Source of the DNA: Thioalkalivibrio sp. ALMg11
GTDB taxonomy: Bacteria; Pseudomonadota; Gammaproteobacteria; Ectothiorhodospirales; Ectothiorhodospiraceae
DNA length: 64,000 nt
Direction of reading: 5' to 3'
Assembly: GCF_000377905.1 (NCBI RefSeq)
Contig: NZ_KB898872.1
Span: 124,001 to 188,000 of the forward strand
Under the pieces are notes generated by a model. The model was not told the DNA's origin, did no database searches, and saw nothing but the letters and a program-made list of their open reading frames with translations. Within the stretch, counting starts at the first letter, position 1. Every line of letters begins with the position of its first letter. The translations under genes were made by a program, and so were the position numbers. Below, one piece after another: positions 1-64,000 of the stretch.

Positions 1-74
1 GCGGCGGTGATCGTGGTCTTGCCCTGGCCCGAGGCCGGGGCCGCCACGAACGCGGCGGGACAGCTCACGCTCAC
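1..74 (-). CDS. cobB: Cobyrinic acid a,c-diamide synthase, N-terminus only (cut by window edge)
   Basis: Only the first 24 or so codons lie in the window, read leftwards from a GTG at 74 (or the in-frame GTG at 68). They encode a short N-terminus ending in A-P-A-S-G-Q-G-K-T-T, the P-loop typical of the CobB/CbiA glutamine amidotransferases that amidate the a and c side chains of (hydrogeno)cobyrinic acid using ATP. The GTG overlaps the cobO stop codon in a GTGA arrangement, so the two genes are translationally coupled, as expected for adjacent corrin-ring modification steps. The identity rests on the P-loop and on the cobO neighbour; CobQ/BioD-type relatives share similar loops but are less likely here. 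Confidence 0.72.
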   Translation of the reverse strand, partial: MSVSCPAAFVAAPASGQGKTTITA

Positions 75-685
75 AGCTCGATCCCCTTTTGCGCCTTGAT
101 GCCGGCCTGGAAGGCGTGCTTGACCACACCGATCTCGCTGACGGTATCGGCCGCCTCGATCATCGCCTTGGGCGCGGCGCGGCCGGTGGTGATCACGTGC
201 TGCATCGGCGGGCGGTTGGCCAGTTCTTCAAGGACCTCGGCCACGTCGAGGTACTGGTATTTCAGCGCGATGTGCAGCTCGTCGAGCAGCACCAGATCGA
301 CGTTTGGGTCGCGCAGCATGTCGCGGGCATGCGCCCAGGCATCGCGGGCGGCCTCGACATCCTTCTCGCGGTCCTGGGTCTCCCAGGTGTAGCCCTCGCC
401 CATCACGTGGTACTGCACGTTGTCCTGACCGCGGAAGAAGGCCTCCTCGCCGGTGGCGAACTGCCCCTTGATGAACTGGACGATGCCCACCTGCATGCCG
501 TGCCCCAGGGCACGGGCGACCATGCCGAAGCCGGAGGAGCTCTTGCCCTTGCCGTTGCCGGTCAGGATCAGGAAAACCCCCTTCTCCTCCTGGGCCTCGG
601 CGATCTTGCGGTCCACGACCTCCTTCTTGCGTGCCATGCGCTGGGCGTGGCGTTCGGCTCGAGCCGCTTCGGTGTCTTCGCTCAT
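71..685 (-). CDS. cobO: Cob(I)yrinic acid a,c-diamide adenosyltransferase (CobA/CobO/BtuR type)
   Basis: This 204-aa protein transfers the 5'-deoxyadenosyl group of ATP to Co(I) of corrinoids in the cytoplasm. It has the CobA/BtuR layout: a charged N-terminal helix, then the unusual P-loop G-N-G-K-G-K-S-S near residues 43-50, the conserved V-Q-F-I-K-G segment near 70, and L-L-D-E-L-H near 133-138. Length matches the family (about 200 aa). An AAGGAG ribosome-binding site lies about 8 nt before the ATG at 685. It follows the DUF2149 gene by 59 bp and overlaps cobB by 4 bp. A second, unrelated adenosyltransferase (PduO type) is encoded upstream in the same gene string. Confidence 0.93.
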   Translation of the reverse strand: MSEDTEAARAERHAQRMARKKEVVDRKIAEAQEEKGVFLILTGNGKGKSSSGFGMVARALGHGMQVGIVQFIKGQFATGEEAFFRGQDNVQYHVMGEGYTWETQDREKDVEAARDAWAHARDMLRDPNVDLVLLDELHIALKYQYLDVAEVLEELANRPPMQHVITTGRAAPKAMIEAADTVSEIGVVKHAFQAGIKAQKGIEL

Positions 686-744
686 CGTTCTGTTACTCCT
701 TGATTCGTTGCGTCATACGGGCATTCGGACGGCGCCTAGAGTGG

Positions 745-1035
745 CTATTCGCCGATCAGGATCATCCGTCCGGTCTCCGGATCGCGGTAGACCTGCCCCA
801 TGGATTCGTAGCCCGAGCCGGCCTCGCCGGCCCCTTCGGGTGGGTCCGGGATCTCGCGCCCGGGCTCGATCTCGGCGCCGCCACTGGCCGGCTCCAGCCC
901 GCCGCCCGATGCGGCCATCACCACCATCAGGCCGACGGCAAACACCAGCATGATGTCGGCCAGATTGGCCAGCGGGCCCATCGGCTCCTCGTCGGGCGCG
1001 TCGAAGCGCGAAGCGCGGTAGTGCGGGACCCTCAT
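745..1035 (-). CDS. DUF2149 family protein, single membrane segment, ExbD-like layout
   Basis: A 96-aa protein with a short cytoplasmic N-terminus, one hydrophobic segment at about residues 21-42 and a small periplasmic tail rich in Gly, Glu and Pro. The membrane segment starts P-L-A-N-L-A-D-I-M-L, with an aspartate (D27) at its cytoplasmic edge, the arrangement seen in ExbD, TolR and MotB, where this Asp carries protons. I recognise the sequence as DUF2149, a family found beside MotA/TolQ/ExbB-type proteins and cobN; its biochemical role is not established as far as I know. Its ATG overlaps the stop of the channel-like gene before it (ATGA), so the two are very likely made as partners. The function as a proton-conducting partner is inferred. 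Confidence 0.75.
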   Translation of the reverse strand: MRVPHYRASRFDAPDEEPMGPLANLADIMLVFAVGLMVVMAASGGGLEPASGGAEIEPGREIPDPPEGAGEAGSGYESMGQVYRDPETGRMILIGE

Positions 1036-1475
1036 GCCGCCGCCTCCATACGCTCCATCGCCGCGTCATACCAGCGCCGGCGCAACCGCCCGAGCAGGAA
1101 GCCGAGGATGCCAACCAGCAGCCCCAGCACCGTGGTATTGAAAGCCACCGTAACGGCCTGGGCGAGGATTTCCAGTTCGCCCCGGCCCATCGCGGCCAGC
1201 CCCGGACCCAGCGGGATCAACGTCCCCATCAGCCCGAGCATCGGGCCGATGCGCGCCAGCAGATCGGCGCGGTCGATGCGCCGCCGGGCACGGTAAGCGA
1301 GGCGTTCGGCATCGCCGCTCAATTCCAGACGGCGTACCCCACCGGAGCGTTCACCCAGTGCCAGCCCGAGCTCCCAGACGGCGACCGCGACCAGCACCAG
1401 CAGGCCAACGATCACTGGCTCCAGCAGCCAGCGCACCACGGTGTCCATCAGTTCCATCGTGATCGAGAACGACAT
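1032..1475 (-). CDS. MotA/TolQ/ExbB proton-channel family protein
   Basis: A 147-aa membrane protein with three predicted helices: about residues 14-36, 82-102 and 110-132. The second and third contain the family's A-R-I-G-P-M-L-G-L-M-G-T and A-V-T-V-A-F-N-T-T-V-L-G-L motifs that line the proton channel in ExbB and TolQ. It is shorter than TolQ or ExbB (about 230 aa) because the cytoplasmic loop is reduced. It sits between cobN and the DUF2149 gene and overlaps the latter, which suggests a two-component, proton-motive-force-driven motor dedicated to the cobalamin operon. It is separated from cobN by 151 bp holding a REP-like inverted pair. Family assignment is firm; the partner being powered is inferred. 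Confidence 0.85.
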   Translation of the reverse strand: MSFSITMELMDTVVRWLLEPVIVGLLVLVAVAVWELGLALGERSGGVRRLELSGDAERLAYRARRRIDRADLLARIGPMLGLMGTLIPLGPGLAAMGRGELEILAQAVTVAFNTTVLGLLVGILGFLLGRLRRRWYDAAMERMEAAA

Positions 1476-1528
1476 TCGCGTTACCTCATTAACCTTTGTT
1501 CAGCCATTCGTACGGCCTTCCGTCCTGC

Positions 1529-1597
1529 GTAGGAGGCCAGCCTCTGGCCGATGGGGTGTAACCATTGCCCCAATCGCCGAGAGGGCTCGGCTCCTAC
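1529..1597. repeat. REP-like inverted repeat pair (GTAGGAG...CTCCTAC)
   Basis: Two short palindromic units face each other between cobN and the ExbB-like gene. The outer arms read GTAGGAG at 1529-1535 and CTCCTAC at 1591-1597, and each unit has an inner GGCC/GCC-type hairpin. The layout resembles the paired REP/BIME elements of Pseudomonas and related gammaproteobacteria. It may stabilise or attenuate the transcript between the large cobN gene and the small motor genes. I did not see another full copy in the window. Confidence 0.55.
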
Positions 1598-1626
1598 AAG
1601 TACAGGGTCGAAAATGCCCATGGCGG

Positions 1627-4600
1627 TTATCGCCGCCGGCCCGCAGCAATACCGGCGAGTAGCAGCAGGAACAGCGCACCAGCCACCAGCCAGGGGAGCC
1701 AGGGCATGCCCGCCGCCTCGTCGCCGGTCTCCTGACCGCCGTCGGCCTCGGCCGGCTCGGGGATCTCCTGCGCCTCCTGCGCGGTAGGGTCTTCCAGCGG
1801 CTGGATCTCGGTGACGCGACTGGGGTCGGCCTCGGGCTCCGCCCGGTCGATCTGCGCGGCCGCCCGCACCGCCTCGAAGGCCGCGCGCAGCTCGGCGTCG
1901 TCCAGGCGCTCGGCCACCTCGTCCAGCATGGGGTGATCCGGGCGCGTGTGACCGCTGCCGGGCAGGCCGTGCTCGGCGACCAGTTCCGCGAAGCGCTCGG
2001 ACAATGCATCCAGCACCTCGGGATCGGCGTCCCAGAATCCGTGGCTGGCCGCAACCAGGTGCACGGCCTGCAGGTGGGTCTTCACGTGCACGTTGTGGCC
2101 GTCGGCCAGGAACTCCTGCATCCCCAACCCGTGGCGGTCCTGGAGGTACACGTCGTGCACCTCGTCCCAGACCCAGGAGCGGATGATCTCCGGGTTGGTC
2201 ACCTGCCAGCCCCACAGGTTGTCGACGAAGTCCCGGGCCATGGTGCGGGCCCCGGCATAGCCGTGATCCATCAGCGGCTCGATCCACTGCGGGTTCAGGT
2301 TCTGCCCCTGCAATTCGCGCATCAGCGCGCGGCCCAGGGTCTCCACCCGCGGGTCGTCCGGATCGGCGTGCTGCAGCACGCGGTTGTCCGGCACCTCGCC
2401 GCGGATGCTCTCGACCGCGGTGGACAGACCGCCCTGGAAGTCGAACCCGTCGTCGTTGTCCAGCAGGCCGTAGAGATGCGAGGCCCGCCCGAGGTAGGTC
2501 CGTCCGACCTGGCCCAGACGGGCCTCGAAGGCCTCGTGCGCAGAGCCACCGGACTCATCCGCCCCGTAGGCATGGCCCATGCGCCGCAGGTAGGCCGCAC
2601 CCAGTTCGGCGCGGTCCTCCCAGGCGCCGGAGCGATCCGCCAGCCGGTTGACCCCCGCGCCGTAGGCCCCGGGCGCGGAGCCGAACACGCGCAGGGCCGC
2701 CTGCTGCCCGGCCCCGGCGCCATCGAGCCCGGCCGCACGCAGGGCCTGGGTGTCCTCCACCCACTGCGCGGCCACATCGTTACGCGCCAGCGGCTCGTCG
2801 CCCGGATCGCGCAGGTCCTGCCCCAGCGGGGCCAGGGCCGCTTCCAGTGCCGGTTCCAGCTCGGGGTATTCCGCAAGAATGATGTCGGACGAGCCATCCA
2901 GCGCGAGGCGAGCGGCACGATCCAGCCACACCAGCTGGTCCTCGTACAGGTCCCGGAACAAACCGGAGGTGGTGAACAGGGCATCGCGACGGCGGTCACG
3001 CTCCGCCTCGTCGAGGTCCATGCGTTCCAGTCCCTGGACGATCCCGCGGCTGTTCCAGGCCGGGCGAATGCCCAGCATGTCCATGCCGAAGGCGATCATC
3101 ACGCCCTCGTCGCGCACGGTATCCGACGCCCAGAGGATGATCGCCTCGCTGCCGTCGGCCTCGGGATCGCCGTGCTCACGGGCATCCGCGGCCAGTTCCT
3201 GGCCAATGCCCCAGGCAATGCGCGTGGGCACCAGATCCGCCGCCAGCGCATGGAAGTTGCGCCCGGTCGGCAACACCTCCGGCGTCCGGATCGGATCGTT
3301 GCCCTGGCCCGGTGGCACGAAACGCCCCTCCAGGGCCGCCAGCAGATGCGCACGCTCGCTGGCCGGCGATCCGCGCAGCTTCGCGTCCCAGTCGTCGCCG
3401 ATCGCGTCGTCACCGGCCATCGACTCAAGCATCGTGTCCACGGCCTCGTCGCTCCAGTCGCGCCCGAACACGTGCAGCCCCAGGGGCATCTGGTCTTCCT
3501 GCATGTCGGTCAGGTAGTGGCCGATCTCGTGGACCAGCAACTCCTCGTCCATCTCGGACAGCCGGGTCGTGGCGTGTTCGTCATGCCCCTCATCCGCATG
3601 CTCGTTCTCATGATCATGCTCATGGGCGTGCTCGTGCTCTTCATCCCCATGTTCCCGGTGATGGTCCGCGTCACGCTGCTCGTCGCCATGTTCGTCCGCA
3701 TGACCTTCGCCATGCCCGGTGGTGTCGGGCTCTTCGTCATGACCCACGTGGTGATCGCCGTGGTCGTCATGGTGGTGCCCGTGGTCGTGATGATGCCCCC
3801 GGGCCATTTCCCGCTCGATGGTCTCGGTCAGGCCGAGATCCTCGATACGTTCGCGCAGGGTCTGTACCGCCCGCGAACGGGTGGCGGCATCCGGCTGAGC
3901 CGCGGCCTCGTAGGTCTCCACCAGCTGGCGCAGTTCCAGCAGGCTGTCGTACAGCTCGGTCGCCGCCAATGGCGGGGTCAGGTGGCTGATCATCACGCCC
4001 ATGGCCCGGCGCTTGGCCTGGATGCCCTCGCCCACCCCATCGACGATGTAGGGGTAGATGATCGGCAGGGCGCCCCCGAGGATCTCGGGGTAGTCATCTG
4101 CCGCCAGACCCGCCCGCCGACGCGGCAGGAATTCCCGGGTCGAGTGGCGGCCGACATAGACCAGCGCATCCGCCTCGAAGTGGTCGCGGATCCAGTGGTA
4201 GAAGCCGACATACTGGTGGGTCGGCGGGAAGGTGGTATTCGCGTGCAGCAGGCGCTCGCTGACCTCCCAGCCACGCGGCGGCTGCGGTCCGATGAACACG
4301 TTGCCGAACTCGATCCCGGGGAACAGCATCTCGCCGTCGCGGGTCATCGCCTCGCCCGGCGGCTCGCCCCAGCCGGTCAGGCCGGGGATGCCCGTGCGCA
4401 CCAGCGCCTTGCGCAATTGCTCGGTCGTCGCATGCGCGTCCTCACCCGCCAGCGTGGCCTCCCAGGCCGCCTCGAATTGTGCGAGCAGATCCAGCGCTCG
4501 ATCCTGGGCCGCGTGCGGATAGCTCTCGAGCATGTGGCGCAGATCACCGACACCGCTTTCCAGCGCGGCTTGTGCCAAATCGATCTCGTCGGCGGCTTTG

Positions 4601-6180
4601 GCCGCCTCCAGCCTCGCCTGCAGGTAGCCGATCGGGCCATCCACCAACTCGGCCCGGATCGACTCCGGCAGGGCGTCGAAATAGGCCTGGTACTGCTCGC
4701 GATCGAGCGCGGCCACCCGGCCGGCGATCGCGTCCAGCGCATCTGCCTGCTCCGGGAGATTCACCGCCCGGTCCTGGATCATGTCCAGCAGGGCTTCGGC
4801 ATCCTCCGGCACGTTGTCGCCCAGGTCATAGCCGGCCGCCTCCAGCCGCTGCAACATCTCCAGCAGGGACTCGGGCACATCCAGCTTGTCCGCGCCGATG
4901 TTCTGGCGACCCGGCGGATGGTTGTAGTAGACGACCGCGACCCGCTTGTCCGCGTTGTCGAGGGTGCGCAGCCGCTGCCAGCTTGCCACCCGGTCGGCCA
5001 AAGCCTCCACGCGCTCGCCCACCGGCTCGGTCAGTATCAGGCGCACACCCGTGCGTTCATCCTGTTCCGGGGCGCCCGCGGCCGCCAGCACCATCGGCTG
5101 GCTCATACCCTGCAACTCCGGCATGGCCACGTGGTAGTGCACCTTGTCCCAGGGGATGCCTTCGTGCGACAGCCGCCACTGGGCTGCGCTCACATCCGCC
5201 AGGCGGATGCCCTTGATCACCGGGACATCCAGCTCGCCGAAGGCCTCGGCCACCGCCTCGCGGTTGCCGCCCCCGCCGACCACGAAGTCCTGCAGACTCA
5301 CGATCCCGGCGAGATCTGCCGGCCCGGCCACGTTCTCCAGGGTCTCGATCGCCTCGCGGCTCGCCCCGCCCCAGCGCGCGAGCACCACAAAACACTGGAT
5401 CTCGCGGTTCTCCAGGGCCTCGCAGGCCGCATCCAGCAGGGCGCGGTCGCCCGGCCGGTCGCCGGTATCCAGATCCAGGAGCGCCACGGCCGGACCCTCC
5501 TCCAGATCGAGGGCGTCCGAATCGGGGCTGGAGCTGCCATGGCGGTAGTAGCGGATGGTCTCGCGCGGGTCCGGGTCCGGTACGTCGATCGCGTGGCCGC
5601 CATGCGCGGCCAGCCAGCGCATCAGGCCCTCCATGTTCTCCGGCGTGCGCCCCTGGTAGAACGCCCGCCCGGCCAGCCAGTCCGCCTGTTCGGGGAAGCG
5701 CTCCTGCTGTCGGGACAGGTGCGCGCGCGGGTCCTCACCCGGATCCGGGTTGGCCGCCAGTTCGGTACGCATCTCGTCATCGAGCCCCGCGAGTACGGCC
5801 TCACCGTCGATCCGCGACAACGCCGTCAGGTGGCGAACGCTGTTGATGGCCAGGATCGGGGCTCCCTCGGGCGGCGGGGCCTCCCGCAACAGGCGATCGA
5901 GGCGCGCGGCCTGATCCCCGAAGACGGCCGCGACGAGCACCGCGTCCGCCTCGCGCCACAGCGCCGCGACCGCCTCGTCCGACTTGTCCGTGAGCTGCTC
6001 CGGGGTGCGCAGTACGACCTCCGCCTCCGGATGGGCCTCGAGGAAGCGATGCGCCCCGGCGGCGACCTCCGCCGCCGAGCGATCGGAAACAACACCCACC
6101 AGGAGCGGCCCGGCCCCGGCCGTTCCGACGCCGAATAGAAAAAACGCAATAGCAATCAGGGTTGTGCGACGAAAACGCAT
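1627..6180 (-). CDS. cobN: CobN-type cobaltochelatase large subunit, exported and membrane-anchored, with His-rich loop
   Basis: A 1517-aa CobN/magnesium-chelatase H family protein. CobN inserts cobalt into the corrin ring with an AAA+ partner. The open frame extends to 6489, but the ATG at 6180 begins a clear signal peptide (R-F-R-R, then a hydrophobic stretch ending A-G-A at about residue 23), so I chose it. The family core is recognisable, including H-Y-L-T-D-M-Q-E-D-Q and G-L-H-V-F-G-R. A very His/Asp/Glu-rich insert (3565-3803) precedes that segment. The C-terminus has an acidic, proline-containing linker, one membrane helix and a final R-R-R tail, predicting a periplasmic body anchored in the inner membrane. 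It is about 250 aa longer than usual CobN (about 1270 aa). No ATPase partner genes are in the window. Downstream lie the ExbB-like and DUF2149 genes. Confidence 0.87.
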   Translation of the reverse strand: MRFRRTTLIAIAFFLFGVGTAGAGPLLVGVVSDRSAAEVAAGAHRFLEAHPEAEVVLRTPEQLTDKSDEAVAALWREADAVLVAAVFGDQAARLDRLLREAPPPEGAPILAINSVRHLTALSRIDGEAVLAGLDDEMRTELAANPDPGEDPRAHLSRQQERFPEQADWLAGRAFYQGRTPENMEGLMRWLAAHGGHAIDVPDPDPRETIRYYRHGSSSPDSDALDLEEGPAVALLDLDTGDRPGDRALLDAACEALENREIQCFVVLARWGGASREAIETLENVAGPADLAGIVSLQDFVVGGGGNREAVAEAFGELDVPVIKGIRLADVSAAQWRLSHEGIPWDKVHYHVAMPELQGMSQPMVLAAAGAPEQDERTGVRLILTEPVGERVEALADRVASWQRLRTLDNADKRVAVVYYNHPPGRQNIGADKLDVPESLLEMLQRLEAAGYDLGDNVPEDAEALLDMIQDRAVNLPEQADALDAIAGRVAALDREQYQAYFDALPESIRAELVDGPIGYLQARLEAAKAADEIDLAQAALESGVGDLRHMLESYPHAAQDRALDLLAQFEAAWEATLAGEDAHATTEQLRKALVRTGIPGLTGWGEPPGEAMTRDGEMLFPGIEFGNVFIGPQPPRGWEVSERLLHANTTFPPTHQYVGFYHWIRDHFEADALVYVGRHSTREFLPRRRAGLAADDYPEILGGALPIIYPYIVDGVGEGIQAKRRAMGVMISHLTPPLAATELYDSLLELRQLVETYEAAAQPDAATRSRAVQTLRERIEDLGLTETIEREMARGHHHDHGHHHDDHGDHHVGHDEEPDTTGHGEGHADEHGDEQRDADHHREHGDEEHEHAHEHDHENEHADEGHDEHATTRLSEMDEELLVHEIGHYLTDMQEDQMPLGLHVFGRDWSDEAVDTMLESMAGDDAIGDDWDAKLRGSPASERAHLLAALEGRFVPPGQGNDPIRTPEVLPTGRNFHALAADLVPTRIAWGIGQELAADAREHGDPEADGSEAIILWASDTVRDEGVMIAFGMDMLGIRPAWNSRGIVQGLERMDLDEAERDRRRDALFTTSGLFRDLYEDQLVWLDRAARLALDGSSDIILAEYPELEPALEAALAPLGQDLRDPGDEPLARNDVAAQWVEDTQALRAAGLDGAGAGQQAALRVFGSAPGAYGAGVNRLADRSGAWEDRAELGAAYLRRMGHAYGADESGGSAHEAFEARLGQVGRTYLGRASHLYGLLDNDDGFDFQGGLSTAVESIRGEVPDNRVLQHADPDDPRVETLGRALMRELQGQNLNPQWIEPLMDHGYAGARTMARDFVDNLWGWQVTNPEIIRSWVWDEVHDVYLQDRHGLGMQEFLADGHNVHVKTHLQAVHLVAASHGFWDADPEVLDALSERFAELVAEHGLPGSGHTRPDHPMLDEVAERLDDAELRAAFEAVRAAAQIDRAEPEADPSRVTEIQPLEDPTAQEAQEIPEPAEADGGQETGDEAAGMPWLPWLVAGALFLLLLAGIAAGRRR

Positions 6181-6256
6181 GGAGATTTCCCGAAAAACAG
6201 GCGCAAGGGGCCGCGAGGCGTGTACCCGACACGCCAGCGACCACTGCAATGGGATT

Positions 6257-6280
6257 GGGGCGCCGCCGCAGCGGCGCCCC
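6257..6280. other. GC-rich hairpin between pduO and cobN
   Basis: A perfect 10-bp stem (GGGGCGCCGC / GCGGCGCCCC) with a 4-nt loop lies 14 bp after the pduO stop in the 113-bp gap before cobN. On the transcribed minus strand it is followed by no T-rich tract, so it is not a standard intrinsic terminator. It may be an mRNA-stability hairpin or a partial block that lowers cobN expression relative to btuB and pduO. Confidence 0.5.
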
Positions 6281-6293
6281 TCAGAAGAGCGCT

Positions 6294-6848
6294 TCAGCCA
6301 CGCCGGCTGGCCGGCTGCCAGAGGACCTCTTCGCCGTTCTCGTGGCGCGCGAGCACGCGACAGAGCACAAACAGGAGATCCGACAGCCGGTTGATGTAGG
6401 CCAGCGAACCCGGGCGCAACGCCTCGTGGTGATTGAGCGCAACGAGACGCCGTTCCGCCCGGCGGCAGACCGTACGGGCGATATGACAATCGGCCGCGGC
6501 CGGCCCGCCGCCCGGGAGGATGAACTCCTCCAGGGCCGGCAGATCATCGTTGAAGGACTCAAGCTCCACGTCCACACGCTCCACGGAGGCATCCGGCAAC
6601 GCCTGATGGCCCGGCACGGCCAGTTCCGCCCCCAGGTCGAACAGCTCGTGCTGCACCAGCGCCAGCGAGCGCCGGACCTCTTCGGGCAGGTCATGGATCA
6701 GCAACCGGCCGATCACGCTGTTCAGCTCATCCACATCACCGAAGGCCTCGACGCGATGCGAGTCCTTGTCCACTCGCGAGCCGTCACCAAGGCCGGTTCG
6801 GCCTTCATCACCCGTGCGGGTCGCAATCTTCGACAGTCGATTACCCAT
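6294..6848 (-). CDS. pduO: Cob(I)alamin adenosyltransferase, PduO type
   Basis: A 184-aa ATP:cob(I)alamin adenosyltransferase of the PduO/MMAB family, which forms adenosylcobalamin in the cytoplasm and is unrelated in fold to CobO. The diagnostic N-terminal ATP-binding motif R-T-G-D-E-G-R-T-G-L-G-D-G lies at about residues 11-23, and the later R-T-V-C-R-R-A-E-R motif, matching the family's R-x-x-x-R-R-A-E-R, is near residues 145-153. Length matches the trimeric PduO enzymes. The ATG lies 3 bp after the btuB stop, so it is certainly in the riboswitch-controlled operon. Its likely job is adenosylating corrinoid brought in by BtuB, while CobO serves de novo synthesis; that division is inference. 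Confidence 0.93.
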   Translation of the reverse strand: MGNRLSKIATRTGDEGRTGLGDGSRVDKDSHRVEAFGDVDELNSVIGRLLIHDLPEEVRRSLALVQHELFDLGAELAVPGHQALPDASVERVDVELESFNDDLPALEEFILPGGGPAAADCHIARTVCRRAERRLVALNHHEALRPGSLAYINRLSDLLFVLCRVLARHENGEEVLWQPASRRG

Positions 6849-6851
6849 GGA

Positions 6852-8642
6852 TCACCTCTGCTGATAGCGCAGTTTCACGAACGCGGCACGCCCCGGCTGG
6901 TTGTAGCCGCCCGCCGTCTCGTAGTCCTTGTCGAACACGTTCTGGACCGAAGCCTGAAGCTGCCATTCCGGATGGATCTGATAGCTCGCGCGTAGGTTCA
7001 GAAGGCCATAGCCAGACAGCTGTTCATCGTTGTTGGCATCGTTGTACGAGCGACTCTTCGCGATCACAGACCCCCCGACCGAGAAACTTTGGAACTGCCG
7101 ATCCAGATCGAAGCGGGCAGTTACCGGGGACCGGCGAGGAAGTTCATTGCCTGTTTCACGATCCTCTGCATTCAGAAGGGTCAACGAAGCGCGCGAAATC
7201 CAATCATAACGTTCGTATCCACCCTCCAACTCAAGCCCGGAAATCCTCGCTTCGTCGACGTTTTCAGGTGGCCAAACTGGAATCATTTTTTCCACTCTCG
7301 ATTGGAAAATCGAGGCATCCAGATACCCTTGATCAAAGCTAGCGCGAAGGCCTATTTCAGCCGTTTCGGACTCTTCTGCTTGAAGTTCTGGATCACCCGC
7401 CCCCGGCCAATACAGTTGGTTAAACGTAGGCGCATTGAAGGCCGTTCCATAAGACGCGCGCAGCCGTAGGATGTTGGTAGCCTGCATACCCCAGGCTACC
7501 TGCCCTGTCACCTTGTCGCCAAACTGTTCATTGTCGTCGTAACGCAAACTTCCCTCGAAATCATGGCGGCCCAAGCCAACCTGAATCACCGAGTATGCTC
7601 CAACGTTGTACCGAGAATCTTCAGCATAATCGGTGGTGCTATCCACCCGGTCTTCATACGCATCGATGCCGGCAATCAAGTAAACACGATCCGTTATCTC
7701 GAGATCGTTTCGCCAATCCACACCGTTGCGTTTGGTATCGAAGCGAGAAGAAAAAGCGCCTTCGTTGAAATTATCGTTCTCATCGCGACTGTGACTAACA
7801 CTGAATTCGGTATCCCAAAAAGGGGTTACAGGCACTCGCAAGCCACCACGAAGGGCGGCATGCCGAAAATCAGTTTCATCTTCAGTGCCGTCTATTTCGG
7901 TTCTACCCTCTGAATACAGCACATTACCGAAAACCTCGACTCCATTATCGAGCCGGTGCGAGACCTTGGTGGCAAGCGAGGTGTTGTCATAGCCATCGCG
8001 GTCTTCATCGCCCACACCGTCTTGGACGTTGATGCCGTCGGTATCGAAGTGGCTGACCGAGAAGCTGTAGTTCGTGTTATCGGTACCACCCGCTACGCCA
8101 ACGCCGACCTCCCACGTATTGAAACTACCGCCACCGAAAAATGCACTAACCTTCGGCGGCCCCTTGCGGCCTTCACGGGTGAAGACTTGCACAACCCCTC
8201 CGATCGCGTCGGAACCGTAGATACTGGTGCGCGGTCCGCGCACGATCTCCACGCGCTCGATCTCCTCCGGCGGCAGGAACTGCCAACTTGCCCCGCCACC
8301 CGTCGCAGAACCCATTCGAACTCCATCGACCAGCAACAGGGTGTGCCCAGAGCTCGACCCCCGGGTGAAGACGGAAGTGGTCTTCCCGAAGGCGCTGTTT
8401 TGGGAGGTCTCGATGCCGGCTCGCCCTTCCAGAAGATCGGTGAACTGACGTGGCTGCAGGCGTTCGATCTCTTCGCGGTCGATGATGGTCACCGAAGCGA
8501 GGGTCTGGTCCACCGTCTGTGCGATGCGCGTGGCGGTGACCTGGACGGTCTCCAGCGTCTGCGCTTCGTCGGTATCCGGCGTGTCCGCCAGAACGGGAGA
8601 AGTGGCCAGCAGGATGGCCGCGGAGAGTGCTGTGCGTTTCAT
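6852..8642 (-). CDS. btuB: TonB-dependent vitamin B12 outer-membrane receptor BtuB
   Basis: A 596-aa outer-membrane barrel protein that imports cobalamin using TonB energy. I start at the ATG at 8642, which gives a signal peptide ending A-D-T at about residue 19, rather than further upstream inside the leader. A TonB box-like E-T-V-Q-V-T-A-T-R follows near residues 29-37. The plug domain has V-D-G-V-R-M and the conserved R-V-E-I-V-R-G-P plus S-I-Y-G-S-D-A-I-G-G-V. The rest alternates beta strands with acidic Asn/Asp-rich loops suited to Ca2+ binding. The C-terminus ends Y-Q-Q-R rather than in the aromatic residue usual for barrel assembly. A cobalamin riboswitch sits in its 5' leader, which supports the substrate assignment strongly. 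Confidence 0.93.
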   Translation of the reverse strand: MKRTALSAAILLATSPVLADTPDTDEAQTLETVQVTATRIAQTVDQTLASVTIIDREEIERLQPRQFTDLLEGRAGIETSQNSAFGKTTSVFTRGSSSGHTLLLVDGVRMGSATGGGASWQFLPPEEIERVEIVRGPRTSIYGSDAIGGVVQVFTREGRKGPPKVSAFFGGGSFNTWEVGVGVAGGTDNTNYSFSVSHFDTDGINVQDGVGDEDRDGYDNTSLATKVSHRLDNGVEVFGNVLYSEGRTEIDGTEDETDFRHAALRGGLRVPVTPFWDTEFSVSHSRDENDNFNEGAFSSRFDTKRNGVDWRNDLEITDRVYLIAGIDAYEDRVDSTTDYAEDSRYNVGAYSVIQVGLGRHDFEGSLRYDDNEQFGDKVTGQVAWGMQATNILRLRASYGTAFNAPTFNQLYWPGAGDPELQAEESETAEIGLRASFDQGYLDASIFQSRVEKMIPVWPPENVDEARISGLELEGGYERYDWISRASLTLLNAEDRETGNELPRRSPVTARFDLDRQFQSFSVGGSVIAKSRSYNDANNDEQLSGYGLLNLRASYQIHPEWQLQASVQNVFDKDYETAGGYNQPGRAAFVKLRYQQR

Positions 8643-8799
8643 GTTTTTTGTTGTCTCCCGGCGAGCCGCCCGCACGCCGTTGATTCGTCGGGATCGCACA
8701 GACAGGGGGAGACAGACACGAGGGGGATCGGCCACGACCGGCGAACGGCCGGGCCCGATCATCCGCCTCGCATGCCCGCCGCATGCCGCGCGATCATTC

Positions 8800-8997
8800 C
8801 CTGGCCGGTCTCCGGACTGACGAGCGTTCCGGCGCGGCGCCTTCCCGAACCCAGGGTTCAGTGGCACTGGCCGCGACCATCAGAAACCGACGGGCGGTCT
8901 CTCGCTCGATCACCGTTGCGGGGGCAGCGTCGGATTCATCCCAGGGCCTTGCGGCCCGTCGGAGACTCACCGATCTTCCCGTTTAACCCGCCAAGCC
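8800..8997 (-). promoter_or_regulatory. Cobalamin (B12) riboswitch upstream of btuB
   Basis: On the minus strand the leader contains the conserved cobalamin aptamer blocks in the right order: GGGAA...CGGTG near 8982-8969, the GCTGCCCCCGCAACGG core at 8928-8913, a CCACTG...GGGAAGG segment near 8866-8842, and the B12 box AGTCCGGAGACCGGCC at 8818-8803. The outer ends can pair (CTTGGC near 8997-8992 with GCCAGG near 8805-8800) to close P1. About 157 nt separate the aptamer from the btuB ATG, leaving room for an expression platform. Binding of adenosylcobalamin is expected to shut off btuB and the genes behind it. The 478-bp gap between btuB and the next gene is otherwise empty. Confidence 0.95.
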
Positions 8998-9120
8998 GTG
9001 CTTGGTCGGGCACCGAGGAACGTAGCGAACCCTACACAGTTGGGCGCAAAATTACCAGCCGCTAACCCACCCGCCGCGCGATCCCGAAAGGAGCTACCCA
9101 AGTTCGCATGTCTGAACCAA

Positions 9121-11019
9121 TCATCGGCGGCGCCGTTCCTCGGCATACAGATAGCGGGTACCGCGTTTGAGCAGCAGCCCCCAGGTCTTGTCCTGCAGCA
9201 TGGCGTCGAACTCGGGCGAGCGCTCGGCACGCAACGCCACCGGGTGCGACTCGTCCCCGGGATGGGTCGCCAGCATATCCAGGCGCTCGCGGTTGGCCCC
9301 ATAGTGGCTGACCAGGAAGTCCCGCATGGAATCGCTCAATGGCAGGTGATAAATCCGCGTGAGGCGCATCGCCAGCCACTCGGCCATGCGCCCGAGATCC
9401 TGGCGGACCTTGCGCACCATCGCCGAGCCCAGGCCTGCCTTGGCATCCGCGCTCATGCCGACGTAGAGCCCGCCCAGATAGGCCGCGGGGTTCGCATAGA
9501 TCGCGCGCTGGATACTGGGGTTCGTAAGATCCACCAGCGGCTCCATGATCAGGGCGAGCTGGATCCCGATCCGCTTGGCGGTCTCCGCATCCAGCGCCGA
9601 GCCGCCAAAGTAGAACAGGTCTCCCTCGCGCTCGATCTTGTGTTCCTTGAGGAAAGAGCAGAAGTGGCTGGCCAGTTTCAGCTTCTGGTCGTCGGTCAGC
9701 TCGATCAGCTCCTCGCTCACCCGGATACCGCGCACGCTGCGCTTGAACCAGCGCTTCTCGCCCCGCTTCTCGACCTGCGCCCGACGCAGGGCCTCCCAGC
9801 GTTCCACCGCATTGGTGTAGCGGCTTTGCGACTGCATCAGGTGGTCGCGCGCCTCGCGCAAGTCCTCGACCCGGCGCAGGGCAAGACCGAGGAGCTGGCC
9901 GTCCGCAGAATTTTCCGAAGGTTCGAGATCCTCCAACCGCTGCACCGCCTCCAGCACCTGACGACCGAGGCTGACGATCGGCTCGCGCAGGGCCTGTGGA
10001 TCCAGACCCGACGCCTCGTGCTGGGATAGCAGGATGCCGAGCGAGCGCAGGCGGCTGACCACCCCGGCCTGGGCCACACGAAAGCGATTGCCCTGGGATT
10101 CCAGTCGGTCCAGGGCCGCCCCGAGTTGCCACCCCCCCGACCATTCGAAGCTCAGCCGCTTGATCTGACGTCCGTTCATCAGCTCGAAGGCGAGCACGAA
10201 GATCGCCTGCACATCGTCGAGGGTGCAGCGGACCAAGTCGTCAGCATCCGCGGCGGAGAACAGTCGATCCAGGAACTGGTCCACCCGGCGCACACCATCC
10301 TCCTGGGTCGGCGCCACGCCCTGCAGGCGGTCGCGCAGCAGATCGGCGACCTCCGGAGCCTCATGGTGCAGCTTCTCCAGCGCCGCGAGCCTGGAGTCGT
10401 CGGTCGCAGCCACCAGATCGCCCACGCGCGAGCGCAGGCCCAGGCGGCGATAGATCTCGATCTGCTCCGCGGCCGCCGCCAGGCTGGCATCGCCGGTCAT
10501 CTCGCGCACCGCGACCGCCACGGCCTCGGGTGCGATATCCACCTCGTGCAACAGGACTTGGGCCGCCTTCCGCCGGCGCATGTCCGGGGTCATCTCCCCC
10601 ATCGCCAGGTCGCGGGTGACGAACAGCAGATCCGGCAGCAAGTCGATGGTGTTGCGCAGCTGATCGCGCGAGCGCTCCTGGCGCTTGCCCCGTGTGGCGT
10701 CCGCCACGAAGCGCGCGACCAGGCCGATCACCCCGAACAGCAGGGTGTAAACGGCGAAGAAGATGAAGTTCTGTGCCGGGGCGGCGTGGCCGAAACCGAG
10801 GAAGTAGCCACCCTGCATCGCCAGGAACGTGACCGGCCCAGCGGCCCACAGCAACTGCAGGAAGTTCAGCGACCAGGGCACGCGCCGCGCGGTGGCAGCC
10901 ACCTCGGTAATGCGGCTACGCCCGGCCGCCTCGATCAGGACGTGTTCCTGTGACGGTCCGCCAGCCTGCGGGCTTTCCGGGCCCTGTGCCTCCCTGCGTT
11001 TACTAAAGCGACCGAACAC
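9121..11019 (-). CDS. Membrane protein of unknown function, 632 aa
   Basis: I do not recognise this protein. It starts at a GTG (11019) with a short basic N-terminus (F-G-R-F-S-K-R-R). Two membrane helices follow at about residues 49-77 and 84-108, then a large soluble part of about 500 aa that is mostly helical and rich in Leu, Arg and Glu. One stretch (residues 140-200) looks like a DnaJ/TerB-type helical bundle by its pattern of D-x-x-P-D-M-R-R and R-E-M-T-G-D, but I would not assign it. There is a single small Cys-containing segment. The stop lies 123 bp before the start of the riboswitch. It may share a promoter with neither neighbour: 131 bp separate it from cfa. Confidence 0.8.
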   Translation of the reverse strand: MFGRFSKRREAQGPESPQAGGPSQEHVLIEAAGRSRITEVAATARRVPWSLNFLQLLWAAGPVTFLAMQGGYFLGFGHAAPAQNFIFFAVYTLLFGVIGLVARFVADATRGKRQERSRDQLRNTIDLLPDLLFVTRDLAMGEMTPDMRRRKAAQVLLHEVDIAPEAVAVAVREMTGDASLAAAAEQIEIYRRLGLRSRVGDLVAATDDSRLAALEKLHHEAPEVADLLRDRLQGVAPTQEDGVRRVDQFLDRLFSAADADDLVRCTLDDVQAIFVLAFELMNGRQIKRLSFEWSGGWQLGAALDRLESQGNRFRVAQAGVVSRLRSLGILLSQHEASGLDPQALREPIVSLGRQVLEAVQRLEDLEPSENSADGQLLGLALRRVEDLREARDHLMQSQSRYTNAVERWEALRRAQVEKRGEKRWFKRSVRGIRVSEELIELTDDQKLKLASHFCSFLKEHKIEREGDLFYFGGSALDAETAKRIGIQLALIMEPLVDLTNPSIQRAIYANPAAYLGGLYVGMSADAKAGLGSAMVRKVRQDLGRMAEWLAMRLTRIYHLPLSDSMRDFLVSHYGANRERLDMLATHPGDESHPVALRAERSPEFDAMLQDKTWGLLLKRGTRYLYAEERRRR

Positions 11020-11150
11020 GCGCCCCTGCTCCGGAATGGATCGTTACTGCCGGCATGGCCGCAACGTCACCCCTAGTGTAGGGAAAGCGCACTCGGTTCG
11101 CGCGCATTTGGCGGTGCTTCGGGATCGGGCGGGAATCGATCCGCCTGCTC

Positions 11151-12389
11151 TCAGGCGGCGTCGTTGCGCGGCGCGCGGCCCTCCCCGGGCGGGGTGGAAA
11201 CGACGGCCGGGGCACCCTCACGATAAAGGTAGTCCCGGGTCAGCGGCACGGTATCCTGCTGCTTGGCGATCTGCACGTGGAAGACCACCTGATTCCACCA
11301 GCGGAAGGTGCCCTCGCAGCTGGCCAGGTAGAACTCCCACATGCGGCAGAAACGCTCATCGAAGCGCTCGACGGCCTCGGGCCGGATCTTCTGGAAGCGC
11401 TGATACCACTCGGCCAGTGTCTCGGCATAATGCAGGCGCCAGAACTCGATATCCGTGGTGTACAGCGGCGTGGGCTCCAGTGCCGCCATCACCTCGGACA
11501 AGGCGGGCGTATACCCGCCCGGGAAGATGTGCTTGCTCAACCAGGGGTTGGAGGTCGCCGGTGCCTCCTGACGTCCAATGGTGTGCAGCACCGCGATGCC
11601 TTCCGGCTTCAGCAGATCGTGCACGCGCTGGAAGAACGTCTCGTAGTTGGGCGTGCCCACATGCTCGAACATGCCGACGCTGACGATGCGGTCGTACTGG
11701 TCGTCGTGTTCGCGGTAGTCCTGATAGAGGAACCGCACCCGATCCTCGAGCCCCCGACGCTTGGCCTCGTCACGGGCAACCCGCAGCTGCTCCTTCGACA
11801 GCGTCACACCATCCACATGCACACCGGCATGCTCGGCGAGATGGAAGGCCAGCCCCCCCCAGCCGCAACCAACATCCAGCACCCGCATGCCCGGTTCCAG
11901 CATGAGCTTCTTGCGCAGCATCGCGCACTTGGCCTGCTGCGCCTCTTCCAGGCTCATGTCCGAGCGTTCGAAATAGGCGCAGCTGTAGAACATGCCCTCG
12001 TCCAGGAACTGGCGATAAAGCCACTCGTCAACATCGTAGTGATGAGCAATGTTCTGGTAGGAGCGCGCCACCTTGTTGCCCTGCTCGATCAGGGCCCGCA
12101 GCATGCGCACGGCGGGGTTGACCCGCTGCTTGAACATCGGCGCGAAGTTGCGCATGGCCACGTCGAGGAACACCTGCAAGCCCTCGGGGCCGGGCGACCA
12201 CAGGCCGTCCATGTACGTCTCGCCCAGCTGGAAGCCCGGGTCGCGTCCGATCTTGCGTAACGCCGCCTTATCATGCAGCTGCATCGTGATTTCCGGCGCG
12301 CCGCTCCCGAAGCGCTGCTCGCGGCCATCCGGATGCCGCAGCACAAAGGTCCCGTAGCGTATGTACCGTTCCAGTAACCGCTCGATCAT
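11151..12389 (-). CDS. cfa: Cyclopropane-fatty-acyl-phospholipid synthase
   Basis: A 412-aa SAM-dependent enzyme that methylenates cis double bonds of membrane phospholipid acyl chains, a response to stress in many gammaproteobacteria. The SAM site V-L-D-V-G-C-G-W-G-G is at about residues 170-179, followed by V-T-L-S-K-E-Q. The family's F-P-G-G-Y-T-P segment is near 289-295, and A-H-H-Y-D-V near 115-120. Length fits (E. coli Cfa is 382 aa). It is transcribed away from the FNR-type regulator next door, sharing a 282-bp divergent region. With fabA at 52.8 kb, it suggests unsaturated fatty acids made by the FabA route are the substrate. Confidence 0.93.
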   Translation of the reverse strand: MIERLLERYIRYGTFVLRHPDGREQRFGSGAPEITMQLHDKAALRKIGRDPGFQLGETYMDGLWSPGPEGLQVFLDVAMRNFAPMFKQRVNPAVRMLRALIEQGNKVARSYQNIAHHYDVDEWLYRQFLDEGMFYSCAYFERSDMSLEEAQQAKCAMLRKKLMLEPGMRVLDVGCGWGGLAFHLAEHAGVHVDGVTLSKEQLRVARDEAKRRGLEDRVRFLYQDYREHDDQYDRIVSVGMFEHVGTPNYETFFQRVHDLLKPEGIAVLHTIGRQEAPATSNPWLSKHIFPGGYTPALSEVMAALEPTPLYTTDIEFWRLHYAETLAEWYQRFQKIRPEAVERFDERFCRMWEFYLASCEGTFRWWNQVVFHVQIAKQQDTVPLTRDYLYREGAPAVVSTPPGEGRAPRNDAA

Positions 12390-12468
12390 CTCTACCCCTG
12401 TCCTTGTTCTATCGGTCGGGTCTCTCAGCCCTCACGTGTAATGCCGACCGTGATCGTGTCGCAGGCTC

Positions 12469-12481
12469 TAGACTCAGTCTA
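12469..12481. promoter_or_regulatory. 13-bp palindrome in the cfa/fnr divergent region
   Basis: TAGACT-C-AGTCTA is a perfect palindrome 80 bp upstream of the cfa ATG. The 282-bp region between cfa and the FNR-family gene is otherwise without a gene. The palindrome does not match the FNR consensus TTGAT-N4-ATCAA, so if it is an operator its protein is unknown. Confidence 0.3.
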
Positions 12482-12671
12482 ATTACCGATATAGCGCATT
12501 TCCACGCAGCCGTCGGGAAGACACCGAGCCATCTCGATGTGCGGCCCTGACCGACGGCAGAGCCTTTTGTAATCGCTTACAACTCATCGGGACAGTACCG
12601 CATTCCCGCCCCCGATGGCATACCCCGAAAATCGCTTTCCCCAACGCCGAAAAAACGGCTACCCTGCACGC

Positions 12672-13403
12672 ATGACGCTACGACCCACCCAAGCCTGCCA
12701 GCACTGCACCTTGCGCCAGCTCTGCCTGCCCATGGGCCTGCCCCAGGATGAACTCTGGCAACTCGACGAAATCGTCCAGCAACGTCGGCCCATCGCCAAG
12801 GGCGCGGCCCTGTTCACCATGGGGACCAAGTTCGAAGCGCTGTACGCGGTCCGTACCGGGGCACTGAAAACGGTGCTGATCTCCGATGACGGGACCGAAC
12901 AGATCACCGGCTTCGCGCTGGCCGGCGACCTGCTGGGGCTGGACGCGATCCACTCCGGCAAACACCCGGTCAGCGCCATTGCGCTGGAGTCCACCAGCGT
13001 CTGCGCCGTGCCCTACGGCCATGTCGACGACCTCGCCGGCCGCCTGCCGACCTTCCGCCAGCACATGATGAGCGTGATGAGTCAGGAACTGGCCCAGGAC
13101 GAAAGCCTGCACGCCTTGCTCGGCCAGCGCACCGCGGAACAGCGTCTGGCGACCTTCCTGATCGTCCTGTCGGAGCGCCATCGCGCCCGCGGCCTGTCCC
13201 CCGAGCGGTTCTACCTGCCCATGTCACGGGCAGACATCGCCAACCACCTGGGCCTGACCCAGGAGACCATCAGCCGCCTGTTTACTCAGCTGCGCAACCA
13301 GGGCGTGATCAACCTGCACACCCGGGATCTGGAGATCCTCCAGCCCGACGGCCTGCGCAACACGGCCGGCGTCACCTTCACCTCCGCCGCGAGCAGTGCC
13401 TGA
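12672..13403 (+). CDS. fnr: FNR/Anr-type oxygen-sensing transcription regulator
   Basis: A 243-aa Crp/Fnr-family regulator. The start at 12672 gives the FNR-type cysteine cluster C9-x2-C12-x5-C18, and a fourth cysteine at 111, the set that binds an oxygen-labile [4Fe-4S] cluster. A cyclic-nucleotide-like beta roll follows (about 40-125), then a long dimer helix and a helix-turn-helix with S-R-A-D-I-A-N-H-L-G-L-T-Q-E-T-I-S-R-L (about 190-208), whose E-x-x-S-R recognition residues match FNR. The frame is open further up to 12615, but the extra residues are not family-like. It probably switches genes for low-oxygen respiration. The next gene starts within its last codons. Confidence 0.93.
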   Translation: MTLRPTQACQHCTLRQLCLPMGLPQDELWQLDEIVQQRRPIAKGAALFTMGTKFEALYAVRTGALKTVLISDDGTEQITGFALAGDLLGLDAIHSGKHPVSAIALESTSVCAVPYGHVDDLAGRLPTFRQHMMSVMSQELAQDESLHALLGQRTAEQRLATFLIVLSERHRARGLSPERFYLPMSRADIANHLGLTQETISRLFTQLRNQGVINLHTRDLEILQPDGLRNTAGVTFTSAASSA

Positions 13404-13893
13404 ACCCGGACCCGAGCCGGAGCCAGGGGAAGACCCACTGGCCACAGACTTCGCCCCGTTCTGGGATTTCGCCGCCAGCCTCTGGGCCGACCCCGTCGCG
13501 CGCGAGTGCCTGATGCGCTGGCAGGACGATTTTGGCGTGGACGTGATGCTGGCGTTGTTTGCCCTGTGGTACCCGCAGCCCTTGAGCGCCCCGCAATGGC
13601 GGGCACTCCGGGAAACGGCCCGGCGCTGGCAGGCATCCTCCACCGAACGCCTCCGCGTACTGCGTCGGCAACTCCACACCCCCGAACGCGACACGCTCTA
13701 CCGCGCCGTACTGGCGCTGGAGCTGCAAAGCGAGCGCCTCGCTGGCCTGCAACTGCTTGCAGAGGCCCGACGCCAGACCGAACAGAGCACCGGGGCCAAC
13801 GCCATCGATCCCCAGCGCCGACTGCGCACCCTGTTCCCCGATCTACCGGATGCCGAGATCCGCGACGGAGTGCGCGCGTTTGCCGCGACCTGA
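13396..13893 (+). CDS. TIGR02444 family protein of unknown function
   Basis: A 165-aa protein that begins at a GTG (13396) overlapping the last codons of the FNR gene, implying translational coupling. After a Pro/Glu-rich leader it has the pattern W-D-F-A-A-S-L-W-A-D-P-V-A-R-E-C-L and G-V-D-V-M-L-A-L-F-A-L-W, which I recognise as the TIGR02444 (DUF2390) family of small helical proteins in gammaproteobacteria. Tryptophans and leucines dominate the first half; the second half is a charged helical segment. No catalytic motif is visible and no role is established. A structured repeat follows 43 bp after the stop. Confidence 0.75.
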   Translation: MPEPGPEPEPGEDPLATDFAPFWDFAASLWADPVARECLMRWQDDFGVDVMLALFALWYPQPLSAPQWRALRETARRWQASSTERLRVLRRQLHTPERDTLYRAVLALELQSERLAGLQLLAEARRQTEQSTGANAIDPQRRLRTLFPDLPDAEIRDGVRAFAAT

Positions 13894-13936
13894 CCGGCGC
13901 ATGCTGCACGCGAGGGCAGATTCCGGCTATGCTCTT

Positions 13937-14207
13937 AGGGAAACACTCATCCATGTACACGTTCGCGTTGGCACCCCAGGTTTTCCGAACCAAGGCGCGT
14001 CGTGCAGCAGGTAGTGGCTTCTACCTGCAAGCGGCGCAACGCAGGATCGGGGAACCTGGGGTGCCAACCCCGAAGGGGCTCGGCCGCTTTTGCGCGCGCA
14101 CGGCGTTGCGGTTCCCTTGTGCAGAGTGACTGCACGGCAGTCACCGCGCCTTGTTCGCGCCCAAAAGCGACTCGAGCGCGAACGTGTACATGGATGAGTG
14201 TTTCCCT
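13937..14207. mobile_element. Structured MITE-like repeat, copy 1 (31-bp perfect terminal inverted repeats)
   Basis: A 271-bp element between the TIGR02444 and DUF2058 genes. The ends are perfect inverted repeats of 31 bp beginning AGGGAAACACTCATCC. Flanking bases (TTA / TAA) are compatible with a TA target duplication. Inside are further inverted repeats: TTGGCACCCCAGGTT / AACCTGGGGTGCCAA, GCAGGTAG / CTACCTGC (14007-14014, 14021-14028), GTGACTGC / GCAGTCAC, and GCTTTTG / CAAAAGC, so almost the whole element can fold on itself. There is no transposase gene; the short open frames inside are not credible. A second copy at 63522-63791 is in the same orientation. It is either a non-autonomous transposon or a dispersed structured RNA/DNA element. 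Confidence 0.85.
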
Positions 14208-14235
14208 AACCCATTGACCGAACACGGCAGGATTC

Positions 14236-14805
14236 ATGTCGGAAGATCTGCGCAGTCAGCTCCTGAAGAAGGGGCTGGTGGACGAAAAACAGGTTCGCCA
14301 GGCCAAGTCGCAAAAGCACAAGGCCCAGAAAGGCAACGCGAAAAAGAAAAAGGACCGCAATACCGGTCCGGAGCCAGGCGTTGCCGAGGCGCGCAAGGCC
14401 GAGCAGGCTGAGCGTTCGCGACAGAAGAACCGCGAACAGCAGGAACGTGCCGAACGCCGGGCGCGCCACGCGCAGGTCCGCGAACTGGTGAGCACCCACC
14501 TGGCGCCAATCCCCACCGGCGATGCCGCTCTGGATTATCACTTCCAGCAGGGCGGGCAGATCCGCCACCTCCCGGTGACCGCCGACCTGCAAAAGCGCCT
14601 GGCCGATGGCCGCGCCGCGCTTGCCGGCCTGGATGTGCGCCCGGAAAAGGGGTTCCGGGTCATCCCGCGCGAGACCGCGGACCGCATTCGCGAGCGCGAT
14701 CCGGAATGGCCGCTAGTCATCCCCGCCGTGGACGACGCCGGGTCGGAAGCCGATCCGGACGATCCCTACAAGGACTACGTCGTACCCGACGACCTCATGT
14801 GGTGA
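14236..14805 (+). CDS. DUF2058 family protein (YaiL-like)
   Basis: A 189-aa protein with a very basic, Lys/Gln/Ala-rich N-terminal coiled coil (about residues 10-80, including K-K-K-K-D) and a compact acidic C-terminal domain ending Y-V-V-P-D-D-L-M-W. This two-part layout, with L-R-S-Q-L-L-K-K-G-L-V at the N-terminus, is the DUF2058 family (E. coli YaiL), sometimes called nucleoprotein or polynucleotide-associated. The basic part would suit nucleic-acid binding; no enzymatic activity is known to me. It begins 28 bp after the structured repeat, which may therefore contain or disturb its promoter. Confidence 0.85.
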   Translation: MSEDLRSQLLKKGLVDEKQVRQAKSQKHKAQKGNAKKKKDRNTGPEPGVAEARKAEQAERSRQKNREQQERAERRARHAQVRELVSTHLAPIPTGDAALDYHFQQGGQIRHLPVTADLQKRLADGRAALAGLDVRPEKGFRVIPRETADRIRERDPEWPLVIPAVDDAGSEADPDDPYKDYVVPDDLMW

Positions 14806-14844
14806 ATACCCCGTACGCAGCACAACCATCGAGCACTCACCGGC

Positions 14845-15066
14845 TCAGTCCGTCGATCGCTTGACGTCCGCTGCAGGCAGGCCGCTTTGCTGCGGGCGCC
14901 GCGCCTCGTCACTGGACATGTCCTGCGGCGTGATGCCGCCCTGCTCCAGACCCTGGGCGGGACCAGCCGACTCCTCCGGTCCGCCGCTGCCGCAACCCAG
15001 CGCCAGCAGGCCCACGGCCGTCAGCCCGATCACCAGGGGGGCGGCTCGCTGAATCTCTCGCATCAT
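14845..15066 (-). CDS. Small predicted lipoprotein, 73 aa
   Basis: Starting at either of two adjacent ATGs (15066 or 15063), the product has a basic N-terminus, a hydrophobic stretch and the lipobox L-A-L-G-C at about residue 22, so it should be lipidated and exported. The mature part (about 50 aa) is rich in Gly, Glu, Gln, Ser and Pro and looks unstructured. I do not recognise a family. The frame extends upstream to 15102, but that start would spoil the signal peptide. It lies downstream of arcC's stop on the same strand by about 90 bp and is convergent with the DUF2058 gene. Confidence 0.65.
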   Translation of the reverse strand: MMREIQRAAPLVIGLTAVGLLALGCGSGGPEESAGPAQGLEQGGITPQDMSSDEARRPQQSGLPAADVKRSTD

Positions 15067-15159
15067 GTTCACTCTTGTTCCATTTGTACTTGAAGCCTGC
15101 AAGTTCCGCGGCCGGCGCGCAAGGGCGAATGTAACGGCCAGGGGCTCCCTTCCAGGCCG

Positions 15160-16065
15160 TCAGGCCGCACCCACTGGAAGGATCCGGGTCCCCGCTCGCC
15201 CGGCCAGGATGGCCGCGGCGTCCTCCAGCTTACCGATCCCGACGCGGATGCCATCCTGCGCGGCGCGCCGCGCAGCGTCCATCTTCGGGCCCATGGATCC
15301 AGCCGGATACGCCGCCGGATCCACGGCTGTGACCAGCAGCGCCTTCAGGCGCCGCGCGTCCGGCGTGCCCCAGTCCATGTAGACCCCGTCGACGTCGGTC
15401 AGCATCAACAGCCAATCCGCCTCGACATGTGCAGCCAGGCGCGCCGCCGTCAGGTCCTTGTCCACCACGGCCTCGATGCCATAGAGACGCCCGTCGCCGT
15501 CACGTGCGACCGGCACGCCGCCGCCCCCGGCACAGATCGCGACCGATCCGCCATCCACGAGACTGCGGACGGCCTCCATGCCCAGCAGGCGTTGCGGCTC
15601 CGGCGAGGCCACCACCCGCCGCCAGCCCTCACCGTCCGGGGCGACGTCCCAGCCACGCTCCTCGGCCAGCGCACGGGCACGAGCCTCGCCCCAGGTCGGG
15701 CCGATGAACTTTTCCGGGTGGTCAAAGGCGGGGTCGTTCGGGTCGACCTCGGTCTGGGTGAGCAGACTCGCCACCCGGTCATGACCCAGCGCGTTGTGCA
15801 GTTCCCGCGCCAGGATGTAGCCGATCATGCCGTGGCTCTCGGCCCCAACCACATCCAGTGGCCAGGCAATGCGATCGCATTCCGCCTGGTTTGCGAGCAA
15901 CCCCACTTGGGGCCCGTTGCCGTGGGTAACGACCACCTCGTGCTCGCGCGCCACGGCCGCGATGGCCGCCGCCGCACGTCGGGCATTGTGCTGCTGGGCC
16001 TCGGCCGAGGGGGTCTCGCCGCGTTGCAGCAGGGCGTTGCCGCCCAGCGCGATCACGATACGCAT
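15160..16065 (-). CDS. arcC: Carbamate kinase
   Basis: A 301-aa carbamate kinase of the amino-acid-kinase fold, which converts carbamoyl phosphate and ADP to ATP, ammonia and CO2. Motifs include the N-terminal I-A-L-G-G-N-A-L, V-T-H-G-N-G-P-Q-V-G near residues 47-56, C-A-G-G-G-G-V-P-V near 205-213, and L-T-D-V-D-G-V-Y near 243-250, followed by G-S-M-G-P-K-M. I start at the ATG at 16065; the frame runs further upstream without family similarity. No arcA or arcB is nearby, so it is not in an arginine-deiminase operon here. A lone gene could serve ammonia or carbamoyl-phosphate balance; this is inference. Confidence 0.93.
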   Translation of the reverse strand: MRIVIALGGNALLQRGETPSAEAQQHNARRAAAAIAAVAREHEVVVTHGNGPQVGLLANQAECDRIAWPLDVVGAESHGMIGYILARELHNALGHDRVASLLTQTEVDPNDPAFDHPEKFIGPTWGEARARALAEERGWDVAPDGEGWRRVVASPEPQRLLGMEAVRSLVDGGSVAICAGGGGVPVARDGDGRLYGIEAVVDKDLTAARLAAHVEADWLLMLTDVDGVYMDWGTPDARRLKALLVTAVDPAAYPAGSMGPKMDAARRAAQDGIRVGIGKLEDAAAILAGRAGTRILPVGAA

Positions 16066-16096
16066 GGCGGTCCTACTCCCTAATTGAAGGAATGGG

Positions 16097-16663
16097 TCAG
16101 GTGCGCGGAAGCGTGACGCCGCGCTGGCCCTGGTACTTGCCACCGCGGTCCTTGTAGGAGGTCTCACAGACCTCGTCGGACTGCAGGAACAGCATCTGCG
16201 CCACGCCCTCGTTGGCGTAGATCTTGGCGGGCAACGGCGTGGTGTTGGAGAACTCCAGCGTCACATGACCTTCCCACTCGGGCTCCAGAGGGGTTACGTT
16301 GACGATGATGCCGCAGCGCGCATAGGTCGACTTGCCCAGGCAGATGGTCAGCACGTCGCGCGGGATGCGGAAGTACTCGACCGTATGCGCCAGGGCAAAG
16401 GAGTTCGGCGGGATAATGCAGCAGTCCGACTGCACGTCCACGAAACTGCCCTCGTCGAAACCCTTGGGGTCGACGATGCTCGAGTTGATGTTGGTAAAGA
16501 TCTTGAAGTGATCCGAGCAACGCACGTCATAGCCGTAGCTGGATGTGCCATAGGACACGATCCGCTGCTCGTCGCGGTAGCGGATCTGGCCGGGCTCGAA
16601 GGGCTCGATCATGCCCTTGGTCTCGGCCATCTCCCGAATCCAGCGGTCCGCCTTGATGCTCAT
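16097..16663 (-). CDS. dcd: dCTP deaminase
   Basis: A 188-aa trimeric enzyme that deaminates dCTP to dUTP, feeding thymidylate synthesis. Family residues are clear: [12 protein letters not shown] (about 37-48), G-K-S-T-Y-A-R (about 110-116), the catalytic glutamate in [12 protein letters not shown] (about 126-137), and the C-terminal G-K-Y-Q-G-Q-R-G-V. Length equals the E. coli type. It follows mrp/apbC by 27 bp on the same strand, the usual gammaproteobacterial neighbourhood with metG divergent. Confidence 0.96.
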
Positions 16664-16690
16664 TGGCCCAGTCCCTGGTGACGCACCGGA

Positions 16691-17782
16691 TCAGTTGTCC
16701 TGGATCACGATATTGGGGAACTTGCTGCTGTAGTCCTTGGACTGCTCGGCCAGCTTGGCACCCGTGCGCCGCGCGATCTCGCGGTAGATCTCCGTGATAC
16801 GACCTTCCGGGTCGGCGACCACGGTGGGTTCGCCACCGTCCGCCTGCTCGCGAATGCGGATATCCAGCGGCAGCGCGCCCAGCAGATCCACGCCGTATTC
16901 CTCCGCCATGCCCTCCGCGCCGCCCTGGCCAAAGATGTATTCCTCGTGGCCGCACTTCGAGCAGATGTGGATGCTCATGTTCTCGATGATGCCGAGTACT
17001 GGCACCTCCACCTTCTCGAACATGCGCAGGCCCTTGCGCGCGTCCAGCAGCGCGATGTCCTGTGGCGTGGTCACGATCACCGAACCGGAGACCGGGATCT
17101 TCTGCGACAGGGTCAGCTGGATGTCACCCGTGCCCGGCGGCAGGTCGATGATCAGGTAGTCCAGATCCTTCCAGTTGGTCTCGTTCAGGAGCTGCTCCAG
17201 CGCCTGCGTGACCATCGGGCCACGCCAGATCATCGGCGTGTCCTCGTCGATCAGGAACCCAATGGACATTGCCTGCACGCCATGGCGCTCCAGCGGCTCC
17301 ATGCTCTTGCCGTCCTTGGATTCCGGCTTGTCCTTGATCCCCAGCATGCGCGGCTGGCTCGGGCCGTAGATGTCGGCATCCAGGATGCCGACCTGCGCGC
17401 CCTCGGCGACCAGCGCCAGCGCCAGGTTCACCGCGGTAGTGGACTTGCCCACCCCGCCCTTGCCGGAGGCCACGGCGATGATGTTCTTGATCCCGGCCAT
17501 CGGCTTCAGGCTCTTCTGCACCGCGTGGGTCGTGACCTTCGTGCTGATCGTCACCTCCGACGATTCCAGCCCGGCCACGCCGGCCAGTGCGCCCTGGATC
17601 GCGGCGCGCAATTCGTCGTGGTAGCCAGCGGCGGAGTACCCCATCTGGATATCGATGGCGGCGCGGGCACCGTCCACGCGAATGTCCCGGACCGCGCCGG
17701 CGGCGACCAGGTCCTGCTCGAGGTACTTGTCCTGAACGGTCTTCAGGGCGTTTTCGATCTGCTCTCGCGCGAGTTCGGCCAT
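16691..17782 (-). CDS. apbC: Mrp/ApbC Fe-S cluster carrier ATPase
   Basis: A 363-aa P-loop ATPase that carries and transfers Fe-S clusters. An N-terminal DUF59/MIP18-like domain (about residues 1-85) precedes the deviant Walker A motif A-S-G-K-G-G-V-G-K-S-T-T (about 106-117). L-I-I-D-L-P-P-G-T-G-D (about 212-222) and the cluster-binding C-S-K-C-G-H pair (about 271-276) follow. It is named mrp in many genomes, not to be confused with the Mrp antiporter genes at 44-50 kb. It forms a unit with dcd and is divergent from metG across a 456-bp region that carries DnaA-box-like sites. Confidence 0.94.
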   Translation of the reverse strand: MAELAREQIENALKTVQDKYLEQDLVAAGAVRDIRVDGARAAIDIQMGYSAAGYHDELRAAIQGALAGVAGLESSEVTISTKVTTHAVQKSLKPMAGIKNIIAVASGKGGVGKSTTAVNLALALVAEGAQVGILDADIYGPSQPRMLGIKDKPESKDGKSMEPLERHGVQAMSIGFLIDEDTPMIWRGPMVTQALEQLLNETNWKDLDYLIIDLPPGTGDIQLTLSQKIPVSGSVIVTTPQDIALLDARKGLRMFEKVEVPVLGIIENMSIHICSKCGHEEYIFGQGGAEGMAEEYGVDLLGALPLDIRIREQADGGEPTVVADPEGRITEIYREIARRTGAKLAEQSKDYSSKFPNIVIQDN

Positions 17783-17982
17783 GGGTATCGTGGCATCCGG
17801 TGTTGGGAGTGATCGCGCGATTCTACTGGCCCCAGTGCACTACGCCAATGGCACCACCAGCCACCCGTCCTTTCCGAAGCCTCAAGGCGCGCATTAAGGC
17901 AGGTGTCAAGGCCCTTGCGACGGTTTTATGCACAAAGGGCCCGAAGATGGGGAGCATCGGCCAAGATAGGCGAACAAGCATC

Positions 17983-18139
17983 TAAGTTACTGCATAATAG
18001 TTATGCATCTTTCTGTTTCTATGGGATTCTTACAGGTTGGTCGATTTTTAACCAATTTGTCATGCGGCCTTGTGTGGCAAGGCTTGGCGACCGATTCCAC
18101 CGGGTTGCCCACAGAGTTATCCACAACTTCTGTGGACAA
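17983..18139. promoter_or_regulatory. AT-rich stretch with palindrome and three DnaA-box-like sites
   Basis: The 456-bp gap between apbC and metG has no gene. It holds an AT-rich stretch (17983-18060) that stands out from the GC-rich surroundings, including a perfect palindrome TGCATAA-tag-TTATGCA at 17991-18007. Within 35 bp after it come three 9-mers close to the DnaA box: TTGCCCACA (18105-18113), TTATCCACA (18117-18125, exact E. coli consensus) and, inverted, TTGTCCACA (18139-18131). The group could be a DnaA-binding regulatory or titration site; a replication origin is possible but no dnaA or mnmG gene is nearby. Both divergent promoters must also lie here. Confidence 0.5.
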
Positions 18140-18238
18140 CATGCCGGAGCCCTTGGCACGCCTCGACAACCCGACAGCCAGCCCCGACAATAGCGCCCCT
18201 GCACCCTGCGGCCCGGTGCCGCCAACGCGAGCCAAGCA

Positions 18239-20278
18239 ATGACCGACACCCCGCGCAAGATCCTTGTCACCAGCGCCCTGCCCTACGCCAACGGCCCGAT
18301 CCACTTGGGCCACCTGGTCGAATACATCCAGACCGACATCTGGGTGCGCTTCCAGCGCGCGCGCGGCCACGAGGTCATCTATGTCTGCGCGGACGACGCC
18401 CACGGCACCCCGATCATGCTGAAGGCGCGCGCCGAGGGCATAGAGCCGGAAGAACTGATCGAACGCGTGCGTCAGGAGCACGAGTCCGATTTCGCCGAGT
18501 TCCGCATCGGGTTCGACCACTACCACTCGACCCATTCGGACGAGAACCGCGAACTGGCGGGGCAGATCTACACCGCACTGCGCGACGCCGGACACATCGA
18601 GACCCGCACCATCGACCAGGCCTATGACCCCGAGGCCGGGATGTTCCTGCCGGATCGCTTCATCAAGGGCTCCTGCCCCAAATGCGGCGCGGCCGAGCAG
18701 TACGGTGATTCCTGCGAGGCCTGCGGCGCCACCTACAGCCCGCTGGACCTGAAGGACCCGGTCTCCGCGATCAGCGGCGCGCGTCCGGAATCGCGCGCCT
18801 CCGAGCACTACTTCTTCAAGCTCGGCGACTTCGAGGCCTTCCTGCGCGACTGGACCCGCTCCGGGCGCCTGCAGGACGCGATCCGCAACAAGCTGGACGA
18901 GTGGTTCGACACCGGCCTGAGCGACTGGGACATCTCCCGCGACGAGCCCTACTTCGGCTTCGAGATCCCCGATGCGCCGGGCAAATACTTCTACGTCTGG
19001 CTGGACGCGCCGATCGGCTACATGGCGAGCTTTCGCGCCCACGCCGAACAGCAGGGCCTGGACTTTAACGCCTGGTGGGGCGCGGACTCCGACGCCGAGC
19101 TGTATCACTTCATCGGCAAGGACATCGCCTACTTCCACACCCTGTTCTGGCCGGCCATGCTGCACGGCGCGGGCTATCGCACCCCGTCCGCGGTGTTCTG
19201 CCACGGCTTTCTGACCGTCAACGGCCAGAAGATGTCCAAGTCGCGCGGCACCTTCATCCGCGCCCGCGACTATCTGGACCACCTGAATCCGGAGTCCCTG
19301 CGCTATTACCTGGCCGCCAAGCTGGGCGACAGCGTCGACGACCTGGACCTGAATTTCGAAGACTTCGTGCAGCGGGTGAACTCGGATCTGGTCGGCAAGG
19401 TGGTCAACATCGCCAGCCGTTGCGCCGGCTTCATCAACAAGCGCTCCAACGGCGAGCTGGCCGCGGAACTGCCGCGGCCCGACCTGCACGAGGCCTTCGT
19501 TGCCGAGGGCGAGGCGATCGCCGAGGCGTTCGAGAAACGCGAATTCGCCCAGGCAATGCGCCGCATCATGGCCCTGGCCGACCAGGCCAACCAGTACATC
19601 GACGAAGCCCAGCCCTGGGTGCTGGCGAAGCAGGAAGGCCGCGAGTCCGAGGTCCAGGCCATCAACACCCAGGGGCTGGACCTGTTCCGCATCCTGATCG
19701 TCTATCTCGCCCCGGTGCTGCCGAAACTGGCCGCTGACGCCGCCGAGTTCCTGAATCTTGAAGACACCCATTGGGCCAGCCGCGAGCCGCTGGTCGGGCA
19801 CAGCATCCAGAAGTTCAAGCCGCTGATGACCCGCATCGAAGCGGAGACCATCGACAAGCTGCTGGAGGCGTCGAAGGCCACCCTTGCCCCCACCGAGGCA
19901 TCCAGTGCCCCCGACAACGCCGCCCCGGAAGCGAACGTGGACCCGATCGCCGACACCATCGATTTCGACACCTTCGCCCAGGTGGACCTGCGCATCGCGC
20001 GGATCGCCAACGCCGAGCACGTCGAAGGCGCGGACAAGCTCCTGAAGCTGACCCTGGACATCGGCAGTGAAACCCGCCAGGTATTCGCCGGCATCAAGTC
20101 GGCCTACGCGCCGGAGGACCTGATCGGCCGGCATACCGTGATGGTCGCCAACCTGGCCCCGCGCAAGATGCGCTTCGGCGTCTCCGAGGGCATGGTACTG
20201 GCCGCCGGACCGGGCGGCTCGGAGCTCTACATCCTGAGCCCGGATGACGGCGCCCGCCCCGGCATGCGCGTCAAGTAA
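18239..20278 (+). CDS. metG: Methionyl-tRNA synthetase
   Basis: A 679-aa class I aminoacyl-tRNA synthetase. It shows [11 protein letters not shown] (the HIGH motif, residues 16-26), a zinc-binding knot C-P-K-C-G...C-E-A-C-G (about 145-164), and Q-K-M-S-K-S-R-G (KMSKS motif, about 330). The C-terminal tRNA-binding, EMAP-II-like domain starts near residue 575 with [11 protein letters not shown], so this is the long, dimeric E. coli-type enzyme. A linker rich in Ala, Pro and Glu joins the two parts. The ATG at 18239 fits the family start. Confidence 0.97.
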
Positions 20279-20379
20279 TGCCCGCTCCCGGAGACTCGAT
20301 TTACGCAGAACACCCGCGGCCCATGGATTTGCGCCCGTTGCTCGCGTAAGCTGCCGCTCTTTTCTCGATCCCCGGACGC

Positions 20380-21000
20380 ATGGAACAAAGCCCCGAATTC
20401 AAAGCACAGGTCCGCCTGCTGGCCGACGCCGGACGCGAGCTCGCGGACCGCGGCTGGATCCCGGCGCGCACCGGGCATTTCTCCGCGCGCCTGGATGACC
20501 AGCACATCGTCATCACCGCCCCCGGTCGCAGCAAGGATCTGCTGGACGCGCACGACTTCATGGTCGTCGACCTGGAAGGCCACCTGATCTCCGGCAGCGG
20601 AGACCCCGGCCCCGAGACCTTCCTGCACATCATCATGTACCGCCACGACCCCAAACTGGGGGCCGTACTGCACACGCACAGCATCCACGGCACGGTGCTG
20701 TCGCGTCAGGTGGCCGGCGCGCTGCTGCTGCGCGATTACGAAGCCCTACGCGAACTCCCGGGTTGCGAACACCCCTCGCGCGGCCTCCAGATCCCGGTGT
20801 TTGCCAATCACCCGGACGTGCAGCAGCTGGCCGCCCAGGTCGACGCCGCCATGACGCGCAATCCGGAGCTCGCCGGGTATCTGATCACCGGGCACGGCCT
20901 GTACACGTGGGGTCAGACCGTAGAACTGGCGATGCAGCGAACCGAAGCCTTCGAGTTCATGTTCGAGTGCGAGACGCTGGCCCGCCAGCTCGTCGAGTAA
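20380..21000 (+). CDS. mtnB: Methylthioribulose-1-phosphate dehydratase (class II aldolase family)
   Basis: A 206-aa zinc protein of the class II aldolase/adducin family. MtnB dehydrates 5-methylthioribulose-1-phosphate in methionine salvage. Visible family features are G-W-I-P-A-R-T-G-H-F-S-A-R (about residues 26-38), V-I-T-A-P-G-R-S-K (about 48-56), the zinc histidines in H-T-H-S-I-H-G (about 95-101), and the late G-H-G-L-Y-T-W-G (about 170-177). It is joined to the next gene by a TAATG overlap. No mtnA, mtnD or other salvage gene is present here, and the partner mtnC looks catalytically dead, so a role as aldolase in an alternative methylthioribulose route is possible. Confidence 0.88.
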   Translation: MEQSPEFKAQVRLLADAGRELADRGWIPARTGHFSARLDDQHIVITAPGRSKDLLDAHDFMVVDLEGHLISGSGDPGPETFLHIIMYRHDPKLGAVLHTHSIHGTVLSRQVAGALLLRDYEALRELPGCEHPSRGLQIPVFANHPDVQQLAAQVDAAMTRNPELAGYLITGHGLYTWGQTVELAMQRTEAFEFMFECETLARQLVE

Positions 21001-21707
21001 TGGTCGCCTCCGCCGCGCTTTCTGCGCCTCAGGCCATCATCCTGGCCTTCGAGGGCATCCTCGCCCCATCCGACGTGTTGCGCGAGACCCTGGAACCCTA
21101 TGCCCTGGAGGCGCTGCCCGACTTCCTCGACCGGCACGCCGAAACCACCGCCGTGCAGCGCACCCTGGCGGACATCCTCGCCTACTCCGGGCGCGAGCTG
21201 GACGTAGACGGCCTGCTCGACCAGATCCGCGCGTGGATTCGCAGCGGTCAGGACATCACCCCGGTGCGCCAGTTGCAGGGCATGGTCTGGGCGGACGCGC
21301 TGGAAGCCGGCGCACTGCAGCCACAACTGGACGCGACCACAGCCGACGCCCTGGTGCGCCTGCACGCGGCCGGCGTCGCCCTCTACAGCTTCGGCGCAAC
21401 CCCGGCCCCGGTGCAGCGCGACTGGCTACGCCACAGTCCGCACCCGGAAGTGGAAGAATGCCTGGACGGGCTGTTCGATACCCGGATCGGGGGCCGTCGG
21501 GATGCCGGCAGTTACCGCCGGCTGGCGGAAGAGATCGGCCGCACACCGGAGACGGTGCTGGTCCTGTCCGCGCGCGGCGACGAACTGGATTGCGCTCACC
21601 AGGCCTGGCTATTGAGCGCCCGGCCCGAGGCCGCACCGGATGCGCAGGACGCGCATCCGGTGCGGCCCCTGACCTCGCTCATGCCCGCCGGCGCGCAGGG
21701 CGACTAG
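21000..21707 (+). CDS. MtnC-like HAD protein lacking catalytic residues
   Basis: A 235-aa homologue of enolase-phosphatase MtnC (E1), recognised by L-Q-G-M-V-W-A-D-A (about residues 92-100), F-D-T-R-I-G-G-R-R-D-A-G-S-Y (about 159-172), L-V-L-S-A-R-G-D-E-L-D (about 187-197) and the overall length. The HAD nucleophile position, normally T-D-I-E-G-T, reads L-A-F-E-G-I, so the Asp is Ala16. The motif III Lys in G-P-K-R-E is Arg166, and the motif IV Asp in L-S-D is Ala191. Phosphatase activity therefore seems lost. The ATG overlaps the mtnB stop (TAATG), so it is co-translated with MtnB and may be a structural or regulatory partner. The alignment was done from memory of the family and should be checked. 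Confidence 0.78.
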   Translation: MVASAALSAPQAIILAFEGILAPSDVLRETLEPYALEALPDFLDRHAETTAVQRTLADILAYSGRELDVDGLLDQIRAWIRSGQDITPVRQLQGMVWADALEAGALQPQLDATTADALVRLHAAGVALYSFGATPAPVQRDWLRHSPHPEVEECLDGLFDTRIGGRRDAGSYRRLAEEIGRTPETVLVLSARGDELDCAHQAWLLSARPEAAPDAQDAHPVRPLTSLMPAGAQGD

Positions 21708-21822
21708 TCTCATACTCAGGCCCGCCGAACCCAAGGTGGTCCGCCGGCCGAGCGCCGCACCTGGAAGCAGCCCGAAGACGGGGTCACCCCGCAGCAGGCG
21801 GATACCCGCGAAGCCCTCGGGG

Positions 21823-21851
21823 TTGAGTACGCTGTACCACTCCCGGATACT
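21823..21851 (+). promoter_or_regulatory. Possible sigma-70 promoter of the rnf operon
   Basis: TTGAGT (21823-21828) and GATACT (21846-21851) are separated by exactly 17 bp and lie about 30 bp before the GTG of rnfA, in a 174-bp gap that separates mtnC-like from the rnf genes. The match is fair (4/6 to each consensus box). No activator site is evident. Confidence 0.42.
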
Positions 21852-21881
21852 GTATTGTTGACCTGAAGACTCGGAATTAAC

Positions 21882-22460
21882 GTGGAATACGTCCTGATCC
21901 TCATCAGTACGATCCTCGTGAACAACTTCGTACTGGTGAAGTTTCTGGGCCTGTGCCCGTTCATGGGGGTCTCGCGCAAGGTCGAGACGGCCACCGGCAT
22001 GGGCCTGGCCACGACCTTCGTGCTGACGTTGTCGGCGGTCAGCTCCTACGTGATCAACGAATACCTGCTGCTCCCGCTCGGGCTCGAGTACCTGCGCACC
22101 ATCGCCTTCATCCTGGTCATCGCCGCCGTGGTGCAGTTCACCGAGCTGGTGGTGCGCAAGACCTCGCCCCTGCTGTACAACGTGCTGGGCATCTTCCTGC
22201 CGCTGATCACCACCAACTGCGCGGTGCTGGGCGTGGCCCTGCTGAACGTCCAGGAGGCGCACAACTTCGTCGAGTCGGCCCTGTACGGCTTCGGCGCCGC
22301 GGTCGGCTTCTCGCTGGTGCTGATCCTGTTCTCCGCCATCCGCGAGCGGATCGCCGTGGCCGACGTGCCGGTGATGTTCCGCGGGAGCGCGATCGCCATG
22401 ATCACCGCCGGACTGATGTCGCTGGGGTTCATGGGCTTTTCCGGGCTGGTGCGGCTGTGA
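21882..22460 (+). CDS. rnfA: Rnf complex membrane subunit RnfA
   Basis: A 192-aa protein with six membrane helices, one of the two homologous integral subunits of the Rnf ferredoxin:NAD oxidoreductase, an ion pump in the inner membrane. Typical features are [16 protein letters not shown] near the N-terminus and I-T-T-N-C-A-V-L-G in helix IV; the two conserved cysteines (positions 26 and 108, approximately) are the intramembrane Fe-S ligands known from Rnf/Nqr structures. Translation starts at a GTG. It overlaps rnfB by 4 bp (GTGA). Confidence 0.96.
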
Positions 22461-23038
22461 GCGTGCTCTATGCCATCCTCGCGATCGGCGGCCTGGCCGC
22501 CGTGTTCGGGGTGATCCTCGGTTTCGCCGCGCAGCGCTTTCGCGTGGAGTCCGACCCGGTCGTGGATCAGATCGACGCCCTGCTGCCGCAGACCCAGTGC
22601 GGCCAGTGCTCGTATCCCGGCTGCCGCCCGTACGCCGAGGCCATCGCCTCCGGCGAGGCGGACATCAACCGCTGTCCGCCCGGCGGCCAGGCGACCGTGC
22701 ATGCCCTGGCCGACCTGCTCGACCGCGAGCCCACGCCGCTGGAGGAAGAAGAGCAGGAGAAGGCCGTCGCCATCATCGACGAGAACATCTGCATCGGCTG
22801 CACCCTGTGCATCCAGGCCTGCCCGGTGGACGCAATCCTCGGGGCTGCCAAGCAGATGCACACCGTGATCGAGGAAGAATGCACCGGCTGCGAGCTGTGC
22901 ATCGAGCCCTGCCCGGTGGACTGCATCGCCATGGTCCCGGTCGGCACTGACATCACCGAATGGCGCTGGGCGGAGCCGGATCCTTCGCCTATCGAGCGGC
23001 CCATCCACGTCATCGCGGACGGTTCGCGATCCGGCTAA
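22457..23038 (+). CDS. rnfB: Rnf complex Fe-S subunit RnfB
   Basis: A 193-aa electron-carrying subunit. One N-terminal membrane helix (about residues 1-24) is followed by the C-G-Q-C-S-Y-P-G-C...C four-cysteine domain (about 50-75) and two ferredoxin-like 4Fe-4S motifs, [12 protein letters not shown] and [12 protein letters not shown]. It passes electrons between ferredoxin and the membrane part. I use the GTG at 22457, which overlaps the rnfA stop; a second GTG two codons later is also possible. Confidence 0.95.
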
Positions 23039-23069
23039 GCCGGAGCCCGCGAACCGTTAGACTACGCTT

Positions 23070-24722
23070 ATGCAGCTGCATCGCTTCCATGGGGGCCTGA
23101 AACTGGCCGACGAGTCCGACGCCAGCACCCGCGATCCGGTGCTGGTGATGGGTGTGCCGTCCCGGCTGATCGTCCCGCTGGGCCAGCATATCGGCGAGGC
23201 GGCGGAGCCATGCGTGGCGGTCGGCGACTCCGTGACCAAGGGCCAGCGCATTGGCCAGTCCAAGGGCTATATCGCGGCCCACGTGCATGCCCCGACCTCC
23301 GGCGAGGTGGTAGAGATCACTAACCACGCCGTACCCCACCCCTCGGGCCTCAACGCCCCCTGCATCATCATCCAAAGCGATGGCCGCGACGACTGGGGCG
23401 AAACTCGCATGGAGCCCTGGCTCGACTGGGACACCCGCGACCCGCGCAAGCTGCGCCAGCGCATTCGTGATTCCGGGATCGTCGGACTGGGGGGTGCCGC
23501 CTTCCCCACCGCGGTCAAGCTCAATCCACGCGCCGGCCAGCGCATCCACACGCTGATCGTGAACGGGGCCGAGTGCGAACCCTACATCAGCGCCGACGAC
23601 TCGCTGCTGCGCAGCGCCCCCGAGGCGGTGTTCGAGGGCATCCGCATTGTCGCGCACCTGCTGGGTGTGGAGCGCGTGCTGTTCGCGGTGGAAGACAACA
23701 TGCCGGAGGCGATGCGGGCGCTGACCGAGACCCTCCCCGGCGAGCTGCGCGACCGGCTCCAGCTGGTCTCGGTGCCGTCCATCTACCCCACCGGGGGCGA
23801 GCGCCAGCTGATCAAGGTCCTCACCGGCCAGGAGGTCCCCAGCGGCGGCTTGCCGGCGGACATCGGGATGATCTGCAACAACCCCGGTACCTTCAAGGCG
23901 GTCTGTGACGCCGTGATCCAGGGTCGCCCGCTGTTGTCGCGCATCGTCACCGTCACCGGGCCGGGCGTGCAGCATCCGCGCAATGTCGAGGCCCTGCTGG
24001 GGACCCCGTTCGCCGATGTGATCGCCGCCACCGGCGGCTACGCCGAGGGCGTGGACCGCCTGGTGATGGGCGGCCCGATGATGGGCTTCGCGGTCCACGA
24101 CGACGCCATCCCGGTCATCAAGGGGACCAACTGCCTGCTGGCCACCCGCCCGCAGGACACCCCCGCCCCCGGCCCGCTGATGCCCTGCATCCGCTGTGGC
24201 GAGTGCGCGGCCGCCTGCCCGGCGCAGCTGCTGCCGCAGCAGCTCTACTGGCAGGCCAGAGCCAAGGACTTCGACACGATCCAGGATTACGGCCTGTTCG
24301 ACTGCATTGAATGCGGCTGCTGCGCGCATGTCTGCCCCAGCAACATCCCGCTGGTGCAGTACTACCGCTATGCCAAGAACGAGATCTGGGCCCGCGAGAA
24401 GGAACGCCAGAAGTCGGACATCGCGCGCGAGCGCTACGAGTTCCGCCAGGAACGCATCGAGCGCGAGGAACGCGAAAAGGCCGAACGCATGGCCAAGAAG
24501 AAGGCGGCGCTCAAGAAGAAAGAGGGCAGCGCCGATGGCGACGGTAACGCCGACAGCGACAAGCAGGCCGCCATCCAGGCCGCGCTGGAGCGCGCCCGGG
24601 CGCGCAAGGCCGCCAAGGCCGGGGACACAACCGAGGACTCGAAGACCGAACAACCGGACGAGGCCGCCGCCAAACCCGACGCACCCGCCGAACGCGATTC
24701 CACGGACACGGGCAACCGCTGA
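23070..24722 (+). CDS. rnfC: Rnf complex NADH-side subunit RnfC
   Basis: A 550-aa peripheral subunit that holds FMN and Fe-S clusters and reacts with NAD(H). It has the N-terminal barrel domain (G-G-L-K-L, about residues 8-12), a Nuo51/NQO1-like nucleotide-binding core with G-L-G-G-A-A-F-P-T (about 141-149) and N-G-A-E-C-E-P-Y-I (about 170-178), and two 4Fe-4S motifs (C-I-R-C-G-E-C-A-A-A-C-P near 373-384 and C-I-E-C-G-C-C-A-H-V-C-P near 412-423). The C-terminal 110 residues are a Lys/Glu/Ala-rich charged tail, as in many gammaproteobacterial RnfC proteins. It abuts rnfD with a TGATG overlap. Confidence 0.95.
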   Translation: MQLHRFHGGLKLADESDASTRDPVLVMGVPSRLIVPLGQHIGEAAEPCVAVGDSVTKGQRIGQSKGYIAAHVHAPTSGEVVEITNHAVPHPSGLNAPCIIIQSDGRDDWGETRMEPWLDWDTRDPRKLRQRIRDSGIVGLGGAAFPTAVKLNPRAGQRIHTLIVNGAECEPYISADDSLLRSAPEAVFEGIRIVAHLLGVERVLFAVEDNMPEAMRALTETLPGELRDRLQLVSVPSIYPTGGERQLIKVLTGQEVPSGGLPADIGMICNNPGTFKAVCDAVIQGRPLLSRIVTVTGPGVQHPRNVEALLGTPFADVIAATGGYAEGVDRLVMGGPMMGFAVHDDAIPVIKGTNCLLATRPQDTPAPGPLMPCIRCGECAAACPAQLLPQQLYWQARAKDFDTIQDYGLFDCIECGCCAHVCPSNIPLVQYYRYAKNEIWAREKERQKSDIARERYEFRQERIEREEREKAERMAKKKAALKKKEGSADGDGNADSDKQAAIQAALERARARKAAKAGDTTEDSKTEQPDEAAAKPDAPAERDSTDTGNR

Positions 24723-25783
24723 TGCGCTTTCGCACCGAATCCTCGCCGCACATGATCCCGGCCCACTCGGTGGGCGGGGTCATGCAGCAGGTCCTGATGG
24801 CACTGGTGCCCGGCACCCTCGCGATGGCCTGGTTCTTCGGCTGGGGCGTGCTGGTCAATGTGGTCCTGGCGGTGCTGTTCGCGGTGGCCTTCGAGGCCGC
24901 GATCGTCGCCGCCCGCAAGCGCCCGGTGATGGCCACGCTGGGCGACAACTCGGCGATCGTCACCGGCTGGCTATTCGCCCTGGCCGTACCGCCGCTCACA
25001 CCGATCTGGGTCACCCTGATCGGCATCGCCTTCGCCATCATCGTCGCCAAGCACCTGTATGGCGGGCTGGGCTACAACCCGTTCAACCCGGCGATGGTCG
25101 GCTACGTGGTGGTGCTGGTCTCGTTCCCGCGCGAGATGGCCCTGTGGCCGGCCCCGGACACCCTGTCCGAGATGTCGCTGGGCCTCGGCCAGACGCTGCA
25201 GACGATCCTCACCGGCAGCCTCCCGGCCGCCATGGACTGGGATGCCATCACCCGCGCCACACCGCTGGATGCGATGCGCGAGGGCCTGGGCGCCGGGCGC
25301 ACCGTGAGCGAGATCACCACCAATCCGCTGTTCGGCACCTTCAGCGAAACCAGCTGGGAGTGGATCGGCAATTTCTTCCTGCTCGGCGGCCTGTACCTCC
25401 TGTTCCGGCGGATCATCCACTGGCACATCCCGGTGGCGGTGATCCTGGGCGTGGCGATCCCGGCCGGCTTCTTCTGGATTCTGGACCCGGACTCCTTCGC
25501 CTCCCCGGCCTTCCACGTGTTCAGTGGAGCAGTGATCATCGGGGCCTTCTTCATCGCCACCGATCCGGTCTCCGCCTCCACCACCCCGCTGGGGCGCATC
25601 CTCTACGGTGCCGGCATCGGCGTGCTGATCTTCGTGATCCGCACCTGGGGCGGCTACCCGGACGCGGTCGCCTTCGCCGTGCTGCTGATGAACATGGTCG
25701 CGCCGACCCTGGACCACCTGACGCGCCCGCGCATCTTCGGCCGCGAGCGCCGCGGACCGCCACCGGGGGACGGCCATGGGTAA
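24722..25783 (+). CDS. rnfD: Rnf complex membrane subunit RnfD
   Basis: A 353-aa integral subunit of the RnfD/NqrB family with about nine membrane helices. The loop carrying the covalent FMN threonine in this family is expected near A-T-D-P-V-S-A-S-T-T-P (about residues 279-289), the usual S-x-T-T context. Other landmarks are L-Y-G-G-L-G-Y-N-P-F-N-P-A-M-V-G near 110-125. It overlaps rnfC by one base and rnfG by 8 bp, so translation of the whole operon is coupled. Confidence 0.95.
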   Translation: MRFRTESSPHMIPAHSVGGVMQQVLMALVPGTLAMAWFFGWGVLVNVVLAVLFAVAFEAAIVAARKRPVMATLGDNSAIVTGWLFALAVPPLTPIWVTLIGIAFAIIVAKHLYGGLGYNPFNPAMVGYVVVLVSFPREMALWPAPDTLSEMSLGLGQTLQTILTGSLPAAMDWDAITRATPLDAMREGLGAGRTVSEITTNPLFGTFSETSWEWIGNFFLLGGLYLLFRRIIHWHIPVAVILGVAIPAGFFWILDPDSFASPAFHVFSGAVIIGAFFIATDPVSASTTPLGRILYGAGIGVLIFVIRTWGGYPDAVAFAVLLMNMVAPTLDHLTRPRIFGRERRGPPPGDGHG

Positions 25784-26471
25784 CCTGAAGCCGCGGGACA
25801 TCCTGCTTGCGACCGCCCTGCTCGCTGGGTTTGCCGCCGCCGGGGCCGGCATCGTCGCCCTGGTCCAGGACTCCACCGAGGCGCGCATCGCGGAGAACCG
25901 CATGGCGGTCAACCGCAACCGCATCGCGGAGCTGACCGGGGAACTCGACTACCGCAACGACCCGGTCCACGACACCATCGACCTGGACCACGATCTGCTG
26001 GGCGGCGCTCACCTGCCGGCCTGGTTCGCCCGCGATGCGGACGACGAGGTGGTCGGTATCGTCTTCTCCGCGGTCGCCCCCGACGGCTACAGTGGCAACA
26101 TCCACCTGCTGATCGGCATCGACCGCGACGGCGAACTCCAGGGCGTACGGGTCTCCGCGCACCGCGAGACCCCGGGACTGGGCGATACCATCGAGGCCGA
26201 ACGCTCCGACTGGATCCGCAGCTTTGACGGGCGCTCGCTGGGCGACCCGCCGGCCGAGGGCTGGCACGTGCGCAAGGACGGCGGGGTCTTCGACCAGTTC
26301 ACCGGGGCCACCATTACCCCGCGTGCGGTGGTTCGCGCCGTCTATCGCACACTGGAATACTTCGCCCAACACCGCGACGAGCTGCTGGCGACCCGGCCCG
26401 ACGCGACCGGCTCCGTGGTGGAACCGCTCCCGCACAACGAAGCCAACGGGGACAACGAGGCAAACCGATGA
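25776..26471 (+). CDS. rnfG: Rnf complex flavin subunit RnfG
   Basis: A 231-aa periplasm-facing subunit with one N-terminal membrane helix (about residues 8-31) and a flavin domain. The FMN-attachment motif is [10 protein letters not shown] near residues 174-183, where the second Thr of T-G-A-T-I-T is the expected linkage site. E-T-P-G-L-G-D near 130-136 is also typical. Start and stop overlap rnfD and rnfE. Family order A-B-C-D-G-E is intact. Confidence 0.95.
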
Positions 26472-27169
26472 ACCCGACCCTGACCGAAATCATTCGCGAC
26501 GGCCTGTGGCACAACAACCCCGGTCTGGTGCAGCTGCTGGGCCTGTGCCCGCTGCTGGCGATCTCCGGCACCATGGTCAACGCGATCGGCCTCGGCATCG
26601 CGACCACCCTGACCCTGCTGCTATCGAACGTGCTGGTCTCGCTGATCCGTGACCATGCGCGCCCGGAGATCCGCATCCCGGTGTACGTGCTGATCATCGC
26701 CTCCATCGTCACCGCGATCGAACTGGCGATGAACGCCTGGTTCCACGGCCTGTACCTGATCCTCGGCATCTTCATCCCACTGATCGTGACCAACTGCGCC
26801 ATCATCGGCCGCGCCGAGGCATTCGCCTCGCGCAACTCGGTCCCGCGCGCCGCGCTGGACGGCCTGATGATGGGACTGGGCTTCACCGGCGTGCTGATCG
26901 CCCTGGGCGCCCTGCGCGAGGTCCTTGGCCAGGGCACCCTGATGGCCAACGCCCACCTGCTGTTCGGCGACTGGGGCCACGGCATGACCCTGCAGCTCTA
27001 CCCGTCCGAGCACGGCTTCCTGCTGGCCCTGCTGCCACCCGGCGCATTCATGGCCATGGGCCTGCTGATCGCCGCCAAGAACTGGATCGACAGCCAGTTC
27101 GAAGCGGAACCAAGCACCACCGACGACGAGACAGCGACCGCAACCGAGGCGAGCCCCGACAACGCCTGA
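26468..27169 (+). CDS. rnfE: Rnf complex membrane subunit RnfE
   Basis: A 233-aa protein with six membrane helices, paralogue of RnfA. It contains [12 protein letters not shown] near residues 20-31 and I-V-T-N-C-A-I-I-G near 107-115, the paired Cys motifs that hold the intramembrane cluster together with RnfA. The last 30 residues are an acidic Thr/Ala/Asp tail. It ends the rnf operon; in many gammaproteobacteria nth follows directly, but here an unrecognised gene lies between. Confidence 0.95.
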
Positions 27170-27181
27170 TCGGGTCTGGCC

Positions 27182-27209
27182 TTGATTATTGGGTGTCAGC
27201 CGGTAAACT
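27182..27209 (+). promoter_or_regulatory. Possible promoter of the 145-aa gene
   Basis: TTGATT (27182-27187) and TAAACT (27204-27209) are separated by 16 bp, 67 bp upstream of the ATG at 27277, in the gap after rnfE. With the strong terminator behind the gene this makes a single-gene transcription unit plausible. Confidence 0.42.
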
Positions 27210-27276
27210 TCCGGCGCCACGAATCCGTTCTACCGGGGTGCATGCCCCGGACATTCAAACGTCCCAGGAGATTGGC

Positions 27277-27714
27277 ATGGCTGGACACTTCCCGTTTGCT
27301 GGCAAGCGCGGCACGCGCTACGGCCTCGCCCCGCGCGGCACGATCGCCGCCTTTTTCGAGAACCACGGGTTCAACGACGAGCTCCAGGAGAAGTACTACA
27401 AGTGGTGGTACGACTTCGCCAAGGACTTTGTCGAGAAGGACAGCGACCTGTCCTACACCATGATCCGCAAGTTCGACAGCTACCCGATGGGCACCCATGC
27501 CCACCACGCGTTCCACCTGAACGACAAGTACTGGCCGAGCTGCCTGGACGAGCTGGGTTCGTTCATCCGTGACGTCATCTTCCCGAAGATGGACGAAAAA
27601 GCGATGCACGACATCGAAGAGAAGCACGCCAAGCTGATCAAGGACCTGGAGAAGGAAGCCGAGTCCAACCCGCGCGACGCTGCGCCGGATATTGGCCACT
27701 TCCGCCACGTCTGA
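27277..27714 (+). CDS. Unrecognised 145-aa protein, own promoter and terminator
   Basis: I do not recognise this protein. It starts at 27277 after a good CAGGAG ribosome-binding site. It is soluble, rich in aromatic residues and Lys (K-Y-Y-K-W-W-Y-D-F-A-K-D-F), with a histidine cluster T-H-A-H-H-A-F-H at about residues 72-79 and a single Cys near 90. The C-terminal third is a charged helix. There is no signal peptide or membrane segment. Codons are strongly biased to C-ending forms, and the clean Shine-Dalgarno, promoter and terminator suggest high expression. It sits between rnfE and nth, a junction that is usually empty. A metal- or flavin-related role could be imagined from the His cluster, but nothing shows it. 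Confidence 0.8.
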   Translation: MAGHFPFAGKRGTRYGLAPRGTIAAFFENHGFNDELQEKYYKWWYDFAKDFVEKDSDLSYTMIRKFDSYPMGTHAHHAFHLNDKYWPSCLDELGSFIRDVIFPKMDEKAMHDIEEKHAKLIKDLEKEAESNPRDAAPDIGHFRHV

Positions 27715-27735
27715 GGAACGCCACTACGCGAGTTG

Positions 27736-27766
27736 CCGGCCCCGCGAAGCGGGGCCGGTTTGTTTG
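27736..27766 (+). terminator. Rho-independent terminator
   Basis: CCGGCCCCGC-GAA-GCGGGGCCGG (27736-27758) forms a 10-bp perfect stem with a tight 3-nt loop, followed by TTTGTTT. It lies 22 bp after the stop of the 145-aa gene and just before nth, so nth needs read-through or its own start signal. Confidence 0.88.
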
Positions 27767-27779
27767 GAGCCCCGCATCC

Positions 27780-28430
27780 ATGAACGCCGCGAAGCGAGAA
27801 GCCATCTTCGAGCGCCTGAAGGCGGCGAACCCCGAGCCGACGACCGAGCTCGACTACGACACCCCCTTTGAACTTTTGATCGCGGTCATCCTGTCGGCCC
27901 AGGCCACGGATGTCGGCGTCAACAAGGCCACGCGCCGTCTCTACCCGGTCGCCAACACGCCCGAGGCCATCCTCGAGCTGGGCCTGGACGGTCTCAAGGA
28001 ACACATCAAGACCATCGGCCTGTACAACGCCAAGGCCGAGAACGTGATGAAAACCTGCCGCCTGCTGGTGGAGCGCCACGGGGGCGAGGTCCCGCGTGAT
28101 CGCGAGTCGCTGGAAGCACTGCCGGGCGTTGGCCGCAAGACCGCGAACGTCATCCTCAACACCGCCTTCGGCGTCCCCACCATCGCGGTGGACACGCACA
28201 TCTTCCGCGTCGCCAACCGCATCGGACTGGCCCCGGGAAAAACCGTGCTGGAGGTGGAAAAGCGCCTGATGCGCCTGACCCCGAAGGCGTACTTGCAGGA
28301 CGCCCACCACTGGCTGATCCTGCACGGGCGCTACGTTTGCAAGGCGCGCAAACCGGAATGCTGGCGCTGCCCGATCGAGGATCTGTGCGAATACAAGGCC
28401 AAGACGCCGCCCCCGACCCGTGGCGCCTGA
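27780..28430 (+). CDS. nth: Endonuclease III (DNA glycosylase/AP lyase)
   Basis: A 216-aa base-excision repair enzyme that removes oxidised pyrimidines. The helix-hairpin-helix L-P-G-V-G-R-K-T-A-N (about residues 114-123) contains the catalytic Lys, the catalytic Asp is in I-A-V-D-T-H-I-F-R (about 136-144), and the C-terminal [4Fe-4S] ligands form C-x6-C-x2-C-x5-C (C-K-A-R-K-P-E-C-W-R-C). Length matches E. coli Nth (211 aa). The ATG lies 14 nt after the preceding terminator. Confidence 0.96.
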   Translation: MNAAKREAIFERLKAANPEPTTELDYDTPFELLIAVILSAQATDVGVNKATRRLYPVANTPEAILELGLDGLKEHIKTIGLYNAKAENVMKTCRLLVERHGGEVPRDRESLEALPGVGRKTANVILNTAFGVPTIAVDTHIFRVANRIGLAPGKTVLEVEKRLMRLTPKAYLQDAHHWLILHGRYVCKARKPECWRCPIEDLCEYKAKTPPPTRGA

Positions 28431-28457
28431 CCACCACCATTACCCCGAGGACACCCC

Positions 28458-28883
28458 ATGTACGGCAACCGCGACCAGATCCGCACCCAGTTCGTCGACG
28501 CCTGGCAAAAGGCCCAGGCCGGCGAGGCCCTGTCCGATCTGGAACAGCAACTGGTGGACGTGATCTCGGACCACCCCGAGTACCACAACTACCTGAAGGA
28601 CCGCGAGACCGCGCTGACCGGCGAATTCCCGCCGGAGCTCGGCACCTCCAACCCGTTCCTACACATGGCGATGCACCTGAGCCTGCGCGATCAGGCACGC
28701 ACCGACCGCCCGGCCGGCACCCGACAGCTGCACCAGGGCCTGTGTGCCCGCTTCGGCGTCATGGATGCCGAGCACCGGATGATGGAGTGCCTGGGCCAGA
28801 TCCTGTGGGAAGCCCAGCGCAGCAACGCCGCGCCGGACGAGAACGCCTACCTCGAGTGCATCAAGCGCCTGGCGACCCGCTGA
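28458..28883 (+). CDS. DUF1841 family protein
   Basis: A 141-aa helical protein that I recognise as DUF1841, common after nth in gamma- and betaproteobacteria. Landmarks are the N-terminal M-Y-G-N-R-D-Q-I-R, the central N-P-F-L-H-M-A-M-H-L and the C-terminal M-E-C-L-G-Q-I-L-W-E-A-Q-R. The H-M-A-M-H and the D-A-E-H-R-M-M-E-C segment are regularly spaced as in a metal-binding helical bundle, but no role is established. It follows nth by 27 bp. Its last 23 bp overlap the end of the convergent RND permease gene. Confidence 0.85.
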   Translation: MYGNRDQIRTQFVDAWQKAQAGEALSDLEQQLVDVISDHPEYHNYLKDRETALTGEFPPELGTSNPFLHMAMHLSLRDQARTDRPAGTRQLHQGLCARFGVMDAEHRMMECLGQILWEAQRSNAAPDENAYLECIKRLATR

Positions 28884-31800
28884 CCGAGGAGCCCGCCGCG
28901 CTTGCGGACGTGGGCGGTCGATCCAGCCCCCACCGGTCCAGTAATACCAGCATGGCGGGCGTGAACAGCAGGGTCAGCGGGGTCGCGAACAACAGCCCTC
29001 CGGCGATGGCCGTGGCCAGCTGGACCCAGAACCCGGTGACCGGCGCGCCGACGTAGAAGTCCTGGCCGGAAAAGTCCACCGTCCACGCCAGGACCATCGG
29101 CAACAGCCCCAGGATGGTCGTAATCGCCGTCAGCAACACCGGGCGCATCCGCTGCGCGGCCGCGCGCAGGGCCGCCTCCGTCGCATCCAGCCTAAGCCTG
29201 CGCTGCTCGTTATAGGTATCGATTAACACGATGTTGTTGTTCACCACGATACCCGCGAGCGCCAGCACACCGATCCCGCTCATCACAATGCCGAAGGGCT
29301 CCCCGCGTACCAGCAACGCCAGCAGCACCCCGGCGGTAGAAAACACGATGGCCGAGAGCACCAGAAACGCTTGGGAGAAACGATTGAACTGGGTCACCAT
29401 CATCGCGAGCATCAGGAACAGCGACAGCCCGAATGCCCTCAGCAGGAAGTTTGTGGCCTCGGCCTGCTCCTCGGCCTGACCGCGAAAGCGCAGACGTACC
29501 TCGCGGTCCAGCTCCAGCTCGGCCATCCGCGCCTGCAGCGCACGCTGGCGCTCGTCCACCAGATAGCCGGGGCCCGCATCCGCCTCCAGGGTGTAGGCCC
29601 GATCACCGTCACGGCGCTTGATCAGGCCGGTCGCCGGCACGGGCACCAGCTCGGCGAAATGGGCCAGCGGCACCAGTCCGGTCGCCCCCGGCAGGTTCAG
29701 GCCCGCCAGCTGCTGCAGGTGGCGCTGCGCAGCCGGCAAGCGCAGGCGAATATCGACCTCCTCGTCGCTGTAGTCGGGACGGTAGGTGCCCAGCAGGATC
29801 CCGCTGGTGACCAGTTGAACCCCCTCGCCCAGCAACGGGACATCGACCCCGAAACGAGCCGCCTGTTCACGATCGAAGCGCACCTCCAGCTCCACCCCGG
29901 GCAGGGGCAGATCGTCGGTCACGTCCACGAACCCGCCGAGGGCGTCCACCTCGGCGCGCAGCTGCCGGATCACGGGTGGGATCCGGTCGGGATCGGCACT
30001 GGCGGCCTCGACCACGATCGGGCGACCCTCGCTCGGTCCACGTTCCTGGGACCTGAACTGCAGGCGAATCCCCGGCAGGTCCGCGGTGCGCCGGCGCAGG
30101 TCTTCGATGATGGCCGAAGCCGGTGGCCGCTGCCGCCAGCCAATCAGCTCCAGCTGGATGACCCCGATCACGTCCTCGGCATAGTCGCCCTGCAGACGGC
30201 CCAGCTGGGTCCCGATGGTGCGCGCGTAGACGTGGCGGATCTCGGGCACGCCGCGCACGGCACCCTCCACCTGCCGGACCAGGGCGTCCGCCTCCCACAC
30301 GGAGAGATCCCCGCGCGCCTGCACCTGGACCTGCACGAAGTCGGGCTCGACCTGCGGGAAGAACTCCACACCTTGGCCCTGCGTGGCATACAGCGCGTAG
30401 GCAACCACGACCACCGCGACCGTCCCGGCCAGCGTCCAGACGGGATGCCGCACCAGGGATTGCAACAGATGGATATAGGCCCGCGTAATCCCCTGCAATT
30501 CGTCGTAGCGTCCCTCCTCCGCCGCGCGCACGTAGCGCGTCTGCGCGGCGTTGATCGGCCGGCTCTGCCCGATCACCGCACCCAGCGCCGGGATAAAGAC
30601 CAGCGCCATCGCCAGCGAGGCGATCAGGGTCACGATCACGGTGGCCGGCAGGTAGACGATGAACTCACCGACCATGCCGGGCCACAGCAGCATGGGCGCG
30701 AACACCGCCAGGGTGGTACCTATGGCCGTGGTAATCGGCCAGGCCATGCGCTGGGCGCCCGCGCGGAATGCATCCGCCCGGGCCATGCCCTCGGCGACAT
30801 AGCGATCCGCCAGCTCGACGACCACGACTGCGCCGTCCACCAGCATGCCCACGACCAGGATCAGGCCAAACAGCACCACCACGTTCAGCGTGAAGCCCAT
30901 CAGGTAGATCACCAGGATGCCGCCAAGGAAGGCCCCGGGGATCGCCATTCCCACCAGCAGCGCCGCCCGCGCACCCATCATGGCCAGGATCACCAGCGCC
31001 ACGATCAGCACCGCGGTGATCACGCTGTTCTCCAGGTCCCCCAGCAGGTCATCCACATCCCGCGCCATGTCCTGCAGGTAGGTCACCTCCACCGCTTCCG
31101 GCCAGTCGGCCCGGGCGGCCTCGATGGTCGCCCGGGCAGCGGCCACGACCTCGAGGATATTGGCCTCGGAGGCCTTGCGGATCTCCAGCGAAACCGACGG
31201 CTGGCCATCGATCCGGGTGAAGCCCTCGGGATCTCGGTAGGTCTGGCGCACCTCCGCGACATCGCGAACCCGCACCACCGCATCGCCCTCCACGCGGATC
31301 GCGGTATCCAGCACGTCGTCGATATCATCGATCGTGCCCGGCACGCGCAGCGGAATACGTCCGGCACCGGTATCCAGCGCGCCGGCCGCCACCAGCCGGT
31401 TATTGCGCTCGATCGCGCGGGTCAGTTCGCTGAAGGACAGCTCATAGGTCTCCAGCACCAGCGGATCGACCAGGACCTCCATCTGCTCCTCGCGATCCCC
31501 GCCGACATCCGCCTCCAGCACCCCGGGGATCGCCTCGACCCGGTCGCGCAGCTCGCGCGCCAGGCGCACCAGCGCCCGCTCGTCCAGCGGCCCCGAGAGA
31601 TTCAGCGTCAGCACCGGAAACAGCGACAGATCGACCTCGGAGACGCTCGGCTCCTCCGCACCGGCCGGCAGCTCGGGGCGCACCTGGTCGACCTCCTCGC
31701 GCAGGTCCGACAGCGCCTGGCGATTGTCCCAGCCCGGCTCGAAGTCCAGACGCACCAGGGCAAAACCCTCACCCGCCCAGGACTGCATCTCGTCCACCCC

Positions 31801-32028
31801 GGGCAGCGCCTGCAGCTCGCGTTCCAGCGGCCGCAGCATCAACCGCTCGGCGTCTTCCGGGCTGACCCCGGGATACGGCACCGAGACAAAGAAGATCGGG
31901 ACATCGATCTCCGGTGCCGCCTCCTTGGGCACGATGTTGTAGGCGGTCGCCCCCAGCACCAGGATCAGCAGAAGAAAAAGCAGTACCGTCCGGGCATGTG
32001 CCACCGCCCAGGCGATCAGGGACCTCAC
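28861..32028 (-). CDS. RND family efflux permease
   Basis: A 1055-aa inner-membrane drug/proton antiporter of the AcrB-like superfamily: an N-terminal helix, a large periplasmic domain, six helices, a second periplasmic domain and a further six helices. The TM4 proton-relay motif reads G-M-L-V-D-G-A-V-V-V-V-E, so only one of the AcrB pair D407/D408 is kept. The TM10 segment reads G-I-V-V-N-N-N-I-V-L-I-D, with Asn where AcrB has K940. This is a common variant outside the classical HAE1 pumps. It overlaps the adaptor gene by 4 bp. No outer-membrane TolC-type gene is adjacent. Substrate unknown. Confidence 0.93.
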   Translation of the reverse strand: MRSLIAWAVAHARTVLLFLLLILVLGATAYNIVPKEAAPEIDVPIFFVSVPYPGVSPEDAERLMLRPLERELQALPGVDEMQSWAGEGFALVRLDFEPGWDNRQALSDLREEVDQVRPELPAGAEEPSVSEVDLSLFPVLTLNLSGPLDERALVRLARELRDRVEAIPGVLEADVGGDREEQMEVLVDPLVLETYELSFSELTRAIERNNRLVAAGALDTGAGRIPLRVPGTIDDIDDVLDTAIRVEGDAVVRVRDVAEVRQTYRDPEGFTRIDGQPSVSLEIRKASEANILEVVAAARATIEAARADWPEAVEVTYLQDMARDVDDLLGDLENSVITAVLIVALVILAMMGARAALLVGMAIPGAFLGGILVIYLMGFTLNVVVLFGLILVVGMLVDGAVVVVELADRYVAEGMARADAFRAGAQRMAWPITTAIGTTLAVFAPMLLWPGMVGEFIVYLPATVIVTLIASLAMALVFIPALGAVIGQSRPINAAQTRYVRAAEEGRYDELQGITRAYIHLLQSLVRHPVWTLAGTVAVVVVAYALYATQGQGVEFFPQVEPDFVQVQVQARGDLSVWEADALVRQVEGAVRGVPEIRHVYARTIGTQLGRLQGDYAEDVIGVIQLELIGWRQRPPASAIIEDLRRRTADLPGIRLQFRSQERGPSEGRPIVVEAASADPDRIPPVIRQLRAEVDALGGFVDVTDDLPLPGVELEVRFDREQAARFGVDVPLLGEGVQLVTSGILLGTYRPDYSDEEVDIRLRLPAAQRHLQQLAGLNLPGATGLVPLAHFAELVPVPATGLIKRRDGDRAYTLEADAGPGYLVDERQRALQARMAELELDREVRLRFRGQAEEQAEATNFLLRAFGLSLFLMLAMMVTQFNRFSQAFLVLSAIVFSTAGVLLALLVRGEPFGIVMSGIGVLALAGIVVNNNIVLIDTYNEQRRLRLDATEAALRAAAQRMRPVLLTAITTILGLLPMVLAWTVDFSGQDFYVGAPVTGFWVQLATAIAGGLLFATPLTLLFTPAMLVLLDRWGLDRPPTSASAAGSSVSGSPGA

Positions 32029-33152
32029 GGCGCCGCCCCGTCCACCGATTCCGGCACCGCCGCCCCGGGGTCCGCCTCCGCCGCCTGCGGGCGCACCCGC
32101 TCGCCATCCGTCACGAAACCGTGGCCGATGGTGATCACCCGTGCCTGTTCGGGCAGGCCGGTCACCCAGACGCCATCGGCCGCGGCCCGGATCACCTCCA
32201 CGGCGTGGAACACCACCCGATCCACCTCGTCGACCGTCTTCACGCCCACACGCCCGGCGTCATCCAGCCCCATCCAGGCCGGGGACAGCTTGTGCGCCTG
32301 CACCACAGCGGTCGGGATCTCGACGCCGGCACTGATACCCGACGGCAGTGCCTCGTCCGGGTTCGGCACGGCAATCTCGACGCGAAAGGTCTGCGTGCCC
32401 GATTCGGCCACGCGCGAAACGAACCGCACCTCGCCCTCGGCACGCCGTCGATCAAGGAAACGGATCCGCGCCGGCTGGCCCGGCTCGACCCGCCCGATCT
32501 GGTGCTGGGGTACATGCACCACCGCCAGGAGCGGGTCGTTGTCGACCACCTCTGCAACCGGGTCGCCGCGACTGACGAAGTCGCCGCGATCCGCCAGGCG
32601 CTGGTTCACGATGCCCGCGACGGGTGCGACGATCCGCGTGTTGCGGATGTCCAGCTCGATCGCCTCGAGCTCGGCCCGTGCGGCCTCGCGCTCCGCCTCG
32701 CGGGCCTCCAGTTGGGTACGCGAGACATGGCCCTGGTCGTGCAGGCGCTGGGCCGCCTCGTATTCGCTCTCCGCCCCGCGCAACCGGGCAATCGCCTGCC
32801 GCCGCCGCGCCTCGCGATCATCCATGCGCAGGTTCGCGAGTTCATCCCCCACATCCACCCGCGCCCCGCGGGCCACGGCCCATTCGGCGACTTGGCCGGC
32901 AGTCTCCGCGCGAACCATCACGCGCAGATCCGGTTCCACCCGCCCTTGCAGCACCAACAAACGCTCTACCGACTCGGCCGTGAGTTCCGTCACCGCCACC
33001 GCCATGGGCTGGGGGTCGCTTGCCTGCGGCGGCTCCTCCGCCTCGCGCCCGAGCATCCCGGAGACGATCCAGACCACCACGAGGATCAGAATGCCCAGAG
33101 CGATGAACAACCGGGACTGGGCGCGCAGGCGCTGCCAGACAGACCCGCTCAT
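32025..33152 (-). CDS. RND efflux periplasmic adaptor (membrane fusion protein)
   Basis: A 375-aa HlyD/AcrA-type adaptor. The ATG at 33152 places a single N-terminal membrane anchor at about residues 15-33; longer frames upstream are unlikely. It has the split lipoyl domain (V-R-A-E-T-A-G-Q-V about residue 73 and I-V-A-P-V-A-G-I-V-N about 172), a helical hairpin rich in Arg/Glu/Ala between them, and a beta barrel. It is the first gene of a two-gene operon with the permease and links it to an outer-membrane channel encoded elsewhere. Confidence 0.92.
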   Translation of the reverse strand: MSGSVWQRLRAQSRLFIALGILILVVVWIVSGMLGREAEEPPQASDPQPMAVAVTELTAESVERLLVLQGRVEPDLRVMVRAETAGQVAEWAVARGARVDVGDELANLRMDDREARRRQAIARLRGAESEYEAAQRLHDQGHVSRTQLEAREAEREAARAELEAIELDIRNTRIVAPVAGIVNQRLADRGDFVSRGDPVAEVVDNDPLLAVVHVPQHQIGRVEPGQPARIRFLDRRRAEGEVRFVSRVAESGTQTFRVEIAVPNPDEALPSGISAGVEIPTAVVQAHKLSPAWMGLDDAGRVGVKTVDEVDRVVFHAVEVIRAAADGVWVTGLPEQARVITIGHGFVTDGERVRPQAAEADPGAAVPESVDGAAP

Positions 33153-33207
33153 CGCTACACTTCCGGGCAGGTCCGGGTGGACCGCACCACCAACCCGGCC
33201 CCGGGTC

Positions 33208-33666
33208 TCACTGTGCACCGCCGAACAGCCGCTGCCACCAGCGTCGGCGGCTGCCGGTAGGCGGCACCGCGACCTCCAGGTCCACCGGCGGCACCCGCGA
33301 CACGACCCAGCCCGGCAGGACCCGGAGCCCGGAGGAGCCGCAGCTGGAGCCGAGGTTGTTGGGATCGAAGATCTTCACGAACTCCGGATGCTCGCGGTCG
33401 TCGACGTATACGATCCCGCAGTAATCCTCGTCGTGATCACGCCGCAGCAGGGGGTCGACTTCGTCGATGAAACGCAGGAAGGTCTCCTGCGGCACCGGCT
33501 CGTCCGGGACCGCCTCCCCCACCGCATAGACGTACCAGCCCCCGTCCGCGTGCTCGCGCAGACGCGTCCAAAGGTGGTCCAGCTGTTCCCAGTACAGAAT
33601 GCCGGTAGAACCGGCCTCGAATCGTTGCAGGAAGTCAGGTTCGGGACGTTGTTGCGCGGTGGACAT
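33208..33666 (-). CDS. Hypothetical protein, 152 aa
   Basis: No family recognised. From the ATG at 33666 (alternatives at 33675 and further upstream) the product is soluble and acidic, with W-E-Q-L-D-H-L-W near residue 26, G-G-W-Y-V-Y-A-V-G near 40, and a block D-H-D-E-D-Y-C-G-I-V-Y-V-D-D near 75-88. A second Cys lies in G-S-S-C-G-S-S-G. The C-terminus is basic (R-R-R-W-W-Q-R-L-F), which could contact membrane or nucleic acid. It is 55 bp upstream of the adaptor gene on the same strand and could be its operon leader. Confidence 0.65.
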   Translation of the reverse strand: MSTAQQRPEPDFLQRFEAGSTGILYWEQLDHLWTRLREHADGGWYVYAVGEAVPDEPVPQETFLRFIDEVDPLLRRDHDEDYCGIVYVDDREHPEFVKIFDPNNLGSSCGSSGLRVLPGWVVSRVPPVDLEVAVPPTGSRRRWWQRLFGGAQ

Positions 33667-33823
33667 CAAGGGCATCCGGGGGTCGCCAGCGTAAGCGAAC
33701 ATCGTAGGCCCCCACCCCGGGTGCGACAAGCCGGTGGAAGCCGATCCGGTCCGCACTTGCGTGGAACCCCGAACCCACGCCAGGCTCTTAGTCCAAAGAG
33801 CCGCCTACGAAGATGAATCCTCC

Positions 33824-34255
33824 ATGCGTACAATCAGCCACTCCACCTCCCTGCGCGCCGAGCCGGATCGGGTCTTCGAGCTCCTGAGCCATGTCCCCAA
33901 TTTCGTGGACCTGTGCGACCACGTGGAACATATCGAGCGGCTGGGCGATGACTGCTACCGCTGGACCATTCGCGCCGCCGGCATGCGCATGGGCTTCGAC
34001 GTCGAGGTCTGCAGCGCCATCGCCCCCGAACACTTCGCCTGGCGCTCCATCCGCGGGGTTCACAATCGCGGCAGTTACCGGCTGACCCCGGATGGCGAGG
34101 GCCACACGCGGGTGGACTTCGAACTGGAGTACAAGCTGAATCCGATCCTGGATGCCGCCGTGCGACGCATGGCACAGTCGCTGGTGGAACGCGTATCGGG
34201 GCAGCTGATGGCCCGCGCCCAACAGCGCCTGGACGCCGAGGCGCCGCGCTCCTGA
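33824..34255 (+). CDS. SRPBCC (START/polyketide cyclase-like) family protein
   Basis: A 143-aa protein with the helix-grip fold signature of the SRPBCC superfamily: an N-terminal strand, R-A-E-P-D-R-V-F-E-L-L-S-H-V (about residues 11-24), N-F-V-D-L near 26-30, and a long C-terminal amphipathic helix. These proteins bind hydrophobic ligands; relatives include RatA/COQ10. No specific ligand can be assigned. It stands alone on the plus strand, convergent with the YihY gene, 19 bp apart. Confidence 0.8.
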   Translation: MRTISHSTSLRAEPDRVFELLSHVPNFVDLCDHVEHIERLGDDCYRWTIRAAGMRMGFDVEVCSAIAPEHFAWRSIRGVHNRGSYRLTPDGEGHTRVDFELEYKLNPILDAAVRRMAQSLVERVSGQLMARAQQRLDAEAPRS

Positions 34256-34274
34256 CGGACCTTCAGGCGAGCCG

Positions 34275-35642
34275 TCAGGCGGTTTCCACCGCTCCGGAAT
34301 GGCCGGCAGTCTCATTCAAAAGATCGCGCAGGGTGCGTCCATCGAGACGCTCCCGCCGCGCCACATCGATTTCCTTCAAAGTCGTCTCCACCGCCGAACT
34401 GCCACGCAAGCGGCGGATGGCGTGGTCGTCGGTGTCCGCGCGCAGGGCCTCCAGGATCTCGTCCACACGGATGGCGGCGAGATCCCGCGCCGGTACCAGC
34501 TGCTGCCCGTCCTCGCCCGCCTTCAACAGCAGCCCGGCCTCCTCCAGCCGGCGCGCGGAGCCCCCCAGGGCATTGCCCGGCACGGCCAGCGCCGCGGCGA
34601 CCTCGTCCAGCGTCGGCGCCGGATGCCCGTCATGGAAGCGCTGGCCGACCTGCTGCATCAGGTGCAGGCCCATGCGCTCGCGCCCCGCGCCGGACAGGCG
34701 CAGGCGGATACCGCGCACGTTCATGTATTCCGGGTGCTGCACAAAGAAGGCGACGTTCGCGCCGATCAGCAGGATCAACCAGGCGAGATAGAGCCAGATC
34801 AGCAGCATGATCATGATCGCGAAGCTGGAGTAGATCGCCGCATAGCGGGTCGAACCCGCCACCATGTTGGCGAACACCCAGCCCACGCTCTGCCACAGCA
34901 GCCCCGCCACGATGGCCCCGATCAGCGCCGGGATCACCTTCACCCGGGTGTTCGGCACGAACACGTAGATAAAGGCAAAGGCGGCGATGATCAGGAGGTA
35001 GGGCACCAGCCGCGAGATCTCGGTGATCAGCATGCCGACGGGCCCGATCCCGGCAATCGTCTGCATGGCCGCCGACGACATCACGGTGGCGGTGACCCCC
35101 ATGGCGGAGACCACCAGGACCGGGCCGATCAGGATCACCGACAGGTAGTTGGAGAAACGCTGGGCCAGGCTGCGGCTGTTCTCCACCCGCCAGATGGCGT
35201 TGAAGGCCAGCTCGATCTTCTGCACCAGTGCGATGACCGTGTAGACCAGGAACAGCAGACCCACGAACCCAAGCACGCCCACGCGCATGTTGTCGACAAA
35301 CTCGAGCACGTTGTGGGCGATCTCCACCCCCTGTTCGCCCAGGGGCTCAAGCACGCCCAGCAGGAACGGCTCCACCGCGTTGTGGGCACCAAAGGCCTTG
35401 AGTACCGAGAACGACAGCGCCAGCAACGGCACCATCGACAGCAGCGTGGTGAAGACCAGGCTCATCGCGCGCAGTGTCAGCTGCCCCTCGGAGACCTCGC
35501 GCACCAGGGCGAAAACGCCGCGCACCATCCCGAGGGGGACGGCCTTCCAGCGCGGCAGCGCCGAAAGGTCCGTGTAATTGACCAGCTCCGTCAAGTGGCG
35601 GCGCCGGGCATCCAGGCGTTCGGCCCAGGCTACGCCGGCCAC
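34275..35642 (-). CDS. YihY/BrkB family inner-membrane protein
   Basis: A 455-aa protein with six membrane helices in the first 320 residues, followed by a soluble domain of about 130 aa with winged-helix-like character (A-P-T-L-D-E-V-A-A-A-L-A-V-P near residue 350). T-L-R-A-M-S-L-V-F-T-T-L-L-S-M-V-P-L near the N-terminus is diagnostic of the YihY/BrkB family, once misnamed RNase BN. Members are now implicated in envelope lipid transport. The neighbouring YdbH/YdbL-like genes fit an envelope-lipid theme. The start at 35642 is the first ATG of the frame. Confidence 0.88.
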   Translation of the reverse strand: MAGVAWAERLDARRRHLTELVNYTDLSALPRWKAVPLGMVRGVFALVREVSEGQLTLRAMSLVFTTLLSMVPLLALSFSVLKAFGAHNAVEPFLLGVLEPLGEQGVEIAHNVLEFVDNMRVGVLGFVGLLFLVYTVIALVQKIELAFNAIWRVENSRSLAQRFSNYLSVILIGPVLVVSAMGVTATVMSSAAMQTIAGIGPVGMLITEISRLVPYLLIIAAFAFIYVFVPNTRVKVIPALIGAIVAGLLWQSVGWVFANMVAGSTRYAAIYSSFAIMIMLLIWLYLAWLILLIGANVAFFVQHPEYMNVRGIRLRLSGAGRERMGLHLMQQVGQRFHDGHPAPTLDEVAAALAVPGNALGGSARRLEEAGLLLKAGEDGQQLVPARDLAAIRVDEILEALRADTDDHAIRRLRGSSAVETTLKEIDVARRERLDGRTLRDLLNETAGHSGAVETA

Positions 35643-35680
35643 GCCTCACTCCCGTGGATGTGGGTTTCCTTCACGCGACG

Positions 35681-36310
35681 TTACTTCTGCTGCCACTGGC
35701 CGTTGCCGTCCTGATACCAGTAGCCCGAGGGGGCCTCTTCCACCCAGACGCGGGCAAAGGTCTCGCGGATCTGGCGTTCCCAGTCCGGACGGTCGTTGGC
35801 GCGGGCGATCTCGCGGTAGAGCGAATCGCGGTCCGAGTTCTCCTCGCTGACCAGGCGCTGCACGGTGCTGCGATCGCGCAGCGGGACTTCGGAGAGATCC
35901 CGGATCACTACATCTGCGTTGTTGCCGAAGCCAATTGCACCGCTGCGGAAATGCGGCGACAACTGCGGCCCCCGCTCACGCAGCGAGGCGCGGATGCGGT
36001 TGATGGCCGGGGTCTCGATCTGCAGGTCCGGGCTTTGTGCGGCAGCCGGGCTCACCAGGCGTGCCAGCACCCACACCAACACCGGCGCGGCGCTCGCCGT
36101 GCCCGCGTGACGCAGCTCCGACGTCGGCAGCTGCACACCGGGCTCGGACTCCGGTGCCGGCTCGGCCTCGGGCACCTGCAGCGCATCCCGCACGATGGCG
36201 CGGGCCGCCTCCTCCGCCGCCGCCGTGGGGAAATAGATATTGATGGTCACGCAACCCGCAAGCAGCGCGAACATCAGAGCCAGTCCCGGAACACTCCACA
36301 AAGCCTTCAT
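35681..36310 (-). CDS. DUF1318 lipoprotein combining YnbE-like and YdbL-like parts
   Basis: A 209-aa lipoprotein. From the ATG at 36310 (or 36319) the signal sequence ends in the lipobox L-L-A-G-C at about residue 18, followed at once by V-T-I-N-I-Y-F-P, which resembles the small lipoprotein YnbE (I-T-I-N-M-N-V). A Pro/Glu linker and a stretch of A/V then lead to a DUF1318 domain (I-R-A-S-L-R-E-R, then G-F-G-N-N-A-D-V-V-I-R near residues 125-135), as in E. coli YdbL. In E. coli, YdbH, YnbE and YdbL act together in phospholipid transport between membranes. Here YnbE and YdbL seem to be one polypeptide next to YdbH. The fusion is inferred. Confidence 0.78.
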   Translation of the reverse strand: MKALWSVPGLALMFALLAGCVTINIYFPTAAAEEAARAIVRDALQVPEAEPAPESEPGVQLPTSELRHAGTASAAPVLVWVLARLVSPAAAQSPDLQIETPAINRIRASLRERGPQLSPHFRSGAIGFGNNADVVIRDLSEVPLRDRSTVQRLVSEENSDRDSLYREIARANDRPDWERQIRETFARVWVEEAPSGYWYQDGNGQWQQK

Positions 36311-36417
36311 GCCTGTCATCCCTTGTTCGGGCGGGTGAACCCCGCATGTGCCCAATCTACACCATCATCCTGAACCGTAACCAAACATCGCGTGATCCTT
36401 AATTGCCTCACGGGGCC

Positions 36418-38496
36418 CTATTGCACCACGGGGCCCTCGCCGCCCTGAATCGTCGCCAGGCGCTCAATCAACTCCGGCCAGTCCACCCGGCGGTTGTAGC
36501 CGATCACCTCGATCTGCGGCAGGCCACCACCCTTTACCAGTACGAACCCGCCGTCCGGGCGATCCTCGACGCCGGAAGCAGTGCACACGTCCCCGCGCAG
36601 TTCGCAGCGAAAGCCCAGGCGGCTATAGCTGAAATTCTCGAAAAAGCGCAGGAAGATCGACGAGGCCGCCGCCTGCAGGCCGCCACCCAGCTCGGTGATG
36701 TTCTCCACCGCCCGCTGGCTGATACGCCGCCGTCCCGGATCGTCCAATGGCGTCATCAGCTCCAGATCCATGTGCACCGGCGACCAGTCCACCATCACCA
36801 GATCGTTCACGTGCCCGGACAGCCGTCCCTGGATCCGTCCGATATCGAAGGCCCGGGTGACCAGCTCCAGGTCCAGGCGCTGGATCTGCGTCGACAGCCC
36901 GAGCTCCGGGGCATAGCCGAACAGATCGTGGATATAGACATCGCGCAGCACCACCTCGCCATCGAACACCTGGACCAGCAACCGCCCATCCACGTTCAGA
37001 TCACCGTCCTCCAGGCGCACGCGCGGGATCATCCCGGCGACCTGCCCGGAGAAGCGGGGCCAGCCCAGGACCTCGGTCAGCGGCTCAAGACTGATCGCCC
37101 GAATCCCGCCCTGGAACTGCACGTCCGGCCCCGTCTCCGTCTGCTGCACGCTGAAGGCTCCGACCCGCAAGCCCCCATCGAGGATCGGGATCTCGGTCGC
37201 CTCCAGAAGCTCCAGCCCCTGTGGCTGGGTGCGCACCCGGGCCGCGAAGGCATCGAACGGCAGGCCGTACAGATGGGCGGCTTCAAAGCCGATTCGCCCG
37301 GGGCCACCCGGCACGGTGGCCGACCAGTCCAGTTCGCCCTGCGCACCGCTCACGCCAAAGCGCCCGCGCCGGTCCTGGGCCTCGACCCCGGACCATTCGA
37401 CCCGGGCGTAGCGCGCTGCGGAGGCGTGCATTTCGACCTCGCCGGTCAGACGACCCGAGGCATCCAGTTCGCCCAACGCGGTCCCCACCAGCCAGGGCGA
37501 CAGCAGGCTGTCGTAGATCACGCCCAACGCCCCGACTTCGCCCTGGAACTGACCATCCAGACCGTGTTCGGGCGCAAAGGCGAGGCCCTGTCCTTGCAGA
37601 GCGGCCGCGTCGCCATAATCCAGTGACAGCGAATCCGCCCGCACGGCCAGGCCCTCGCCATCCCCCACAACCCCCCGGGCCTCCAGCTCCACCGGGCCCT
37701 CGGCATCGAGATCGACAAACCAGGGGTCGACGAACACCACACCCGCTGTCAGCGCCAGATCGACATCCCAGCCGTCGGCGTCGCCCGTGAGGCGCAGCCG
37801 ACCGTCCAGTTCTTCCCCGGCCTGCAGACCCAGATCGTCGCTAAAGGCGAGATCGTGTACTGCCAGGGTGGCTTCGGAACGCCCGCGTTCACGCCAGTGC
37901 AGCGCGAGATCCGCAGCGCCCTGCCCCAGATGCACGGGCAACTCCACCGGCAGACGCTCGGATCCGGCCAGGGCCGCCAGATTGATCCCCGCCAGATCGG
38001 CCCGAACATCCCAGCCGCGAGCGGGATCCAGCCGCACGTGGAAATCCCCTTGCGCCCCGAACCAGCCGGGCCACGCACCCGCCAGCGCAAACTCGCCCGT
38101 CTCGCGCCCCCAATACAGGCCCACTCGGGCACCTCGCAGGTGCAGATCCCCGGCATCGCCCCAAAGTTGCGCCGAATCGCAGCGGACCTCGGCACGACTC
38201 ACCTGCAGATCACCACATTCCACACGCAGGTCTTGCAGGGTTCCGATTGGCTCGGGGAGTTCGACGCGATCCGCGCGGATCTCCAGGGACAGGCCGGCGC
38301 TCGTCCATTGCACCCGGGTGCTCAGGCCATGCGCGTCGAGATCTTCGCGCAACAGGGATTCGATCCGCAGATCCAGCTGGATGCCGCCATCGAACTCAGC
38401 CTCCGCATCCGTGGCCACGGCCACACCCGCCAGCAGGAAGAGCACCAGCCCGGCCGCCGCGCCATACAATCCCGGTGCACGGCGCGGCGCGAGCAT
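36418..38496 (-). CDS. ydbH: YdbH-like AsmA-superfamily intermembrane protein
   Basis: A 692-aa protein with one N-terminal membrane anchor (about residues 9-29) and a long, repetitive beta-strand body with alternating G-x-L/V-x-L patterns, as in the bridge-like AsmA/TamB/YdbH proteins. The C-terminal third (V-F-D-G-E-V-V-L-R-D-V, G-R-L-S-G-H-V-N-D-L near residues 510-560, then R-A-V-E-N-I-T-E-L-G-G-G) corresponds to the old 'dicarboxylate transport' domain typical of YdbH. It is shorter than E. coli YdbH (879 aa). ATG 38496 overlaps the upstream ydcF-family stop (TGATG). It lies 107 bp before the YnbE/YdbL-like lipoprotein. Confidence 0.8.
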   Translation of the reverse strand: MLAPRRAPGLYGAAAGLVLFLLAGVAVATDAEAEFDGGIQLDLRIESLLREDLDAHGLSTRVQWTSAGLSLEIRADRVELPEPIGTLQDLRVECGDLQVSRAEVRCDSAQLWGDAGDLHLRGARVGLYWGRETGEFALAGAWPGWFGAQGDFHVRLDPARGWDVRADLAGINLAALAGSERLPVELPVHLGQGAADLALHWRERGRSEATLAVHDLAFSDDLGLQAGEELDGRLRLTGDADGWDVDLALTAGVVFVDPWFVDLDAEGPVELEARGVVGDGEGLAVRADSLSLDYGDAAALQGQGLAFAPEHGLDGQFQGEVGALGVIYDSLLSPWLVGTALGELDASGRLTGEVEMHASAARYARVEWSGVEAQDRRGRFGVSGAQGELDWSATVPGGPGRIGFEAAHLYGLPFDAFAARVRTQPQGLELLEATEIPILDGGLRVGAFSVQQTETGPDVQFQGGIRAISLEPLTEVLGWPRFSGQVAGMIPRVRLEDGDLNVDGRLLVQVFDGEVVLRDVYIHDLFGYAPELGLSTQIQRLDLELVTRAFDIGRIQGRLSGHVNDLVMVDWSPVHMDLELMTPLDDPGRRRISQRAVENITELGGGLQAAASSIFLRFFENFSYSRLGFRCELRGDVCTASGVEDRPDGGFVLVKGGGLPQIEVIGYNRRVDWPELIERLATIQGGEGPVVQ

Positions 38497-39287
38497 CAGG
38501 CCGGGTCGCCCCGCTCCGGCAGACGATCGCGCAGCGGCCGCACCAGGCGGGCCAGCCATTCGCGCAGGGCAAAGCGCGACGTCTCCAGGGCATCGAGGGT
38601 CGGCAGGAAGTCCTCGACCCGCCGTGGATCGCTCGTGGGGCCGCGAAAGCCGGTCGGGGCCGGGTCGGCCGCCAGGCCCGCACGTTCGAAGCAGGCCAGG
38701 GCCCGAGGCATGTGCAGGGCCTGGGTCACCACCAGCACCCGCTGCACGTCGCTTTGCTGCAGGCGCTGGCGGGTATGCGTGGCGTTCTCGCAGGTGTTGC
38801 GCGACGTGCTCTCCAGCCAGCGCACCGGCACGCCCAGATCGGTTTGCAGGGCAGCCGCCATCAACTCGGCCTCGGAACGCCGCCCGGGCAACGCCCCCGG
38901 ACGCCCGCCCGAGACCAGAAGCGGCAGCCCGCTATCGCGGTGCAGCCGCGCGGCATGGCGCAGGCGCTCGTGGGTCTGGGGGTTCAGGGCATCACGGCCG
39001 CCGTCCTCGGCGCGTCCGGGCCAGCGCCCGCCGCCCAGCACCACGATGGCATCGGCCCGTCCCACCGCGACCACGGCATCGCGCAGATCGCGCTCGATAC
39101 TGTGTGCTAGCGGCTGGGCGACGACATTCAGGCTCGGTAGCACCAGCGCCAGCAGACCCAGCGCCAATAACGGCCGCCCCCCGCGCCAGTCGGCGCGCCA
39201 GAAGGCGACCCCGACCAGGGTCAGCGCAATCCCCAGCCCCGGGGGCAGCAGCAGGTATTCGACCGCCGTCTGCAGGGACGCGAGCAC
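38496..39287 (-). CDS. YdcF/ElyC family (DUF218) membrane protein
   Basis: A 263-aa protein with two N-terminal membrane helices (about residues 13-30 and 38-57) and a DUF218 domain: A-I-V-V-L-G-G-G (about 80-87), L-P-L-L-V-S-G-G-R-P-G (about 121-131), E-S-T-S-R-N-T-C-E-N-A (about 161-171) and V-L-V-V-T-Q-A-L-H-M-P-R-A (about 185-197). The two-helix form is like E. coli ElyC, which affects peptidoglycan and lipid-carrier recycling. It is translationally coupled to the YdbH-like gene, supporting an envelope role. Confidence 0.87.
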   Translation of the reverse strand: MLASLQTAVEYLLLPPGLGIALTLVGVAFWRADWRGGRPLLALGLLALVLPSLNVVAQPLAHSIERDLRDAVVAVGRADAIVVLGGGRWPGRAEDGGRDALNPQTHERLRHAARLHRDSGLPLLVSGGRPGALPGRRSEAELMAAALQTDLGVPVRWLESTSRNTCENATHTRQRLQQSDVQRVLVVTQALHMPRALACFERAGLAADPAPTGFRGPTSDPRRVEDFLPTLDALETSRFALREWLARLVRPLRDRLPERGDPA

Positions 39288-39311
39288 GACGCTCTCCGCC
39301 TGCGCCCCGCT

Positions 39312-39794
39312 TTACTTCTTGCCCGGGGAGTAGAGGTAGTGGGCGTAGGTGGCCACGTCCTCGGAAACCCGGCGGATCAGGTGATCCAGGCTGATGATGG
39401 CGAACTCCAGCAGGTTCACCGCGATGTACGGCTGTTCGACGCGCAGGCGGTCATACATGGACCGCGACAGACGCAGCAGGCGCGTGTTGTCACTCAGGGC
39501 GCGCATACGCACGCCGCGCGGCACGCGGTCGAAGAACGACATGGACCCGGCCAGCTCGCCGGTCTGCATGCGCCCGACCTCGATCTCCTGATTGCCGTCG
39601 TCGTGGTACAGCGCGGCGGTCCCGCTGACCACGAAGAACAACGACTCCCCGACCTCGCCGATATCGGCGATCACCTGCTTGTGATGGGTTTCCAGCACCT
39701 CCAGGTATTCGAGAAGGATCTCGACCTCGGCCGGCGTCAGCGAGGCCGAGATCGGGTGTTTGGAGAGGAATTCGGTCAGCAAATCCTTGGACAT
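39312..39794 (-). CDS. Cyclic-nucleotide-binding-domain protein without DNA-binding domain
   Basis: A 160-aa protein with one Crp-type beta-roll: I-G-E-V-G-E-S-L-F-F-V-V-S-G-T-A-A-L-Y (about residues 44-62) and R-M-Q-T-G-E-L-A-G-S-M-S-F-F (about 75-88), followed by a C-terminal helix. There is no helix-turn-helix, so it cannot act as a classical Crp regulator. The canonical phosphate-binding R-x-x-x-x-A arginine appears shifted (P-R-G-V-R-M-R-A-L), so nucleotide binding is uncertain. It leads the minus-strand cluster by 24 bp and may regulate by protein contact. Confidence 0.85.
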   Translation of the reverse strand: MSKDLLTEFLSKHPISASLTPAEVEILLEYLEVLETHHKQVIADIGEVGESLFFVVSGTAALYHDDGNQEIEVGRMQTGELAGSMSFFDRVPRGVRMRALSDNTRLLRLSRSMYDRLRVEQPYIAVNLLEFAIISLDHLIRRVSEDVATYAHYLYSPGKK

Positions 39795-39899
39795 GGAGAG
39801 GCTTCCTTCTGACGGGTCCGCAGTAGAAGTGAGAGTACATTAGAGTATAACGAACGCGACCCCGGGACGGGGTGACGAAGACCAACGGGGAGGTACCGC

Positions 39900-40358
39900 T
39901 TGATCGACATCGATGCCCTGCGCCGCCACCTGCCGCGGCGCCTGCGCGACGGCCGGGCCGTCCTGCTCGTGGCTGACCCGGATCGCCAGGAAAGCCCTCC
40001 GGGCGTCGAGCAGGAGAGCGTCGCGGCATTTCTCGAGCACCCGCCCGGGCCGCGCGTGCCGCTGGTCCTGCTGCCGGATACTCTGAGCGCTCTGGACGTC
40101 ACGACGGGACAACAGCTGCTCGGCGGGCTGCGCGACCGCTGGGCCGACGAGGTGCTCATCCTGCACCGCCGGGACGACGAACGCTGGGGCCTGAACGATT
40201 TCCTCGCCCTCGGCTTCCGCCACGACCCCGAGGCCGAGGCGGCCGCGCCGGACCACACGGTCTATCGCACCAGCCTGTACGACTACAAGCTCACCCCCGA
40301 CTGGCTGAACGCCCGCTTCTGGGCCAACCCGGAGATGTGGGACAAGCGCCGCTGGTAG
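39900..40358 (+). CDS. Hypothetical protein, 152 aa, TTG start
   Basis: Translation must begin at TTG 39900: a strong GGGGAGG ribosome-binding site ends 6 nt before it and the protein aligns with itself from there. The product is soluble, with a Rossmann-like pattern (R-A-V-L-L-V-A-D-P near residues 19-27, R-V-P-L-V-L-L-P-D-T near 51-60, D-E-V-L-I-L-H near 82-88). The C-terminus is Y-D-Y-K-L-T-P-D-W-L-N-A-R-F-W-A-N-P-E-M-W. I suspect the DUF6231 family but am not certain. It is divergent from the cNMP-domain gene across 105 bp and convergent with the MFS gene. Confidence 0.72.
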   Translation: MIDIDALRRHLPRRLRDGRAVLLVADPDRQESPPGVEQESVAAFLEHPPGPRVPLVLLPDTLSALDVTTGQQLLGGLRDRWADEVLILHRRDDERWGLNDFLALGFRHDPEAEAAAPDHTVYRTSLYDYKLTPDWLNARFWANPEMWDKRRW

Positions 40359-40385
40359 CAGCCCACCGAGGCAGACACGACACGC

Positions 40386-41705
40386 CTACTCGTCGTCCGG
40401 ATTCAGGCGAGGATGCGTCTCCTCGCCCCACCACCAGACCACGGCACCGGAGGCGAACATCGCGATCACCACGAACCAGAAGCCCCAGACCACCGACCCG
40501 CCGACATGGGCCACGATGCCCAGCCCGAGGGCGCCTACCCCATAGCCAAGATCGCGCCAGAAGCGGTAAGTCCCGATCGCCGAACCGCGCCAGTTCGGAT
40601 GCGCGATGTCCGCCACTGCCGCGCTCAGGTTGGGATACAGCAGCGCCATGCCGAGACCGGTCACCGCTGCCGCGAACGACCACCACAGCACGCCCTCTCC
40701 CAGCAGCGTCAACGCCACCCCGCCGCCGCAAATCCACATGCCCCAGATGATCGGCTGCCGCCGTCCGACGTGATCCGACAGGCGGCCGGTGATGAACTGC
40801 GAGCCGCCCCAGACGAAGCCGTAGATCCCGACCACCCAGCCAATCGCCGCCAGGCTGAGCCCCTGCTGGTACAGGAATACCGGATAGAACACCCACACCA
40901 GCGCATCCACGAACTTCTCGACCAGCCCCGCCTGACTGAACGCGGCCATGCGCCGGTCGCGCCAGGACATCAGCGTGAACACCTCCCAGGTGCTGGGCGT
41001 ATCGGAGATATTCTTCGAATAACGCGGGATGGGCCCTGTGGACTGCCCGGCGGCATGCCGCGCGCCCTCGGCCTTCGCCCAGTCGAGGGTCTCGCGCACA
41101 AACAGCGCCGTCAGCACGATCGCCAGCGCGATCACTACCAGGCCAAAGATCAGCAGCCCCATGCGGGGGCCGTAGGCGGCCGCCATGTAGCCGGTCACGA
41201 TCCCCGCCACGGCAACCCCGACATAGCCGGAGAACTCGTTCATCCCCATGGTGAAGCCGCGCTCGTCGGCACGGGTGATGTCCATCTTGGCCGTCTGGGT
41301 CATCGACCAGGCCAGGCCCTGGTTCACGCCCAGCAGCACGGTCGCGGCCACGATCCAGCTCCAGGAGGGTGCGTAGAGGATCATGAACGGGATCGGAATC
41401 GCCGCCACCCAGCCAAGCATCAGCACGGTCTTGCGGCCCAGCCGCTCGGACAGGCGCCCCGCGACAAAATTGAGCGCCCCCTTCACCACGCCGAAGGCGA
41501 CCACGAACGCGGTCAGCATCATGAACGAGCCCTCGGCCACGCCGAACTCGCTCTCCGCCAGGGCCGGCACGACCGTACGCATCATTCCGATCGTCAGGCC
41601 GACAAAAAAGACCTGGATCAACTGCTGACCGAACTGCCCGAGGTTCTCCCGGATTCCATGGGTCAGGTGGGCATAGGCCTCCGCGGCCTTGTGATGGTCC
41701 GTCAT
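40386..41705 (-). CDS. MFS transporter in the persulfide operon
   Basis: A 439-aa major facilitator with twelve predicted helices. The family signature G-R-L-S-E-R-L-G-R-K-T-V-L (about residues 81-93) lies between helices 2 and 3 and is mirrored by G-R-L-S-D-H-V-G-R-R-Q-P in the second half. I start at the ATG at 41705, giving a short cytoplasmic N-terminus. It lies 22 bp after the persulfide-dioxygenase gene in the same direction, so a substrate linked to sulfur metabolism (for example export of sulfite or uptake of a sulfur compound) is plausible but unproven. Confidence 0.88.
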   Translation of the reverse strand: MTDHHKAAEAYAHLTHGIRENLGQFGQQLIQVFFVGLTIGMMRTVVPALAESEFGVAEGSFMMLTAFVVAFGVVKGALNFVAGRLSERLGRKTVLMLGWVAAIPIPFMILYAPSWSWIVAATVLLGVNQGLAWSMTQTAKMDITRADERGFTMGMNEFSGYVGVAVAGIVTGYMAAAYGPRMGLLIFGLVVIALAIVLTALFVRETLDWAKAEGARHAAGQSTGPIPRYSKNISDTPSTWEVFTLMSWRDRRMAAFSQAGLVEKFVDALVWVFYPVFLYQQGLSLAAIGWVVGIYGFVWGGSQFITGRLSDHVGRRQPIIWGMWICGGGVALTLLGEGVLWWSFAAAVTGLGMALLYPNLSAAVADIAHPNWRGSAIGTYRFWRDLGYGVGALGLGIVAHVGGSVVWGFWFVVIAMFASGAVVWWWGEETHPRLNPDDE

Positions 41706-41727
41706 GACGAGTCCCTTTTGTTGCGGA

Positions 41728-42462
41728 TCAGGCCGCGATGTTCGCGGCAACGTAGGCATCCATCCCCGAAGGACGCGGCGGGATATCTCCGGTCAGAAAT
41801 TCGACAAACGCCTCGCGGTCGCTGATCGCGAGCCCCGGGTTGAAGCGCTTTTCGAAGCCCAGGGTGGACGAGGGCTTGCCGGACAGGCCTGCGCCACAGA
41901 CGCTCCCGGCATAATGGCCCGGGTATATCTCCAGCTCGTCCGGCAGACCCAGCAGGCGTTGATGCAGGCTGTCGAACATGCGCCCTGCCATCTCGCGCTC
42001 GCGCCCGGCCAGGTCGGGCCGCCCGATGCTTCCGATAAAAAGCGTATCGCCAGTCAGCACAAACCAGGGCTGATCGCCGCGACGCTTGTCGGTCACCAGC
42101 AGACACACGCTGTCCTCGGTATGCCCCGGGGTGTGGATCACCTCGACCTCGACATTCCCGGCCGCGATACGCTCGCCATCCTCCAACGCATGGAAGTCGA
42201 ACTCGACCACCGAGCGATCCGACGCGTGGAGGCAATACTCGGCTCCGGCACGCCTTGCCAGATCACGGCCTCCGGAATAGTGGTCGGCATGGATATGCGT
42301 GTCGATCACATGAGTGATCGCGACACCCGCCTCGCGGGCCCGCTCCAGAAACCAGTCCTGGTCCCCGTCCACCACATCCACGGCAATCGCCTTCCCCAGC
42401 GATCCACAGCCGAACAGATAGGAAAGCGACGATTCCCGCGTGGGCAGCTGATGGAAAAACAT
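41728..42462 (-). CDS. MBL-fold persulfide dioxygenase-like protein
   Basis: A 244-aa metallo-beta-lactamase-fold protein of the ETHE1/persulfide-dioxygenase group, which oxidises glutathione persulfide to sulfite with one Fe(II). The metal motif T-H-I-H-A-D-H is at about residues 54-60, followed by H-T-P-G-H-T (about 110-115), F-V-L-T-G-D-T-L-F (about 134-142) and I-Y-P-G-H-Y-A-G-S-V-C-G (about 182-193). The late G-K-P-S-S-T-L-G-F-E is typical of the sulfur-linked members. It starts 38 bp after the ArsR-rhodanese gene and precedes the MFS gene. Hydroxyacylglutathione hydrolase is the alternative, but the context favours persulfide oxidation. Confidence 0.82.
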   Translation of the reverse strand: MFFHQLPTRESSLSYLFGCGSLGKAIAVDVVDGDQDWFLERAREAGVAITHVIDTHIHADHYSGGRDLARRAGAEYCLHASDRSVVEFDFHALEDGERIAAGNVEVEVIHTPGHTEDSVCLLVTDKRRGDQPWFVLTGDTLFIGSIGRPDLAGREREMAGRMFDSLHQRLLGLPDELEIYPGHYAGSVCGAGLSGKPSSTLGFEKRFNPGLAISDREAFVEFLTGDIPPRPSGMDAYVAANIAA

Positions 42463-42500
42463 GACGTGCCTCCTGGACCGATTTCCGGTCTCTCCTTGGG

Positions 42501-43184
42501 TTAGTTGGATTCCGAGTCCTGGGTAATGGGCAGACCCTGATAGCGCCATTCGGCAACGCCGTCCTCGAACCGGGTCGCCTGGAACCCGTGCGCGGCCAGG
42601 ATCTCTACAGCCTCGCTGGCCATCAGGCAGTACGGACCACGGCAATAAGCCACCACCGGTCGGTCGGTCGGCAGCTCGCCGAGCCGATTGCGCAGCTCGC
42701 TGATGGGGATGGATCGGGCATACGGCAGATGGGCGTTCGCGTATTCCATGCCGGGACGGACATCGAGCACGATCAGGTCGCCCCGACGCGCCTGCTCCAG
42801 CAGTTCGGGGCCGGCCATCGGGGCCAGCTCGCCCGGGCCCTCGGCCATCTCGCGGGTCGCGGCCTGCAACTCGAGCAGGCGCTCCTCCGCCAGGGTGCGC
42901 AGCATCACCCAGAAATCGGCGACATGCTGATCCACCAGGCGATAGAACATATGGCGCCCTTCGCGCCGGGCCTCGACCAGCCGCGCCTGGCGCAGCTCCT
43001 TCAAGTGGGCGCTGGTCAGCTTCACGCTGAGTTCTGCATCGGCCGCCAGCTGCTCGACGCTCTTTTCGCCCTGCACCAGCACCTCGATCAACTCCAGGCG
43101 CTTCGGGCTGGCCGCGGCCCGGGCGATGCGGGCCACCTGTTCGTACAGCAAATCCTTGAGTTCACGTCCGGACACGGCGTTCAT
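42501..43184 (-). CDS. ArsR-family repressor fused to a rhodanese domain
   Basis: A 227-aa fusion. Residues 10-100 are an ArsR-type winged helix (S-P-K-R-L-E-L-I-E-V-L, then L-S-V-K-L-T-S-A-H-L-K-E-L as recognition region) without any cysteine. Residues 125-225 are a rhodanese domain with D-V-R-P-G-M-E-Y and the active-site loop C-R-G-P-Y-C. The catalytic Cys could carry a persulfide and so be the sensor. I use the ATG at 43184; ATG 43196 is also possible. The start region lies inside a 9-bp inverted repeat, a good candidate for autorepression. It leads the operon with persulfide dioxygenase and the MFS gene. Confidence 0.87.
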   Translation of the reverse strand: MNAVSGRELKDLLYEQVARIARAAASPKRLELIEVLVQGEKSVEQLAADAELSVKLTSAHLKELRQARLVEARREGRHMFYRLVDQHVADFWVMLRTLAEERLLELQAATREMAEGPGELAPMAGPELLEQARRGDLIVLDVRPGMEYANAHLPYARSIPISELRNRLGELPTDRPVVAYCRGPYCLMASEAVEILAAHGFQATRFEDGVAEWRYQGLPITQDSESN

Positions 43185-43203
43185 TCCAATATTCATTGGA
43201 ATG
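43182..43203. promoter_or_regulatory. Probable ArsR-type operator overlapping the regulator start
   Basis: CATTCCAAT-attc-ATTGGAATG is a perfect 9-bp inverted repeat with a 4-bp spacer, covering the two possible start codons of the ArsR-rhodanese gene. Its size and AT-rich symmetry are as expected for an ArsR/SmtB operator. Binding here would block the regulator's own operon. Confidence 0.6.
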
Positions 43204-43282
43204 AACGATAAATGACCCAGGCATCGGACGCAAGACCGGTGATGACCCGCATCTGGCAACGAAGGAATCCTCCCGCCGCCTA

Positions 43283-43312
43283 GGGCCCGCCGGATCGGGC
43301 CCTCCAGTTTTT
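43283..43312 (+). terminator. Terminator-like hairpin in the divergent region
   Basis: GGGCCCG-N6-CGGGCCC (43283-43302) is followed 5 nt later by TTTTT (43308-43312). It points in the plus direction, yet no plus-strand gene lies upstream before the ArsR gene on the other strand. It may insulate the SOR-like gene from upstream transcription or be part of a longer leader. Confidence 0.4.
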
Positions 43313-43319
43313 GGGTGAT

Positions 43320-43373
43320 TTGGGGGTCGCGCGAATTCCTGAGTAGATTAGTCGGGAACTTCGATTAGAAGTT
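43320..43373 (+). promoter_or_regulatory. Possible promoter and palindrome of the SOR-like gene
   Basis: TTGGGG (43320-43325) and TAGATT (43344-43349), 18 bp apart, could form a promoter. Just downstream AACTTC-GATTA-GAAGTT (43357-43373) is a perfect 6-bp inverted repeat located where a repressor would block initiation. It is unlike the ArsR-gene palindrome, so a different regulator would be needed. Confidence 0.35.
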
Positions 43374-43436
43374 GCTTACTAACTAACCGAGCATCCCGTG
43401 CCTTCGGGCACACTTCCCCTGCAACAGGAGAACGTC

Positions 43437-43886
43437 ATGAGCCAACTGATCAATAACTTCCCGGCCGACGGTGTAGTCACCATCAACCGCGTGATCCTCA
43501 AGTCGGAATACACCATCGACGACCTGCAGGAACGTGTCGCAGTCCTCTGCGAGAACGTAAAGACCTATCACTCGGATACCGGCTTCGTCGGCGGCTTTGT
43601 CGCGCTGAACTCCGGTGCCGTCTCCAATGAGGGCTCCACCATCGGCCAGGCGGTCGAGAGCCCGATGAAGGACAAGGAGGCCCTGATCATCACCTTCTGG
43701 AAGAGCTTCGACGAACACGAGGCGTCGCACCAGAGCGAGACCTTCCAGCCCCTTTTCCAGCAGGTACTGGAACTGTGCGAGAACGGAAACGAGGAGATCG
43801 CCTACGAGATGCTCTGGTCCGGCGCAGCCTACGATCCAGAGCAGGCCCGGGCTGCCCGCGAGGCGAAGGAGACCCACGCGGCCTGA
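43437..43886 (+). CDS. Small sulfur oxygenase reductase-like protein, 149 aa
   Basis: The ATG at 43437 follows ACAGGAG. The product resembles the first half of sulfur oxygenase reductase (SOR), a mononuclear-iron enzyme that disproportionates sulfur with oxygen. V-T-I-N-R (13-18) matches the SOR start, T-G-F-V-G-G-F (48-54) matches P-G-F-V-G-F, and T-F-W-K-S-F-D-E-H-E-A-S-H (86-98) matches T-F-W-K-D-W-K-D-H-E-E-M-H. By this alignment the iron ligands H86, H90 and E114 of Acidianus SOR correspond to H94, H98 and E120, and the essential Cys31 to C38. SOR is about 310 aa with two such domains, so this is a single-domain form. The alternative is a general antibiotic-biosynthesis-monooxygenase fold protein. 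Divergent from the persulfide operon. Confidence 0.68.
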   Translation: MSQLINNFPADGVVTINRVILKSEYTIDDLQERVAVLCENVKTYHSDTGFVGGFVALNSGAVSNEGSTIGQAVESPMKDKEALIITFWKSFDEHEASHQSETFQPLFQQVLELCENGNEEIAYEMLWSGAAYDPEQARAAREAKETHAA

Positions 43887-43932
43887 GGGCCGTCATTCCG
43901 GAACGATCGTCACTCCAACGACTGTACCCATC

Positions 43933-43959
43933 GCCGGGGCCTTGCGCCCCGGCTTTTTC
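43933..43959 (+). terminator. Rho-independent terminator after the SOR-like gene
   Basis: GCCGGGGC-cttgc-GCCCCGGC (43933-43953, stem 8 bp) is followed by TTTTT. It lies 46 bp after the stop and marks the SOR-like gene as a single-gene transcript; the Mrp operon approaches from the other side. Confidence 0.88.
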
Positions 43960-44027
43960 GTGTCTGGCATACCGTCATGTCTCCCCTACCCGGATGATCG
44001 GCCGTCAGATCGCGGGCGCCGGCGGGG

Positions 44028-44426
44028 TCAAGAACGCGGGGCGTCGTCGTCCTGCTTCGCGTCCTGCATCTCCGGGGGCGAGGCCAGGGTGTGATTCTCC
44101 TCGTCGTAGCGGCCCTTCAGCTCGTCGGTCTTGGTGTGCTCCCACAGCGGCACCCCGACAAAGTAGCCAGCGCGCCCGATCGCGTGCGCAGCCACCGGTG
44201 CGGTGAGCAGCAGGAAGCCGATCACCGCCACCGCGCGGGTGGTGACCCCGCCGTCGCCAAAGTAGACGGCCACGCCGACCATCATCAGGCCCGCCCCCAG
44301 CACACCGGCCTTGGTGGTGGCATGCAGGCGCATCGGCAGATCGGGCATACGCACCAGGCCCAGTGCCGCGACCACCATGAACGCGGCCCCGACGACCAGG
44401 AGCAACCCCGTGAAAAACTCAATCAT
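44028..44426 (-). CDS. mrpG: Mrp Na+/H+ antiporter subunit G
   Basis: A 132-aa subunit with three membrane helices and an acidic cytoplasmic tail. L-V-R-M-P-D-L-P-M-R-L-H-A-T-T-K is the diagnostic MnhG/PhaG segment (about residues 25-40). I start at ATG 44426, eight bases inside mrpF. It is the last gene of the operon. The C-terminal 40-residue hydrophilic extension (K-T-D-E-L-K-G-R-Y) is longer than in Bacillus MrpG. Confidence 0.94.
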   Translation of the reverse strand: MIEFFTGLLLVVGAAFMVVAALGLVRMPDLPMRLHATTKAGVLGAGLMMVGVAVYFGDGGVTTRAVAVIGFLLLTAPVAAHAIGRAGYFVGVPLWEHTKTDELKGRYDEENHTLASPPEMQDAKQDDDAPRS

Positions 44427-44694
44427 CGTCCCGATGCCCCCCTTTCTCCAGGTAACGGGCAAAGCCCACTGCGGCAAGGAACGCGGTCAGCGCCAGAACC
44501 ATGGCCACGTCGATGAACGGGGTGCGGCCACTGGAGATCACGTAGACCGCAATGAAGCCGATGGTCAACGACGCAATCAACTCCAGCGCCACAACGCGAT
44601 CCGGCAGCGTCGGCCCCAGGTACAGCCGCCAGAACGCCAGCACCAGGGCCAGGCTCAGCAATGCGTTGGAAGCAATAATAGCGATATCGAACAT
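44419..44694 (-). CDS. mrpF: Mrp Na+/H+ antiporter subunit F
   Basis: A 91-aa subunit with three membrane helices. Y-L-G-P-T-L-P-D-R-V-V-A-L-E-L (about residues 25-39) and F-I-D-V-A-M-V-L-A-L (about 60-69) are the conserved MnhF features, the Asp residues being important for ion transport in the family. It overlaps mrpG and follows mrpE by 15 bp. Confidence 0.94.
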   Translation of the reverse strand: MFDIAIIASNALLSLALVLAFWRLYLGPTLPDRVVALELIASLTIGFIAVYVISSGRTPFIDVAMVLALTAFLAAVGFARYLEKGGHRDDD

Positions 44695-44709
44695 CGGACC
44701 TCCCCGCGC

Positions 44710-45183
44710 CTAGCGCAGGACCTCCAGGGCGCGGTGTTCCAGGTACTTGATCGAGCGGATCACCGCATCCCGGTCCTCCAGGTACATCACGTGGATATAC
44801 AGCACCTTCTTGTCGGTGGAGACGTCCAGGCTTAGCGTCCCCGGCGTCAACGAGATCAGATTGGCGACGATGGTGATCTCGCCATCGGTCTTCGCATCCA
44901 GCGGGAAGGCAATCACACCCGGCACCATGTGGTGGGTCGGGGTCATCACATCGTAGGCCACCTTCAGGTTCGACAGGAACAGTTCCCACAGGAAGAAGCC
45001 GATAAACCCGATGAATTTCGGCACCCGCCGCGCGTAGCTGGAAAACCCCGGCTTGTCGCGCAGGGCAAATGCCAGCAGCACGTAGCCAAGGAAGAACCCG
45101 ACCAACAGATTACCGGTGGTAAACGTCCCGGTCAGGAAGACCCAGATCAGGGCCAGCGCGATGTTCCAGGTCAGCGCGATCAT
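44710..45183 (-). CDS. mrpE: Mrp Na+/H+ antiporter subunit E
   Basis: A 157-aa subunit with two or three N-terminal membrane helices and a C-terminal domain with N-L-I-S-L-T-P-G-T-L-S-L-D-V (about residues 105-118) and I-H-V-M-Y-L. This matches MnhE/PhaE. The reading frame continues upstream out of register with mrpD to 46620, but only the stretch from ATG 45183, which overlaps the mrpD stop (ATGA), is the gene. Confidence 0.94.
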   Translation of the reverse strand: MIALTWNIALALIWVFLTGTFTTGNLLVGFFLGYVLLAFALRDKPGFSSYARRVPKFIGFIGFFLWELFLSNLKVAYDVMTPTHHMVPGVIAFPLDAKTDGEITIVANLISLTPGTLSLDVSTDKKVLYIHVMYLEDRDAVIRSIKYLEHRALEVLR

Positions 45184-46685
45184 TGGCGGGCCTCCCCGAG
45201 TACCGCCTCGATGTACCGCGACGGATCCAGCAACTGCTCGGCGGACATGGCCGCCATCTGATAGATGGGCTCGCCGTAGAGACCGATGGCCACGGTCATC
45301 AGGGCCAGCATGATCACCGGGATCCACATCCAGATCATCGGGCCGGAGGTGACATCGTGCGTCTGGCCCTCGACCCCTTCGGGCTGCGCCTTCCAGAACA
45401 CCTCGGCCCAGATCTTGATCATCGAGTACAGCGTCAGCAACCCGACCACCAGCGCGACCGCCACCACCCAGTAAGCCTCGGCCTCGATACCCGCACGGAT
45501 GATGATGAACTTGGCAAAGAAACCGGACAGCGGCGGCAGCCCTGCCAGCGACAAGGCCGGGATCAGGAACAGCACACCCAGCATCGGATGCGTGCGGTAG
45601 ATCCCGCCCATCAGCTTCAGCTCGTGGGTGCCCTTCATCACGAACGTGATCCCGCTGATCAGGAACAGATTCGCCTTCACGATGATGTGATGCATGATGT
45701 AGAACACCCCGCCCACCAGGGCCAGCGGCGTGAACAGCGCCAGACCCATGATCATGTAGCCGATCTGGCTGATGATGTGGAACGACAGGATGCGCCGGAA
45801 TTCGTAATGCGCGGCCGCCCCGAGCACGCCGGTCAGCATGGTCGCCGCCGCCACCCACAGCAGGATCTCGTGGGTGTAATCGACTTCCTGATTGAAGATC
45901 AGCGTGAACACGCGGTACAGCGCGTACACCCCGACCTTGGTCAGCAACGCCGCGAACAGCGCGGAGACCGCCACCTTCGGCGTGTGGTAGGACGCCGGCA
46001 ACCAGAAGAAGAACGGGAACGCCGCCGCCTTCACCCCGAACGCGACCAGGTACAGCATCGCGATCACGGTCACCAGACCGGTGTCCTCGACGGTGGACAG
46101 CTTGTCGGCGATATCCGCCATGTTCAGGGTGCCGGTCAGCCCGTAGGTCAGGCCGATCGCCGTGAGGAAGATCATCGACGACAGCAGGTTCAGGGTGACG
46201 TACTTGATCGCCCCTTCCATCTGCGCGCGTTCGCCACCCAGGATCAGCAGCGCGAACGAGGCGACCAGCATCACCTCGAACCACACGTAGAGGTTGAAGA
46301 TGTCGCCGGTGAGGAACGCGCCGTTCACCCCTGCCAGCAGCAAGTGCAGCAGCGGGTAGTAACCGAACTTCTCCGACATCTTGCCAATGCCGGACAGCGA
46401 GTAGATCGCCGTGGCGAAGCCGATGATGCCGGTCAGCAAGACCATGATCGCCGCCAGCATGTCGGAGACCAGCACGATGCCGAACGGGGCGGGCCAGGTG
46501 CCCATCTCCATCACCACGTGCCCGTGTTCCCAGGTATCCGCCAGCAGCCAGATGCTCACGGCCAGCATCAATCCGGTACCAAGCACGCCGAGGGCGCGCT
46601 GGGCGAAGTGCGAACGCCACAGCATCACCGACAGCGCACCGACCAGCAGCGGCACGATGATCGGGAGGGCCACGGACATCATCAT
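45180..46685 (-). CDS. mrpD: Mrp Na+/H+ antiporter subunit D
   Basis: A 501-aa subunit homologous to the NuoN/NuoM proton-channel subunits of complex I, with about fourteen helices. It keeps the E-V-M (W-F-E-V-M-L) glutamate of helix 5 and the Lys of [12 protein letters not shown] and A-L-L-T-K-V-G-V-Y. Three successive ATGs (46685, 46682, 46679) could serve as start; the first overlaps the mrpC stop. Subunits A and D form the ion-translocating pair of the complex. Confidence 0.95.
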
Positions 46686-47029
46686 CGATCGGTGTCCTTC
46701 ATCTGGTCCATGTCATCGGCCTGCACCACCTCGTAGGCGCGGTGGATCAGCACCACGGCAAACGCCAGCACCCCGAAACCGATCACGATCGCAGTCAGCA
46801 CCACTGCCTGCGCCAGGGGGTCGGCGGCGACCCCCTCGGGCACCGTATCCCCGGGCGAGATCAGTGGCGGCGCACCCGACGTCATACCGGCGACGGTAAA
46901 GATCAGCAGGTTGGCGGCATTCGACAGCAGCACCAGCCCGATCACCAGCTTCACGATCGAGCGGCGCAGCATCATGTAGATGGCCGCGGCATAGAGACCG
47001 CCGACCACGAAGGCCATGACGACTTCCAT
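46682..47029 (-). CDS. mrpC: Mrp Na+/H+ antiporter subunit C
   Basis: A 115-aa NuoK-like subunit with three membrane helices. [14 protein letters not shown] (about residues 28-41) and [15 protein letters not shown] (about 70-84) are hallmarks of MnhC. The ATG at 47029 shares a base with the mrpB stop (TAATG). The frame is open further upstream without similarity. Confidence 0.94.
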
Positions 47030-47454
47030 TAGTCCTCCGCCTCCGCGAGGTTGAGCATGATGGTCAGCACCGAGCCAATGACCACCAGGTACACCCCGAT
47101 ATCGAAGATCAGCACGGTCGAGAGCTTCATCTCGCCGAAGATCGGCGCAGTGAACTCCCACCACTGGGCGGTAAAGAAGGCCTGCCCGCGAAATACGCCG
47201 GGAATGGCACTGATCACCGCCAGCACCATGCCGGCACCCAGCAGATCACGCGGGTCCACCCGCAGCACCTTGCGTGCCGACTCGGTATCCATCGAAAACA
47301 GGTACAGCAGGATCGCGGCGGCCGCGACCAGCCCACCAATGAAACCGCCGCCCGGCTCGTCGTGCCCGCGCAACAGCAGGAACACGGAAAACAGCAACAG
47401 CAGCGGCAGCAGGAAATGTCCCGTGGTGCGCAGGATCAGGGAATGCATGTTCAT
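47029..47454 (-). CDS. mrpB: Mrp Na+/H+ antiporter subunit B
   Basis: A 141-aa subunit with four membrane helices and the [13 protein letters not shown] segment (about residues 30-42) that defines Mnh[12 protein letters not shown] near the C-terminus is also typical. It overlaps mrpA (ATGA) and mrpC (TAATG). Confidence 0.95.
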
Positions 47455-49751
47455 CGGCGGTCCTCCGCGCGGAAACGAAGCATCGCGTACACCCCGATCG
47501 CCGCCAGCGCCAGCACGAAGATTTCGCCCAGGGTATCCAGTGCACGGAAGTCGACCAGCACCACGTTAACGATGTTGCGGCCGTAACCGGACGGCACCGA
47601 CTCGTCGATGAAGTACTGCGAGATGGAGTCGAACAACCGCGCATCCACGGTGCTCAGGATCAGCAGCGTGATCATGCCGCCCATCACCAGCGCGATCCCG
47701 GCGTCACGCAGGCGCAGCGCGGTGGACGACAGGTTCAGGAAACCCGGCAGCCGGAACAGCACCAGCACCAGCAGGATCACGGTCAGGGTTTCGACCAGCA
47801 CCTGGGTGATGCCGACGTCCGCCGCACTGTAGAGCACGTAGACCAGCGCCACGGTGAAGCCCAGCGAGCCCAGGGCGGCCACCGCACCCAGCCGCGAGTG
47901 GGTCAGAACCGCGAACAGCGCCGAGGCCACCAGGACCGCCAGGATGGCGATCTCGTGGATCTGGAGGCCCTCGAAGTTCAGCGACCCGACCCCGACCTCG
48001 AACAGCTGGGCGGTGACCCCGACCAGAGCCGCGGTCACCACGACGATCACGATCACGTAATAGCGCAGATAGCCGTTCTGCAGCACCCGGGTCTGCCACT
48101 CGGACAGCCACACCAGGCCGTCCATCATCTTGAAATAGCCTTTCTCCGGGCCGTATTCGGCGGCGCGATCGACCCAGGCCAGCGCGCGGCGCGCCTGTTC
48201 CCAGCGCCAGTAGAGAACCCCACCGGCCAACAGGCTGAAGGCGGAGATCGCCAGCGGCCAGTTCAGGCCGTGCCACAGTGACAGATAGCCGTCGACCGGC
48301 GCGCCCTGCACGCTGGCCGCGGCCGCGTTGATCAGGCCCTCGTCGGCCAGGCCCGGCCCCAGGCCAAAGATCAGGCCCAGGCTGGCGAGCACCGCGGGAC
48401 CGGCCAGCATCGCCACCGGGGCGTCGTGCTGCGGGGTCTTGGGTGTTTCCACCTTCGGCCCGAACCACGGCCGGATGCCGACGATCGCGGCGACCGCCAC
48501 CCCGAGGATCGCGGTCAGCACCGCCAGCAGGGTCAGGATGCCGACCAGCCCCGGAGCCCCAAGCACCGACTCCAGCATCAGCTCCTTGGCGACGAAGCCG
48601 AACAGCGGGATCACGCCCCCCAGCGACAACGCCGCGAGGATCGTGAATGCCGCCGTCACTGGCAGTGCGCTGCGCAGCCCGCCGGTCTGCAGGAAGTCCT
48701 TGGCCCCGGCCTCGTGATCCAGGATGCCCGCGACCATGAACAGCGCGCCCTTGTACAGGGAATGTGCCAGCAGGAAGGCCATCGCCGCCATCAGCGCGGT
48801 CTCGGTGCCGATACCGATCAACATGGTGAGGGTGCCCAGCGCCATCACCGTGGAATACGCCAGCACCTTTTTCACGCCCGTGGAGCGGTAGGCCAGGAAC
48901 ACACCCGTGAACATGGTCACCGAGCCGACCAACACCAGCGTGGTGAACCAGACATCCGTGCCACCGAGCGAGGGATTCAGGCGCGCCAGCAGGTAGATGC
49001 CGGCCTTCACCATGGTCGCCGAGTGCAGGTAGGCGGAGACTGGCGTCGGCGCCGCCATCGCGCGCGGTAGCCAGAAGTGGAACGGAACCTGCGCCGACTT
49101 CGTGAAGGCCCCGAGCAGGATCAGGAACAACAGCGGCAGATACAGCGCATGCTCGCGCACCACGTCGCCGTTGGAGAGAATCTCGGAGATCTCGTAGGAG
49201 CCGCCGGCCATCGCCAGCATGATGATGCCGGCGAGCATTGCCAGGCCGCCGCCGACGGTTACGAACAGCCCCTGCAGCGCGTACTTGCGGGCATCCGCGT
49301 TCTCGTGGTTGTAGCCGATCAGCAGGTAGGACGTGATGCTGGTCAGCTCCCAGAACACGAACATCGCGATCAGGTTATCCGCCAGAACCAGCCCGAGCAT
49401 GGAGCCCATGAAGGCCAGCAGGATCACGTAGAAGCGCCCGAGGTCGCGATCCTTCTCGAGATAGCGCCCGGCGTAGGTGACGATGAAGAAGCCGATGCCC
49501 GAGATCAGCAGCGCGAACAGCAGCGACAGGCCGTCCACCAGGAACGAGAGCTGGATATCCAGCCCCGGCAGCCAGGGCCAGGCCAGCACGATGGATTCGC
49601 CGCTGGAAACCGCCGGCAGGAAGCTCAGGAAATAGACGAACAGCCCGGCCGGCAACAGGCCCAGCACCCAGCCGCTTCCGCGGCCGGTCAGGCGGTGGAT
49701 CGTGGGCGCAAACGCCGCCACCAGGAACGTTGACAGAATTGCGTACAGCAT
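47451..49751 (-). CDS. mrpA: Mrp Na+/H+ antiporter subunit A
   Basis: A 766-aa NuoL-like subunit with about twenty helices, first gene of mrpABCDEFG. The complex exchanges Na+ (or K+) for protons and is central to pH and sodium homeostasis in alkaliphiles. [15 protein letters not shown] (about residues 133-147) holds the helix 5 glutamate, and [15 protein letters not shown] (about 218-232) the helix 7 lysine. The C-terminal 230 residues are the MrpA-specific extension ([10 protein letters not shown] near the end). The 255 bp upstream contain its promoter; I see no clear regulatory site. Confidence 0.95.
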
Positions 49752-50006
49752 CCGGTCAGCTCAGTCCTTTCAGTTCCGGGCCAAGGCACGCGGCCGCGAC
49801 CGCGCATGTGAGGGGTCCTTCCAATCCTGACTCGTGGAGCCGCTCAAGGCACCCCAGGGTCAAATCGGTCGCGGAAGCCTACCGACTCGGCCGGGGTCGC
49901 GCAAGAAACGTGATGCTCCTCGCGCAAGCCCGGAAAGACACGCTGACACCGGCCCTGCCAAACCAAAAGAACCGGTCTCAGGAAAGCGCCGATCAAAACC
50001 CCGGTA

Positions 50007-50708
50007 TCAGCTCCATTCGCTGCGACGGCGGCGCGAGGGGATGCGCGTCAGGATGATCCCGAGGATCACCGAGCCCACCGTGACCAGCGCCCCGGTCATG
50101 AACCACTTGCGCTGACTGTCCGCCTGCATCACCTCGACCTGACGGCGATACTCGTCGCCGGAGTCGCGGGCTTCGATCAGGTTCTCTTCCAGACGGCGAT
50201 TCTCGCGCTGGATTTCCTGCGGCCGCGAGGCGATATCGCGCAGCTCTTCCAGCTCCGATTCCATGTCCGCGAGCTGCGCCTCCAGTTCGTCACGTTCCGC
50301 GGTCAACGCATTGCGCCGGTCCAGCAGTTCCGCAATCCGGCCCTCCTGACTATCCGCGCCGGAACGGATCTCGGCCAGTTCCGCCTCGACCTCCTCCAAC
50401 CGTTCACGCGAATGCGGCTCGTCCTGCAGGTAGCGGGTCAGGATCCAGGCCTCGTTGCCGCTGGGCAGGCGCACCCGGCTCCACCCGTCACCCGACTGCT
50501 CCATCACGGCCACGGGCTGTCCGGCACGTACCGAGCTGACGATCCGGTTCTGGTTCGACGGGCCGCCGCGCACCCCAACCTCCAGCTCCTCGCTGATGTA
50601 CCGGGTCTCCTGAGCGGCTGCGCCGCTCCAGGCCACCATCAGCAACCCACCCAGAACCAGCAACACCGCGCGCATCGGCCACCCATTCGTCGTCATGTCT
50701 TCTGCCAT
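50007..50708 (-). CDS. SH3-domain and coiled-coil membrane protein (TIGR04211/YgiM-like)
   Basis: A 233-aa envelope protein. A signal peptide ending A-A-A-Q near residue 33 is followed by a bacterial SH3 domain (Y-I-S-E-E-L-E-V-G-V-R-G-G-P-S-N to about residue 95), a long coiled coil rich in Glu/Leu/Arg (about 100-195) and a C-terminal membrane helix (about 203-222) with a basic tail. This is the layout of TIGR04211 proteins such as E. coli YgiM. ATGs at 50696 and 50675 are alternative starts. Such proteins are thought to bind cell-wall material. Confidence 0.85.
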   Translation of the reverse strand: MAEDMTTNGWPMRAVLLVLGGLLMVAWSGAAAQETRYISEELEVGVRGGPSNQNRIVSSVRAGQPVAVMEQSGDGWSRVRLPSGNEAWILTRYLQDEPHSRERLEEVEAELAEIRSGADSQEGRIAELLDRRNALTAERDELEAQLADMESELEELRDIASRPQEIQRENRRLEENLIEARDSGDEYRRQVEVMQADSQRKWFMTGALVTVGSVILGIILTRIPSRRRRSEWS

Positions 50709-50818
50709 CTCTTGATTCGTCAGGGATCAACGGCGCCGCATTCTACAGCGGTATCGGCGCGGCGCGTGCCAGGCCACGCCAGGGGTTGATCGAGTTCACA
50801 TAACAATTGCCGCAAGCC

Positions 50819-52168
50819 TTACAAGAACTGCTCGCGCACGATCCGCGACGGAAACGTGAGCAGGTCAAAGGCCATGGGCACCAGTCGGCGGATCTGCGCC
50901 GCCATCACCGCCAGCAGATACAGGATCCCGGCCAGCACGGCGAGCAGCAAGCTCAGAAGTCCACCCAGCATCACTCGGGTCGCCTGCAGGACGCCCACTA
51001 GCCAGACCGGTGCCAGCGCAACGATCAGCGGTATCACCAGGCCCAGGATCGCCCCCACCGACTGTTCGAACAGATCCAGCGTCACCGGTGGCGCCTCGCC
51101 CCCCGCCAGCAGGGTATCGACCATTTCCTGGCGGTAAGCCACCCACTCCAGGTGGAAACCGCCGAATCCGGAGACCAGCGCCAGCGCGGCCAGTGCCACC
51201 GCAGCCACCGCCACCAGGGCGCGGCGCACGCCCTCACTGCCGTCCATCAGGGATTGTGGCAGGAGCCGCGAGACACCGCGCGCCTCGGCCAGCAGCCAGC
51301 CACAGACCGCAGCCGCCCCCAACAGGATCACAACCACCAGATCCGGGAAGGCCACTCCGCCGGCCTCCATGGAAGCCGGAAATTGCAAGCCCAGGGCCGG
51401 GTCGAACAGGCGCTGGTACACGATCACTGCGACACCCGTCAGCGCCAGTCCGGCAACGCCCAGCAGCCACTGGCTGCCCGCCTGGGCATACGCCGGCCAC
51501 TGTCGGTGCGCCGGATGGTCGCGGCTCTCGCAACGAGTCAGGCCGTTGTCGAGACGCTCCCCCTGGCGCTGCAAGTCCGCCAGTCGGCGGTGCACTTGCT
51601 CCAGGCGCCCGGTCAGCTCGTGCAACGGGGCCTCCATGCGGCGGCGTGCCGACAACAGGCCACGGGCCACCTGGCGGTGCTCCTCCATACCCAGGCGAGC
51701 GATGCGCAGCACCGTCTCCTGCATGTCCTGCCCCAGACGCTGCCCCTGCGGGCTATCGCCGACTGGCGTGCTCACCAGCGCCTCCAGCCGGCTGACCCAG
51801 CCCGGCTCGGCGGACAAGCGCCCCTCGTCGCGGGCGTAGGCGTCTTCCAGCTGGCGCAGCGTCTCGTGGACCTGCTGGCGCAGATCCGGGATCTCGGCCA
51901 GATCATGGCCCACCAGCCGAGCGTAACGTCGCTCCAGAGCATGCACCGCGACATGGACGCGCTCCGCCTCCAGCCTCGCCAGATGCGCCTGGTGCCAGCG
52001 CTGAGCCGCATCGCGCAGATGCAGCACCTGACGCCGCAGGGCACAGACCAGGCGCGTAATCCCTCCAGTCAGGCCCACCAGCAATCGCCGCAGAGGTCGC
52101 CGCGCCAGATCGAGCACGATAATCGCGACAACCACCCCCACTACCCACAGCATTACAGTGACCGCCAC
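50819..52168 (-). CDS. Membrane protein of unknown function with coiled coil, 449 aa
   Basis: No family recognised. One N-terminal membrane helix (about residues 3-21), then about 180 residues of Arg/Gln/Leu-rich helical coiled coil containing many H-x-x-x-R patterns, then five membrane helices between residues 225 and 440 and a short C-terminal tail. C-x-W-L in helix 3 and a P-V-T-L-D-L-F-E loop are the only notable features. The arrangement resembles mechanosensitive-channel or motor scaffolds in outline only. It stands alone upstream of the SH3-domain gene, 110 bp apart. Confidence 0.75.
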   Translation of the reverse strand: MAVTVMLWVVGVVVAIIVLDLARRPLRRLLVGLTGGITRLVCALRRQVLHLRDAAQRWHQAHLARLEAERVHVAVHALERRYARLVGHDLAEIPDLRQQVHETLRQLEDAYARDEGRLSAEPGWVSRLEALVSTPVGDSPQGQRLGQDMQETVLRIARLGMEEHRQVARGLLSARRRMEAPLHELTGRLEQVHRRLADLQRQGERLDNGLTRCESRDHPAHRQWPAYAQAGSQWLLGVAGLALTGVAVIVYQRLFDPALGLQFPASMEAGGVAFPDLVVVILLGAAAVCGWLLAEARGVSRLLPQSLMDGSEGVRRALVAVAAVALAALALVSGFGGFHLEWVAYRQEMVDTLLAGGEAPPVTLDLFEQSVGAILGLVIPLIVALAPVWLVGVLQATRVMLGGLLSLLLAVLAGILYLLAVMAAQIRRLVPMAFDLLTFPSRIVREQFL

Positions 52169-52353
52169 GACGACCCCTTGCTTATTGTTTTACGGCATGG
52201 TCGGTGCCCGCACCCTCCAGCGCAACTCGGGCCTCCGTCTTCACGCTCCGATTATGTCGCAACGCCCCCACGCCTGCCGGCGTCCGGAAGGATCCGTACT
52301 CAAGTTTGCGCCAGCCGCGCCGATATCCGGATTAAATCCCCGGAGACTTCGCG

Positions 52354-52668
52354 ATGCTCAGCCTCGACCTCCTGCCGGCACCCGCACCGGCCCGCACCGA
52401 GAACCCCGCCTGGCTGGATGCCGGGTTCACCGCCGGCTGGCTCCCGGCCTTCCGCGACCGCCGCACCGGCGAGGTCCATGCGAGCCATCTGGATGACGGG
52501 CGCCTGGCCTGCACGCACATCCTGGATACCGTGCCCGCGCCCTGGGTCGCCGAACGCGACGGCAAGGGGCGCCCGACGGCCCTGACCGCCGACATCCAGG
52601 CTGGCTACCTGCGGGGCGATCGCTTCTTCACCCTCGCCGAACTGCTACGGTATCCCTCCGACGCCTGA
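52354..52668 (+). CDS. Hypothetical protein, 104 aa
   Basis: A small soluble protein with no family I recognise. It contains P-A-W-L-D-A-G-F-T-A-G-W-L-P-A-F-R-D near residues 18-35, one Cys (residue 53), and a C-terminal F-F-T-L-A-E-L-L-R-Y. Coding potential is supported by regular third-position G/C and a coherent frame from an ATG at 52354. It is 93 bp upstream of fabA on the same strand. Function unknown. Confidence 0.6.
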   Translation: MLSLDLLPAPAPARTENPAWLDAGFTAGWLPAFRDRRTGEVHASHLDDGRLACTHILDTVPAPWVAERDGKGRPTALTADIQAGYLRGDRFFTLAELLRYPSDA

Positions 52669-52761
52669 CGACCGGCCCGTCAGCGCCACCAAAGCCCGCC
52701 GCAATTGCTTTTGCGCGCGGGTTTCGGTCCAATACCGGCCTTTTCCCCGAGCGGCGCTCCC

Positions 52762-53274
52762 ATGCAGAAGAATCAGTACGATCGCGACGAACTCCTGGCC
52801 TGCGGCTACGGCGACATGTTCGGCCCGGGCAACGCCCAGTTGCCGGTCCCCAACATGCTGATGATGGACCGCGTCCTGGAGATCAACAGCGACGGCGGCC
52901 AGTACGGCAAGGGCGAAATGATCGCCGAACTGGATATCAACCCCGACCTCTGGTTCTTCGCCTGCCACTTCCCCGGTGACCCGGTAATGCCCGGCTGCCT
53001 CGGCCTCGACGCGATGTGGCAGCTGGTCGGCTTCTACCTGGCCTGGCTCGGCAACCCGGGCCGCGGCCGCGCCCTGGGCGTGGGTGAGGTCAAGTTCACC
53101 GGCCAGGTCCTGCCCACCGCGAAGAAGGTCACCTACCACATCGACATGAAACGGGTAATCTCGCGCAAGCTGGTCCTCGGCATCGGCGACGGCATCGTCA
53201 AGGTCGACGGCCGCCCGATCTACGAAGCCCACGACCTCCGCGTCGGCCTGTTCACCTCCACCGAAAACTTCTAG
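52762..53274 (+). CDS. fabA: 3-hydroxydecanoyl-ACP dehydratase/isomerase
   Basis: A 170-aa hotdog-fold enzyme that dehydrates 3-hydroxydecanoyl-ACP and isomerises trans-2- to cis-3-decenoyl-ACP, opening unsaturated fatty-acid synthesis. The catalytic His is H69 in [12 protein letters not shown], and the catalytic Asp D83 in L-G-L-D-A-M-W-Q. The length equals E. coli FabA. I start at ATG 52762; upstream codons of the open frame are not family-like. No fabB is adjacent. Confidence 0.95.
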
Positions 53275-53315
53275 ACCCGCCAGCACCCGGCACCTACTCC
53301 CTGCCGTTAGGCCCG

Positions 53316-54170
53316 GGCTGGCCCCGGTTCGTCGCTGGTGTTTACGGTGCCTTCGTCGGGCCGCCTGCCGGGTCAGGCTGGTCCCGGTTCGTCCTCTGTG
53401 TTTCCGTACCTCCGGTCCGCCACCTGCCTGGCGCTGACTCGCCAGCGCACCCCGAGGCACTTCCTTGCTTGCCCAAGAAAGTGCCCAAAGAAGGGCACCC
53501 GGATTTTGCCCGGGAACCTTGCTCCAGGGTCCTCGGGCCGGCGGCGCTGAACTCGCGAAGCCTACGGCTCCGCTCAGACATCCAGCGCCCCGTGTCCATT
53601 TCTAACTGGCCGGCCCGAGGCCCCTTCCGCAAGGGGCTCCATACGGGAGGAGAAGGTCAAAACAGACGGTACCCCGTAGGGTGCGGTTGAGCGCAGCGAA
53701 ACGCACCGTTCCCCACGTCGTGCGAAACCCTGATGCGATTCGCTTCGCTCATCACATCCTACGCCCCCGGCACCCGCTCCGCGGATGCGGCACGCCATGG
53801 CCGAAGGCCGAGCGTGCCCGGGATGTTCGACAGCCCAGCCTTCATCCACGATCACTATCGCTGGGATAGCCGTTGTTTGGACCTACCTCCCCGTTGCCGT
53901 CGCGCCGAGCGGAGAGGCTTGTCGCGGGATTCAGGGGGCTGGATGTCTGAGCGAGGCGCAGCGTAGCGAGTTCAGCGCCGCCCGCGAAAAGCCTCGGAGC
54001 GAGGGAAACCCCGGCCCGCGCAGCGGGCCGGGGTCGCGGCAGTCGGGCGTGTTTCTTGGGTACTTCTTTGCACGATCAAAGAAGTACCTCGCGGCGCGCT
54101 GGCGAGTCAGCGCCTGGCAGTATGCGGACCGAAGCCACTGTAAACACCCAACGACGAACCAGGGCCAGCC
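53316..54170. repeat. Large imperfect inverted-repeat element between fabA and valS
   Basis: The 1002-bp gap between fabA and valS has no convincing gene. Two long arms, about 53316-53586 and 53938-54170, are diverged reverse complements. Shared blocks, in the same order from each end, include the CCGGTTCGTCG type, GGCGCTGACTCGCCAGCGC, CTTC-x-TTGC...CAAGAAA, GGCGGCGCTGAACTCGC and GCTCAGACATCCAGC. The left arm also carries a partial tandem duplication of its outer end. The centre holds a second inverted pair (53676-53762). Such elements occur dispersed in Xanthomonadales and related bacteria; no transposase is present. The valS promoter must lie within or just after it. Confidence 0.72.
53676..53762. 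repeat. Inner inverted pair of GTAGGGTGCG-type repeats
   Basis: Inside the larger element, GTAGGGTGCGGTTGAGCGCA (from 53676) faces a related copy on the other strand starting GTAGGATGTGATGAGCGAAG (from about 53761 leftwards). Each unit contains its own hairpin (GTGCG...CGCAC; GCGATTC...). This class of short intergenic repeat is widespread in proteobacteria. Its presence in the middle of the bigger palindrome suggests a nested insertion. Confidence 0.6.
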
Positions 54171-54276
54171 TGCACGGCAGACAGCCGGCCAACGCTGCAG
54201 GCCCCGGGCGGGCGGCGCGCCACGCCGTTATAATGCGCGGCTTTCCCCACACCCCGACCCGAGCGCGCCCGCGATC

Positions 54277-57054
54277 ATGGACAAGAGCTTCGACCCCAAG
54301 AGCATCGAGCAGACCCAGTACGACCGCTGGGAGGCCGCGAATATCTTCGCGCCGCCGGCGACGGGCGAGGCCAACTACTGCATCCTGCTGCCGCCACCGA
54401 ACGTGACCGGCACCCTGCACATGGGGCATGCCTTCCAGCACACGCTGATGGACACCCTGATCCGCTACCGGCGGATGCACGGCGACCGCACGCTGTGGCA
54501 GGGCGGCACCGACCACGCCGGGATCGCCACGCAGATGGTCGTCGAACGCCAGCTGGCCGCCGACGGCAAGGGCCGCCACGACCTCGGGCGCGAGAAGTTC
54601 CTCGAGGCCGTCTGGGACTGGAAGGCCGAATCCGGCGGCACCATCACCCGCCAGATGCGCCGCCTGGGCGATTCCATGGACTGGTCGCGCGAGCGCTTCA
54701 CCATGGACGACGGGCTGTCCGAGGCGGTGCGCGAGGTCTTCGTGCGGCTGCACGAGGAGGGCCTGATCTACCGCGGCAAGCGCCTGGTCAACTGGGATCC
54801 GGTGCTGCACACCGCGCTGTCGGATCTCGAGGTGCTGTCGGAGGAAGAGGTCGGCCACCTGTGGCACTTCCGCTATCCGCTGGCCGACGGCTCCGGCCAT
54901 CTGACCGTCGCGACCACGCGCCCGGAGACCATGCTGGGCGACACCGCGGTCGCAGTGCACCCGGAGGACGAGCGCTACCAGCACCTGATCGGCAAGACGA
55001 TCCGGCTGCCGCTGGTCGGGCGCGAGATCCCGATCATTGCGGACGACTATGTCGAGGCCGAGTTCGGCTCCGGCTGCGTGAAGATCACCCCGGCGCACGA
55101 CTTCAACGACTACGCCATGGGCCAGCGCCACGACCTGCCGGTGATCAACATCCTGACCATCGACGCCTGCATGAACGACAACGTGCCGGCCGCCTATCGC
55201 GGGCTGGACCGCTACCAGGCCCGGCAGAAGGTTGTCGGCGACCTGGATACAGAAGGGCTGCTGGAAAAAATCGACGACCACAAGCTGATGGTCCCGCGCG
55301 GCGACCGCTCCGGCACCGTGGTCGAGCCCTACCTGACCGACCAGTGGTACGTGAAGGCCGGCCCGCTGGCCGAGCCGGCGATCAAGGCGGTGGAGGACGG
55401 CCGCTTCCGCTTCGTGCCGGAGAACTGGTCGAAGACCTACTTCGAATGGATGCGCAACATCGAGGACTGGTGCATCTCGCGCCAGATCTGGTGGGGCCAC
55501 CGCATCCCGGCCTGGTACGACGCGGACGGCAACGTGTACGTGGGCCGCGACGAGTCCGAAGTGCGCGAGAAGCACGGCCTGGGCGCGGACGTGGCCCTGG
55601 AACAGGACGAGGACGTGCTGGACACCTGGTTCAGCTCGGCGCTGTGGCCGTTCTCCACCCTCGGCTGGCCGGAGAATACGCAGGAGCTCCAGGACTTCTA
55701 CCCGACCAGCGTGCTGGTCACCGGCTTCGACATCATCTTCTTCTGGGTCGCCCGCATGATCATGATGGGCGAGCACTTCATGGGAGACGTGCCCTTCCGC
55801 GAGGTCTACGTGACCGGCCTGATCCGCGACTCGGAAGGCCAGAAGATGTCCAAGTCCAAGGGCAACGTGATCGACCCGATTGACCTCATCGACGGCATCA
55901 GCGCCGACGACCTGGTGGCCAAGCGCACCCGCGGCCTGATGCAGCCACAGATGGCGCAGAAGATCGAGAAGGCCACGCGCAAGGCCTTCCCCGACGGCTT
56001 CCCCGCGTTCGGCACCGATGCCCTGCGCTTCACCCTGGCGGCCCTGGCCACCACCGGACGCGACATCAAGTTCGACCTCGGCCGCATCGAGGGCTATCGC
56101 AACTTCTGCAACAAGCTGTGGAACGCCTCGCGCTTCGTACTGATGAACGTCGAGGGGCACGACTGCTCGGCCGCGGACGACACTGCCGAACACCGCACCC
56201 TGGCGGATCGCTGGATCCTCGACCGCCTGGCCGCGACCGCCGAGACCGCCACGCAGCAGCTCGACGCCTACCGCTTCGACCTCGCCGCGCAGACGCTCTA
56301 CGAGTTCACCTGGCACGACTACTGCGACTGGTACCTGGAGCTGACCAAGCCGGTCCTCAACGACGAGGCCACGCCGGAGGCGGTCAAGCGCGCCACACGC
56401 AATACCCTGGCCACCGTTCTGGAGGCCCTGCTGCGCATGCTGCACCCGGTCACCCCGTTCATCACCGAGGCGATCTGGACCAGCGTGAAGCCGCACGCCG
56501 GCATTGGCGACGACATCGAGTTCCTGGTGCAGCGCCCCTGGCCCGGCCGCGACGGGTTCCCGCGGGACGCGACTGCCACCGCCGAGCTCGACTGGGTGAA
56601 GGACTTCATCACCGGGCTGCGCCGCATCCGCGCGGAGATGGACATCGCCCCGGGCAAGCCGCTGCCGGTGCTGGTGAAGAACTGGACCGACGCCGACCAG
56701 GAGCGCTACACGCGCCACCGTGGTCTGCTGGAGTTCCTCGCCAAGCCGGAGAGCGTCACCTGGCTGGACGCCACCGACGAGGCCCCGGAATCGGCGATGG
56801 CCCTGGTCGACGACATGCAGCTGCTGATCCCGCTGGCCGGCCTGATCGACAAGGACGCCGAGCTGGCACGCCTGGACAAGGAGATCGCCAAGCTCGACAA
56901 GAACCTCGAGCAGAGCGAGAAGCGCCTCTCCAACGCGAGCTTCGTCGACCGCGCCCCGGCCGACGTGGTGCAGAAGGAACGCGACCGCGTCGCCGAGATG
57001 CACGCCACCCGCGACCAGCTCGCTGCCCAGCGCGAACGCATCCGCGCGATGTGA
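54277..57054 (+). CDS. valS: Valyl-tRNA synthetase
   Basis: A 925-aa class I synthetase. Visible are the HIGH-type motif L-H-M-G-H (about residues 46-50), the editing domain with [12 protein letters not shown] (about 214-225), [11 protein letters not shown] (about 397-407), K-M-S-K-S-K-G-N-V (about 524-532) and the C-terminal coiled-coil arm (about 865-920). The open frame runs upstream to 53785 through the repeat element, but the protein begins at ATG 54277 (M-D-K-S-F-D-P). The genes after it are on the other strand. Confidence 0.97.
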
Positions 57055-57062
57055 GGGCGCTT

Positions 57063-57224
57063 TTCACCACGAGGCACGCGAAGGCATGAAGAAGAACGGA
57101 AGGATCTTGGCTCGCGGACCGGGCGGCACCCAAGACGGCAATAGCCTCCGACCAGGACCAGGGCCCATTAATCCCTGTTGATCGCTCTTGCCCTTCTTCG
57201 TGTCTTCGTGTGCCTCGTGGTGAA
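57063..57224. repeat. Inverted repeat with TTCACCACGAGGCAC arms
   Basis: TTCACCACGAGGCAC (57063-57077) and its exact complement (57210-57224) flank about 130 bp between valS and the YdcF-family gene; next to them GAAGAAG and CTTCTTC-type runs also face each other. This resembles the dispersed CACGAAG/CTTCGTG repeats seen in many bacteria. The 173-bp gap has no gene. Confidence 0.65.
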
Positions 57225-57227
57225 CAA

Positions 57228-57902
57228 TCAGCTGATGCGTTCGAGCATGCTCCGGTGGCGGATCAGGCGCGCCAGCGTGCGGCCGGTGTGGTACCAGTGC
57301 AGCATCCAGCATTCGCGCGCCAGTCGCGCCGCCGATACCCGCGAGCCCGGCTCCGCCGGGCAGGGGCAGACTCGCAATCCCATGCCGCGCGCCATGGCCA
57401 CTGCCCGGGCGAGGTGAAAGCGACTGGTCACCAGCACCAGGGGCGCGTCACCCGCCTCCGGCGTCTCCGTCAGCAGATCGCGCGCATTGCGCAGATTCTC
57501 CAGCGTATGCCGCGAGGCGTCTTCGGTACGGATGCGCGCCGCCGCGACCCCGTGGCATTGCAGGAAGGCTGCGCCCGCGGCCGCCTCGCTAGGGGCCCCA
57601 GCGGAGGTCTGCCCGCCCAGCACCAGGATCCGGGCATCGGGGTTCCGGCGCGCCAGACGCACGGCGCGCAGCAGGCGCAGGCGATAGCCCGGACCGGGTG
57701 CCCCCGACTCCAGCTGCTGCCCCAGCACCAGGATGCATTGCCCGCTCCCGGGACAGCGCAGGCGCCTTGACCAATGCAGGGTGTAGAGCCACAGCGCCAG
57801 CCACGACAGGCCGCCGGTGGCGAGGATGATCAGATTCGACAGCGCAAAGGTCGCCAGGCCATCCGGCCCGATGCGACTCAATTTGATGCGCGCCGCGCCC
57901 AC
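57228..57902 (-). CDS. YdcF/ElyC family (DUF218) protein
   Basis: A 224-aa protein with one N-terminal membrane helix (about residues 22-42) and a DUF218 domain: C-I-L-V-L-G-Q-Q-L (about 56-64), I-L-V-L-G-G-Q-T (about 92-99), E-D-A-S-R-H-T-L-E-N (about 127-136), L-V-L-V-T-S-R-F-H-L-A-R-A (about 154-166). It is a single-helix relative of the two-helix protein at 38.5 kb. It lies 11 bp after the halogenase-like gene on the same strand and may be cotranscribed with it, possibly acting on a lipid or glycan carrier. Confidence 0.85.
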   Translation of the reverse strand: MGAARIKLSRIGPDGLATFALSNLIILATGGLSWLALWLYTLHWSRRLRCPGSGQCILVLGQQLESGAPGPGYRLRLLRAVRLARRNPDARILVLGGQTSAGAPSEAAAGAAFLQCHGVAAARIRTEDASRHTLENLRNARDLLTETPEAGDAPLVLVTSRFHLARAVAMARGMGLRVCPCPAEPGSRVSAARLARECWMLHWYHTGRTLARLIRHRSMLERIS

Positions 57903-57913
57903 GGGAATCCCGC

Positions 57914-59272
57914 TCAGGCCTCATCTTCGGGCGTAGTGCCGCCGGTGAAGTGCAACCGCGCGTTGCGCCGGCGCCGCGCCCAGAAGGCCAGCGCCCGCGG
58001 CAGGTTCAGCGCCATCTGCACGTAGTACACCGTCTTGAAGGCACGCAGGGACCACTGCACACGGGTGTTGCGGTAGACATCGCCGGCCAGCAGCGAGATC
58101 ACCGCCTGCTCCATCCCGAAGGTATTGCGCGGGCCCATGAACAGCTTGCGCATCACCGGGCTGTTGAAGCGGTAGATCAACCAGGAGAAACGGCGAACGC
58201 CACGACGCACGTCGCGCTCGAAGGCACGCAGATAGCGTGTGGAGCGCGCCGGATGCTCCAGGCAGCGATCCACCGCATCGGCGGCGCGGAAGGCCCCCGA
58301 CATCGCGATATACACCCCGCTGGAGAATACCGGGTCAACAAAGGTGAAGGCATCGCCGACCAGCAGATAACCGGGGCCGTGGGCCTGACTGGAACGGTAG
58401 GAGAAATTGCCGGTGGCATTGACCGGGCCGGCCAGTTCCGCGCCCTGCATGCGTTCGAAGGCCGGCGGGCAGAGCTTCAGCGTGTCCCACAGGAACGTCT
58501 CGGGCTTGGTCTTGCGCGTCTTCAGGTATTCGGGAAAGCAGACCGCGCCCACGCTCATCGCTCCGTCGCGCAACGGGATCATCCAGATCCAGCCGTGCTG
58601 GAACCAGTAAATGCTGATGTTGCCGGCATCGCGCCCGAGGCGGCGGGGCACGTTGTTGAAGTGCCCGAAGATCGCGGCGCTGTTGTGTTCCGGGTTACGC
58701 GCCTTCAGGTCCAGGCGGCGGGCCAGAAAGGTATCGCGGCCGGAGGCGTCGACCACAAAATCGGCCTCGAACTCCAGCGTGTTGCCGGATGCGTCGCGCG
58801 CGGTGACCTGCTGGGTCCCGCCCCTAGCGGGATCGGCCAGGGCGACGTCGAAGACGGTGACCTCTTCCAGCACCCGCACGCCAAGGCGCGCGCTATTCTC
58901 CAGCAGCAGGTGGTCGAACTCCGAGCGCCGCACCTCAAAGGCCGACGCGGGCGTATCGTCGTTCAGGGCGCGCTCGAAGTAATAGGTGCGCGGCGCGTCA
59001 GGCGCCTCGGGGATGGTGAACTCGGCCCCGTACTTGGGGATGCCGATCGCCTCGATGGCCTCGGCCACGCCCAGCTCCTCGAACAGCGGCAAGTTCATCG
59101 GCAGCAGGGATTCGCCGATATGGAAACGCGGATGCCGGGCCTTTTCCAGCAGCACCACGTCGCGCCCCTTCTGCGCTAGCCGGGAGGCCACCGTGGATCC
59201 GGCCGGGCCTCCTCCGATCACCACCACCTGGCAGCGCCCGTCGGTTACGGCTTCCTGTCCCGGTTGTCTCAA
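57914..59272 (-). CDS. Flavin-dependent halogenase-like enzyme of the aryl-polyene locus
   Basis: A 452-aa FAD enzyme. No ATG suits the N-terminus; TTG 59272, 8 nt after GGAG, gives the right length. The FAD motif G-G-G-P-A-G is at residues 20-25, F-H-I-G-E-S-L-L-P at 50-58, a Lys at residue 80 in I-P-K-Y-G-A (position of the catalytic Lys of halogenases), the halogenase signature W-I-W-M-I-P at 228-233, and a second flavin motif L-V-G-D-A-F-T-F-V-D-P near 300. Relatives sit in xanthomonadin and other aryl-polyene clusters, where they would chlorinate or brominate the aryl head. It is divergent from the ACP gene across 175 bp. A non-halogenating oxidase is the alternative. Confidence 0.85.
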   Translation of the reverse strand: MRQPGQEAVTDGRCQVVVIGGGPAGSTVASRLAQKGRDVVLLEKARHPRFHIGESLLPMNLPLFEELGVAEAIEAIGIPKYGAEFTIPEAPDAPRTYYFERALNDDTPASAFEVRRSEFDHLLLENSARLGVRVLEEVTVFDVALADPARGGTQQVTARDASGNTLEFEADFVVDASGRDTFLARRLDLKARNPEHNSAAIFGHFNNVPRRLGRDAGNISIYWFQHGWIWMIPLRDGAMSVGAVCFPEYLKTRKTKPETFLWDTLKLCPPAFERMQGAELAGPVNATGNFSYRSSQAHGPGYLLVGDAFTFVDPVFSSGVYIAMSGAFRAADAVDRCLEHPARSTRYLRAFERDVRRGVRRFSWLIYRFNSPVMRKLFMGPRNTFGMEQAVISLLAGDVYRNTRVQWSLRAFKTVYYVQMALNLPRALAFWARRRRNARLHFTGGTTPEDEA

Positions 59273-59447
59273 ATCACGTCTCCGCTTGCCCGCCCGCAAC
59301 CCCAGAACGGCGACCCGGACTGGTCGCGAGGGTACCACGGCCCCTCGGGTGTGGGTATCATCGGCGCCCACAGCAGGGTGGCCGTCGCGCGAACTGCAAG
59401 TTCGGAGGCGATCACAGAATGCGCACATCATTGCACCGGGGGAACAC

Positions 59448-59720
59448 GTGCCATCACAAACAGCGTTCGAACAGGAAGTTGCCCGACTGATCGTCGACAG
59501 CCTTAATCTGGAGGACGTCGCGCCGGAGGAGATCGAGCCGGAAGATGCGCTGTTCCGTGAAGGACTGGGGCTGGATTCCATCGATGCCCTGGAGCTGGCC
59601 CTGGCCATCTCTCGCGCCTACGGCGTCCAGATCCGCTCGGACGACGAAAACAACCGCGAGATCTTCGCGTCGTTGCGTGCGCTGAGCGCCCATATCGAGG
59701 CCAACCGAGCCACGTCGTGA
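59448..59720 (+). CDS. Acyl carrier protein of the aryl-polyene cluster
   Basis: A 90-aa carrier protein starting at GTG 59448 after CGGGGGAA. The phosphopantetheine site is S44 in G-L-D-S-I-D-A-L-E-L. An acidic helix I (E-Q-E-V-A-R-L-I) and the usual three-helix pattern are visible. It is the first gene of a string of six that overlap or nearly touch, and carries the growing polyene. Aryl-polyene clusters usually contain two ACPs; only this one is in the window. Confidence 0.9.
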   Translation: MPSQTAFEQEVARLIVDSLNLEDVAPEEIEPEDALFREGLGLDSIDALELALAISRAYGVQIRSDDENNREIFASLRALSAHIEANRATS

Positions 59721-60331
59721 ACACCCCACTCGCCGCCTGCGTAGCCCTGAGCTACCCGGTCGCGGTCGTCCTCGGCGTGACCTTCGAGATCCCGCTGTTG
59801 CCGCTGGCGATCCTGGCCACCCTGATCCTGGTGGCTGCGTGGGCCTCGCTGACCACCACCGGACGTGGCGTGCTGGCCGCGAGCCTGGCCGTGGGCATAA
59901 GCCTGTTGCTGCTCGGCGGGATTGCCACCTGGCTGCTGTACGCATTGCCGGTGCTAATCATGGGGCTGTTGTCGCTTCTGTTCGCGCGTTCGTTGCGCAG
60001 CGACTCCATCCCGCTGATCACGCGCTACGCCCTGGCCATGGGGGCCTCCGACACCCCCGCGGTGCACCGCTACACCCGCAACCTCACCATCACTTGGGCC
60101 CTGCTGTGCGCCGGACTGGCGATCGTGTCCGCCTGGCTGGGGCTGTTCGCCTCCGCCACAACCTGGGCGCTGTTTGCCAACGGGATCAACTACCTTTTGC
60201 TGGCCGGCCTGTTCCTGCTGGAGTATCCGCTGCGCCGCTGGCTACTGCGCGACGAGCCGCACTACGGCTTCCTGGCTTATCTGATGGAACTGGCGCGAGT
60301 CGATCACCACCGGATGCTGAGGCACCCGTGA
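59717..60331 (+). CDS. Aryl-polyene cluster membrane protein (COG4648-like)
   Basis: A 204-aa protein with about five membrane helices, starting at a GTG that overlaps the ACP stop (GTGA). Its ending, L-L-E-Y-P-L-R-R-W-L-L-R-D-E-P-H-Y, is typical of the COG4648 proteins that accompany the ACP and AMP-ligase in xanthomonadin and other aryl-polyene clusters. The biochemical role is not established. It probably anchors or shuttles the polyene at the inner membrane. Confidence 0.8.
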   Translation: MNTPLAACVALSYPVAVVLGVTFEIPLLPLAILATLILVAAWASLTTTGRGVLAASLAVGISLLLLGGIATWLLYALPVLIMGLLSLLFARSLRSDSIPLITRYALAMGASDTPAVHRYTRNLTITWALLCAGLAIVSAWLGLFASATTWALFANGINYLLLAGLFLLEYPLRRWLLRDEPHYGFLAYLMELARVDHHRMLRHP

Positions 60332-61677
60332 CAGATACCCCGCGGGTCACTCGACCGCTGATCGCCGACACGCCCGCACCGCTGGCGCGCATCGGCGATC
60401 GAGCGATCTCGCGCGCCGCCTTCCTCGCCGACGCGCAGGCGCTGGCCGCCCGCCTGCCGCAGGCGGGGGCGGCCTTTAACCTGTGCCAGGATCGCTACCA
60501 CTTCGCGGTCGCCTTTGCCGCGATCCTGCTACGCGGCCAGATCAACCTGCTGCCCCCGAACCGCGGGAGCACCACCCTGGCCGAGATCGCCAGTCAGTAC
60601 CCGGACGCCCCCGCCCTGGTCGACGGCCCGGACGCCGAGATCGCAGTCCCGGTCCTGCGGGTGTCTGCCCGCGGCGAGGCCGGCGAGGCCACTGGCCCGA
60701 TGCCCGAGATTCCCGCCGACCAGACCGCCATTCTCGCCTTCTCCTCCGGCAGCACCGGCACCCCCACGGTCCACGCGCGGAGCTGGGATGCCCTGCATGC
60801 CGTCACCCGGCAGGCGCTGGAGTGCTTCGAGCTGGTGGATGGCTCCGGCCCCACCCTGGTCGGCACCGTCCCGCCGCAGCACATGTACGGCCTGGAGTCC
60901 ACGCTCCTTTACGCCCTGCTAGGGAACGCGGCCCTGCTGGCCGGGCGCCCGTTCTACCCCGGGGACGTGCGTGCTGCACTGACTGAATGCGCCCCGGCCA
61001 TACTGGTAACCACACCTTTTCATCTAAACGCCTGCCTGCGTGCGGGGCTGGAGTGGCCAACACCGGAACGCATCCTGTGCGCGACCGCGCCCCTGGACCC
61101 GGAAACGGCCGGCCAGGCCGAGCGGGTGTTCGGCTGCCGCCTGGACGAGATCTACGGCTGCACCGAGGCCGGCGCCATCGCCACCCGCCGCACCACCCGC
61201 GAGTCCGACTGGACGGCCTACCCCGGGGTGCAACTGCACCGCAATGACGACGGCCTTGCCTGCGCCCAGGGGCCGCAGCACCCCGAAGCGGTCCCGCTTC
61301 CGGACCACATCGAGGTCCGGGACAGCCGCCATTTCCGCATGGAAGGGCGCCTGACCGATCAACTGAACATCGCCGGCAAGCGCGCCTCGCTGGCTGATCT
61401 CAACCGCCGGCTGAACGCAATCCCCGGGGTACTCGACGGCGTGTTCATTCCGCCGGACACCGACAAGGTCGCGCATGGCGTAAACCGGCTGGCCGCCCTG
61501 GTGGTGGCGCCGAATCGCGGCGAGGCCGAGATCCAGGCCGCACTGGCCGAGTGCATGGACCCGCTGTTCCTGCCGCGCCCGCTGGTCCGCGTCGAACACC
61601 TGCCACGATCGGCCACCGGCAAGCTGCCGCGCCAGGTCCTGCTGGACCTGCTGGCTTATCACGCTCAGTGCGCCTGA
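60328..61677 (+). CDS. AMP-dependent acyl/aryl ligase of the aryl-polyene cluster
   Basis: A 449-aa member of the ANL adenylating family, shorter than typical acyl-CoA synthetases. F-S-S-G-S-T-G-T-P (138-146) is the phosphate-binding loop, I-Y-G-C-T-E-A-G-A-I-A-T (about 275-286) the A5-type motif, and G-R-L-T-D-Q-L-N-I-A-G-K-R (about 341-353) the hinge; the late A-T-G-K-L-P-R carries the catalytic Lys. It begins at GTG 60328, overlapping the preceding stop. It likely activates the aryl starter (for example a hydroxybenzoate) and loads it on the ACP. Confidence 0.87.
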   Translation: MTDTPRVTRPLIADTPAPLARIGDRAISRAAFLADAQALAARLPQAGAAFNLCQDRYHFAVAFAAILLRGQINLLPPNRGSTTLAEIASQYPDAPALVDGPDAEIAVPVLRVSARGEAGEATGPMPEIPADQTAILAFSSGSTGTPTVHARSWDALHAVTRQALECFELVDGSGPTLVGTVPPQHMYGLESTLLYALLGNAALLAGRPFYPGDVRAALTECAPAILVTTPFHLNACLRAGLEWPTPERILCATAPLDPETAGQAERVFGCRLDEIYGCTEAGAIATRRTTRESDWTAYPGVQLHRNDDGLACAQGPQHPEAVPLPDHIEVRDSRHFRMEGRLTDQLNIAGKRASLADLNRRLNAIPGVLDGVFIPPDTDKVAHGVNRLAALVVAPNRGEAEIQAALAECMDPLFLPRPLVRVEHLPRSATGKLPRQVLLDLLAYHAQCA

Positions 61678-61690
61678 CCCGCCCGCGCTC

Positions 61691-62023
61691 ATGCAGACCC
61701 TCATCCAGTCCACCATTCGCCGCATCGGGGCCGATCACCCGTCCCTGCCCGGACACTTCCCCGGTCACCCGGTGGTGCCCGGCGTGGTCATCCTCGACCA
61801 AGTCGCGGCGGTGGCCCACGCCCACGGTCTCGGGCCGGTCGAGGCCCTCCCCCAGGTCAAGTTCCTCGCGCCCCTGGGACCCGAAACGGAATTCCGGGTC
61901 GAGATCGATCCGCCCGGGCGCAGTGGCCGTCAGGCCTTCCGGGTGGTCGCGGCGAGTGCCGAGCCCCCTGTCACCTTCTGTGCCGGCCAGCTGATCACGA
62001 CCCACGACACCCCGGACGCATGA
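61691..62023 (+). CDS. Hotdog-fold 3-hydroxyacyl-ACP dehydratase of the aryl-polyene cluster
   Basis: A 110-aa FabZ/FabA-related dehydratase. The catalytic His is H22 in G-H-F-P-G-H-P-V-V-P-G-V. It is shorter than FabZ (about 150 aa), as are the ApeI/XanF-type thioester dehydratases of aryl-polyene clusters. It would form the conjugated double bonds during chain extension. It lies 13 bp after the ligase and overlaps the next gene by 4 bp. Confidence 0.88.
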   Translation: MQTLIQSTIRRIGADHPSLPGHFPGHPVVPGVVILDQVAAVAHAHGLGPVEALPQVKFLAPLGPETEFRVEIDPPGRSGRQAFRVVAASAEPPVTFCAGQLITTHDTPDA

Positions 62024-62919
62024 GCCGCGGCTGGTTTCAGCAGGCGGAACGGGGCTCGCCCCTGGCCCTGCGCATCATTCTCTGGATCGCCCTGAATCTC
62101 GGGCGCCGCGCCAGCCGCATCCTGCTCTACCCGATCACGGCCTACTTCCTGCTGTTCGCACCGCAGTCGCGCCGCCACAGTCGCAACTACCTGCGCCGCG
62201 TCCTGGGGCGCGAACCGCGCCTGGGCGATTTGGCGCGGCACCTGCACAGCTTCGCTGCGGTCACCCTAGACCGCGTCTTCCTGCTCGCCGGCAAAGACGA
62301 CTGCCTGGACATCCAGGTACACAACCGCGAGACCTTCCTGGAACACGTGGACAGCGGCCAAGGCGCGATCCTGCTGGGCGCGCACCTGGGCAGCTTCGAG
62401 GCCCTGCGCGCACTGGCGGTGGGCAAGTACGATTTCCCGGTCAAGGTCCTGATGTACAACGACCACAACCAGAGCATCACCCAGGTCCTGGAGGCCCTGA
62501 ATCCCGAGGTCGCCGCGTCGGTGATCCCGCTGGGGCGCACCGAGACCCTGATCCAGGCCCGCGAGTGCCTGGATCGCGGCGAGCTGATCGCGACGCTGGG
62601 CGACCGCGTCGCCGAGAGCGACAAGATGGTCGCCTGCAACTTCCTCGGCGACACTGCGCTGTTCCCGCAAGGCCCGCTGCTGCTGGCCGCGGTGCTCAAG
62701 GTCCCGGTGATCCTGTGCTTCGGGCTCTATCGCGGGGGCAACCGCTACGATATCTTCTTTGAACCCTTCGCCGAGACCATCGAGGCCCCGCGCGGGCAGC
62801 GCGATGCAGCCCTGGCACACTGGGTACAGCGCTACGCCGATCGCCTCGAGGCGCGGGTGCGCGAGGCCCCCTACAACTGGTTCAACTTCTATGATTTCTG
62901 GGACGATGCATCCAAATAG
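62020..62919 (+). CDS. LpxL/HtrB-like acyltransferase of the aryl-polyene cluster
   Basis: A 299-aa inner-membrane acyltransferase of the lauroyl-lipid-A family. One or two N-terminal hydrophobic segments (about residues 17-48) precede the catalytic H-x4-E box (A-H-L-G-S-F-E-A, about 121-128) and G-D-R-V-A-E-S (about 193-199). In aryl-polyene clusters the homologue attaches the polyene chain to its lipid or sugar carrier. Overlap with both neighbours argues for strict co-expression. Confidence 0.88.
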   Translation: MSRGWFQQAERGSPLALRIILWIALNLGRRASRILLYPITAYFLLFAPQSRRHSRNYLRRVLGREPRLGDLARHLHSFAAVTLDRVFLLAGKDDCLDIQVHNRETFLEHVDSGQGAILLGAHLGSFEALRALAVGKYDFPVKVLMYNDHNQSITQVLEALNPEVAASVIPLGRTETLIQARECLDRGELIATLGDRVAESDKMVACNFLGDTALFPQGPLLLAAVLKVPVILCFGLYRGGNRYDIFFEPFAETIEAPRGQRDAALAHWVQRYADRLEARVREAPYNWFNFYDFWDDASK

Positions 62920-63523
62920 GCGGGCCCATGGCTTTGGCCCGCGTATCCGTCAGTCCGGCATTACGCTGATCCTGGCCTTGGGCCTGCTCGTCCCTGTATC
63001 GGCGCTGGCCAACGACACCCTCGGCGCATTGCTCGAAGCCCTGACCACCGAGCGCGCCGCGACCCTCGCGTTCGAAGAGCGCCGCGACGACCCGATGCTG
63101 GAATTCCCGGAGACCCGCTCGGGCTCGCTGGCCTTCGAGCCCCCCGACACCCTCGTCCGCCAGGTCGACGGCCCGCGTGGCGAGACCGTGCACATCGAGG
63201 GCGACACCCTAACCCTGGAACGCCGCGGCACCAGCCGCGAGATCGACCTCAACGAACAGCCCGCCCTGGCCACCCTGGCCGGGCTGTTCCGCGCCCTGCT
63301 GACCGGCGACCGCGAGACGCTGGAGGCCGACTTCGAGATCGACGTCACGGGCGACATCGACGCCTGGACCCTGGAGCTCGTCCCGCGGGATCGTGCCCTG
63401 CGCCGCATGGTCCCCGAACTGACCCTGAAAGGCGCCGACGGTGAACTGCGCGAACTGGTCACCGTCGAGGCCGGCGGTCACCACAGCCGCATGCGTTTCG
63501 AACCCCCACAGTACGCGGACTAG
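62906..63523 (+). CDS. LolA-like outer-membrane carrier of the aryl-polyene cluster; stop codon lies in a repeat
   Basis: A 205-aa exported protein beginning at ATG 62906, overlapping the acyltransferase by 14 bp. A signal peptide ends A-L-A-N near residue 36. The mature part has the LolA-like beta pattern (G-S-L-A-F-E-P-P-D-T-L-V-R-Q, about residues 73-86; V-H-I-E-G-D-T-L-T-L-E-R) and probably moves pigment lipid to the outer membrane. The TAG stop (63521-63523) is also the first bases of the structured repeat copy 2, so the insertion fixed or truncated the C-terminus. The exporter, ketosynthase and reductase genes normally found next are not seen before the window ends. Confidence 0.85.
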   Translation: MHPNRRAHGFGPRIRQSGITLILALGLLVPVSALANDTLGALLEALTTERAATLAFEERRDDPMLEFPETRSGSLAFEPPDTLVRQVDGPRGETVHIEGDTLTLERRGTSREIDLNEQPALATLAGLFRALLTGDRETLEADFEIDVTGDIDAWTLELVPRDRALRRMVPELTLKGADGELRELVTVEAGGHHSRMRFEPPQYAD

Positions 63524-63791
63524 GGAAACACTGATCAATGTGCACGCTCGCGTTGGCACCCCAGGTTTTCCGAGACAAGGCGCGCTGTGCAGCGGGTAGT
63601 GGTTCTACCCGCAAGCGGCGCAACGCAGGATCGGGGAACCTGGGGTGCCAACCCCGAAGGGGCTCGGCCGCTTTTGCGCGGGAACGGCGTTGCGGCTCCC
63701 TTGTGCAGAATGACTGCACGGCAGTCACCGCGCCTTGTTCGCACGCAAAAGCGACTCGAGCGCGAGCGTGCACATTAATCAGTGTTTCCCT
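63522..63791. mobile_element. Structured MITE-like repeat, copy 2
   Basis: A 270-bp element, very similar to 13937-14207 and in the same orientation. The ends are inverted repeats of 31 bp with one mismatch, beginning AGGGAAACACTGATCA. The flanks (TAG / CTAG context) again allow a TA duplication. The inner stem reads GCGGGTAG / CTACCCGC (63592-63599, 63605-63612) where copy 1 has GCAGGTAG / CTACCTGC. Differences between copies fall mostly in paired positions. It supplies the stop codon of the LolA-like gene. Confidence 0.85.
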
Positions 63792-63823
63792 AGTGGTCCT
63801 TCAATGGGATCATTGCGGGTTCA

Positions 63824-64000
63824 GTTGGTCTGTCAACGTTCAGGGCAAGGCGCGGCTCGCAGTGAATGGCCGTAGCCCTTTACAAGAGCCGGAACGCCGC
63901 CATGGGCGTTGACAGACCAACCCTTCGGGCGTTCCTGTGGCGCTCCGCTGCGGCGTTGCGGCGCTTGCCAAGGGCTACGGCCATTGCCTGCGCACCGCGC
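63824..64000. repeat. Two interleaved long inverted repeats at the window end
   Basis: After copy 2 there is no gene to the end. Arm A (GTTGGTCTGTCAACG, 63824-63838) has its exact complement at 63907-63921. Arm B (63850-63880, ending ATGGCCGTAGCCCTT) has a complement at 63970-64000 with 27 of 31 positions matching, and may continue past the edge. The order A-B-A'-B' makes the two stems cross. It may be two overlapping mobile repeats or a pseudoknot-capable element. Confidence 0.6.

Follow-up and report, generated by a model that had tools for sequence, protein, structure and literature searches.

The window analysed here, a stretch of 64,000 nucleotides from Thioalkalivibrio sp. ALMg11 (contig NZ_KB898872.1, positions 124,001 to 188,000), encodes a single-domain homologue of sulfur oxygenase reductase (SOR). 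Judged from its sequence and those of its relatives, this protein belongs to a conserved family of half-size SOR homologues that appears to hold the complete SOR catalytic set, is tied to dissimilatory sulfur oxidation and is also carried by phages. We consider it very probable that the family is homologous to SOR with the catalytic site retained. The gene, in window coordinates, is as follows.

43437-43886, + strand: single-domain SOR homologue (P0001), 149 aa; C38, H94, H98 and E120 align to SOR Cys31, His86, His90 and Glu114

Translation of this frame yields 149 amino acids and a stop. SOR residues are numbered after PMC7398979, the full-length SOR encoded by the same genome (L139, 311 aa) being numbered one higher. 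The first-pass annotation had assigned the four catalytic residues to C38, H94, H98 and E120, and both the translation and the family alignment place them at exactly these positions; the T-F-W-K / H-E-x-x-H block that it had described is present as T86-F-W-K and H94-E-A-S-H98. Its description of the product as half-size also held, with 149 aa against the 311 aa of the genome's own SOR. A truncated or broken SOR gene was ruled out because 110 distinct family proteins keep a length of 147-153 aa (each start being picked as the one nearest to that of the window gene) and because the genome has a separate 311-aa SOR. PMC6382920 reports SOR from no more than three of its Thioalkalivibrio strains, namely ARh1, ALEN2 and ALMg11. 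Some relatives (L147, L148 and L149) have full-length SOR-like proteins of another, divergent group; these are 33-35% identical to the SOR of the window genome and retain the active-site residues.

In SOR the iron is bound by His86, His90 and Glu114, and activity also needs Cys31: replacing any of the four by alanine abolished it, and the SOR cysteines lie about 9.5-13 A from the metal (PMC7398979). When 60 family proteins were aligned with 12 full-length SORs, H94, H98 and E120 fell on the iron-ligand columns in all four MAFFT modes (60/60 family rows, 12/12 SOR rows), while C38 was aligned to the essential Cys31 in all four modes and by hhalign. Eleven residues (N17, C38, F50, G60, T86, W88, H94, E95, H98, E120 and Y123) occupied identical invariant SOR columns in every mode, and these columns stayed matched in every mode after 27 proteins of the ABM family had been added. 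The alignment has 102 shared columns. The family is invariant at 21 of them and SOR at 31; 16 are invariant in both and 11 of these carry the same letter, an overlap with a hypergeometric P of 1.3e-6 if columns are assumed to be independent. Over the N-half of the genome's own SOR, P0001 is identical at 27 of 125 positions. Like SOR (PF07682, NF047630; PDB 6m35, 2cb2), the family has the essential Cys and all three iron ligands at matching places in the alignment, the dimeric alpha+beta barrel fold and sulfur-oxidising hosts. It differs in size and architecture: SOR has about 310 aa and two fused barrel halves, whereas the family proteins have 149 or about 130 aa and one domain, with no counterpart of the second half.

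Within the family, two cellular sub-groups were distinguished: family 1, which includes the window protein and is 68-100% identical across the class, and family 2, of about 130 aa and 33-42% identical to family 1. C38, H94, H98, C114, E119 and E120 are 100% invariant in 110 distinct family-1 proteins, the window's included; in the peptide scan of named genomes some query peptides contain C38, H94 or C114, any one sufficing, and none contains H98 or E120. Once 15 family-2 proteins were added (28 rows), C38, H94, E95, H98, E120 and Y123 remained invariant and C114, a second Cys, nearly so, and the remaining five of the 20 family-2 proteins retrieved keep C38, H94, H98 and E120. Viral proteins, 28 distinct out of 32 after removal of four duplicates, carry H94, E95, H98, E120, Y123 and W127 in 28/28 and C38 in 27/27, one row being without that part; they came from an IMG/VR search with two patterns, one containing C38 and the other T86 and W88, and neither containing H98 or E120. 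The whole-protein searches of 58 relatives and 369 class genomes are free of that residue selection bias. The first-pass annotation had named as refuting its reading a placement in some unrelated family of monooxygenases whose close homologues do not conserve the Cys and H-x3-H; the check did not refute it, these residues being invariant in three sub-groups and matching invariant SOR residues. Chance resemblance to SOR was ruled out by this invariance, column-shuffle controls, the joint alignments and the shared invariant columns.

We then consider how widely the family is spread. The half-size gene occurs in 34 of 58 near relatives, and a search of 369 class genomes at E <= 0.001 found one or other of the two sub-groups in 73. 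Removing G323, a weak partial match, left 72 carriers (the partial copies of G103 and G231 were retained in family 1), 52 with family 1 and 25 with family 2, five of these having both. When named genomes were scanned with short peptides, 397 stretches proved to encode the family and 80 were kept; these 80 loci are from Thioalkalivibrio, Thiobacillus, Sedimenticola, Thiohalophilus, Halochromatium, Thiohalomonas and MAGs. In a draw of genomes from the phylum the gene was carried by 8/299, the window's own included, and five of the eight lie outside the class. Outside the class, the window's sub-group was observed in five genomes of 3.8-5.9 Mb (loci including L245 and L246). Three genomes of 1.0-1.1 Mb (G177, G289 and G384) keep family 1 together with dsrA, and the G177 stretch, at 31% GC, seems to resemble reduced symbionts. 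A plasmid-borne trait was also considered and rejected, P0001 having no match in the plasmid collection at E 1e-5.

By gene content the carriers are linked to sulfur oxidation. With dsrA called at E <= 1e-30 and soxB at E <= 1e-100 (our own thresholds, applied to related genomes that are not independent, so that Fisher P values on these counts do not express a probability of function), dsrA or soxB was found in 71 of the 72 carriers versus 164 of the 369 class genomes overall, and dsrA in 62/72 versus 118/369, with 56 dsrA genomes being without the family. In one locus (L179) a family-2 gene lies inside the dsr cluster itself, in the order dsrA-B-E-F-C-M-K-L-J-O-P-[family-2 gene]-dsrN-dsrR, where dsrA was named by model match and the others by reading translations, and where a dsrH frame would fall under the 110-aa listing limit.

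L179:6463-6882: family-2 gene between dsrP and dsrN, an additional gene of the dsr cluster

Elsewhere, and again with names given by reading translations, the family gene adjoins DsrC/TusE-like and SoeA/SoeBC-like genes (L180) or lies near DsrE-like and Sqr-like genes (L181). Within 3 kb of the 80 named family-1 loci, sat lies just downstream in five, a TsuA/YeeE-like gene in two and a rhodanese-like gene in four. An S24/LexA-like gene was seen upstream, also within 3 kb, in 24/80 named loci; by eye it encodes a small protein (L076:7468-7830 and 23 other Thiobacillus-type loci) and lies about 130-180 bases before the SOR-like gene.

Copies were also found on phage contigs. Thirty-two IMG/VR contigs (L182-L213) encode proteins of the family-2 type, distinct from the window's sub-group. 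Fetched stretches of three of them contain baseplate wedge, tail and DnaB-like helicase genes, and homologues of these three phage markers are present in 9/32 fetched stretches, the others being viral by the classing of IMG/VR. The gene thus lies on phage contigs among phage genes, as a phage auxiliary sulfur gene does. Close to the viral copies we found IscA-like genes in 14/32, NifU-like/IscU genes in 4/32 and ring-hydroxylating oxygenase genes in 9/32; DsrC is encoded in 3/32 within the fetched stretches and in 5/32 on whole phage records, and 15/32 fetched stretches have none of DsrC, IscU and IscA. Viral and cellular family-2 copies are intermingled in a 73-protein tree, which calls for at least two label changes, in either direction. 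Five queries gave no PHROG match and two queries gave no GenBank phage match. Known sulfur auxiliary metabolic genes of phages include dsrA, dsrC/tusE, soxC and soxD, and NifU, IscA and TusA are reported as common on sulfur phages (PMC8190135). The family resembles these genes in lying on phage contigs, some with DsrC, NifU-like and IscA genes, and differs from them in that a half-size SOR is unnamed in the available portions of PMC8190135 and PMC4164917.

The above findings suggest a function for the half-size protein. Iron binding is probable. The best reading, which we hold to be evenly balanced between right and wrong, is an iron enzyme of two identical subunits by which sulfane sulfur bound to Cys is oxidised with O2. 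The gene, its conservation, the agreement with SOR residue by residue, the predicted fold and the genomic tie to sulfur oxidation are observed; a cytoplasmic place, a dimer, iron, a persulfide substrate, O2 chemistry and sulfite as product we infer from them. In the proposed mechanism, two copies of the cytoplasmic protein would form the barrel that SOR makes from two halves of one chain, and each subunit would hold a single mononuclear non-haem iron, with H94, H98 and E120 as its ligands. C38, which lies in the first helix, would accept a sulfane sulfur and carry it as a persulfide, the donor being TusA, DsrC, a rhodanese or a low-molecular-weight persulfide, and O2 activated by the iron would oxidise the C38-bound sulfur towards sulfite. 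Because the protein has no SOR second half or chimney region, it would not build the 24-subunit hollow sphere, and its active site would therefore be open to carrier-bound, not bulk elemental, sulfur. ETHE1-type persulfide dioxygenase has a metallo-beta-lactamase fold, unrelated to that of the half-size SOR, and a protein of that fold is encoded beside the window gene. The likeness is in the proposed chemistry, ETHE1 being an iron enzyme that makes sulfite from persulfide (PMC6060420).

The main doubt about O2-driven oxidation of carrier-bound sulfane sulfur is that the family is also found in anaerobic lineages. The carriers include anaerobic or denitrifying lineages, and these would fit a non-oxygenase carrier, transferase or reductase, in which the Cys and the iron site hold or pass on a persulfide (for example from TusA/DsrE to DsrC), or reduce or disproportionate it, without O2. 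The family-2 gene inside the dsr cluster points the same way, as do the nearly invariant C114 and, beside the phage copies, genes for proteins that deal with sulfur and FeS clusters (DsrC, NifU-like/IscU and IscA). We nevertheless find this reading rather unlikely, since every protein examined retains the full trio of SOR iron ligands; such unbroken conservation is expected of an iron active site and would be superfluous for a simple carrier.

A second alternative to the iron oxygenase is that the protein is of the generic ABM type and acts without a cofactor as an oxygenase, as a cyclase or in haem degradation, with the His residues in another role. The predicted monomer (pLDDT 89.3, pTM 0.79) has the beta-alpha-beta-beta-alpha-beta fold of the dimeric alpha+beta barrel superfamily; its first helix bears C38, a different helix H94 and H98, and the last strand E120. 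SnoaB, RslO4 and putative ABM proteins head the list of its fold matches, and generic dimeric alpha+beta barrel proteins match the model as well as or better than SOR; as modelled, the fold fails to single out SOR. Direct matches to the SOR models lie below the curated cut-offs (PF07682, E=0.0039, 16.5 of 25 bits needed; NCBIfam NF047630, E=1.7e-4, 20.7 of 400); the full SOR of the genome is also under the NF047630 cut-off (281.5 of 400) but clears PF07682. The best PDB sequence match of P0001 is SOR 6m35 (E=0.1), and in a profile search of the kind that the first-pass annotation had proposed, the first ten PDB matches of the family profile were all SOR (best E=0.0012), followed by GlnK (0.24) and, behind it, the ABM-type IsdI (0.3). 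Comparison of the family profile with 12 SORs by hhalign gave E=1.9e-5 and 3.4e-5 (single comparisons) and paired both His, but not the Glu, of the iron ligands. The family profile matches the N-half of SOR only: profiles A4 and A5 scored 41.1 and 38.1 versus the SOR N-half and 11.4 and 10.2 versus the C-half, with 33.6 and 30.4 versus 27 ABM proteins, and 60 column-shuffled SOR N-half profiles reached at most 17.8 against A5. The ABM profile itself scored 36.1 versus the SOR N-half, near the family's values, and 34.1 versus the C-half. Family, SOR and ABM thus belong to one superfamily, in which profile scores leave the family not clearly closer to SOR than ABM is. With this modest margin and a generic fold, the case for SOR rests on the catalytic residues.

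These residues set the family apart from ABM. In 27 ABM control proteins of related genomes (after removal of L230 and L241, which were in the wrong frame), C38 is found in none in all four alignment modes, E120 in none or one and H98 in two; the H94 column holds His in 2/27 in three modes and in 18/27 in the fourth, where the common ABM His falls there. In three modes none of the 27 controls has more than one of the four residues; in the fourth, 1/27 does. F50 (17 of 27), W88 (21) and Y123 (6-15) are, by contrast, common to the controls. The family is like ABM (PF03992), SnoaB and IsdG/IsdI in fold and in the GF, W and Y motif positions, and unlike them in its Cys-His-His-Glu set and in its PF03992 match, which is below the gathering cut-off (13.8 of 23.1 bits). 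The distribution of the family, tied to dsrA/soxB genomes, also argues against an ABM-type protein, and we judge this alternative improbable. A helper or regulatory half-SOR acting with full-length SOR, to which the 311-aa SOR of the window genome might point, is very improbable and largely refuted, since a full SOR is present in 13 of the 58 relatives and the half-size gene in 34, of which 23 are without a full-SOR match.

Returning to the SOR-type iron enzyme, a search by title and abstract start found, among the matches listed and with most subscription journals outside its coverage, no description of a single-domain SOR homologue. Inventories of sulfur-oxidation genes name Sox, Dsr, Hdr, SOR and others, and no half-size SOR in the available portions (PMC6382920, PMC6397845). 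Of the undescribed compact enzyme put forward by the first-pass annotation, a family with SOR residues and without a description found is borne out; its enzymatic function is inferred, and its spread, into a dsr cluster and onto phage contigs, is wider than had been claimed. We tentatively propose a new family of single-domain SOR-type iron enzymes, resembling pre-fusion SOR, that may provide a widespread cytoplasmic sulfane-sulfur oxidation step in Dsr-/Sox-bearing proteobacteria, kept even in genomes of 1.0-1.1 Mb, and that may also be a phage-carried auxiliary sulfur gene missed by catalogues and apparently exchanged with hosts more than once. If carrier-bound sulfur is oxidised, the cytoplasmic pathway would gain one more iron enzyme. 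In that case there would also be a small, tractable model for SOR, an enzyme about whose active-site states and substrate paths dispute continues (PMC7398979), a candidate for the pre-fusion state of SOR, and an extra auxiliary gene that may let phages steer sulfur oxidation. The idea lends itself to direct testing, the protein having only about 150 residues and invariant candidates for its active site.

The surroundings of the window gene contain the following features.

40386-41759, - strand: MFS transporter (families below curated cut-offs)
41728-42462, - strand: metallo-beta-lactamase-fold, persulfide-dioxygenase-like protein (names below curated cut-offs)
42501-43196, - strand: ArsR-family regulator with rhodanese-like part, divergent neighbour (model matches)
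43338-43373, no strand: two adjoining inverted-repeat-like elements, upstream (by eye)
43398-43411, + strand: putative 5'-leader hairpin GTGCC-TTCG-GGCAC, just 5' of the ribosome-binding site (by eye)
43426-43430, + strand: Shine-Dalgarno-like AGGAG (direct reading; similar block in the genus alignment)
43933-43953, + strand: intrinsic terminator, 8-pair stem then T run (terminator search)

The first-pass annotation had credited the gene with its own promoter and terminator. The terminator was found at 43933-43953, one of two terminator-like sites in 43100-44000 against 0.7 in shuffles; the promoter was not, the upstream scan giving 0 sigma-70-like sites although the upstream block is conserved within the genus, and a sigma-70 promoter was accordingly rejected. 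In the genus upstream alignment, in which L003/L059 and L004/L060 are the same loci twice and the L002 row was disregarded, the inverted-repeat-like elements (an imperfect one at 43338-43356 and AACTTC-N5-GAAGTT at 43357-43373) are largely conserved among the aligned Thioalkalivibrio loci. They are possibly an operator, and the leader hairpin is a possible RNA control element. The outer pair of this hairpin is G...C in the window and A...T in L067 and L070.

The ArsR-rhodanese and persulfide-dioxygenase neighbours that had been described are indeed present. The product of 42501-43196 matches ArsR/SmtB-type regulators above the NCBIfam cut-off, and its rhodanese part matches MoeZ and TsoB below cut-off; that of 41728-42462 resembles GloB and the sulfur dioxygenase Blh, again with matches below cut-off. 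An ArsR-rhodanese gene lies within 3 kb in only 12/80 named loci, all from Thioalkalivibrio, and is therefore no general partner of the half-size SOR gene, so that the persulfide operon was ruled out in that role. Six of these 12 loci also have the persulfide-dioxygenase-like gene (a seventh match, L131, is at 29% identity), and an MFS transporter gene lies near the half-size gene in 12/80 named loci. Downstream, on the minus strand at 44028-49751, the window contains a cluster that by eye resembles an Mrp-type Na+/H+ antiporter.
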